A DNA stretch of 27,816 bases from a virus. The stretch spans positions 1 through 27,816 of IMG/VR virus record IMGVR_UViG_3300046522_000290; one strand, given 5' to 3'. Each line of letters starts with the position of its first letter. Within the stretch, counting starts at the first letter, position 1. The notes beneath the pieces are model-generated. The model saw only the letters and a program-made list of their open reading frames with translations, did not search any database and was not told the DNA's origin. A program made the position numbers and the translations under genes. Shown here piece by piece: positions 1 through 27,816 of this stretch.

Positions 1-2
1 AC

Positions 3-155
3 GGGGACGGCCTGTATACGCTTTCCGTATTGCTGGCGCGCGTCATCCAAACCGAATGCGACACGACCATAGAACGCGACGCCATGGCGGACGCGGTCAT
101 GCAGATCGTGCGCCGCGAAATCACATCATTGGAAGATATCAAGGAGTCGGCATGA
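3..155 (+). CDS. C-terminal end of an unidentified phage protein (partial)
   Basis: An open frame enters from the window edge and ends at a TGA that overlaps the ATG of the next gene (ATGA junction). The visible 50 residues begin GDGLYTLSVLLARV and end DIKESA. They are mixed hydrophobic and acidic with no recognisable motif. The AAGGAG serving the downstream gene lies inside this frame, typical of a compact phage operon. The family cannot be assigned from this fragment. Confidence 0.6.
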   Translation, partial: GDGLYTLSVLLARVIQTECDTTIERDAMADAVMQIVRREITSLEDIKESA

Positions 156-790
156 CAACCGTTTGCGGCGTTGGCAGTCATTCGCACAGCGACAGGGGAC
201 ACGACTTCTACGCGACGCCGCGAGAAGCCACAGAGTCCTTGCTGGCCATCGAAGACAAATGGCTTCCGCACAAGGGCGCCGTGATCGGCGAACCAGCGAT
301 TGGCGATGGCGCGATATCCCGCGTTCTGCTGAACGCCGGTTACCCCGTTCTCGGTATGGACGTTGTGGACCGTGGAGTCAGGGACACATTGATTGGCGAC
401 TACCTAACCGGCCCCAACTACAGCTTTGACGCCATAGTGACGAACCCGCCGTACAAGCTCGCTCGCGAGTTTGTCGATAAGGCACTTACACAAGCGCCAT
501 ATGTCGCCATGCTGCTACGGCTCGCATTCCTGGAAGGCATGGCGCGCAAGCCATGGTTCGAAGCCGCCCCGCTCGCTCGCGTCCATGTGTCTTCGCGCCG
601 GTTGCCCATGATGCACCGGGACGGATGGGAAGGGCCGAAGTCTTCGTCTGCCGTGTGTCACGCATGGTTCGTTTGGGACAAGCGCCATGAAGGCGCGCCC
701 GTCATCAAGTGGTTTGACTGGAAACAGCATGCAGCCCCAACCGCAGCGAACGACAACGCGCCCGCCGAGACGTTCGCCGCCGCCGCTTAA
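152..790 (+). CDS. Putative N6-adenine-type DNA methyltransferase
   Basis: A 212-residue protein with the two hallmarks of class I adenine methyltransferases. EPAIGDGAIS (about residues 47-56) fits the SAM-binding motif I, and NPPY (98-101) is the catalytic motif IV. The N-terminal DFYATP stretch is common in phage Dam-like enzymes. No restriction partner is nearby, so protecting phage DNA or regulating expression is the likely role (inference). The ATG at 152 is chosen because AAGGAG lies 5-10 bases upstream and it overlaps the previous stop; the frame is open further 5' but that part reads as low-complexity Arg/His. The C-terminus contains AANDN, a motif that recurs in four other proteins here. 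Target sequence unknown. Confidence 0.75.
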   Translation: MTTVCGVGSHSHSDRGHDFYATPREATESLLAIEDKWLPHKGAVIGEPAIGDGAISRVLLNAGYPVLGMDVVDRGVRDTLIGDYLTGPNYSFDAIVTNPPYKLAREFVDKALTQAPYVAMLLRLAFLEGMARKPWFEAAPLARVHVSSRRLPMMHRDGWEGPKSSSAVCHAWFVWDKRHEGAPVIKWFDWKQHAAPTAANDNAPAETFAAAA

Positions 791-1118
791 CCCGATTGGT
801 GTTTGCTTCATCTGCAAGCGCCGTCACGACAACATGGGATACGCGCCATCGGACCGTCACCCGGTGCGTTGGCTATGTCTCGAAGACTTACCGCACGGAA
901 AGGCCGCGTACAAAATGAAGACGCGCGACATGGACGTATTCGAACAGAAGGCGCTTGTTGAAGGCGCGTTCGCGGCTGGCGCCTACCTCGACAAAGTCGG
1001 GCAAACCGACCTCGCCAAGCTGAACGAAGACCAGTTCTTCGAAGTATTCGTCAAGTTCATGGCTGGTTACGAAGTCACGATGAAGAACAATTTCAACGAA
1101 CTTAAGGAGACGTTTTGA
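729..1118 (+). CDS. Small Cys-pair phage protein (DUF6511-like)
   Basis: A 129-residue protein starting at an ATG inside the end of the methyltransferase gene (62-bp overlap). It has a basic Pro/Arg-rich N-terminus, then a short CFICKRR Cys pair with a later Cys at RWLCLEDLP, suggesting a small zinc-binding site. The rest is a helical, acidic region (KALVEGAFAAGAYLDKVG). The pattern reminds me of the DUF6511 phage proteins, but this is memory-based and weak. There is no clear Shine-Dalgarno site, so translational coupling to the upstream gene is likely. Function unknown. Confidence 0.55.
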   Translation: MQPQPQRTTTRPPRRSPPPLNPIGVCFICKRRHDNMGYAPSDRHPVRWLCLEDLPHGKAAYKMKTRDMDVFEQKALVEGAFAAGAYLDKVGQTDLAKLNEDQFFEVFVKFMAGYEVTMKNNFNELKETF

Positions 1119-1119
1119 T

Positions 1120-1500
1120 ATGACAACGAACACCACTTCACATTCGCAGATTTCCAATTCCGTTCTTGCTACGTCAAACGACGTTCTGGACGCTTTACAG
1201 AACAAGAGGTCTATCGATGCAATGAACGCGCTGTGTCTGTCATTCGTTGCATGGTGCCGACTCTTCGCCGAGTCAAACGACACAGATTTTAATTGGGTAT
1301 TCGACGGCACCGTTGCGCATCTTCATAAGATGAAGACCGTTTCCCTACCAATGGGGGCAATTGGAGACGCAAACATTGCGAAGCATGATCCAAACAAGGA
1401 TATGGAAGACTTTCAAGCATGGCTTGAAGCGACGCCGCTACCCCCCGGCTTCGATCTTTCAAACGCTCTCGCGGAATTTCGCCAAGAGCGGAATAAATAG
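1120..1500 (+). CDS. Hypothetical protein, 126 aa
   Basis: The ATG at 1120 follows AAGGAGA by about nine bases, one base after the upstream TGA triplet. The N-terminus is Ser/Thr/Asn-rich, followed by a likely helical body (residues 20-60) with several Trp and Phe, and an acidic C-terminus ending RQERNK. No family recognised. Its stop overlaps the GTG start of the next gene, so it belongs to the same transcription unit. Confidence 0.6.
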   Translation: MTTNTTSHSQISNSVLATSNDVLDALQNKRSIDAMNALCLSFVAWCRLFAESNDTDFNWVFDGTVAHLHKMKTVSLPMGAIGDANIAKHDPNKDMEDFQAWLEATPLPPGFDLSNALAEFRQERNK

Positions 1501-1742
1501 TGGCGGTTCTGCCGCCTGAGTGGGAAGCCGCTGTAGCGGAAGCCGGTAAGCGGCTCTCACTGGCACGGGGTGACGTTCCCCCGTGTCCGGCCTGTTACGA
1601 AGGCCAACAAATCCAAATCATAGATTGGTTTGCAACGCCGATGGCTTGGCGTTGCCGCAAGTGTAGCACCGAATTCGCTTATGAGCCGTCCACCCGTCCC
1701 GGCGTATGGGACTCGATTATCAGGGAATTGAACAATGCCTAA
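1500..1742 (+). CDS. Small zinc-ribbon protein, 80 aa
   Basis: The start is GTG at 1500, sharing one base with the previous TAG. Two CxxC knuckles at residues 29/32 (CPAC) and 52/55 (CRKC), separated by a beta-like segment, form a classic four-Cys zinc ribbon. Such ribbons are common in small nucleic-acid-binding phage proteins. A role beside the ProQ-like protein and primase in replication or RNA metabolism is inference only. Confidence 0.6.
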   Translation: MAVLPPEWEAAVAEAGKRLSLARGDVPPCPACYEGQQIQIIDWFATPMAWRCRKCSTEFAYEPSTRPGVWDSIIRELNNA

Positions 1743-2148
1743 TCCGTCGTCCCCCGTTCAGAAGATGCGCGAAACGCTGGTTGCTCGCTTTCCCAAGTGC
1801 TTCATGCCGAAGCGCGCCGACAAGCTCCCGCTGGCGAAGGGTATTCGACAAGCCGTGATCTCGGCGGCGCCAGACCTTGACCCGCTACTTATCGGCGCCG
1901 CTATTCGCGACTACGTCCATGGGCGCAAGTATCAAGACGCGCTGGTTATGGGTGCAATGCGCGTTGACCTGGACGGCCAAGAAATCGAAGCGGTGACGCA
2001 AGCGGACGCCGCATGGGCAAGAATGACATTGGAGCATTTGGAAGCACGATGGGAAAACCACAGACAGAAGCAGACGCATCGCGCGAAATCGTCTCGCTCG
2101 ACCAAGTCCCCCAACACAGACACGCCGACATTATCGCCGCCCTCTTGA
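1735..2148 (+). CDS. ProQ/FinO-domain RNA-binding protein
   Basis: A 137-residue protein. Residues 15-105 show the ProQ/FinO signature in order: RFPKCF (19-23), a LPLAKGI segment (31-37), a helix ending in IRDYVHGRKYQDALVMGA (57-74) and RVDLDGQEIEAVTQADA (76-92). ProQ/FinO proteins bind structured RNAs, favouring intrinsic-terminator hairpins, and act as RNA chaperones in sRNA regulation or plasmid copy control. The basic, Ser/Thr-rich tail (115-137) is an additional RNA-contacting candidate. It overlaps the upstream zinc-ribbon gene by 8 bp, and a second short frame overlaps its end. A phage copy next to the primase could act on phage or host small RNAs (inference). Confidence 0.85.
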   Translation: MPNPSSPVQKMRETLVARFPKCFMPKRADKLPLAKGIRQAVISAAPDLDPLLIGAAIRDYVHGRKYQDALVMGAMRVDLDGQEIEAVTQADAAWARMTLEHLEARWENHRQKQTHRAKSSRSTKSPNTDTPTLSPPS

Positions 2149-2222
2149 GCGCATTTCAGATGCACATAATCGAAATCAAAGACGGCAACGCAACGCGATA
2201 TGAATTGGAAGACAGTGATTGA
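2049..2222 (+). CDS. Small overlapping hypothetical protein, 57 aa
   Basis: An ATG at 2049 with GGAAG a few bases upstream opens a frame that overlaps the last 100 bases of the ProQ-like gene out of frame and overlaps the start of the primase gene. The protein has a helical centre (HADIIAALLSAFQMHIIEI) and an acidic C-terminus. It fills the gap between the two larger genes and would couple their translation. No family recognised; a purely incidental frame is possible but less likely given the tight packing. Confidence 0.5.
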   Translation: MGKPQTEADASREIVSLDQVPQHRHADIIAALLSAFQMHIIEIKDGNATRYELEDSD

Positions 2223-4536
2223 CTCTCCCTACGCCAGTGCAGGCGCAAGACTCGTAGACAACGGTTACAGCGCAATCCCGATTTTGCCCGGCTCTAAACG
2301 GCCGGGCATTTACTCAATGAAGAACTGGTACGGAACGAGCGACTGGCAACGGTTCTGTGATCGATTACCAACCGCAATCGAAACCGACATATGGAGCAAA
2401 TGGCCGGAAGCCGGCGTATGCGTCGCGCTAGATCACCAGTTGAAGGTTATCGATATCGACACAGACGACGGCGACCTCATGGGCGCCGTTCTATCGGTCC
2501 TGCCAGACAGCGAAGTTAAGAAGCGCGGCGCTAAGGGTTTCAGCGCGTTCTATCGCGGATCGCCGGCCATTGTCTCGGCGCCGTTCAGCGTCAACGGCGA
2601 TAGGATCGTTGATTTGCTCTGCCATGGCCGGCAAACGGTCTTGCCCCCGACGCTTCACCCGACAACCGGGCGCCCGTATGCGTGGGTATCGAGCGACACG
2701 CTCTTGAATACCGATATCGACTCCCTGCCCGTGCTTCCCGACAATATCGCCGAGTTGATCGCCGAAGCTCTGGCGCCATACGGCTATGAACCCGCCGAGA
2801 ACCGCGCCTTGCAGGAAGGCGACGGCGACACGCTTTGGCGTGAAGTCAACGAAACCGCTCTGTTGAACCTCGATAAGTGGGTGCCGGCGTTGCGTCTGCC
2901 AGACACGCGCAAGAGCGGCGGCGGTTACCGTGCTGTTGCCGAATGGCGCGGCGTCGAAAATGCCAACCTGTCGTTTCATAAGGACGGCATTACCGATTGG
3001 GGTAACAACGAAACGCACACGGCGATCAACGTCGTTATGCAGGCATCGCGGGCCGATCTCTACAGCGCAACGAAATGGCTTGTTGAACAGCTCGGCTTTG
3101 AACGGCCTAGCGATGACTTCGACGTGGCCGGCTTCGTTGCGCGTGCCAAGGCGAAGGCGGCGCCTATTGAAAAGCCGCTGGTTGCCCCCGAACCTATGGA
3201 CACGGAAGAGCCGATAGAGCCGGTTAGGCGTGACCCGACCGTGAACGCACCGCGCAAGGCGCAAGGGCTGGACCCTTTCGACTATCGCGAACAAGGCGGA
3301 TTGCTCGGCGAACTGACAAAGTGGATTCTCGATACGTCCCGCGTGCCAGTGCCAGAGTTTGCGACCATCGGCGCGATTGGCTTCCTGTCGGCGTTCTACG
3401 GCCGGCGCTATGTGACACCAACCGACCTTGGCTTGAACACTTACCTGGTTGGCGTTGCCGGTCCCGGCTTCGGCAAGGATCACCCGCGCAAGTGCGTTGA
3501 AATGCTTGGCCACATGGCAAAGCTTCCATGGTTGATCGGACCGAACGAAGTAACCAGCGATTCCGCGATTGAAAAGATTGTGCGTCGCCGGCCGTCGTTC
3601 GTCATGCCATGGGATGAAATCGGCGCAGTCTTCCAATCCATGAACGCGAAGAACGGCGCCGCGTGGTCCCGCTCGGTGCGCAAGTCGTTGCTTGAACTGT
3701 TCAGCCGTTCAAATGGTCTATGGACTGGCAAAGAGAAGGCGGACGAAAAGCAGGATAGCAGCGGCGACCCGGTTTGGTATCCGACTGTCTCGCTTATCGG
3801 CTTCTCTACGCCGATGGACTTTTACGAAGGCATCACAGAGTCGAATTTGAAGGACGGCTTTCTTGCTCGCCTTACGCTTGTCGTCGCGAACAAGCGTCCG
3901 CCGCGCAAGGACGGAAGATCCATTTTGAAGCCGCCACAGGCGCTAATCGGCCTGATTAACGACCAGATCACCGCAGCGCCGAAGATGGGGCAATTCAACA
4001 ACGCCGCCATTCGCGATCCCAAGTCGCAACCTGAAATGTACGCCGCCGGCTGGTCATCAGAGGCAAAGGCGAAGTGGAAGGGCATTGAAGAGTGGCAATT
4101 GTCATTTATGGACGAGCGGCCGGAATTCGAAGGTATCGTCGGCCGCACGGCCGAACAGACATTGAAGTACGCGACCATTCGCGCGATCTCACGCGAACCG
4201 ACGACGCCGCGCATTGAAGTGGACGATATCGAATGGGCTTATGCCATCGTGCAAAAGTCCATTGATATGATCGATGAAGGCGTGCGCGAACATCTGTCCG
4301 GCTCTGACTTCGAAGCGCTTCACAAAGTAATCTTGAGCAACATCGCATCGGCTGGTGACGAAGGAATCGCGCGATCTCAGTTGATGCGCAAGGCCGGCAT
4401 CAAGCAAGCCAAGCCGAACGAGTATGACGGCGCTATCAAGTGGCTAGAAACGTCCGAACAGATTGAGACGAAGCTGTCCAACGGCACAAAGGGCGGGCGC
4501 CCAGGAATTCGATATTTTGCAAGGGAAGCGGCATGA
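2200..4536 (+). CDS. Bifunctional primase-polymerase / helicase-type ATPase
   Basis: A 778-residue replication protein. Residues 10-200 match the Prim-Pol (archaeo-eukaryotic primase-like) domain: VIDIDTDDGD supplies the metal-binding Asp pair (D85, D87), and the stretch around 143-163 (GRQTVLPPTLHPTTGRPYAW) is the family's nucleotide-binding strand. A linker follows, then an ATPase module with a Walker-A-like GPGFGKD at about 421-427 and a Walker-B-like FVMPWDEIGAVF near 468-478, as in phage primase-helicase proteins of the DUF3987 kind. The C-terminal 70 residues resemble a winged helix. It probably primes and unwinds phage DNA. The start overlaps the previous frame, and the stop overlaps the next ATG (ATGA). 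Confidence 0.85.
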   Translation: MNWKTVIDSPYASAGARLVDNGYSAIPILPGSKRPGIYSMKNWYGTSDWQRFCDRLPTAIETDIWSKWPEAGVCVALDHQLKVIDIDTDDGDLMGAVLSVLPDSEVKKRGAKGFSAFYRGSPAIVSAPFSVNGDRIVDLLCHGRQTVLPPTLHPTTGRPYAWVSSDTLLNTDIDSLPVLPDNIAELIAEALAPYGYEPAENRALQEGDGDTLWREVNETALLNLDKWVPALRLPDTRKSGGGYRAVAEWRGVENANLSFHKDGITDWGNNETHTAINVVMQASRADLYSATKWLVEQLGFERPSDDFDVAGFVARAKAKAAPIEKPLVAPEPMDTEEPIEPVRRDPTVNAPRKAQGLDPFDYREQGGLLGELTKWILDTSRVPVPEFATIGAIGFLSAFYGRRYVTPTDLGLNTYLVGVAGPGFGKDHPRKCVEMLGHMAKLPWLIGPNEVTSDSAIEKIVRRRPSFVMPWDEIGAVFQSMNAKNGAAWSRSVRKSLLELFSRSNGLWTGKEKADEKQDSSGDPVWYPTVSLIGFSTPMDFYEGITESNLKDGFLARLTLVVANKRPPRKDGRSILKPPQALIGLINDQITAAPKMGQFNNAAIRDPKSQPEMYAAGWSSEAKAKWKGIEEWQLSFMDERPEFEGIVGRTAEQTLKYATIRAISREPTTPRIEVDDIEWAYAIVQKSIDMIDEGVREHLSGSDFEALHKVILSNIASAGDEGIARSQLMRKAGIKQAKPNEYDGAIKWLETSEQIETKLSNGTKGGRPGIRYFAREAA

Positions 4537-4646
4537 CAAAAGACGAAGCCTTGAAAGAATTGGCGAAGCTCATTCAAGAGCGCGGTAGCAAACCATCAAC
4601 CGGGACCGGCGCGACGGCTAAAGGCGGCAGAAAGGCGGACAAATGA
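4533..4646 (+). CDS. Very small basic protein, 37 aa
   Basis: ATG overlaps the primase stop and the TGA overlaps the next ATG, a double ATGA junction. An amphipathic helix (DEALKELAKLIQERG) is followed by a Gly/Thr/Lys-rich tail ending GGRKADK. AAGGGAAG lies just upstream as the Shine-Dalgarno. The exact chaining of starts and stops argues it is translated. Function unknown; the basic tail could contact nucleic acid. Confidence 0.55.
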   Translation: MTKDEALKELAKLIQERGSKPSTGTGATAKGGRKADK

Positions 4647-4936
4647 ACACAGTAGACCTGTCAGACACCCTGCCCGCCGGGTCATTGCTCGTTATCGAGC
4701 AAGGCGAGTACAGCGATTTCAGCACAGCGGCACCGGTACGCATGTTGCGGGACGCGACCAAGCGCGCCTTGGTGCAAGAGTACGTCACACAGTACACGCC
4801 AGAGAACGGCACATGGTACAACGCCGAACCGGACCCGGACTCGTTTCTGCCGTGGATGGTGCGCGCCGGCTATGTCGAAGCCGTTGACCATGTGAACACG
4901 TGGCACGTTGGCAGCTATGGGAGGTTTCACCCGTGA
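4643..4936 (+). CDS. Hypothetical protein, 97 aa
   Basis: Starts at the ATGA junction and ends overlapping a GTG (GTGA). The sequence is acidic and aromatic-rich (ENGTWYNAEPDPDSFLPWMVR) with a C-terminal His/Trp segment. The middle (RMLRDATKRALVQEYVTQYT) is probably a helix. No known family recognised; position in the operon suggests an accessory early function. Confidence 0.55.
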   Translation: MNTVDLSDTLPAGSLLVIEQGEYSDFSTAAPVRMLRDATKRALVQEYVTQYTPENGTWYNAEPDPDSFLPWMVRAGYVEAVDHVNTWHVGSYGRFHP

Positions 4937-5181
4937 AGTGCAAGGACATTCCAGACCAACCGATTATCCAGTTTCTCGCGTCGCTAAACGGCCGTTGGGC
5001 TAATTGGTGGACCGATCACCCCGCAAGCGTTCTTAATGCCATGCCGGTGAATACGCCGCCGAAGCTCGGACTCGCGAAGATGCGCATGCTTATGCGCCGC
5101 AATCTGGTCGATGGGTGCAATTGCGGCTGTCGCGGTGACTTTGAGTTGACGCCGCGCGGTCAGAGCATGGTGACCGCATGA
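4933..5181 (+). CDS. Small winged-helix-like protein with Cys motif, 82 aa
   Basis: I choose GTG at 4933 because GGGAGG lies eight bases upstream and the GTGA overlap with the previous gene matches the operon style. The second half, PKLGLAKMRMLMRRNLVDG then CNCGCRGDF and ELTPRG, looks like a winged-helix recognition segment followed by a wing with three closely spaced Cys. This suggests DNA binding, perhaps with a metal. I have seen similar short proteins in phages without known function. Confidence 0.55.
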   Translation: MKCKDIPDQPIIQFLASLNGRWANWWTDHPASVLNAMPVNTPPKLGLAKMRMLMRRNLVDGCNCGCRGDFELTPRGQSMVTA

Positions 5182-5339
5182 AGCTTCCCACTTGGATTCC
5201 CCGCGTCGCTCGTCCCCATCATAAGGAATGGGGCGAAACATGGGATGCGATGGACGACAACGAACGCCGAGTGTCGTTCCTTATCGACGTTCTGGCCTGC
5301 GTTGCGTTCCTCTGTTTTCTCGCTGTCTGCTTGTCCTGA
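5178..5339 (+). CDS. Small single-pass membrane protein, 53 aa
   Basis: ATG overlaps the previous TGA. A charged N-terminal half (PRVARPHHKEWGETWDAMDD) is followed by one strongly hydrophobic segment, FLIDVLACVAFLCFLAVCLS, which runs to the C-terminus. The expected topology is an N-terminal cytoplasmic domain with a C-terminal membrane anchor. It could be a superinfection-exclusion or membrane-tethering factor, but nothing specific identifies it. Confidence 0.55.
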   Translation: MKLPTWIPRVARPHHKEWGETWDAMDDNERRVSFLIDVLACVAFLCFLAVCLS

Positions 5340-5350
5340 AAGGAAGTCAA

Positions 5351-5722
5351 ATGTTCAAGTGTCCCAACTGCCGTCGCACAACCCTCTTCCGTTCGCGGTG
5401 TCTGCATTGCCAGCGACCGCGCGACAACTCGGCGCCGGCCGAAGCATCAGCATCGCCCCCGGCCGATAGCGGCTTCGACATGGCCGGCTTTGCCGTGGGT
5501 ATGGCAACCGGGTTGCCCATTAGCCCCGTACACGGGTTTTCCATGGGCGCTGTGATCGGCGCGTCTATGCACCAGTCCAGCGAACCGGCGCGCGCCGAGA
5601 CGACGCCAGACACCACGACAACGACGACCTATGAATCGTCTTCGTCTTCGTCATCGAACTATGACTCGTCGCCGTCTCCAACGTTCGATAGCAGCCCGTC
5701 AATCGACACCAGTTCGTTTTGA
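5351..5722 (+). CDS. Zinc-ribbon protein with Ser/Thr-rich tail, 123 aa
   Basis: ATG at 5351 follows GAAAGGAAG by a few bases. The N-terminus carries CPNC (4/7) and CLHC (17/20), a rubredoxin-like zinc ribbon. The middle (about 45-75) is Gly/Ala/Met-rich and mildly hydrophobic, possibly membrane-associating. The C-terminal 45 residues are almost entirely Ser, Thr, Asp, Pro, including runs of Thr and Ser. The TCG/TCT-rich repeats could be a site of slippage. Unknown function; a ribbon plus a disordered tail suggests an adaptor. Confidence 0.6.
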   Translation: MFKCPNCRRTTLFRSRCLHCQRPRDNSAPAEASASPPADSGFDMAGFAVGMATGLPISPVHGFSMGAVIGASMHQSSEPARAETTPDTTTTTTYESSSSSSSNYDSSPSPTFDSSPSIDTSSF

Positions 5723-5729
5723 CAACAAC

Positions 5730-5801
5730 CCTGACAATTACCCCGGCAACAACTCCGAAACCCCTACAGGCCAAGGGGGTTGTTGTTAGGTTATTGTCAG
5801 G
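5730..5801. repeat. Nested inverted repeats in an intergenic region
   Basis: The outer arms CCTGACAATTACC (5730-5742) and GGTTATTGTCAGG (5789-5801) match at 12 of 13 positions. An inner pair CAACAAC (5747-5753) and GTTGTTG (5779-5785) is perfect. Together they can form a long two-part stem around a C/A-rich loop. The right arm lacks a T-run, so this is more likely a protein-binding site, an RNA structure or an origin element than a simple terminator. Confidence 0.5.
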
Positions 5802-5810
5802 CCGAAAACA

Positions 5811-5850
5811 AAAACCTACCGCTGTGATATCAGATACTTAGGTAGGTTTT
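5811..5850. repeat. Perfect 10-bp inverted repeat, possible weak terminator
   Basis: AAAACCTACC (5811-5820) and GGTAGGTTTT (5841-5850) are exact reverse complements around a 20-base spacer that itself contains the palindrome GATATC. With TTTT on the 3' side it may act as a weak terminator for the upstream operon; the long loop also allows an operator role. Confidence 0.4.
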
Positions 5851-5856
5851 ATGTTA

Positions 5857-5886
5857 TTGTTGGTCATATATATTTATCCCTATATT
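5857..5886 (+). promoter_or_regulatory. Possible promoter before the VRR-NUC gene
   Basis: TTGTTG (5857-5862) and TATATT (5881-5886) are 18 bases apart in an AT-rich stretch, the only such stretch in this part of the operon. Transcription would begin very close to the AAGGAA site and the ATG at 5899. Consensus match is partial, so this is tentative. Confidence 0.3.
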
Positions 5887-5898
5887 TAGAAGGAACTT

Positions 5899-6351
5899 AT
5901 GCGAGATAGTTTATATACGCGAGAAAACCCAACAACCCGCCGCGCGTGGTTCGCACCGAAGGAAGAACCGAAAGAACACCGGATACCCGAATGGCGATTG
6001 CAAGCGGCCTGCGTATCGGAATTCCATAAGCTTCAAGACGCCGGCCACGATTTCTTGCTTGCCGGTGACATGGGCGGCTTGCAGACCTCGAAGAGCCAAG
6101 CGGGCATTGCTAAACTCACAGGTTTAGAACAAGGCGAACCGGACCTTAGATTGTACTTCCCCGGTCCATTTCTCGGCTTGATCGAATACAAGGCCAAGGG
6201 TGGCCGTTTGAATGCCGCACAGATCACCAGACATGACCGCCTACGCGGTTACGGCTTCGACGTGAGGGTAGTTAAGGCGGACACGCCGGAAGAGGCTGTA
6301 CGGCTCTCTCTGGCCATTTACCGCGAATGGGCAAAACGCACGTTGCACTAG
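5899..6351 (+). CDS. VRR-NUC domain nuclease
   Basis: A 150-residue protein whose C-terminal 75 residues carry the VRR-NUC (PD-(D/E)XK superfamily) signature: GEPDLRL (79-85) with the metal-binding Asp at 82, then LIEYKAKGGRL (94-104) with E96 and K98, and Q108 a few residues on. Stand-alone phage VRR-NUC proteins are thought to be structure-specific endonucleases that process branched DNA in replication or recombination. The ATG at 5899 is preceded by AGAAGGAAC. It is the first gene after the repeat-rich gap, so it may head its own transcript. Confidence 0.85.
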   Translation: MRDSLYTRENPTTRRAWFAPKEEPKEHRIPEWRLQAACVSEFHKLQDAGHDFLLAGDMGGLQTSKSQAGIAKLTGLEQGEPDLRLYFPGPFLGLIEYKAKGGRLNAAQITRHDRLRGYGFDVRVVKADTPEEAVRLSLAIYREWAKRTLH

Positions 6352-6355
6352 ACCC

Positions 6356-6384
6356 CGAAATCGGTAATTTCGCGTACCGATTTT
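6356..6384 (+). promoter_or_regulatory. Overlapping, mutually exclusive hairpins
   Basis: CGAAAT (6356-6361) pairs with ATTTCG (6367-6372), while AAATCGGTA (6358-6366) pairs with TACCGATTT (6375-6383). Both share bases, so only one can form. It lies in the 51-base gap before the next gene. It may be an attenuator-like switch, a weak terminator, or an operator. Confidence 0.35.
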
Positions 6385-6402
6385 AGGGAAAGATTTCAAC
6401 CA

Positions 6403-6606
6403 ATGTTGCCGCTCTACACGATTTACAACTCCCCGGTTGATTATCCGGGGAAGTTTGTTGTTCGAAAGTTTATCCTCGATACGCCGACCGATGAAGTTTG
6501 GGTAGGCGACACGCTCGCACAGGCTCGCAACGTTATTCCGGTTGGCCTCGTCTGCATGTCACGTGCTGCCAGCGACGAAGCACATATCGTTGAGGTTTGG
6601 CTATGA
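6403..6606 (+). CDS. Hypothetical protein, 67 aa
   Basis: ATG at 6403 follows a GGGAAAG-like site. The protein is beta-rich (YTIYNSPVDYPGKFVVRKF) with a segment reading VGDTLAQARNVIPVGLVCM. Its stop overlaps the ATG of the Cys-cluster protein. No family can be named. Confidence 0.5.
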   Translation: MLPLYTIYNSPVDYPGKFVVRKFILDTPTDEVWVGDTLAQARNVIPVGLVCMSRAASDEAHIVEVWL

Positions 6607-7124
6607 GACAGTGCGGTGACTGTACGCTGTGTTGCCGGCTGTTGCCCGTGCGTGAACTGGATAAGCTCGCTGGCCAGAACTGCCGCTTTATCAAGTTCAA
6701 GCGCGGATGCACGGTCTATGCCTCCCCGGTGATGCCCAATAGCTGCAAGCTCTGGTCCTGTCGCTGGCTTGTGGACCCGGAAGCTATCGACCTCCCCCGC
6801 CCCGATCGGTCTGGCTACGTCGTGGACCTGATGCCCGATTTCGTCATGGCACAGGACAACGAAACCGGTGAAGAGCATCGCATTGAAGTCGTCCAGGTAT
6901 GGGTTGACCCGGCTCGCTTTCGATCCATCCACGATCACCCGGCGCTGAAAATCTATCTGAACAAAGTTGCTGAAAATGGCATCGCCGCGCTATTACGCTT
7001 CGATAGCCAGAAAGCCATTGCTGTGTTGCCTCCCGCCATGACCGGCGGCGTTTGGCATGTTCAAGACGGCACCAAAGACCGCGAACACACGATAGGGGAG
7101 ATTCTTGGCTATGATAGTCATTGA
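6603..7124 (+). CDS. YkgJ-type cysteine-cluster protein
   Basis: A 173-residue protein with an N-terminal CxxCxxCC cluster (C4, C7, C10, C11) plus C27, C36, C48 and C53, the layout of the YkgJ/UPF0153 zinc- or iron-chelating family. I take ATG at 6603, which gives the ATGA overlap with the previous gene; a TTG six bases upstream is an alternative. The C-terminal half has a beta-rich region (KAIAVLPPAMTGGVWHV). Family members probably bind Fe-S or zinc; the role in phages is unknown. Confidence 0.65.
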   Translation: MRQCGDCTLCCRLLPVRELDKLAGQNCRFIKFKRGCTVYASPVMPNSCKLWSCRWLVDPEAIDLPRPDRSGYVVDLMPDFVMAQDNETGEEHRIEVVQVWVDPARFRSIHDHPALKIYLNKVAENGIAALLRFDSQKAIAVLPPAMTGGVWHVQDGTKDREHTIGEILGYDSH

Positions 7125-7314
7125 GCGCGTAGGCGGTAACGTTTGGGCACGCGGCCGAACCAAGCAAGAGGAAATGCTTTTGCCATGGTGGCCTTGCACG
7201 GGCGCCACGGTCCGATTGTTGGCTGATGACGACTTGCCGCCCGACTGGCTTGAAGAACTGGTCCGCTATGCAGACGAACAATCCATCTTACGCGAACAGA
7301 GCTTCGAGTCATGA
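7111..7314 (+). CDS. Hypothetical protein, 67 aa
   Basis: ATG at 7111 with AGGGGAG ten bases upstream (a TTG at 7105 is possible but too close to that site). The protein contains MLLPWWPCTGATVRL, then an acidic helix (LPPDWLEELVRYADEQS). It overlaps the genes on both sides by a few bases. No known family. Confidence 0.5.
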   Translation: MIVIERVGGNVWARGRTKQEEMLLPWWPCTGATVRLLADDDLPPDWLEELVRYADEQSILREQSFES

Positions 7315-7616
7315 CGCGTGAAGAAAGAGCAGCGTTGCACAAAGCGATTGATGCTGAACTGCAAAAAGCTGTCCCGCCCGATCTCAAAGCCAAGGGCTGG
7401 CGATACATGGATATCCCCGGCCGCTTCGCCCCTGACAAATGGGAAAAGCTTTTGCATGTGATGGGGCAAGACGAATACCGGCTAATCGCCTTCACGACAG
7501 GTGAAACAGCCGGCAAGACGTGGAAGCGCGGACAGTTCTTTGTCAGTCCGCAAGCGATCAAGAATCTCGGCGACACGGCCCGATGGGCGAAGAACTATCG
7601 AGAAAGAAGGAATTAG
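7311..7616 (+). CDS. Hypothetical protein, 101 aa
   Basis: ATG at 7311 overlaps the previous TGA. A charged N-terminal helix (REERAALHKAIDAELQKA) is followed by a mixed alpha/beta region with many aromatics (GWRYMDIPGRFAPDKWEKLL) and a basic C-terminus ending NYRERRN. The lysine and arginine load would suit nucleic-acid contact, but no motif supports a specific function. Confidence 0.55.
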   Translation: MTREERAALHKAIDAELQKAVPPDLKAKGWRYMDIPGRFAPDKWEKLLHVMGQDEYRLIAFTTGETAGKTWKRGQFFVSPQAIKNLGDTARWAKNYRERRN

Positions 7617-7618
7617 AC

Positions 7619-7777
7619 ATGACTGGCGGAACACTGGTCTCTGTCATTGTTGATAAAAAAATACAGTGTTGGGATATCTATGTTGACGGTGTTTGGCAGG
7701 GTTCCCGCCGCACCGAAAAACAATGCTTCGCATACATCGATTGGCTAATTTCACGCGCAAAGGAAGCGAATGTCTGA
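7619..7777 (+). CDS. Small hypothetical protein, 52 aa
   Basis: ATG at 7619 follows AGAAGGAATT. The frame is open upstream but there it duplicates the preceding gene in another frame. The protein is a compact strand-rich segment (VSVIVDKKIQCWDIYVDGVW) plus a helix (CFAYIDWLISRAKEA). It overlaps the following ATG by eight bases. Unknown function. Confidence 0.5.
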   Translation: MTGGTLVSVIVDKKIQCWDIYVDGVWQGSRRTEKQCFAYIDWLISRAKEANV

Positions 7778-8291
7778 ACCGGCTCAAATTATCGAGAACG
7801 ACGCCACGCCAGAGCGCCTTGCACACGCCAATGACAACAGCGTCATTATCGACGGCGTCCGGCACTTCCAAGACGGCTTGTTGCACAAGCTGGCCAGCAA
7901 GAACCAGCTATACCCGGATACGAACATCAACGCCGCAATGTTCATGGCCGGTGAAAAATACTATGCCGACTGGTACGGCTCGCAAATGTCCAACCTTGGC
8001 GCAATCGACTATGGCGCTGTGACAGGTGGCGGCGGTGGTGGTGCCAGTCAGATGCCAGCCAGCCACAAGAGCGCCGTGGCACGTGCCAGCTATCGACAAG
8101 CGCGTGAAGCCATCGGGAAGAAATATCGGGAAGTCGTTGAACTGATCATCTTGGAAGATCAAACCGACCTAGTCGGTATCGGCGCCAAGGTGACAGGGAC
8201 CAGCACAGCGCAGGCGTGCCGGGCCGTGGCAATCGAGCGCTTCACCGCTGGCCTGTTTCTTCTGGCCAAACACTACGGCTACACAAAATAA
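7770..8291 (+). CDS. Putative phage regulator, DUF6456-like
   Basis: A 173-residue protein starting at ATG 7770 with AAGGAAG upstream. It has a non-conserved N-terminus containing HANDN, a central helix-rich part, a Gly-rich linker (about 86-92) and a C-terminal domain from SHKSAVARASYRQAREAIGK to LAKHYGY. That layout recalls DUF6456-type proteins, which have a helix-turn-helix-like end and sit at the close of early operons in Hyphomicrobiales phages. By position it could control late transcription (Q- or RinA-like), which would fit the promoterless late module with internal terminators. The function is inferred from position only. Confidence 0.5.
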   Translation: MSEPAQIIENDATPERLAHANDNSVIIDGVRHFQDGLLHKLASKNQLYPDTNINAAMFMAGEKYYADWYGSQMSNLGAIDYGAVTGGGGGGASQMPASHKSAVARASYRQAREAIGKKYREVVELIILEDQTDLVGIGAKVTGTSTAQACRAVAIERFTAGLFLLAKHYGYTK

Positions 8292-8302
8292 CCTGAACAG
8301 AG

Positions 8303-8331
8303 TTGAGAAAGTTAACTGTTCGGGGTAGTCT
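8303..8331 (+). promoter_or_regulatory. Weak promoter candidate
   Basis: TTGAGA (8303-8308) and TAGTCT (8326-8331) are separated by 17 bases; a TATAAG follows at 8331. GAACAG (8295-8300) and CTGTTC (8316-8321) form a dyad over this stretch that could be an operator. Box matches are poor, so confidence is low, but the arrangement would start an RNA just before the hairpins at 8353-8428. Confidence 0.3.
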
Positions 8332-8338
8332 ATAAGTA

Positions 8339-8432
8339 TGGGTACGAATTGGGTTCGGCCCATTTCCTTTGCGTTCATTGTTTCCGTCTTTCAGTTTTGA
8401 ACGGGTTCGGCATTCCAGCCGGACCCGTTTTT
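8339..8432 (+). ncRNA. Candidate small RNA ending in an intrinsic terminator
   Basis: Between two coding regions lies a 94-base stretch with no convincing reading frame. It has a short 5' hairpin (TGGG-TTCGG-CCCA, about 8353-8365), a U-rich single-stranded middle (8366-8400) and a strong terminator hairpin at the end. This is the shape of Hfq/ProQ-type regulatory RNAs, and the phage encodes a ProQ-domain protein. The 5' end is a guess from the weak promoter. It could instead be only the 3' end of the early operon transcript. Confidence 0.35.
8401..8432 (+). terminator. Intrinsic terminator
   Basis: ACGGGTTCGGC (8401-8411) pairs with GCCGGACCCGT (8418-8428), an 11-bp stem with one G-T pair, loop ATTCCA, then TTTTTG. 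It closes the early operon and/or the candidate small RNA. Confidence 0.85.
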
Positions 8433-8444
8433 GTTTGGTCATTT

Positions 8445-8618
8445 ATGCATCCCGTTCTTAAGGCCGCGATTGAATCGCCTCGCCTTCCCCGCCCCTATGG
8501 CTCAGAGCCGGGCGAAAATGGCTTTGGCCATCACAACGTCGTCGCTGTTGATACGTTCATTAAACGCCGCTCGGTGCGCGTGGAACGTCCAGCGAATGAC
8601 AACTTCGAACCAGATTAG
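8445..8618 (+). CDS. Small hypothetical protein, 57 aa
   Basis: ATG at 8445 lies 13 bases after the terminator T-run and lacks a visible Shine-Dalgarno site, so expression may be low or leaderless. The protein ends RPANDNFEPD, matching the recurrent ANDN motif at the amino-acid level with different codons, which supports that the frame is real. The rest is Pro/Arg-rich with HHNVVAVDTFIKRRSVRVE. No known function. Confidence 0.45.
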   Translation: MHPVLKAAIESPRLPRPYGSEPGENGFGHHNVVAVDTFIKRRSVRVERPANDNFEPD

Positions 8619-8660
8619 TTCGCCGCCGTCGCGGTTATAGGACGGACGAACGAACGCGCG

Positions 8661-8681
8661 CCGGCTTTGCGACGAAGCCGG
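8661..8681. repeat. Short perfect hairpin
   Basis: CCGGCTT (8661-8667) and AAGCCGG (8675-8681) are exact inverted repeats with a 7-base loop in the gap before the small secreted-type protein. There is no T-run, so it is not a standard terminator; it may structure the mRNA leader. Confidence 0.4.
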
Positions 8682-8704
8682 TTCGCTCCCTATTGGATTC
8701 TGTC

Positions 8705-8899
8705 ATGCTCAAAATCTTTCTGGTGCTTATGGTTCTCATACCTGGACAGCCCGAACCGTTTGTTGAGCGAACAGAGATTCCCACTGTCGCCGAGTGTATC
8801 GGCAAAGCCGCTGAACTTACGAACCGCATTGCCGCAGTGGATGGCACATTCATTGCCGGCGCCACGTGCGTAATCGAGAAGAGCGGCGACAAGACGTAA
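8705..8899 (+). CDS. Small exported protein with signal peptide, 64 aa
   Basis: From ATG 8705 the protein begins MLKIFLVLMVLIPGQPEP, a short basic N-terminus and hydrophobic core like a Sec signal peptide or a signal anchor. The mature part has two Cys (in AECIGK and ATCVIEK), which could form a disulfide in the periplasm, and ends KSGDKT. A TTG at 8693 is the alternative start. No clear Shine-Dalgarno. Possible roles are envelope modification or superinfection exclusion, without direct evidence. Confidence 0.5.
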   Translation: MLKIFLVLMVLIPGQPEPFVERTEIPTVAECIGKAAELTNRIAAVDGTFIAGATCVIEKSGDKT

Positions 8900-8903
8900 T
8901 ATC

Positions 8904-8960
8904 GAGCAACCCGCCGCATAGCAGGGTTTACAGACGCAAGACTACGGACCTTGCGCGCTC
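8904..8960 (+). other. Multi-hairpin RNA element upstream of the tRNA
   Basis: GAGC (8904-8907) and GCTC (8957-8960) could close a structure holding two perfect hairpins: AACCC (8908-8912) with GGGTT (8924-8928), and CGCAAG (8935-8940) with CTTGCG (8950-8955). It ends 10 bases before the tRNA. It could be a precursor leader or a decayed tRNA; neither is established. Confidence 0.3.
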
Positions 8961-8970
8961 GGCCATTTTC

Positions 8971-9048
8971 GCTGTGTTAGCTCAATACTGGAAGAGCAAC
9001 GCATTTGTAACGCGTCGGTTGGTGGTTCAAGTCCATCACACAGCACCA
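8971..9048 (+). tRNA. tRNA-Thr (anticodon UGU), CCA encoded
   Basis: A full cloverleaf is visible: a 7-bp perfect acceptor stem (GCTGTGT with ACACAGC), D-stem GCTC/GAGC with a GG-containing loop, anticodon loop TTTGTAA (anticodon TGT at 9006-9008), T-arm GGTGG-TTCAAGT-CCATC, discriminator A and an encoded CCA at 9046-9048. The anticodon stem ACGCA/CGCGT has one A-C mismatch at positions 31:39 next to the loop. It would read ACA (and possibly other ACN) threonine codons. Being a complete gene inside phage sequence, it is more likely phage cargo than an attachment-site remnant. Confidence 0.9.
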
Positions 9049-9054
9049 ACTACA

Positions 9055-9130
9055 TATATGCGATAGCGTATAATAATCCCCCGATTATACGCGATTGCGC
9101 ATATCCCTCGATTATACGCGATTGCGTATA
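9055..9130. promoter_or_regulatory. Three tandem 18-bp dyads (operator or iteron array)
   Basis: The units are 9055-9072, 9086-9103 and 9113-9130. Each reads TATAYGC-GATW-GCRYATA: two 7-bp arms around a 4-base centre. The third is a perfect inverted repeat (TATACGC/GCGTATA); the first two have one arm mismatch each. Centres are 31 and 27 bases apart, roughly three helical turns. Each unit edges a TATAAT-like box on one strand or the other. This suggests cooperative binding of a dimeric repressor or a replication initiator. Confidence 0.6.
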
Positions 9131-9228
9131 GCGATCTCGGCAGACGGACAAGGCTTTGGCGCCGTGCAATTCGGCGATGGGTGGCGAGTGGTCTAGCCGA
9201 ACATAATAGCGATTGGAGAGAGTCGCGA

Positions 9229-9303
9229 ATGCATATCAGAATGGGCGTTGCCGTCGTGGTTCTCACGGCGGCTTTTTTGTGCGTGCTTGCATGCGTATCC
9301 TAG
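9229..9303 (+). CDS. Tiny hydrophobic leader peptide, 24 aa
   Basis: ATG at 9229 is preceded by GGAGAGAG at a good distance. The peptide, starting MHIRMGVAVVVLTAAFL and ending ACVS, looks like a lipoprotein signal sequence with a VLAC lipobox-like end. The frame spans a terminator hairpin and overlaps the ATG of the methyltransferase-like gene at 9291 by 13 bases. It may be a leader peptide coupling translation to that gene, or a small membrane peptide. Confidence 0.4.
   Translation: MHIRMGVAVVVLTAAFLCVLACVS
9250..9278 (+). terminator. Intrinsic terminator inside a leader peptide
   Basis: GCCGTCGT (9250-9257) pairs with ACGGCGGC (9265-9272), with one G-T pair and a 7-base loop, followed by six Ts (9273-9278). 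It sits only 12 bases before the ATG at 9291, as expected for transcription attenuation of that gene. Confidence 0.7.
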
Positions 9304-9950
9304 TCGGATGCGAATACAGCGGCGCGATTAGATCGCGTCTGCGCAAGATGGGACACGCGGCTTATAGCTGCGATATCATCCGTTCCGACGACGACAGCCC
9401 ATATCATATCATGGGTGACGTAATCGGCTTGCTAGATGATAGTTGGGATATGGGCATATTTCACCCGCCTTGCACCTATCTGACAGTCGCCGGCCTGTTT
9501 CGAAACAAGAACAATCCAGAGCGCCAAGCGAAGACGCTGGACGCGCTCGATTTCGTGCGTGCATTGATGAATGCACCAATCCCCAAGATCGCGATTGAAA
9601 ATCCGATCTCTTGCATATCAACACAGGTGCGCAAGCCCGATCAAATAATTCAGCCTTACCAGTTCGGCGACGACGCAAGCAAAGCGACGTGTCTATGGCT
9701 GAAAGGTCTTCCCAAGCTCGTTATTGACCCCGCCAAACGTGTTCCTGGACGTATGGTCATGCATAACGGCAAGTTAGTAGAGCGTTGGGCGAACCAGACT
9801 GATAGCGGACAGAACCGGCTTGGTCCTTCAAAGGATCGCTGGAAGCTTCGTTCGAAGACGTATGATGGCATCGCAGATGCGATAGCCGAACAATGGACCA
9901 TGCCTGTTGCAGCGAATGACAATCAAATGTCGCTCGCTCTAGCTGCATGA
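9291..9950 (+). CDS. Cytosine-C5-methyltransferase-like protein
   Basis: A 219-residue protein starting MRILVGCEYSGAIRSRL, the SAM-binding loop seen in phage Dcm-like proteins. HPPCTYL (58-64) supplies a Pro-Cys resembling the catalytic motif IV, and IENP (102-105) matches the ENV/ENP motif VI. The segment QPYQFGDDASKATCLWLKGL (144-163) is typical of this phage family. It lacks an obvious long target-recognition domain and is shorter than bacterial Dcm, so activity and specificity are uncertain. I choose the ATG at 9291 since upstream residues come from the terminator region. The C-terminus carries AANDN. Confidence 0.7.
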   Translation: MRILVGCEYSGAIRSRLRKMGHAAYSCDIIRSDDDSPYHIMGDVIGLLDDSWDMGIFHPPCTYLTVAGLFRNKNNPERQAKTLDALDFVRALMNAPIPKIAIENPISCISTQVRKPDQIIQPYQFGDDASKATCLWLKGLPKLVIDPAKRVPGRMVMHNGKLVERWANQTDSGQNRLGPSKDRWKLRSKTYDGIADAIAEQWTMPVAANDNQMSLALAA

Positions 9951-9981
9951 TCTTCGCGCGCGCGTCTCTCCCGCGCGCCGA

Positions 9982-10045
9982 CGCCGGCCGGTGTTGCGAG
10001 TGGCTTGGTTTCCCCAACCGTTTGCCACGTTCGCCCCGGCCGGCG
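9982..10045 (+). promoter_or_regulatory. Highly structured leader RNA
   Basis: Three nested stems are visible: a perfect 10-bp outer stem CGCCGGCCGG (9982-9991) with CCGGCCGGCG (10036-10045), a middle stem GTGGC (10000-10004) with GCCAC (10024-10028), and an inner stem GGTT (10007-10010) with AACC (10016-10019). It stands 41 bases before the ATG at 10087, whose ribosome site lies outside it. It may be an RNA regulatory or stability element, or a DNA cruciform. No known riboswitch class recognised. Confidence 0.45.
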
Positions 10046-10086
10046 ACCCAATCGGAGAGAACTACACCAACCCCATAGGAGAGATT

Positions 10087-10248
10087 ATGGCCAAAGCACA
10101 GAAAGAAGCGGTTGCGCTCAACGAAGGCGACGCCGTTGCGGAAATTTCGGCAATTCTCGAAGCACTGCCCGACAATAAGTCAGTGCTTCGCGTTATGCGA
10201 TCCGTCGCAGCGCTGTTCGATACCTTCTACATCGAAGAGTCCGCATGA
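10087..10248 (+). CDS. Small hypothetical protein, 53 aa
   Basis: ATG at 10087 follows AGGAGAG. The protein is mostly helical: MAKAQKEAVALNEGDAVAE then a helix to LPDNKSVLRVMRSVAALFDT, ending acidic. Such small helical proteins are often annotated only as phage hypotheticals. The stop overlaps the next ATG. Confidence 0.55.
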   Translation: MAKAQKEAVALNEGDAVAEISAILEALPDNKSVLRVMRSVAALFDTFYIEESA

Positions 10249-10325
10249 TGACGTTGATTGAACGCATCATGCAGCGTCTACGCGACGCCGTTGGTTGGAA
10301 TCGCCCCGTCCCCTGCTATCACTAA
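10245..10325 (+). CDS. Micro-ORF, 26 aa
   Basis: ATG ATG at 10245 overlaps the previous stop (ATGA) and the frame ends at a TAA embedded in the TAAGGAG site of the next gene. The peptide is basic and amphipathic (MMTLIERIMQRLRDAVGWNR). The start/stop chaining suggests it is translated, if only to couple neighbours. Confidence 0.35.
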   Translation: MMTLIERIMQRLRDAVGWNRPVPCYH

Positions 10326-10338
10326 GGAGAGAGAAACC

Positions 10339-10434
10339 TTGATCGGATTTATTATCGGCGTCGCTGTCGGTTACTTCGGCCCTACCCTCTGGACGAAGTA
10401 CGTTTCCCCATGGCTGTTTAACGGCAAGGCGTGA
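10339..10434 (+). CDS. Tiny membrane protein, 31 aa
   Basis: TTG at 10339 follows AAGGAGAGA at an ideal spacing. The peptide begins MIGFIIGVAVGYFGPTLW, a Gly-rich hydrophobic helix, and ends with a short basic tail (LFNGKA). The next gene starts four bases after its stop. The good ribosome site makes expression likely; the role is unknown. Confidence 0.5.
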   Translation: MIGFIIGVAVGYFGPTLWTKYVSPWLFNGKA

Positions 10435-10437
10435 AAC

Positions 10438-10725
10438 ATGGCAGATGCAATCACAACCACAGTAGTACGTGAGCCAGACGGCCGAATTACTGTATGGGTT
10501 GGCGATACGCAGATGCTAGGCGCACAGAATGTGCAGATTGTGAACAGTGACGGCGGACCAGTGCTATTCCTGGCTGTCCCCTCACGTGCATTCCGCCTGT
10601 CTGAACGCTATCCAGATGCAGCGCCACTTGAGACAAAGGACAATGTTGTTTCAATGAGCGACTTTCGTTCGCGAAAGGCTGGCTTTACGCCAGAAACGCC
10701 GCAGACAGACGGCGACGTTGCCTAA
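10438..10725 (+). CDS. Hypothetical protein, 95 aa
   Basis: A beta-rich protein (TTTVVREPDGRITVWVGDTQ, then PVLFLAVPSRAFRL) with a disordered C-terminus rich in Thr, Pro and Asp. ATG at 10438, with the TTG start of the HNH gene inside its last codons. No family recognised. Confidence 0.5.
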   Translation: MADAITTTVVREPDGRITVWVGDTQMLGAQNVQIVNSDGGPVLFLAVPSRAFRLSERYPDAAPLETKDNVVSMSDFRSRKAGFTPETPQTDGDVA

Positions 10726-11017
10726 GCGTCCACCCTCATTCGTACCTGCTACACATAGAGCCGCGCCACGTAAGAAAACAGAGCCATATTATTCTAGCTC
10801 TGAGTGGCGCGGCTTACGTGCTGCATGCATGCGACGTGATAACTACAGATGCACGTCACCCGATTGCAGCACGCATGACAGAGGCTTCGGTACTACACTT
10901 GTTTGCGATCACAGAGTAGAGCGCAAGGAAGGTGGACAGGACGCATTGCATAACCTGCGCATGCTATGCAGGACATGCGACAACAAACGACATGGCATGA
11001 AGGGATATCGATATTGA
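10718..11017 (+). CDS. HNH endonuclease
   Basis: A 99-residue protein with a complete HNH fold signature: C45 and C50 (RCTSPDC), the catalytic His in CDHRVERKEGG (H65), HNLR with N79, and the CRTC pair (C84, C87) followed by NKRH. HNH proteins encoded near terminase genes take part in cos cleavage and packaging in many phages. The likely start is TTG at 10718, overlapping the previous stop; no ATG lies before the domain. It is separated from TerS by the minus-strand regulatory operon. Confidence 0.85.
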   Translation: MPKRPPSFVPATHRAAPRKKTEPYYSSSEWRGLRAACMRRDNYRCTSPDCSTHDRGFGTTLVCDHRVERKEGGQDALHNLRMLCRTCDNKRHGMKGYRY

Positions 11018-11100
11018 TTAATGATCTTATCGTCATCGCAATAGGCTTTGCGTTGTTGTTTTACTGTTCTGATTTCCACACACGGCAGGGGGGCCGTTAA
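11014..11100 (+). CDS. Tiny membrane protein, 28 aa
   Basis: TTG at 11014 overlaps the HNH stop, with AAGGGA eight bases upstream. The peptide has one hydrophobic stretch (DLIVIAIGFALLFYC) and a polar tail (HTRQGGR). It is the third tiny membrane frame in this zone. Translation is plausible but unproven. Confidence 0.35.
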   Translation: MINDLIVIAIGFALLFYCSDFHTRQGGR

Positions 11101-11173
11101 TCTCTAGGCATTTAGGGGTCCGCACCGGCCGGGAGGAAAAGTTACACGTCCGCAAAATGGAGAGTCTTGGAAC

Positions 11174-11359
11174 ATGAACGATTACAACGGTTCTGAGACA
11201 TGCAAGACGTGTTACGGGAAACCGGATTTGCAGCCCTATTGCCGGGCTTGTCGCGGCGCTGGACGCATTGAAAGCGTCATCAGATACAAAGACGCCGCCC
11301 ATGTGATGCACACACTGGACGGCGCTACAATCGTTTTTCGGTTTCCGGTTAGGTCTTAA
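11174..11359 (+). CDS. Small DnaJ-type zinc-finger protein, 61 aa
   Basis: Residues 10-29 hold CKTCYGKP and CRACRGAGRI, two CxxCxG-like repeats of the DnaJ central zinc finger (one zinc site). The rest is a short beta segment ending FRFPVRS. ATG at 11174 follows a GGAGAG site. It ends tail-to-tail with the minus-strand operon, sharing three bases. Likely a small protein- or nucleic-acid-binding zinc module. Confidence 0.6.
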   Translation: MNDYNGSETCKTCYGKPDLQPYCRACRGAGRIESVIRYKDAAHVMHTLDGATIVFRFPVRS

Positions 11360-11604
11360 TCCGGCTTGCCGCTATTCTCTTTCAGCGCGGCCTCTCCGGC
11401 TGGTGTCAACACTTGCTTATATCGGAACGTGCGCTCTGCCCGCTCGTCCGTAATGTATCCGGCGCGATCTAGACGCCAGAGCGTCACGGACGATACGCCT
11501 TTCGGTCCGCGAAGCACGTTGTTGCTTTTGTTATACACACGGAAGACACATCCGGTTCTTACGGCCTGTAGCGCGGCAATCATAGGCCGGGTTACTACGG
11601 TCAT
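11356..11604 (-). CDS. Small winged-helix-like protein, 82 aa
   Basis: Last gene of the minus-strand operon, with ATG at 11604 overlapping the stop of the XRE gene and AAGGA upstream. An N-terminal helix (RPMIAALQAVRTG) precedes GVSSVTLWRLDRAGYITDER and FRYKQVLTPAGEAAL, the pattern of a winged helix with recognition helix and wing. Probably DNA-binding, in partnership with the XRE regulator (inference). Confidence 0.5.
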   Translation of the reverse strand: MTVVTRPMIAALQAVRTGCVFRVYNKSNNVLRGPKGVSSVTLWRLDRAGYITDERAERTFRYKQVLTPAGEAALKENSGKPD

Positions 11605-11852
11605 TCGGAGTCCTTCGGCAGATTGATCAGGCTAATCGCAACGCCGATTGTTCGGCCGTGCGCGGTAAAGACAATGCCGGCTTTGGCCAGCGTCTTAACG
11701 ATAGCGTCCAGCGTCGCCGGCACCGGTTGACGCAATCCCTTTTCGAATCGCTTCAACGTTGCCAGCGCAATGCCGGCGCGCTCCGCTAGAACTGGTTGTG
11801 TCCAGTCCAGCAAAGCGCGCGCGGCGCGGACCTGATGACGGGTAACGGTCAT
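11601..11852 (-). CDS. XRE-family transcriptional regulator
   Basis: An 83-residue protein with a helix-turn-helix in RAARALLDWTQPVLAERAGI through ALATLKRFEKG (about 9-40), and a C-terminal strand region (AGIVFTAHGRTIGVAISL). This is the common short rhizobial XRE type. I start at ATG 11852, which has AAGGGAG upstream and overlaps the preceding gene. It is the best candidate here for the phage repressor or Cro-like regulator, possibly acting on the dyads at 9055-9130, 12446-12467 or 17790-18347 (untested). Confidence 0.8.
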   Translation of the reverse strand: MTVTRHQVRAARALLDWTQPVLAERAGIALATLKRFEKGLRQPVPATLDAIVKTLAKAGIVFTAHGRTIGVAISLINLPKDSE

Positions 11853-12175
11853 TCGACTCCCTTGATCTCGATACGGCCTTCGGACCACGATACGGCGACC
11901 TTGCCAGACGGGAAAGTCTCGGCAACTGCGGCGCCCGTGATGTCGATAATAGGACGTTCCTTCGATCCCGCAACCGTCGTCCGCTCGGCGCGGCCAAGCG
12001 CTTCAAATTCCTTGGCCGTGATCGTCTTCAAGATAAGCTTGCCTTCCTTCCACTTGCGCTTAACCGGCGTCTTGTGAGTGAAGCCGACCGCGATCAAGCG
12101 GGCGCCTTCCAACCAGATACGCGTACCCTCCCCGGCGCGCGACGTACCGACCTTGTGGCTTGTGATCTCAGACAC
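11849..12175 (-). CDS. Hypothetical protein, 108 aa
   Basis: Second gene of the minus operon. I choose GTG at 12175, nine bases after AAGGAG; a TTG further up would sit on top of that site. The protein is beta-rich and basic (KRKWKEGKLILKTITAKEFE), with a C-terminal strand pair (AVSWSEGRIEIKGVE). No family recognised. It overlaps both neighbours by a few bases. Confidence 0.5.
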   Translation of the reverse strand: MSEITSHKVGTSRAGEGTRIWLEGARLIAVGFTHKTPVKRKWKEGKLILKTITAKEFEALGRAERTTVAGSKERPIIDITGAAVAETFPSGKVAVSWSEGRIEIKGVE

Positions 12176-12437
12176 GTTCAACGACTCCTTGCTTGTTGAC
12201 GACAAAAACCGGCGTGAAAATCAGACAGTCCCAAGACTTGCCGCGCTGGACGTAAACCGCGTCCTTGCCGGCCTTGAACATTGACGCGTGCTTCGCGGTG
12301 TACTTCGTCCGCTTGGTCATCGTGCAAGTCCAAACCTCGGCGCCGGCATCGAACGCCGCCGCGATCTTCGCGGCCCGCTTCCGTGCTGCGGCCCACTTGC
12401 CGAACCGGTTTGGCTTCATCTGTTCGTTGGAAAGCAT
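12168..12437 (-). CDS. Basic hypothetical protein, 89 aa
   Basis: First gene of the minus-strand operon, ATG at 12437. The N-terminal half is very basic and helical (MKPNRFGKWAAARKRAAKIA), and a beta segment (GKSWDCLIFTPVFVVNKQG) follows. It may bind nucleic acid. The gene is divergent from TerS across an 88-base intergenic region that must hold its promoter. Confidence 0.5.
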   Translation of the reverse strand: MLSNEQMKPNRFGKWAAARKRAAKIAAAFDAGAEVWTCTMTKRTKYTAKHASMFKAGKDAVYVQRGKSWDCLIFTPVFVVNKQGVVERV

Positions 12438-12525
12438 TGGCCTGTCCTGTCTCTCTACATAGACAGGTGTACTCTTTTAGAGTCCCCCGCGCAATAGGGA
12501 TTCCCGATTTCAGGTAATTATTTTT
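12438..12525. promoter_or_regulatory. Divergent control region between regulator operon and TerS
   Basis: The gap contains CCTGTCT (12446-12452) with AGACAGG (12461-12467), a perfect 7-bp dyad, and ACTCT-TTT-AGAGT (12471-12483). A GGGATTCCC palindrome lies further right. No good -35/-10 pair is seen on either strand, so TerS may depend on upstream transcription or a phage-specific activator. The dyads are likely operators. Confidence 0.45.
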
Positions 12526-12903
12526 ATGGCCCGGCCACGAAAGCCAACGGCGGTTTTAGAGCTTACGGGCGCCTTCAAGAAAGACCCGCAGCGCGCCCGC
12601 AATGATGAGCCGGTACCGACCGGCAAGCCCGGCGATCCGCCGGACTATCTCGGCGAAGTAGCCGCCGGCATCTGGCACGAAATGGTTCTGCATGGCTTCT
12701 GGCTGACAGACGCCGACAAGTTCCTCTTAGAAATCGCGGCGCGACACATGGCCGATTTCCGGCGTGGCGTGTGCGACCCGAAAATCATAGCCCAACTTAT
12801 TACGGTCTTGAACAAGCTCGGCTTCGGCCCGGCTGAACGCAGCAAGATTAAAGCACCGGGCGCCAAAGAAGACGGCCCCAAGGACTTTGACGAATTCAAG
12901 TGA
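12526..12903 (+). CDS. terS: Terminase small subunit (P27 family)
   Basis: A 125-residue protein beginning MARPRKPTAVLELTGAFKKD, the conserved P27-type N-terminus, followed by a GDPPDYL segment and helices (ADKFLLEIAARHMADFRRG). Small terminases recognise phage DNA at the packaging site and feed it to the large subunit. The Lys-rich C-terminus contacts TerL or DNA. AGGT ten bases before the ATG is a weak ribosome site. The next gene's start lies inside its last codons. Confidence 0.85.
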   Translation: MARPRKPTAVLELTGAFKKDPQRARNDEPVPTGKPGDPPDYLGEVAAGIWHEMVLHGFWLTDADKFLLEIAARHMADFRRGVCDPKIIAQLITVLNKLGFGPAERSKIKAPGAKEDGPKDFDEFK

Positions 12904-14566
12904 TTACCCGCATGTCGAAGCTGGCTTGGCCTATTGTCGTGGCGTCGTGGCTGGCACTATTCCGGCCGGACTATACGTCCGCCAAGCGTGCCAACGACAC
13001 CTTGACGACCTTGAAAAAACCGATTGGGCATATCGCTTCGACTATGAACTAGCCGAACGCGTCTGCAAGTTCTGTTGCCTCTTCACTCACGTTAAGGGAC
13101 CGCTTGCAGGACAGTTCATTGCGCTTGAAGGATGGCAGTCATTCATCCTAACCGTTGTCTTCGGCTGGGTATGGAAGCACAACGGCAAGCGTCGTTTCCG
13201 CCGCACCTATATTGAAGTGCCGCGCGGCAACGGCAAGACCACGATTTCAGTTCTGCCAGCGCTCTACATGCTCGCGGCGGACAAGGAAGGCGGCGCGGAA
13301 GTCTATTCGGCCGCACGTATCCGCGACCAGGCGAAGGTTGCCTTTAGCATCGCGCAACAGATGGCGCGCAAGAACCCGGCCTTTACCGGGAAGCTCGGCG
13401 TTGACGTTCTGGCGCATCGCATTGTGCAACAGTCTTCGGCTTCGTTCTTCGAAGCCGTATCGAGCGATGCAGACTCGCTGGACGGCAAGAACGTTCACTT
13501 CGGACTCATTGACGAACTGCATGCGCATCGCACGCGCGACGTTTACGACGCTATCGAGACGGGCGCCGGCAAGCGCGATCAATCGTTGCTCTGGTCGATC
13601 ACAACGGCCGGTTCCGACAAGACCGGGATTGCCTATGAACAGCGCGCCTATGTGCTGAACATTCTTAAGGGCACGGTTGAAGATGACTCGTTCTTCGGCG
13701 TCGTCTACACGGTTGACGACGGCGACGACTGGACGGCCGAGTCCACATGGATCAAGGCAAACCCGAATTACGGCATTTCGGTTGAAGCGGAAAACCTCGC
13801 TGCAATGTGCCGCAAGGCCATGCAGTCGCCGGCTTCGCAAGCCGCATTTCTTACCAAGCATCTGAACGTCTGGATTCAAACCGACCAAGCGCTGTACGAC
13901 ACGCGCGCATGGGATAGGTGCGCCGATGCTACGCTTAACATTGACGATTTCGCGGGCAAACCCTGTAGGATCGCGGCGGACCTTGCGTCGAAGGTGGACG
14001 TTGCGGCTATCGTGCTGCTATTCGAAGACGAAGGGCGCCTTGTCGCGTTTCCGCGTTTCTATGTGCCAGAGGCGGCGATTGAAGAAACTCGCAACGCGTC
14101 TTACCACGGCTGGCAAATCAGCGGACACATACAAGTCACGGACGGCGACGTTATCGACTTCAACAGAATCGAAGACGATATCCGCGCCGATCTCGACAAG
14201 TACGACGTTATAGAACTCGCCTTCGACCCTTGGCAGTCAACGCAAATGTCTACGTCGCTCATGAGCGGCGGCGCCAACGTCGTTGAATATCGCCAAGTCG
14301 TCTCGACAATGTCCGAACCGACGAAAGAGCTAGACGCTCTTATGCGTACCGGTGGCATCGCTCACAACGCGAACCCGGTCCTTGCCTGGATGATTGGCAA
14401 TGTCGTTGGGCACTATGACGCGAAAGAAAACGTCTATCCCCGCAAAGAGCGACCGGAAAACAAAATTGACGGCGCGGTAGCGCTGATTATGGCGCTCGGC
14501 TTGAAGCTGAAAGGCGACCAGACCGGCGGCACTTACCTTTCCTCTGACGAACTGCTGATACTGTAA
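12887..14566 (+). CDS. terL: Terminase large subunit
   Basis: A 559-residue packaging motor. The ATPase part has Walker A VPRGNGKTT (K117) and Walker B FGLIDELHAH (D209, E210). The RuvC-like nuclease part has three spaced acidic residues: D365 (IAADLASK), D447 (AFDPWQS) and D528 (KIDGAVAL). It pumps and cuts concatemeric DNA at the portal. Start TTG at 12887, 17 bases inside terS, with AAGGAC upstream; no ATG precedes the conserved region. Length is normal for the HK97/P27-linked class. Confidence 0.92.
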   Translation: MTNSSDYPHVEAGLAYCRGVVAGTIPAGLYVRQACQRHLDDLEKTDWAYRFDYELAERVCKFCCLFTHVKGPLAGQFIALEGWQSFILTVVFGWVWKHNGKRRFRRTYIEVPRGNGKTTISVLPALYMLAADKEGGAEVYSAARIRDQAKVAFSIAQQMARKNPAFTGKLGVDVLAHRIVQQSSASFFEAVSSDADSLDGKNVHFGLIDELHAHRTRDVYDAIETGAGKRDQSLLWSITTAGSDKTGIAYEQRAYVLNILKGTVEDDSFFGVVYTVDDGDDWTAESTWIKANPNYGISVEAENLAAMCRKAMQSPASQAAFLTKHLNVWIQTDQALYDTRAWDRCADATLNIDDFAGKPCRIAADLASKVDVAAIVLLFEDEGRLVAFPRFYVPEAAIEETRNASYHGWQISGHIQVTDGDVIDFNRIEDDIRADLDKYDVIELAFDPWQSTQMSTSLMSGGANVVEYRQVVSTMSEPTKELDALMRTGGIAHNANPVLAWMIGNVVGHYDAKENVYPRKERPENKIDGAVALIMALGLKLKGDQTGGTYLSSDELLIL

Positions 14567-14579
14567 GGGACTCGAATAT

Positions 14580-14747
14580 ATGAAAATCGTTCGGTCCCTT
14601 GCACGGAACGCAATTGGCTTGGCCGGTATGGCGTCAATCACTTTTGGTGTTGAGCAATACTCACGTCCAGCCGGCTTTGTTGTTGCCGGCATGTTCCTAA
14701 TTCTCTGCGCACTGGTTGACGCATTCGAGACAAGGCCAGCCGCTTAA
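14580..14747 (+). CDS. Small two-helix membrane protein, 55 aa
   Basis: ATG at 14580, 13 bases after the TerL stop, with AAGGGA upstream. Two hydrophobic segments (AIGLAGMASITFGV and AGFVVAGMFLILCALV) flank a short polar turn (EQYSRP). Its TAA shares an A with the portal ATG (TAATG). Tiny membrane proteins between TerL and portal occur in several HK97-like phages, function unknown. Confidence 0.6.
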   Translation: MKIVRSLARNAIGLAGMASITFGVEQYSRPAGFVVAGMFLILCALVDAFETRPAA

Positions 14748-16693
14748 TGGGAATCTTTGAAAAGTTTTCATCCGCCATAGAGCGGAAAGCTACAGACGTG
14801 TCTGCGCTAACGTGGTCCGAACTATTCCCGGCGCGCTCGGCGAAGAGCGGCGTAACCGTCAACGTTGATACGGCGCTGCGAACAACAACCGTTCTGGCGT
14901 GCGCCCGCGTGATCTCGGAAGGCATCGCACAGCTACCCGTCAAGCTTTTTGATATCGACGGCCTGAACAAGACCGTTAACACGACGCATCCGCTTTATCA
15001 TCTTCTCGCGTGCGAACCCAACGACTTCATGTCGTCGTTTGAGTTTCGCGAAATGATGACGATGCACGCCGTTTTGCTCGGCAACGCATACGCCTACGTC
15101 AACCGCGTAGGCAACAAGATCATTGAGATTCTGCCGCTGGTTCCTAATCAGGTTTCGCTAGTTCGAAATGCTGACTGGACGATTGACTATTACGTCACGG
15201 ACCTAGCCGGCAAGACAATGGTTCTGGACGGCCGGGACGTGCTGCATTTACGCGGTCCCATGTGGAACGGCTATCAGGGCATGGACATGGTCCAGACCGC
15301 CCGCGAAGCCATCGGCCTGTCAATCGCGACCGAAGAGACACACGCCAGCTTGCACGCCAACGGCGCACAGCCCGGCGGCGTTCTCGCGGTGAAAGGCAAA
15401 CTGGACGACAAGGCGCGCGAACGCCTCAAGACGGCTTGGAATGCCTTTCAAGGCGGCGTCGCGAACCGGTTCAAGACCGCTGTTCTTGACGTAGACGCCG
15501 AGTGGAAGCCGCTTTCGATGACTGGCGTTGACAGCCAGCATTTGGAAACGCGCCGATTCCAGATCGAAGAGATTTGCCGGGCCATGCGGGTCTTTCCGCA
15601 ATTGGTCATGCACAGCGACAAGACTTCGACGTTCGCCAGCGCCGAGTCCTTCTTTATCGCGCACGTCACCCACTCGCTTATGCCGTGGGTTCAGCGATGG
15701 GAACAGACAATCAATCGAGTCATCTTGGACGATGACCCGAAACTGGTTATGCGCCTCAACGTGCAATCCATGTTGAAGACGGACGCCACGACACGCGGCA
15801 ACTTCTATCAACAGGCTCTCGGCGGCGCCCGCCCCGAAACGGCTTGGATGACCAAGAACGAAGTCCGTGAGCTTGAAGACCTGAACCCGATTGACGGCGG
15901 CGACGAGCTGCCGAAGCCGCCCCCGGTGCCGGACCCGACGACTCCCTTTGGGGCTTCGCCTGGTGCCGACGAACCGGACCCGGCGGACGACCATAACCCG
16001 GTGACCGCGAAGGCTCTTGAAGCTCTCGCGGTCTTCCGCAAGAACAACCCGAACCATGACGAGTCGGGCCGCTTCGCCAGCGGTCCCGGCGTCAAGGGCA
16101 GCGGCGTAGAGCAAGCGACCAGCGTAAAGCGATCTTGGATCGCCTCTAGCCCGCTGCGTAGCCTGACAGACGTTTACAAGGGCGCCGAAGGCAACAAGTT
16201 GCGGTTAGACGCGGCCGGCGCCGCTGTAGCCGCCGAGACAGGCGCCAAATTGAAGACGGCACCGATTAAGAAGATTGAACGGGCCATGGAGAAAGTCGCC
16301 GCCGGCCGCAAGCCGGGTGGCGTTAACGACATTGTCCGGCAAACCTTCCACGTCGCGTCACCGGCCATTGCCGACGCCGTCGTTAAGGGTCTGGCGAAGT
16401 ATTTCCCGATTGTGGATGAGGGTTACAAGACGACGAACGCCGGTTACTTCGACCGCGCCGTTAACGTCAAGTTCCCGAATGGCCAGATTGGCGAAGTCCT
16501 GATCATGCCGCCCGAAATGGCCAACGCGAAGAGCGAAGGCGGCGGGCATAAGCTGTATTCTGGAGAACGAAGTCTCCCGGCGGGTCATCCGCTACGGGAG
16601 ACTCTGTTAGCTGCATCACGCGAACTCTATGCGCGCGCCAATCAACGGCTTTCAGCGGACTGGAAAGACGCTTTAGGCAAGGACGGGAGTTGA
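14747..16693 (+). CDS. HK97-type portal fused to a RelA/SpoT-like domain
   Basis: A 648-residue protein. Residues 1-385 are a standard HK97 portal (RTTTVLACARVISEGIAQLP, LLGNAYAYVNR, LETRRFQIEEICRAMRVFP), forming the dodecameric DNA gate. A Pro/Asp-rich linker and NPNHDESGRFASG (about 434-446) lead to an extra domain at about 490-635. It reads NDIVRQTFHV (D528), then NAGYFDRAVNVKFPNGQIGE (Y567, E583), then PPEM and HKLYSGER. This order resembles RelA/SpoT nucleotidyltransferases (DIAGxR, GYRSxH, ExQIRT, with the two metal-binding acids kept). Typical portals end near 400-450 residues. The final 52 bases overlap a minus-strand gene. Activity is not proven; the usual R/H of GYRxxH differ. Confidence 0.8.
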   Translation: MGIFEKFSSAIERKATDVSALTWSELFPARSAKSGVTVNVDTALRTTTVLACARVISEGIAQLPVKLFDIDGLNKTVNTTHPLYHLLACEPNDFMSSFEFREMMTMHAVLLGNAYAYVNRVGNKIIEILPLVPNQVSLVRNADWTIDYYVTDLAGKTMVLDGRDVLHLRGPMWNGYQGMDMVQTAREAIGLSIATEETHASLHANGAQPGGVLAVKGKLDDKARERLKTAWNAFQGGVANRFKTAVLDVDAEWKPLSMTGVDSQHLETRRFQIEEICRAMRVFPQLVMHSDKTSTFASAESFFIAHVTHSLMPWVQRWEQTINRVILDDDPKLVMRLNVQSMLKTDATTRGNFYQQALGGARPETAWMTKNEVRELEDLNPIDGGDELPKPPPVPDPTTPFGASPGADEPDPADDHNPVTAKALEALAVFRKNNPNHDESGRFASGPGVKGSGVEQATSVKRSWIASSPLRSLTDVYKGAEGNKLRLDAAGAAVAAETGAKLKTAPIKKIERAMEKVAAGRKPGGVNDIVRQTFHVASPAIADAVVKGLAKYFPIVDEGYKTTNAGYFDRAVNVKFPNGQIGEVLIMPPEMANAKSEGGGHKLYSGERSLPAGHPLRETLLAASRELYARANQRLSADWKDALGKDGS

Positions 16694-16854
16694 GGGAACA
16701 TTCCTTCAAACTTTTCCTTGCTCAACAGCCGCGCGTTGTGGTTCGCCTCGGCGCTGTCTAACCCGGTCCAAACCCCGTCAACGCACCAGATCGCTTCGTG
16801 ATCGGTCATTCGAACGGCGTTTCCGTCCAGCGTCGCATACTTTGGCTCTGCCAT
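16642..16854 (-). CDS. Hypothetical protein, 70 aa, convergent with portal gene
   Basis: ATG at 16854 has the strongest ribosome site in the window, AAAGGAGGT, which is partly held in a hairpin. The protein begins MAEPKYATLDGNAVRMTDHE, includes WCVDGVWTGLDSAEANHNA, and has a Ser/Pro-rich tail. Its last 52 coding bases overlap the 3' end of the portal fusion on the other strand. The arrangement could suit an antidote to the fused domain, but there is no sequence proof. Unknown family. Confidence 0.55.
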   Translation of the reverse strand: MAEPKYATLDGNAVRMTDHEAIWCVDGVWTGLDSAEANHNARLLSKEKFEGMFPQLPSLPKASFQSAESR

Positions 16855-16856
16855 GT

Positions 16857-16877
16857 GTTTACCTCCTTTGGGTAAAC
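16857..16877 (-). promoter_or_regulatory. Hairpin over the ribosome site
   Basis: GTTTACC (16857-16863) and GGTAAAC (16871-16877) are perfect inverted repeats with a 7-base loop. On the minus strand the AAGGAGG lies in the loop and downstream arm, so folding would restrict translation of the 70-residue gene. It could be an RNA switch or a protein-binding site. Confidence 0.5.
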
Positions 16878-16881
16878 CGTC

Positions 16882-17106
16882 TTAGAGCAAATCGTCTGGC
16901 TCTATGTCAAACTTAATGATCGCACGCAAAAGGCGAATAACGGGTTCGGGACACTCACGAGTCCCGGCCCGGTAATGACGAGCGGTCCGCTTGGCGATGC
17001 CAAGATACTCGCTCGCATGCTCTTCTGTCTCAATCCCTGCCCTATCCGCCAGTGTGGCAAACAGGACGGCCGACTCGGTCTGTTTCAGTTTGCGCGGTGG
17101 CGCCAT
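16882..17106 (-). CDS. Helix-turn-helix-like small regulator, 74 aa
   Basis: ATG at 17106 follows GAAGGAA. The sequence TESAVLFATLADRAGIETEE then ASEYLGIAKRTARHYRAGTR fits a Cro/phage-type helix-turn-helix, with the recognition helix at about residues 36-48. A C-terminal helix (EPVIRLLRAIIKFDIEP) could dimerise. It precedes the 70-residue gene by 27 bases, so both are likely co-transcribed. The dyad at 17140-17156 in its leader is a natural autoregulatory site. Confidence 0.6.
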   Translation of the reverse strand: MAPPRKLKQTESAVLFATLADRAGIETEEHASEYLGIAKRTARHYRAGTRECPEPVIRLLRAIIKFDIEPDDLL

Positions 17107-17139
17107 ACGGCTGATTCCTTCTGGAACCCACTCTAAACG

Positions 17140-17156
17140 AACGAAAGTGCTTCGTT
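17140..17156 (-). promoter_or_regulatory. Operator-like dyad upstream of the HTH gene
   Basis: AACGAA (17140-17145), a 5-base spacer AGTGC, and TTCGTT (17151-17156) form a perfect inverted repeat. Promoter-like TTAACG and TTTAGA boxes on the minus strand flank it at roughly 15-16 bases. Suits binding by the HTH protein encoded next to it. Confidence 0.45.
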
Positions 17157-17177
17157 AAGCGCCGCGTTGCGGCGCTT
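17157..17177. terminator. Strong hairpin after the 129-residue gene, possible terminator
   Basis: AAGCGCCGC (17157-17165), loop GTT, GCGGCGCTT (17169-17177): a perfect 9-bp stem 14 bases past the minus-strand stop at 17191. No T-run follows on either strand, so termination may be weak or the hairpin may stabilise the 3' end. Confidence 0.45.
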
Positions 17178-17190
17178 CGGCGAAGAACTC

Positions 17191-17580
17191 TTAATCAATT
17201 GCCCACTTTGCTTCGTTGTAACCGGGCAACGCGGGGATGCAGTCTTCAATGATGGCCTGCAAGATCGCCTTGGCTTCCGAATCTGCCCATTCCGGGGTTT
17301 CGCAAGACTGGTAATCGAGACATTGCGCCAGCTTGATCATGCCAATGGCATTCGGGACCGTTAGGAAGAACCGGTAAGCCATCGGCGACGCGTTGCTACC
17401 TTCCTTGTACCGATAGTTCACGCTCTTGACGTTCTCTTGATAGAGCTTTTGGGCGATCTCGTTGGCGTTATCCGCGTTGATGACTTCCCGGCCCTTGTTC
17501 CAGTAGTACGAAACCCGCTTGAGAACGCAGTAAGACACCAGCGCCGAAATGTGCTTGTCGGAAACGACGAATGCGGACAT
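17191..17580 (-). CDS. Conserved hypothetical protein, 129 aa
   Basis: ATG at 17580 follows AGAGAGG; the longer frame upstream lacks support. Begins MSAFVVSDKHISALVSYCV, includes VKSVNYRYKEG, and ends with LQAIIEDCIPALPGYNEAKW. I recognise this overall pattern (SVNYRY, CLDYQSCET, ALPGY) from unnamed proteins in plasmids, phages and diverse bacteria; no function is known to me. It is the largest gene of the island. Probably cytoplasmic. Confidence 0.6.
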   Translation of the reverse strand: MSAFVVSDKHISALVSYCVLKRVSYYWNKGREVINADNANEIAQKLYQENVKSVNYRYKEGSNASPMAYRFFLTVPNAIGMIKLAQCLDYQSCETPEWADSEAKAILQAIIEDCIPALPGYNEAKWAID

Positions 17581-17597
17581 TTGAAAACCTCTCTTGT

Positions 17598-17762
17598 TTA
17601 GTTCTTGATCTCGAAACAAACACCCTTGCCCGTCGAAACGAACAATTCGAACTTAGGCGACGTGATGAGAATGTAAGCGCCGTTGACCCGGCCCCGACCG
17701 ACCTTGGCTTCCAAGCCGTTTTCGATCTCCCGAACCAGCGCCTTAACAACTGACTTCAACAT
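17598..17762 (-). CDS. Small hypothetical protein, 54 aa
   Basis: ATG at 17762 with GGGAG upstream. A helix (LKSVVKALVREIENGLEAKV) leads into a beta hairpin (GAYILITSPKFELFVSTGKG). It is the first gene downstream of the promoter at 17789-17817 and probably forms one transcript with the 129-residue gene. No family recognised. Confidence 0.5.
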   Translation of the reverse strand: MLKSVVKALVREIENGLEAKVGRGRVNGAYILITSPKFELFVSTGKGVCFEIKN

Positions 17763-17788
17763 TTCCCGTCTCCCTGTCTGCAAAACAA

Positions 17789-17817
17789 CAATAGGCCCAT
17801 TGGGCCTATTGAGTCAA
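17789..17817 (-). promoter_or_regulatory. Promoter with palindromic operator (copy 1)
   Basis: On the minus strand, TTGACT (17817-17812) and CTATTG (17794-17789) are 17 bases apart. Filling and overlapping the spacer is a 21-base perfect palindrome around one central base: AATAGGCCCA, T, TGGGCCTATT (17790-17810). A repressor here would block polymerase directly. The same layout recurs at 18327-18355. Confidence 0.7.
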
Positions 17818-17837
17818 CGCCGTTCTGTTATTTTTTC

Positions 17838-18035
17838 TTAGGTCTTGTTGATTATTTCGACTTCACCGGAACGCGCGACATAGACAGCGAAGTTTCTGGA
17901 AACAATCTTGCCATTAAGCCGGAAAAACTGGTCTCTCTTCGTAATTGTGACCTTCCAAGGCTCCTGTACCGGGAACGTCTTACGGATCATCGGAACGCCG
18001 TTCCGAATGAGCGCCTGAACAACCTCGCCCATCAT
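17838..18035 (-). CDS. Small basic hypothetical protein, 65 aa
   Basis: ATGATG at 18035 overlaps the upstream TGA. Beta-rich and basic (KVTITKRDQFFRLNGKIVSR, then FAVYVARSGEVEIINKT). Translationally coupled to the 84-residue gene. No family recognised. Confidence 0.5.
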   Translation of the reverse strand: MMGEVVQALIRNGVPMIRKTFPVQEPWKVTITKRDQFFRLNGKIVSRNFAVYVARSGEVEIINKT

Positions 18036-18286
18036 GCCGCAAGTGCCAGTTCGGCCGGTAGCTGGACCGACGTTTGGAAGATGTAGCCTTCATAGAAGTC
18101 GAAATAGAGCTTGAAGGCGTCGCCGGCCAACATGGCAAGCCACTTCACCTTAACCGGTGAATCTCCCGGCTCTCCCTGCATGTAATCGATTGAAGAGTCT
18201 GCAATCGCGACATTGAAAACCTGTTCCGCGACCTCTTCGACGGCGATTTGCTGTGAAACGGACAGTTCTTCGAACTTAACAGCCAT
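18032..18286 (-). CDS. Small acidic hypothetical protein, 84 aa
   Basis: ATG at 18286 follows AGGAGAG. An acidic helical N-terminus (FEELSVSQQIAVEEVAEQVF) is followed by VKVKWLAMLAGDAFKLYFDF and an Ala-rich end. It is the first gene after the operator/promoter at 18327-18355. The small acidic fold is compatible with inhibitor-type proteins, but this is only a general impression. Confidence 0.5.
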   Translation of the reverse strand: MAVKFEELSVSQQIAVEEVAEQVFNVAIADSSIDYMQGEPGDSPVKVKWLAMLAGDAFKLYFDFYEGYIFQTSVQLPAELALAA

Positions 18287-18326
18287 TTTGGCTCTCCTAA
18301 GCGGCCGGGAATCGGCCCCGACTCAT

Positions 18327-18355
18327 TTATAGGCCCATTGGTCCTATCGAGTCCA
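18327..18355 (-). promoter_or_regulatory. Promoter with palindromic operator (copy 2)
   Basis: On the minus strand, TGGACT (18355-18350) and CTATAA (18332-18327) are 17 bases apart. The spacer holds ATAGGCCCATTGGTCCTAT (18329-18347), differing from copy 1 at one base in 19. GAGTC follows in both copies. The shared design points to joint control of both halves of the island. Confidence 0.7.
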
Positions 18356-18390
18356 TCCCTCCTAAAACCATTTTTGAAGTGGAAGCGCCT

Positions 18391-19086
18391 ATGAACCGGC
18401 TTGGTTGCGGGTTCCTTGAAGTCAAATTCAATCCGGGTGCCGATGACGGCACCTTCGCCGGCTACGGCTCAATTTTCGGCAATGTCGATTCATATGGTGA
18501 CGTAGTCGCGCCCGGTGCTTTCAAAAGCACACTTCAAGAGGCGAAGAGCGGTACCGGTGCTTGGCCTGCAATGCTTTTGCAGCACGGCGGCGACTCCGTA
18601 GAGGACAAGATGCCAATTGGCATCTGGACCGCCATGGACGAAGACGACAACGGCCTCCGCATGGAGGGCAAGTTGGCGCTCGATACCCGACGCGGCGCCG
18701 AAGCTTACGCACTTCTCAAGATGACACCGCGTCCAGCGCTGAACGGCCTGTCTATCGGCTATCGCGCGCGCAAGTTCGTCATGGGCGCGAAGACAGACAA
18801 GGCGCGGCGCACCCTTACCGGTGTCGATCTCCATGAAGTGTCCCTTGTGACCTTCCCGGCCAACACGCTTGCGACTGTTACTTCGGTCAAGGCGTCCGAC
18901 GAAATCAAAACCATTCGAGACTTTGAGAACTTCCTACGGGACGTAGGCGGTTTTTCGAATAGCGCCGCCAAAGCGATTGCTTCGGGCGGATTCAAATCGC
19001 ACGCGGACCTTCGGGACGAAGACGACGGCGAAAAACGTTTGGCGGACCTTCTTGAAAAGGCCGCTGCAATCTTCAATCCCAAATAA
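18391..19086 (+). CDS. HK97-type prohead protease
   Basis: A 231-residue serine protease (U35/S78 type). Conserved pieces: FAGYGSIFGNVDSYGDVVAPGAF (in parts, about 22-44), the catalytic His in MLLQHG (H65), and the catalytic Ser in LNGLSIGY (S121), with DLHEVSLVTFPANTLA following. It trims the capsid scaffold domain during maturation. The likely start is ATG 18391 after GGAAG; a GTG at 18379 is possible. C-terminal 60 residues are typical disordered/helical extension. Confidence 0.9.
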   Translation: MNRLGCGFLEVKFNPGADDGTFAGYGSIFGNVDSYGDVVAPGAFKSTLQEAKSGTGAWPAMLLQHGGDSVEDKMPIGIWTAMDEDDNGLRMEGKLALDTRRGAEAYALLKMTPRPALNGLSIGYRARKFVMGAKTDKARRTLTGVDLHEVSLVTFPANTLATVTSVKASDEIKTIRDFENFLRDVGGFSNSAAKAIASGGFKSHADLRDEDDGEKRLADLLEKAAAIFNPK

Positions 19087-19097
19087 GGTACTACACT

Positions 19098-20369
19098 TTG
19101 ACAGACGTAATTGAGACTAAGGTTTCCGAAATCATGACCGCCTTTGAGGCGTTCAAGGACACCAACGAAACGCGCTTGAAGGAAATCGAGAAGCGCGGCG
19201 CGGCTGATACCGTCACGGAAACCAAGCTGGCGAAGATCGAAGCCGATCTTGTCCGCCATGAAGACGCCAACCAGAAGGCGACTCTTGCACAGAAGGCCGC
19301 CGAGAAGGCGGAAGCCGAAGTCAAGGAATTCCGCGAGACGCTGGATCGCATCGAAGCTAAGTTCAAGCGCCCCGGCGCCGGCCGCGACGTGGACGCCAAG
19401 GAACAGAAGGACGCTGAGTATAAGGCCGCGTTTGGTGCGTATCTGCGCAAGACCGAACACGGTTTGACGGATGCAGAGCGCAAGACGCTGGTTGAAACCA
19501 AGACCTTGCAGGCCGGTGTTGACACGCTCGGCGGTTACTACCTCGCTCCCCCGGACCTCGCGGCCGACATTATCAAGAACGTCGTTCTTATGTCGCCGGT
19601 TCGCTCGATTGCTCGCGTTACGTCGATTGGCGTTCAGTCGTTGAAGCTGCCGAAGCGCACCGGCACGTTTGCCGCGCGTCGCGTTGGCGAGCTTGGCCAG
19701 CGTAGCGAGACGACCGGTTACACCACTGGCATGCAGGAAATCTTTGCGCCGGAACTGTTCGCCGAAGTGCATATCTCGGAACAGATGATTGAAGACCAGT
19801 TCTTCAACATCGAAGCCGAAATGATGCAGGAATTTTCGGAACAGTTCGCCGTCAAGGAAGGCTCTGAATTCGTTGTTGGTGCGGGTGGTTCGCTGGAAGC
19901 CGAAGGCTTCCTTACCAATGCCGGCGTTGCTTCGATCAATTCGGGTGCCGCTGCGGCGGTTACGGCCGATGGCCTGATTAACGTTTTCTACAACGGCCTC
20001 AAGACCGCTTACGCGAAGAACGCCACGTGGGTTATGAACCGCCAGACTCTCGGCTCGGTTCGTAAGCTCAAGGACACTCAGAACCAGTATCTCTGGCAGC
20101 CCGGTATCGCCGGCAACGTCCCGAATACGATTCTCGGCGCTACCTACGTTGAGCTTCCCGACATGCCGAACGAAGCGGCCGGCTCGACGCCGATTGCCGT
20201 TGGTGACTTCAACAAGGGTTACCGCATCGTTGACCGCGTGTTGCTGTCGGTTCTCCGCGATCCGTACACCATCGCCAACACTGGCCAGATTCTGTATCGC
20301 GCGCGCAAGCGCGTTGGCGGTCAGGTTGTCCAGTCGGAAGCGCTCGCAAAGTTGAAGTGTTCGGTCTAA
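19098..20369 (+). CDS. Major capsid protein (HK97 fold)
   Basis: A 423-residue protein with an N-terminal helical scaffold (delta) domain of about 100-120 residues rich in Glu, Lys and Ala, removed by the protease in the family. The mature part begins near LQAGVDTLGGYYLAPPDLAA (138-157) and shows SPVRSIARV, GELGQRSETT and the C-terminal GGQVVQSEALAKLK. It builds the icosahedral shell. The start is TTG at 19098 with AAGGT nine bases upstream. A terminator follows 16 bases after the stop. Confidence 0.93.
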   Translation: MTDVIETKVSEIMTAFEAFKDTNETRLKEIEKRGAADTVTETKLAKIEADLVRHEDANQKATLAQKAAEKAEAEVKEFRETLDRIEAKFKRPGAGRDVDAKEQKDAEYKAAFGAYLRKTEHGLTDAERKTLVETKTLQAGVDTLGGYYLAPPDLAADIIKNVVLMSPVRSIARVTSIGVQSLKLPKRTGTFAARRVGELGQRSETTGYTTGMQEIFAPELFAEVHISEQMIEDQFFNIEAEMMQEFSEQFAVKEGSEFVVGAGGSLEAEGFLTNAGVASINSGAAAAVTADGLINVFYNGLKTAYAKNATWVMNRQTLGSVRKLKDTQNQYLWQPGIAGNVPNTILGATYVELPDMPNEAAGSTPIAVGDFNKGYRIVDRVLLSVLRDPYTIANTGQILYRARKRVGGQVVQSEALAKLKCSV

Positions 20370-20385
20370 TCGCCGGTTGACACTC

Positions 20386-20420
20386 AGGCGCCGCACTCAC
20401 TGCGGCGCCTTTTTCTTTTT
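20386..20420 (+). terminator. Intrinsic terminator after the capsid gene
   Basis: AGGCGCCGC (20386-20394), loop ACTCACT, GCGGCGCCT (20402-20410), then TTTTTCTTTTT. Perfect 9-bp GC-rich stem and long T-run. Confidence 0.92.
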
Positions 20421-20442
20421 CCTTTCGGAGTGAACTTTTAGA

Positions 20443-20871
20443 ATGGCTATCAAAGACCTGCACAACAACATGTCTGTTGTGCGCACTATCGCCCCCGTCG
20501 CGGTTGGCGTGACCGGTACCGGCGTTGCCGGTAAGCCGGTTGACACCTTCGGCTTTCAGGGTGTCGAGATTATCGCCAGCTACGGCGCGATTGTTTCGGC
20601 CGCCGCTGTCTTTACCCTTACCGTGAAGGAAGGCGACGCCACAGGCGCCATGACTTCTGTTGCGGACACCGACCTTATCGGCTCGGAAGTGACCGCCGGC
20701 ATTCCTGCTGCGGCGCGTGTAGACGGCACCACAATGAACGTTACGAAGCGCGTTGGTTACATTGGTACCAAGCGTTACGTCTCGGCTTCGATCAAGTCCA
20801 CAGCGACAGCCGGCACGCCGGTTAGTGCGGACGTTGTTCTTGCACGCCCGGCCAACGCGCCGGTTGCCTAA
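20443..20871 (+). CDS. Probable head decoration (cement) protein
   Basis: A 142-residue protein directly after the capsid gene, beginning MAIKDLHNNMSVVRTIAPVA. It is rich in Ala, Val, Thr and Gly with many short strands (FTLTVKEGDATGAM). Similar small beta proteins sit at this place in HK97-like phages and stabilise the shell. No motif proves it; position, size and its own flanking terminators support high, separate expression. CGGAG precedes the ATG by about nine bases. Confidence 0.6.
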   Translation: MAIKDLHNNMSVVRTIAPVAVGVTGTGVAGKPVDTFGFQGVEIIASYGAIVSAAAVFTLTVKEGDATGAMTSVADTDLIGSEVTAGIPAAARVDGTTMNVTKRVGYIGTKRYVSASIKSTATAGTPVSADVVLARPANAPVA

Positions 20872-20879
20872 AGACTATC

Positions 20880-20910
20880 AAGCGGCGGGTTTCGACCCGC
20901 CGCTTTTCTT
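20880..20910 (+). terminator. Intrinsic terminator with UUCG tetraloop
   Basis: AAGCGGCGGGT, loop TTCG, ACCCGCCGCTT, then TTCTTTC: a perfect 11-bp stem capped by the extra-stable UUCG loop, 8 bases after the decoration gene. Confidence 0.92.
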
Positions 20911-20929
20911 TCAGTGCTTTGGAGAGAGA

Positions 20930-21625
20930 ATGCACATTGTGATTTTGGGACTCGGTCCCTCGCTGGACGCGTACACAGATCGCGTTAAGCGGCTCGGCGG
21001 ACGGTCCGCCTTCTGTGATGAAGTTTGGGCGATAAATGCGCTCGGCGACGTATTCCAGTGCGATAAGATTTTTCATATGGACGACTTGCGAGTCCAAGAG
21101 GCGCGCGCGGAAGCGAAGCCACTAAGCAACATCGCAAACATGGTCAAGTGGTTGAAAACCCATCCCGGCCCCATCATTACAAGCCGCAAGGTTGATGGCT
21201 ACCCCGGCTTGGTTGAATTCCCGCTTGAAGACGTAATAAACACTCTCGGTTCGGCGTACTTCAACAGTACGGCTGCATATGCTGTTGCCCATGCGATTTG
21301 GTATGGCGCGACCAAGATAAGCTTTTTCGGTTGTGACTTCACTTACGCGAACTCGCATCAAGCGGAAAAGGGACGCGGCTGTGTCGAATACTGGATAGGC
21401 CAAGCGATGGCGCGCGGCATTCAAATAGCGATCACTGATCAGTCTTCGCTCATGGACATGTGCGAACCGCCTTGCACCCTTTACGGTTACGACATGGTCA
21501 ACGTTGCCATTAGCGAAACCGGCAAGGTGACATTCACGGACCGTGAAGCGCCAACCGCCGAAGAAATCGAAGAGCGCTATGACCACAGCGCACACCCTAA
21601 TCAACTTGTCCAGGCGAAGCAGTGA
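20930..21625 (+). CDS. Rossmann-like protein, possible glycosyltransferase-related
   Basis: A 231-residue protein starting MHIVILGLGPSLDAYTDRVK, a nucleotide-binding GxGPSL loop reminiscent of DUF115/MptE-like and GT42 sialyltransferase folds. Further blocks: DKIFHMDDLRVQE, then PGPIITSR, FNSTAAYAVAHAIW, and SFFGCDFTYANSHQAEKGRG with a Cys-Asp-Phe and a His. It begins with GGAGAGAG before ATG. I recall near-identical layouts in phages of alphaproteobacteria, always near the capsid genes, with no assigned function. The substrate is unknown; modification of capsid or cell surface is speculative. Confidence 0.5.
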   Translation: MHIVILGLGPSLDAYTDRVKRLGGRSAFCDEVWAINALGDVFQCDKIFHMDDLRVQEARAEAKPLSNIANMVKWLKTHPGPIITSRKVDGYPGLVEFPLEDVINTLGSAYFNSTAAYAVAHAIWYGATKISFFGCDFTYANSHQAEKGRGCVEYWIGQAMARGIQIAITDQSSLMDMCEPPCTLYGYDMVNVAISETGKVTFTDREAPTAEEIEERYDHSAHPNQLVQAKQ

Positions 21626-21855
21626 AAGCAAAGATTCTCAAGTCGTTCCCGTACAGCGGGGATGGCATCAACATTGAACAGTACGAAGCCGGCACAGAGC
21701 GCGAAGTCGTCGCGGTTCTCTTCCCCGGTCTTGAGCGCGAAGGCTTTGTCCAAGCCATCCCCCTAACAAAACCGGATACCAATGCACAGCGTTCTAACAA
21801 TCGACAGCCCGGCAACAAGCCACGATCTAACGACGCTGGCGGCGGTCAAAGCTGA
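21622..21855 (+). CDS. Small phage structural-region protein, 77 aa
   Basis: GTG at 21622 overlaps the preceding TGA. The first 50 residues are a likely beta domain (KILKSFPYSGDGINIEQYEA), while the Asn/Gln/Gly-rich tail overlaps the next gene by 74 bases out of frame. Small proteins with this start are frequent between capsid and connector genes. Function unknown. Confidence 0.5.
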   Translation: MKAKILKSFPYSGDGINIEQYEAGTEREVVAVLFPGLEREGFVQAIPLTKPDTNAQRSNNRQPGNKPRSNDAGGGQS

Positions 21856-22396
21856 ACTCGGCATTACGGACACCACGGAAGACGGCAATCTTGCCGTATG
21901 GATCACGGCAGCAAGCCAAGCGGCCGAAGCCTATTGCGACAGGGTATTTGTCGAAGAGACGGTAACAGAGACGTTCCGCAATCGTCGCGGCATCAACCTT
22001 GACGGCTTGGTTCTGGCGCGTAGCCCGCTCTCGGAACTGATCTCGGTTACCGCAGATGGCGAGACGCTTACCGAAGACGTGGAATTCGAACAAGACCCCG
22101 GAAGCGCGATCCTCTATCGCATCAGCAACGGTAAGTCCTGCCATTGGCGGTTCACGTCTCTGGTTGCGAACTACAAAGCGGGTTTTCCCGCCGATAAGAT
22201 TCCCGTCAATCTGGCACGTGCTGCGCTGGTTATGGTGAAGCTCTTGCGCGGAAGCGCGACGCGCGATCCTGCCGTGAAATCCGAGAACATGCTCGGCACC
22301 TACAGTTATACGTTGTTCGGCGGCGCCGATATCCATGAAGGCATGCCCGCCGACGTGGCCGCGTTGCTCTCCCCTTACCGGAATATATCTGTCTAA
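21782..22396 (+). CDS. Head-tail connector (HK97 gp6-like adaptor)
   Basis: A 204-residue protein with LTTLAAVKAELGITDTTEDG and ITAASQAAEAYCDRVF, the helical signature of the gp6/gp15-type adaptor ring that binds under the portal. A middle beta region (RSPLSELISVTADGETL) and LARAALVMVKLLR helix follow as in the family. Its TAA shares bases with the next ATG. Position immediately downstream of head genes supports the call. Confidence 0.8.
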   Translation: MHSVLTIDSPATSHDLTTLAAVKAELGITDTTEDGNLAVWITAASQAAEAYCDRVFVEETVTETFRNRRGINLDGLVLARSPLSELISVTADGETLTEDVEFEQDPGSAILYRISNGKSCHWRFTSLVANYKAGFPADKIPVNLARAALVMVKLLRGSATRDPAVKSENMLGTYSYTLFGGADIHEGMPADVAALLSPYRNISV

Positions 22397-22737
22397 TGAA
22401 CGCGGCGAACTCGTTTGCGACGGCCCTTCGACGGCTTGGCCGTCCAATGACGTTGCGCCGGATGACGTTGAATCCAGACAACACCACAAGCAACGAAGAC
22501 GTGACCGTATACGGACACATTCGCGGATACGCGCCAGCGCAGCTTATGGGGACGGTTTCGCAGGGTTCAACAACAATCACCATTTCAAATCGAGACATTG
22601 AAGCCGCCGGCTGGCCCGGCCCGCCGGATAAGCAAGACCTGATCTTGTTCGATGGCCGGCGGACAGCGATTCAATCGGTTGATGCCAAATTCATCGGCCT
22701 GTCTCTGGTTGCTTTCGATATCCAGGTAGAAGGCTAA
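22396..22737 (+). CDS. Head-closure / stopper protein
   Basis: A 113-residue beta-rich protein (TLRRMTLNPDNTTSNEDVTV, then DLILFDGRRTAIQSVDAKFI), the size, fold and position of the HK97 gp7/SPP1 gp16-type stopper. ATG is TAATG-coupled to the adaptor. Sequence similarity in this group is weak, so the assignment relies on order. Confidence 0.65.
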   Translation: MNAANSFATALRRLGRPMTLRRMTLNPDNTTSNEDVTVYGHIRGYAPAQLMGTVSQGSTTITISNRDIEAAGWPGPPDKQDLILFDGRRTAIQSVDAKFIGLSLVAFDIQVEG

Positions 22738-23372
22738 TGGACTTCAACCGCGAAATTCAGTTGTTGATTGACGACACGCTTTCACCGGAAGCACAGAGTC
22801 GGGAAATCGCGACCTTCGCGCGGCAGACGAAAACCGAAATCATGCTGCGCAATGCGGCAATCATCGGTCGCGATATCGCGGTTCAGATCATCGTTGACGG
22901 CGTCCTGAACGCTATCGAAGACGCGGTAAAGCCGGACGGTCGCATTGAGTACGAATTCGACGTAACCGACGACGCCATTCTGTTCGCTATGAACCGCTTA
23001 CGCGAACTGTCGCCGGTCCGCTCTGGCCTGTATCGCAGCGCTCACACACTCTACGCGGATGGCGTTGAGATACCGGAAGGCCATCACGTGCCAACCGACG
23101 CAATGGAATACGTCATCCTGAATCCACTTCCCTACGCGCTGCGTATCGAGCAAGGCGAGTCACCACAAGCCGAGAACGGCGTTTACGAACTTGTGGAATG
23201 GGAATTGAACCAAGAGTACGGCGACCAAGTCGAATCCGAATACAATTTGCGTTCCACCATCAACGCCGAGAAGTACATTTCTGTTGCTTACGGCAAGCAT
23301 GCCCGCGCCTCGAATGACGAGCGCGTCCCGTCCCTACTGATTAGGCGACGCATCAAACAGACTGTTCATTAA
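22737..23372 (+). CDS. HK97 gp10-like tail completion protein
   Basis: A 211-residue protein containing LRELSPVRSGLYRSAHTLYA and ILNPLPYALRIEQGES, the pattern of HK97 gp10/neck-type proteins that join tail to head. The C-terminus is basic (RRRIKQTVH). It overlaps both neighbours by one base (TAATG style junctions). Confidence 0.75.
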   Translation: MDFNREIQLLIDDTLSPEAQSREIATFARQTKTEIMLRNAAIIGRDIAVQIIVDGVLNAIEDAVKPDGRIEYEFDVTDDAILFAMNRLRELSPVRSGLYRSAHTLYADGVEIPEGHHVPTDAMEYVILNPLPYALRIEQGESPQAENGVYELVEWELNQEYGDQVESEYNLRSTINAEKYISVAYGKHARASNDERVPSLLIRRRIKQTVH

Positions 23373-23800
23373 TGGCTTCCGATTCCGTTTACGACGCTAT
23401 CCGCGCGTACATGAATACGTCGTGGACTGCGACACCGGTACGTTGGGAAAACGAACGTTTCACCCCGCCACTTGAAGGCGGATGGGTTGGCGTCGAAACA
23501 ACCGGCACCCTCTACGCTCAACAGTCAATTGGCGAAAGCAACCAAGCGGACAACCGTTGGGACGAAGAGGGAGTCTTATGGCTGCATGTGTTCGTGCCAA
23601 TCGGTACCGGCGCATCGCTTGCACGCGGATACGCAAAGCAACTAGCCGATAAATTCCGCGGTTTGCTGCTGTTGAACGACAGCCTTGAATTTCGCGACTC
23701 TTTCATCGGTCGCGGCGGCGCTCACAACGCCACACAGAACGAAACCGGCTCTTGGTACCGGGTAACTGTCTACATCAAATGGAGACGAATGGACGCCTAG
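23372..23800 (+). CDS. Tail terminator protein
   Basis: A 142-residue protein: a short helix (SVYDAIRAYMNTSW), then strands (WVGVETTGTLYAQQSIG), LWLHVFVPIGTGASLARGYA and WYRVTVYIKWRRMDA. This is the alpha/beta layout of lambda gpU-like tail terminators (DUF4128 type) that cap the tail tube. It is followed by an intrinsic terminator. Confidence 0.75.
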   Translation: MASDSVYDAIRAYMNTSWTATPVRWENERFTPPLEGGWVGVETTGTLYAQQSIGESNQADNRWDEEGVLWLHVFVPIGTGASLARGYAKQLADKFRGLLLLNDSLEFRDSFIGRGGAHNATQNETGSWYRVTVYIKWRRMDA

Positions 23801-23826
23801 CGCCGTTCGCAAATTTCAATCCGCAG

Positions 23827-23857
23827 AAGCCGCCTTGATGGGCGGCTTTTTCTTTTT
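23827..23857 (+). terminator. Intrinsic terminator before the tail tube gene
   Basis: AAGCCGCC (23827-23834), 6-base loop, GGCGGCTT (23841-23848), then TTTTCTTTTT. It ends one base before the AAGGAA ribosome site of the tail tube gene. Confidence 0.88.
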
Positions 23858-23870
23858 AAGGAACACGACA

Positions 23871-25352
23871 ATTACAAGCGCTAATCGTCTTCAACTCTCC
23901 ATGGTCCGCGAAGTGACGCCGGGTGTTACGCCGGCCAATCCCCGCATGCGCATCGCGCGCGTGACCGGCGAGTCTCTTTCGTTCTCGCCTGAATATATCG
24001 ACTCTGATGAGCTTCGACCGGACCGCATGCTTGGCGATCCAATCAAGAACATGCAGGCGTCCAGCGGCGGCATCAATTACGAGCTGTCGTTCCCCGACGA
24101 CAATTCGCCCCTGTCCGAAATCTTCCGCTCGGCTTTCTTCAATTCCTGGACGAATGCCCCCGTCTTTTTCAATGACGGCGTGGCGGACAGCGTCATTACC
24201 GACGCCGGCACAACGCCCGCAACCTATGCCGTGTCGGCCGGCGGCGCCGCTGTGAAGGTTGGCCATCTGGTTCGCGCTACCGGCTTCGGCAACTCGGCGA
24301 ACAACCAGACGTTTCGCGTTTCAGCTTCCACGGCTACGACCATTGCCGGCGCTACCGGCCTTGTCGCCGAGACTGCCCCGGCCGCGACCGCCCGCCTTAA
24401 GGTGGTTGGCTTCCAAGGTGCGTCCGGTGACCTTACGGCGCTCGCTGATGGCCTTGGCTCTACGGCGCTGGACTTTACCACGCTTGGCCTCAAAGTTGGC
24501 CAGTGGGTGAAGATCGGCGGCACAGTGGATGCCACGCAGTTCGCCTTTCTGGTTACCGCCGGCTCTGTCGCCCGCTCCGCTGCGTTCGCCCGCGTGGTCG
24601 CGATCTCGGCAAGCAAGTTGACCCTAGACAATCTCCCGGCTGGCTGGGCTACGGACAGCGGCACCGGCAAGACGATCTCGGTATTCTTTGGCGACACGAT
24701 CAAGAACGGAACCACGGCTTCGTCTCTGACGATTGAGCGCGGCTTTCTTGGACAGGCTGTCCCTTCCTACATCGTCAACAACGGCATGCAGGTAAACACG
24801 CTTACGCATACCATCACCAGCAAGAACAAAATCACCGGACAGGTGGCTTTCGTTGGTATGGGCGGCGGCAATTCCACGATGCCACTTAGCGCCACACCGG
24901 ACCCGGCTACAACCGGCCTTGTGATGGCGGCGAATGCGAACGTTGGCCGGCTCGGCGTGAACGGCTCTCCGCTGGTTGGTCCCAATTGGGCGAAGGAAGT
25001 TACCTTCGTTCTGGAAAACAACCTGCGAACGATTGAAGCTGTTGACTCGACGGCGCCGGTTGGCGTGGTCGAAGGTTCCTGCAAAGTCACTGGCAAAATG
25101 TCCACGTACTTTGGAAGTGATACCGAACTGACAGCCTTCTACAATGGTGTCGCGCGTTCGATTAACACGCGCGTCCAGAAGGCCGGACAGGCAATCATCT
25201 TTCAGGTGCCACGCGCAACATATCGCGGCGGCGGATCGCCGAACGCGACCGGCAAAGACACAGACGTTATGATCGATTTCGATTATCAGGCGTCTTACGA
25301 CACGTTGACGGCGGCGCATATCGTGCTGGACCGCCTCGAATACTTCGAATAA
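23871..25352 (+). CDS. Major tail (tube) protein with probable ATT start
   Basis: A protein of about 493 residues. The start region reads ITSANRLQLSMVREVTPGVTP, matching the usual MTTANRLQL-type N-terminus of tail tube proteins, followed by RIARVTGESLSF, DSDELRPDRM and GGINYELSFPDDNSPL. AAGGAA (23858-23863) lies seven bases before ATT at 23871. In-frame TTG/ATG upstream fall inside the terminator stem and loop; the next ATG (23901) would cut conserved residues. The middle holds Thr/Ala/Gly-rich repeats (about 120-270), probably an added beta domain; most tube proteins are shorter. Confidence 0.82.
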   Translation: MTSANRLQLSMVREVTPGVTPANPRMRIARVTGESLSFSPEYIDSDELRPDRMLGDPIKNMQASSGGINYELSFPDDNSPLSEIFRSAFFNSWTNAPVFFNDGVADSVITDAGTTPATYAVSAGGAAVKVGHLVRATGFGNSANNQTFRVSASTATTIAGATGLVAETAPAATARLKVVGFQGASGDLTALADGLGSTALDFTTLGLKVGQWVKIGGTVDATQFAFLVTAGSVARSAAFARVVAISASKLTLDNLPAGWATDSGTGKTISVFFGDTIKNGTTASSLTIERGFLGQAVPSYIVNNGMQVNTLTHTITSKNKITGQVAFVGMGGGNSTMPLSATPDPATTGLVMAANANVGRLGVNGSPLVGPNWAKEVTFVLENNLRTIEAVDSTAPVGVVEGSCKVTGKMSTYFGSDTELTAFYNGVARSINTRVQKAGQAIIFQVPRATYRGGGSPNATGKDTDVMIDFDYQASYDTLTAAHIVLDRLEYFE

Positions 25353-25422
25353 CTACCCCTCGCTTTGGGTCTATCGGATCGGTGTCCGAAACGCGGCTTG
25401 TGGCCGTGACCATGCAGCGAAC

Positions 25423-25448
25423 AGCGGACGGCGCAATGCCGTCCGCTT
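25423..25448 (+). terminator. Intrinsic-type hairpin after the tail tube gene
   Basis: AGCGGACGGC (25423-25432), loop GCAAT, GCCGTCCGCT (25438-25447): a perfect 10-bp stem. The following TTCCCTCCTTT is only partly T-rich, so termination may be incomplete. Confidence 0.7.
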
Positions 25449-25471
25449 CCCTCCTTTAACACCGGACTCCC

Positions 25472-25864
25472 ATGCTTAAACTCGACTCTATCAAGGTGGA
25501 CTTGTCCGCCGAACGCGACGGCGAATATATCAACATTCCCGAATGGGAAGGCGTATCGCTCGGCGTGCGCTCGCTTGAATCCCCCGCGTATAAGATTGCG
25601 ATTGACCATCTGTCGCAAAAATTGGCGCGCAAATACAAGAACAAGTCCGTTCCCCCGGACATTCGCGAAGCCGAAATCGGTACGCTTCTCGCGAAGCATA
25701 TCCTTTTCGATTGGAAGGGCATTGAACCGGCATACGACGCCGAGACAGCGCTAGACTTCCTGTCTGACCCCGCCGGCCGCGAACTCGCCAAGATGGTTGT
25801 TTGGGCGGCTACGCAGGTTGCGGCAGTCGAAGCGGAATTCACGGAAGACGCTGTAAAAAACTAA
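25472..25864 (+). CDS. Tail assembly chaperone G
   Basis: A 130-residue protein (LKLDSIKVDLSAERDGEYIN, PAYKIAIDHLSQKLARKYKN, AKHILFDWKGIEP) with the size, position and alpha-helical character of lambda gpG-type chaperones. These coat the tape measure protein during tail assembly. It ends in a TAA preceded by the heptamer A AAA AAC, allowing a -1 shift into the T frame. Confidence 0.85.
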   Translation: MLKLDSIKVDLSAERDGEYINIPEWEGVSLGVRSLESPAYKIAIDHLSQKLARKYKNKSVPPDIREAEIGTLLAKHILFDWKGIEPAYDAETALDFLSDPAGRELAKMVVWAATQVAAVEAEFTEDAVKN

Positions 25865-26220
25865 GAAGCGCCCTCCGCTATGAATTAGAGCAAAAGGCAA
25901 CGGACTCATTCTTGGCAGAGCTTGCCGAAGAGGAGTCCGACGCATCGCATTACGCCAACATAGAGCGCTCCGAAGATACCGAATGGCCTGCATGGTCGCG
26001 GACACACCGCGAAGCATGGGCCGCTCTTCGCGATGAACGCTTTTATGGTGCGATGGGCGGCATGGGACGCATTTACTACACGTCACTAAGTCAGTACGCG
26101 CGCGACCACGGAATCCCGCTCTATCCGTTCGCAACCTTCGTCATGGCAATCGATGACGAATTCGTGGCCATCCAAAACGAGAAGGCCGCACAAGACACTC
26201 CCCCCGATACCCAGGAATAG
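25472..26220 (+). CDS. Tail assembly chaperone GT by -1 frameshift
   Basis: Ribosomes slipping back one base at 25855-25861 continue in the frame LRSALRYELEQKATDSFLAE to QDTPPDTQE, giving a fusion of about 249 residues. The T part has acidic helices and GAMGGMGRIYYTSLSQYARD. It has no start codon of its own at the junction, as in other G/GT pairs. GT bridges tape measure and tube subunits; the G:GT ratio is set by slip efficiency. Confidence 0.85.
25855..25861 (+). other. Slippery heptamer A AAA AAC
   Basis: In the G frame the codons are GTA AAA AAC TAA. The heptamer AAAAAAC is a canonical X XXY YYZ site, and the stop follows at once, which prolongs pausing. After slipping, the next codon is CTA, joining the T frame exactly. 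Confidence 0.88.
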
Positions 26221-26225
26221 CGACA

Positions 26226-27816
26226 TTGGCTGCAAGCGAAATCGTAAAACGCATTGTAATCGCTGCCAGCGGCGTTGCAATCGAGAAAACCACAAAAGCG
26301 GTTCTTGATCTCGCTGGCGCGACCGGACAAGCGCAGGCCGCGAATGACAACTATCAAAAGCAGCTAGACCGCGCGTCCGGCAATAGCTCGAACTACTGGA
26401 CAGAGACAGCCGCACAAGTCGGCTTGCTCTATGCCGCGTTTCAGGCGCTAAAGACGGTTTTAAGCTGGATTGTTGACGCCGTCGCCGCTGTGTTTCGCGC
26501 TGTCGGCGCCGTTCTCATGTTCATTCCCAACAAGATTGGCGAAGCGTGGGACTTAGGCAAAAAACAGATTGATGATTACAACAAGCTGAACGACGAAGCC
26601 GGCAACAATTCCACTGACTTTTACCAAAAGCTTATCATCGGCGCCAACAACGCGAAGGTGAAAGTTGACCTTCTCGTTGACTCACTCAAGACCATGAATG
26701 AACAGCTTCGGCCGAAGCTTGACGGCACGACCGGAACGAACCGGTTAGACGAACTTGTTAAGTGGGGTAACTTCAAGGGCAACACGGGCGTTGACGAGCT
26801 TAAACGCTCAACGACCGATCAAGAGCGGTACGCCGCTGCTGAAAGCTTCTATCGACAAGCGCTTGATGCAAACGAGAAGCTTGCGGCGCAAGAAGCAATG
26901 CGCGCCATCGCTGGCGATAAGCTCGCGAATGCGTTGGACAAGGACTCCGAAGTTCTGCGCAACGTCAAGCGACAGATGGACGCTATCAAGGCGTCCGAAA
27001 TCATCAACAAGGATGACATTGACCGCGCCGCCGGCCTTCGCGCTGAAATGGAAAAGGCGCAAAAGATTATAGCCGGCGATCTCAAGCCAGACACCAAGAC
27101 GTTGACGACTTTAATTGGCGTCGAAATGTACGCGGCTTGGGTGAAGGTTGTTTCGCTGTATGCGAGCGCTGTCCAATGGATGCGCGATCTATTTACGGAA
27201 ACGAAAAAGGTTTCCGAGCTTAAGCCGGACAGTGCTTGGCAGACCTTCAAGGAAGGCAACGCGAAGGAAAGCTATTCGCTTCTAGCTTCGCAGTTCGGTC
27301 AGAAGGAAACGCCGGAAGGCCGAAGCCAATATCTAACACAGACGTTGGGCTACGATCCCGATGACCCGCGAAGCGTCGCGCTGTTTCAAGCAAAGCAACG
27401 GCTTGGCAGTTCAATGCAGAACCCGGCCAATATCGCCCGCAGTAACACGGACCTTGAAGCGCTTTACGAGAAAACTAACAAGGACCAGTCCAAGGGTAAG
27501 CCGGAACGCGAAGTAAAGGACGCTTACGACCGCGCTGAAGAGTCGTTGTTGAAGTACATTCAAACGACCGAAGCGATGGCGAAGACGGTTGATCTCGGCG
27601 CCGCCGCGCAAGAGCGCGGCAAGGCCATGGCTCAACTTGTTGCCGCTGGCCTGAAAGACGGCCTTACGCCTTCTGCGGCGAAAGCCAAAGCGGAAATGTC
27701 CGGCCTCGCTGATAAGGCGGCGGCTGCGGCCGATGGGCTGGCGAAGGCGCGCGTTCAGTCGTCTATCGAATGGGACCGCAAGACCGCGTTCCTTTCAAAT
27801 GACGACATTGCGATAG
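26226..27816 (+). CDS. Tape measure protein (partial, N-terminal part)
   Basis: An open frame of 530 codons runs off the window end. The start is TTG at 26226, ten bases after AGGAA. After a short N-terminus with AANDN come a hydrophobic/amphipathic region (VGLLYAAFQALKTVLSWIVD and on to GAVLMFIPNKIG, about 62-104) and long charged helices rich in Lys, Glu and Ala. This is the composition of tape measure proteins, which set tail length and are ejected into the host envelope. Position right after G/GT confirms it. C-terminal domains are outside the window. Confidence 0.85.
   Translation, partial: MAASEIVKRIVIAASGVAIEKTTKAVLDLAGATGQAQAANDNYQKQLDRASGNSSNYWTETAAQVGLLYAAFQALKTVLSWIVDAVAAVFRAVGAVLMFIPNKIGEAWDLGKKQIDDYNKLNDEAGNNSTDFYQKLIIGANNAKVKVDLLVDSLKTMNEQLRPKLDGTTGTNRLDELVKWGNFKGNTGVDELKRSTTDQERYAAAESFYRQALDANEKLAAQEAMRAIAGDKLANALDKDSEVLRNVKRQMDAIKASEIINKDDIDRAAGLRAEMEKAQKIIAGDLKPDTKTLTTLIGVEMYAAWVKVVSLYASAVQWMRDLFTETKKVSELKPDSAWQTFKEGNAKESYSLLASQFGQKETPEGRSQYLTQTLGYDPDDPRSVALFQAKQRLGSSMQNPANIARSNTDLEALYEKTNKDQSKGKPEREVKDAYDRAEESLLKYIQTTEAMAKTVDLGAAAQERGKAMAQLVAAGLKDGLTPSAAKAKAEMSGLADKAAAAADGLAKARVQSSIEWDRKTAFLSNDDIAI

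Follow-up and report, generated by a model that had tools for sequence, protein, structure and literature searches.

The portal gene of a virus represented by a 27.8-kb fragment (27,816 nucleotides, analyzed over its full length and called the window below) encodes an HK97-type portal that continues into a RelA/SpoT-type (RSH) domain of the SYNTH superfamily with a conserved active site, and a small gene on the opposite strand, reading into the 3' end of the portal gene, belongs to a family strictly associated with this domain. The portal–RSH fusion and the SYNTH fold are near certain. That the antisense gene is real and dedicated to the RSH domain is held with high confidence. Taken as a whole, the pair is read as a virion-associated pyrophosphokinase effector and its antisense-encoded immunity protein, an interpretation that we favor with moderate confidence. 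We give roughly even chances to the proposal that an immunity gene stands antisense to, and is often nested in, the gene of a virion-carried alarmone-type effector, the acceptor specificity of which may be unlike that of the enzymes making (p)ppGpp or (p)ppApp.

The ORF of the fusion (14747..16693, plus strand, 648 aa, ATG start) is present in the window. A reading made previously from the sequence only had described it as an HK97 portal extended to 648 residues, and the Pfam profile search bore this out: residues 48–378 (14888..15880, plus strand) matched PF04860 (E 2.1e-87; PHROG 12) over positions 2–321 of the 321 in the profile, as in a full-length, intact portal. The gene occupies the place typical of HK97-type portals, with the terminase large subunit gene (12887–14566) before it and the prohead protease gene (18379–19086), then the capsid genes, after it. 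The closest portals (39–46% identity) are those of Azospirillum phage Cd, Rhizobium phage RHph_X2_25 and a Bradyrhizobium phage, and because of this portal similarity the host of the phage is probably alphaproteobacterial. In these three phages, the portal is approximately 415–450 aa long and the protease gene follows directly. The sequence-only reading had named, as evidence against itself, homologous portals with the same tail as a purely structural crown. Such portals were not found, and the reading is not refuted on this point: none of the 83 other portals fetched by portal similarity (the three phages and 80 IMG/VR loci) has the tail domain.

Several further features of the window were recorded. 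Approximately 1.7 kb of small minus-strand ORFs (16693–18379) lie between the portal and the protease genes, where the related phages have no gap. A terminator-like hairpin, recognized by a consensus match only, is placed at the end of the portal ORF (16690..16709, plus strand). The operator-like palindrome ATAGGCCCATTGGGCCTAT occurs in two copies (17791–17809 and 18329–18347, with 0 and 1 mismatch, respectively; none is expected by chance), both standing upstream of small minus-strand ORFs. A ProQ/FinO-family gene (1735–2148; PF04352, E 1e-19) is located just ahead of the phage primase gene. No integrase or repressor was recognized among the window proteins scanned.

The RelA/SpoT-like domain had been placed from position 16210 onward; the domain is indeed present, but it begins earlier, at about 16139, and comprises residues ~465–638 (16139..16660, plus strand) according to the alignment, the model and the profile. 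Tail residues 444–648 (205 aa) alone matched Tas1 (6OX6) in the PDB in a phmmer search (E 2e-4), and a shorter tail query of 160 aa found the same protein at E 0.016. With the Pfam RelA_SpoT model (PF04607), the window sequence stayed below the cut-off, and a relative, L149, scored 33.2 bits against the cut-off of 27. Neither tblastn of the tail in the phage and plasmid collections nor exact peptide patterns derived from the single window sequence gave any relatives; these were collected with a DNA pattern for ExxxxxPEMxxAK, derived from the Tas1–window alignment. The family counts 93 viral domains including duplicates, with 69 non-redundant ones in the final set.

In the PDB, a profile of 47 family sequences found Tas1 (E 1.3e-33) and, more weakly, Rel enzymes (about 1e-6). 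The AlphaFold2 model of the domain, built with 47 relatives, reached a pLDDT of 92.9 and a pTM of 0.86. In VIA-align, its best match was Tas1/Apk1 (Z 16.4, rmsd 3.1, 161 residues), with RelQ, RelP and an exported alarmone synthetase at Z ~15 and CapRel at Z 13.0. Foldseek, suggested earlier as a check against RelA/SpoT and toxin folds, also returned Tas1 as the best match of the model (E 1.4e-8), and ranked it first even with a poor single-sequence AlphaFold model (pLDDT 56). Altogether, these results confirm the RelA/SpoT-type fold that had been proposed.

The residues pointed out in the sequence-only reading, i.e., D528 in NDIVRQT, GY at 566–567, E583 and the HKLYSGER block from H601, were all found in their places. 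Among 50 dereplicated sequences, K508, D528, Y567 and E583 were 100% conserved, K516 and R531 98% and D569 92%; because the search pattern contained E583 and the PEM/AK residues, their conservation is not independent evidence, whereas that of the other residues is. The Mg-binding Asp (D528), the catalytic Glu (E583) and the acceptor-stacking Tyr (Y567) of SYNTH enzymes are all present. R531 and E583 of the window align with R330 and E382 of Apk1 (numbering matched via a constant offset of 21), which are active-site residues (PMC12691689).

It had also been claimed that the catalytic acids are kept and the acceptor motif is changed. Indeed, D528 and E583 are invariant, and the acceptor (Syn3) motif of the window domain reads GYFDRAVN, with no SxH as in the GYRSxH guanosine-recognition motif of the (p)ppGpp synthetases proper. 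Nor does it contain GxN, the Syn3 signature of adenosine 3'-pyrophosphokinases (PMC12226406), as Asp 569 and Ala 571 stand where Apk has Gly and Asn. Residue 585 is Leu in the window and in L160 and Gln in 88% of the relatives. It probably corresponds to Q147 of FaRel2, which contacts the donor adenine (PMC11782079), and the activity of the domain could be reduced because Leu replaces the usual Gln. Judged from the sequence and the model, the domain is likely an active pyrophosphokinase.

Since related portals lack the domain and the same domain rides on varied carriers, we consider it mobile cargo. A second HK97-type portal with an RSH domain (L160, 904 aa) has an additional stretch between the two parts and two NHDxxGRFA-type linkers. 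A Mu-type portal (PF06074) is fused to a Tas1/Apk-like RSH domain in L114 (6110–8905), with no antisense partner seen behind that domain. The other carriers include a protein resembling minor head proteins (L119), the product of a gene that directly follows a lambda-type portal gene (L120), large polyvalent proteins (e.g., L149, with LPD22), and two proteins in which the RSH domain follows the anti-CBASS domain Acb1 (PF23474; L257 5729–7648 and L258 2405–7657). In the tree, the window domain is sister to the Acb1 fusions and then to L160, with strong support; the MuF label of L120 and L263 in this tree is provisional, with no domain match behind it.

The portal and the cargo meet at the junction NPNHDESGRFASG (residues 434–446; 16046..16084, plus strand), a motif preceding varied cargo in phage head proteins. 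The pattern [FY]NPNHDxxGRFA marks such a junction in 51 viral loci and was noted in the window, L160 and L186–L235. On the head-protein side, it is joined to PF04860 and Mu-type portals, MuF and the S78 prohead protease, and on the cargo side to ADP-ribosyltransferases, a papain-like protease, LPD3, Hint, NUDIX and RSH domains. The motif may be a cleavage or packaging signal. An exchangeable C-terminal cargo with a small partner gene adjacent to it, as in head-carried polymorphic toxins, is found here. No convincing candidates for antisense partners of the other cargo domains were found behind the linker-bearing proteins.

The partner of the RSH domain in the window is a convergent 70-aa ORF, a predicted immunity protein (16642..16854, minus strand), which shares 52 nt with the 3' end of the portal ORF. 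A strong ribosome-binding site, AAAGGAGGT (16861..16869, minus strand, read from the sequence), is located 6 nt ahead of its ATG. Directly upstream of it lies a 74-aa regulator-like ORF (16882..17106, minus strand), with a weak match to a PHROG transcriptional regulator (E 0.005); L119 has an ORF at the equivalent position (E 0.04). Homologues of the 70-aa ORF occupy the same convergent place in the five closest relatives (L160, L120, L172, L094 and L119), among which L120, L172 and L094 are near-identical to one another.

A first partner profile was built from four of these five homologues, which have at most marginal overlap with the sense frame. In the fetched loci, each of its 23 listed matches was on the opposite strand and immediately behind an RSH domain, some of them inside large sense ORFs of polyvalent proteins. 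The iterated profile gave 70 matches at E < 0.01, all 70 placed in the same way and none elsewhere. A later set of 18 loci, fetched with only the RSH domain as query, contained the partner in every case; approximately 10 of these loci were new and distinct. In the final tally, the partner was detectable right behind 51 of the 69 non-redundant RSH domains, always antisense and often nested. One nested pair stands in a prophage-like region of Pleomorphomonas koreensis DSM 23070 (L185). Roughly nine of the remaining 18 domains have a similar antisense ORF missed by the profile; behind the Tas1/Apk-like domains of L089, L114 and L164, no antisense ORF of the partner type was seen. As the partner stays with the RSH domain on every kind of carrier, we regard it as belonging to the enzyme rather than the portal.

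The partner family had no match in Pfam or PHROGs, and its profile had no credible match in the PDB. A Tis1-like identity was considered and dropped, as Tis1 was not among the PDB matches of the partner profile; a distant kinship is possible. Partner-like ORFs with no recognizable RSH domain alongside were noticed in bacterial genomes from the order of Pleomorphomonas koreensis. One of them (L245, 528–812, plus strand) stands beside a gene read as FolB-like and the other (L246, 1069–1686, plus strand) in a phage-like stretch; both are possible orphan immunity genes. A third such candidate, L247, was rejected on account of a weak RSH-like match 0.7 kb away.

Nesting of one frame in another called for evidence that the antisense frame is coding. 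A Shine-Dalgarno match of at least 5 nt precedes the start in 71% of 34 non-redundant nested genes, a value somewhat inflated since the starts were picked for the best match, in comparison to 3% of 461 control antisense ATGs in the same genes. All 41 nested genes tested lie in one phase, with antisense codon positions 1, 2 and 3 on sense positions 2, 1 and 3. In this shared phase the wobble positions coincide and codon-position counts alone failed to separate the frames, so changes synonymous in both frames were scored. In the nested region, 1473 of 1487 sense-silent wobble changes (99.1%) were also antisense-silent, with 85.5% expected, whereas in the same-phase control, the neighboring RSH domain, the corresponding values were 84.1% and 82.2%; the sequence pairs in this test are not independent and the contrast is large. 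Hence, the antisense protein is under purifying selection. The profile matches of L167, L134 and L238 were aligned in the wrong ORF stretch; L167 and L134 were re-read from their own starts and L238 was excluded from the selection tests.

The analogy with MuF toxins drawn in the sequence-only reading is supported by published work (PMC12226406, PMC5512222). Apk2 is a MuF-type phage head toxin with a (p)ppApp synthetase domain, the biochemistry of which has been described (PMC12226406). As in the window, its SYNTH-type enzyme is C-terminal on a phage head protein encoded in a head-gene module, with a small partner gene alongside. The two systems differ in the carrier (an N-terminal MuF domain in Apk2 versus the PF04860 portal), in Syn3 (GxN versus GYFDRAVN) and in the partners, which are a downstream same-strand iapK and aph1 pair in Apk2 and an antisense, convergent gene in the window. 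No downstream genes of the iapK/aph1 type were found, the downstream ORFs of the window being on the opposite strand. Tas1/Apk1 (6OX6), the nearest solved fold and sequence, similarly has a small cognate partner (Tis1), but it is delivered via PAAR/T6SS, whereas the window domain rides on a portal. The toxSAS modules (FaRel2, CapRel; PMC11782079) share the SYNTH fold and a neutralizing partner or domain; in contrast, the window enzyme is part of a structural phage protein with its partner on the opposite strand.

Phage head or injected proteins that bear mobile effector domains, as in the window, have been described, with RelA/SpoT domains on MuF and polyvalent proteins, together with PBECR, 2H and InPase domains fused to portals, so that portal carriage is precedented for other domains (PMC5512222). 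However, the same work mentions neither RelA/SpoT on a portal nor an antisense partner. RelA/SpoT on MuF also appears in PMC3482391 and PMC5576092, and a survey of exported alarmone synthetases names WXG/LXG, XopAD, MuF, DUF4157 and Rhs/PAAR as carriers but not the portal (PMC12691689). In the open-licence papers searched, no publication was found for the partner family, the portal–RelA/SpoT fusion or an antisense immunity gene.

In the mechanism that we propose, the portal subunit would bear a C-terminal pyrophosphokinase effector of the SYNTH superfamily, with the (p)ppApp toxin Tas1/Apk1 as its nearest relative. With ATP as the probable donor, the enzyme would pyrophosphorylate a nucleotide or a nucleotide-ended acceptor at its 3' hydroxyl, and given the GYFDRAVN motif this acceptor may be unlike those of known enzymes. 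Being fused to the portal, the enzyme would be built into the head with it and would act in the next host after release. Because a portal normally remains in the capsid, release would call for a further step, possibly cleavage at the NPNHDxxGRFA junction. Portals are not known to be injected, and the lack of a known delivery step speaks for the alternative that the enzyme works in the producing cell, where, made late with the portal, it would reshape nucleotide pools or block defence while the antisense protein limits or times it. The Acb1 fusions (L257, L258), in which the domain keeps counter-defence company, point in the same direction. However, such action would not need an enzyme tied to a structural protein, and head or polyvalent proteins like its diverse carriers are predicted to be packaged (PMC5512222); we regard action in the producing cell as rather unlikely.

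According to the effector and immunity interpretation, the 70-aa protein would be a dedicated immunity protein shielding the cell in which the virions are assembled. In a temperate phage, it may also protect the lysogen: lying antisense and having a ribosome-binding site of its own, the gene could be expressed while the late operon is off. The 74-aa regulator-like ORF upstream is in weak agreement with such expression. Characterized members of this enzyme class are blocked by immunity proteins or antitoxin domains, such as Tis1 and IapK (PMC11782079, PMC12226406). This precedent, the association with the domain and the partner-like ORFs with no adjacent RSH domain, as expected of immunity genes, argue for an effector and immunity pair; the PDB search detected no relation of the partner to Tis1, and neutralization is proposed from the association.

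A small protein, always adjacent to the domain and co-inherited with it on any carrier, could also be a folding, portal-assembly or regulation partner, e.g., a chaperone keeping the domain shut until packaging. Nevertheless, it tracks the RSH domain and not the portal, a chaperone role leaves the L245 and L246 ORFs unexplained, and a chaperone silencing the enzyme would overlap with the immunity role; such a function seems improbable to us. Very improbable, in our view, is that the SYNTH fold has decayed, lost its catalytic activity and now serves the portal as a structural or nucleotide-sensing extension. Leu 585 in the window and L160 and an acceptor motif unlike those of characterized enzymes could speak for this. 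Against it stand the catalytic residues (K, D, R, Y and E), which the window retains and which hardly vary or are invariant across the family, the partner gene retained with a strong ribosome-binding site, and the 83 related portals that manage without the tail.

MuF toxins of this class (Apk2) are known, and the fusion is a foreseeable variant of them; portal carriage and the antisense partner appear to be new, and the antisense-nested partner, which the sequence-only reading had missed, is the surprise. The portal forms a ring, with many copies of the protein per virion. With these findings, the portal joins the minor protein MuF as a carrier of phage head toxins, and a stringent-response-type enzyme is coupled to the DNA gate. 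Antisense-nested ORFs are discarded by ordinary annotation, and in the partner family coding genes clearly lie reversed inside other coding genes and are kept across diverse phages. If the effector and immunity interpretation is true, the toxin and its immunity would be inherited as one locus and expressed from opposite strands, the effector with the late operon and the immunity gene in lysogeny or early. The pair bears on two questions, the role of phage-head toxins and whom their immunity genes protect.
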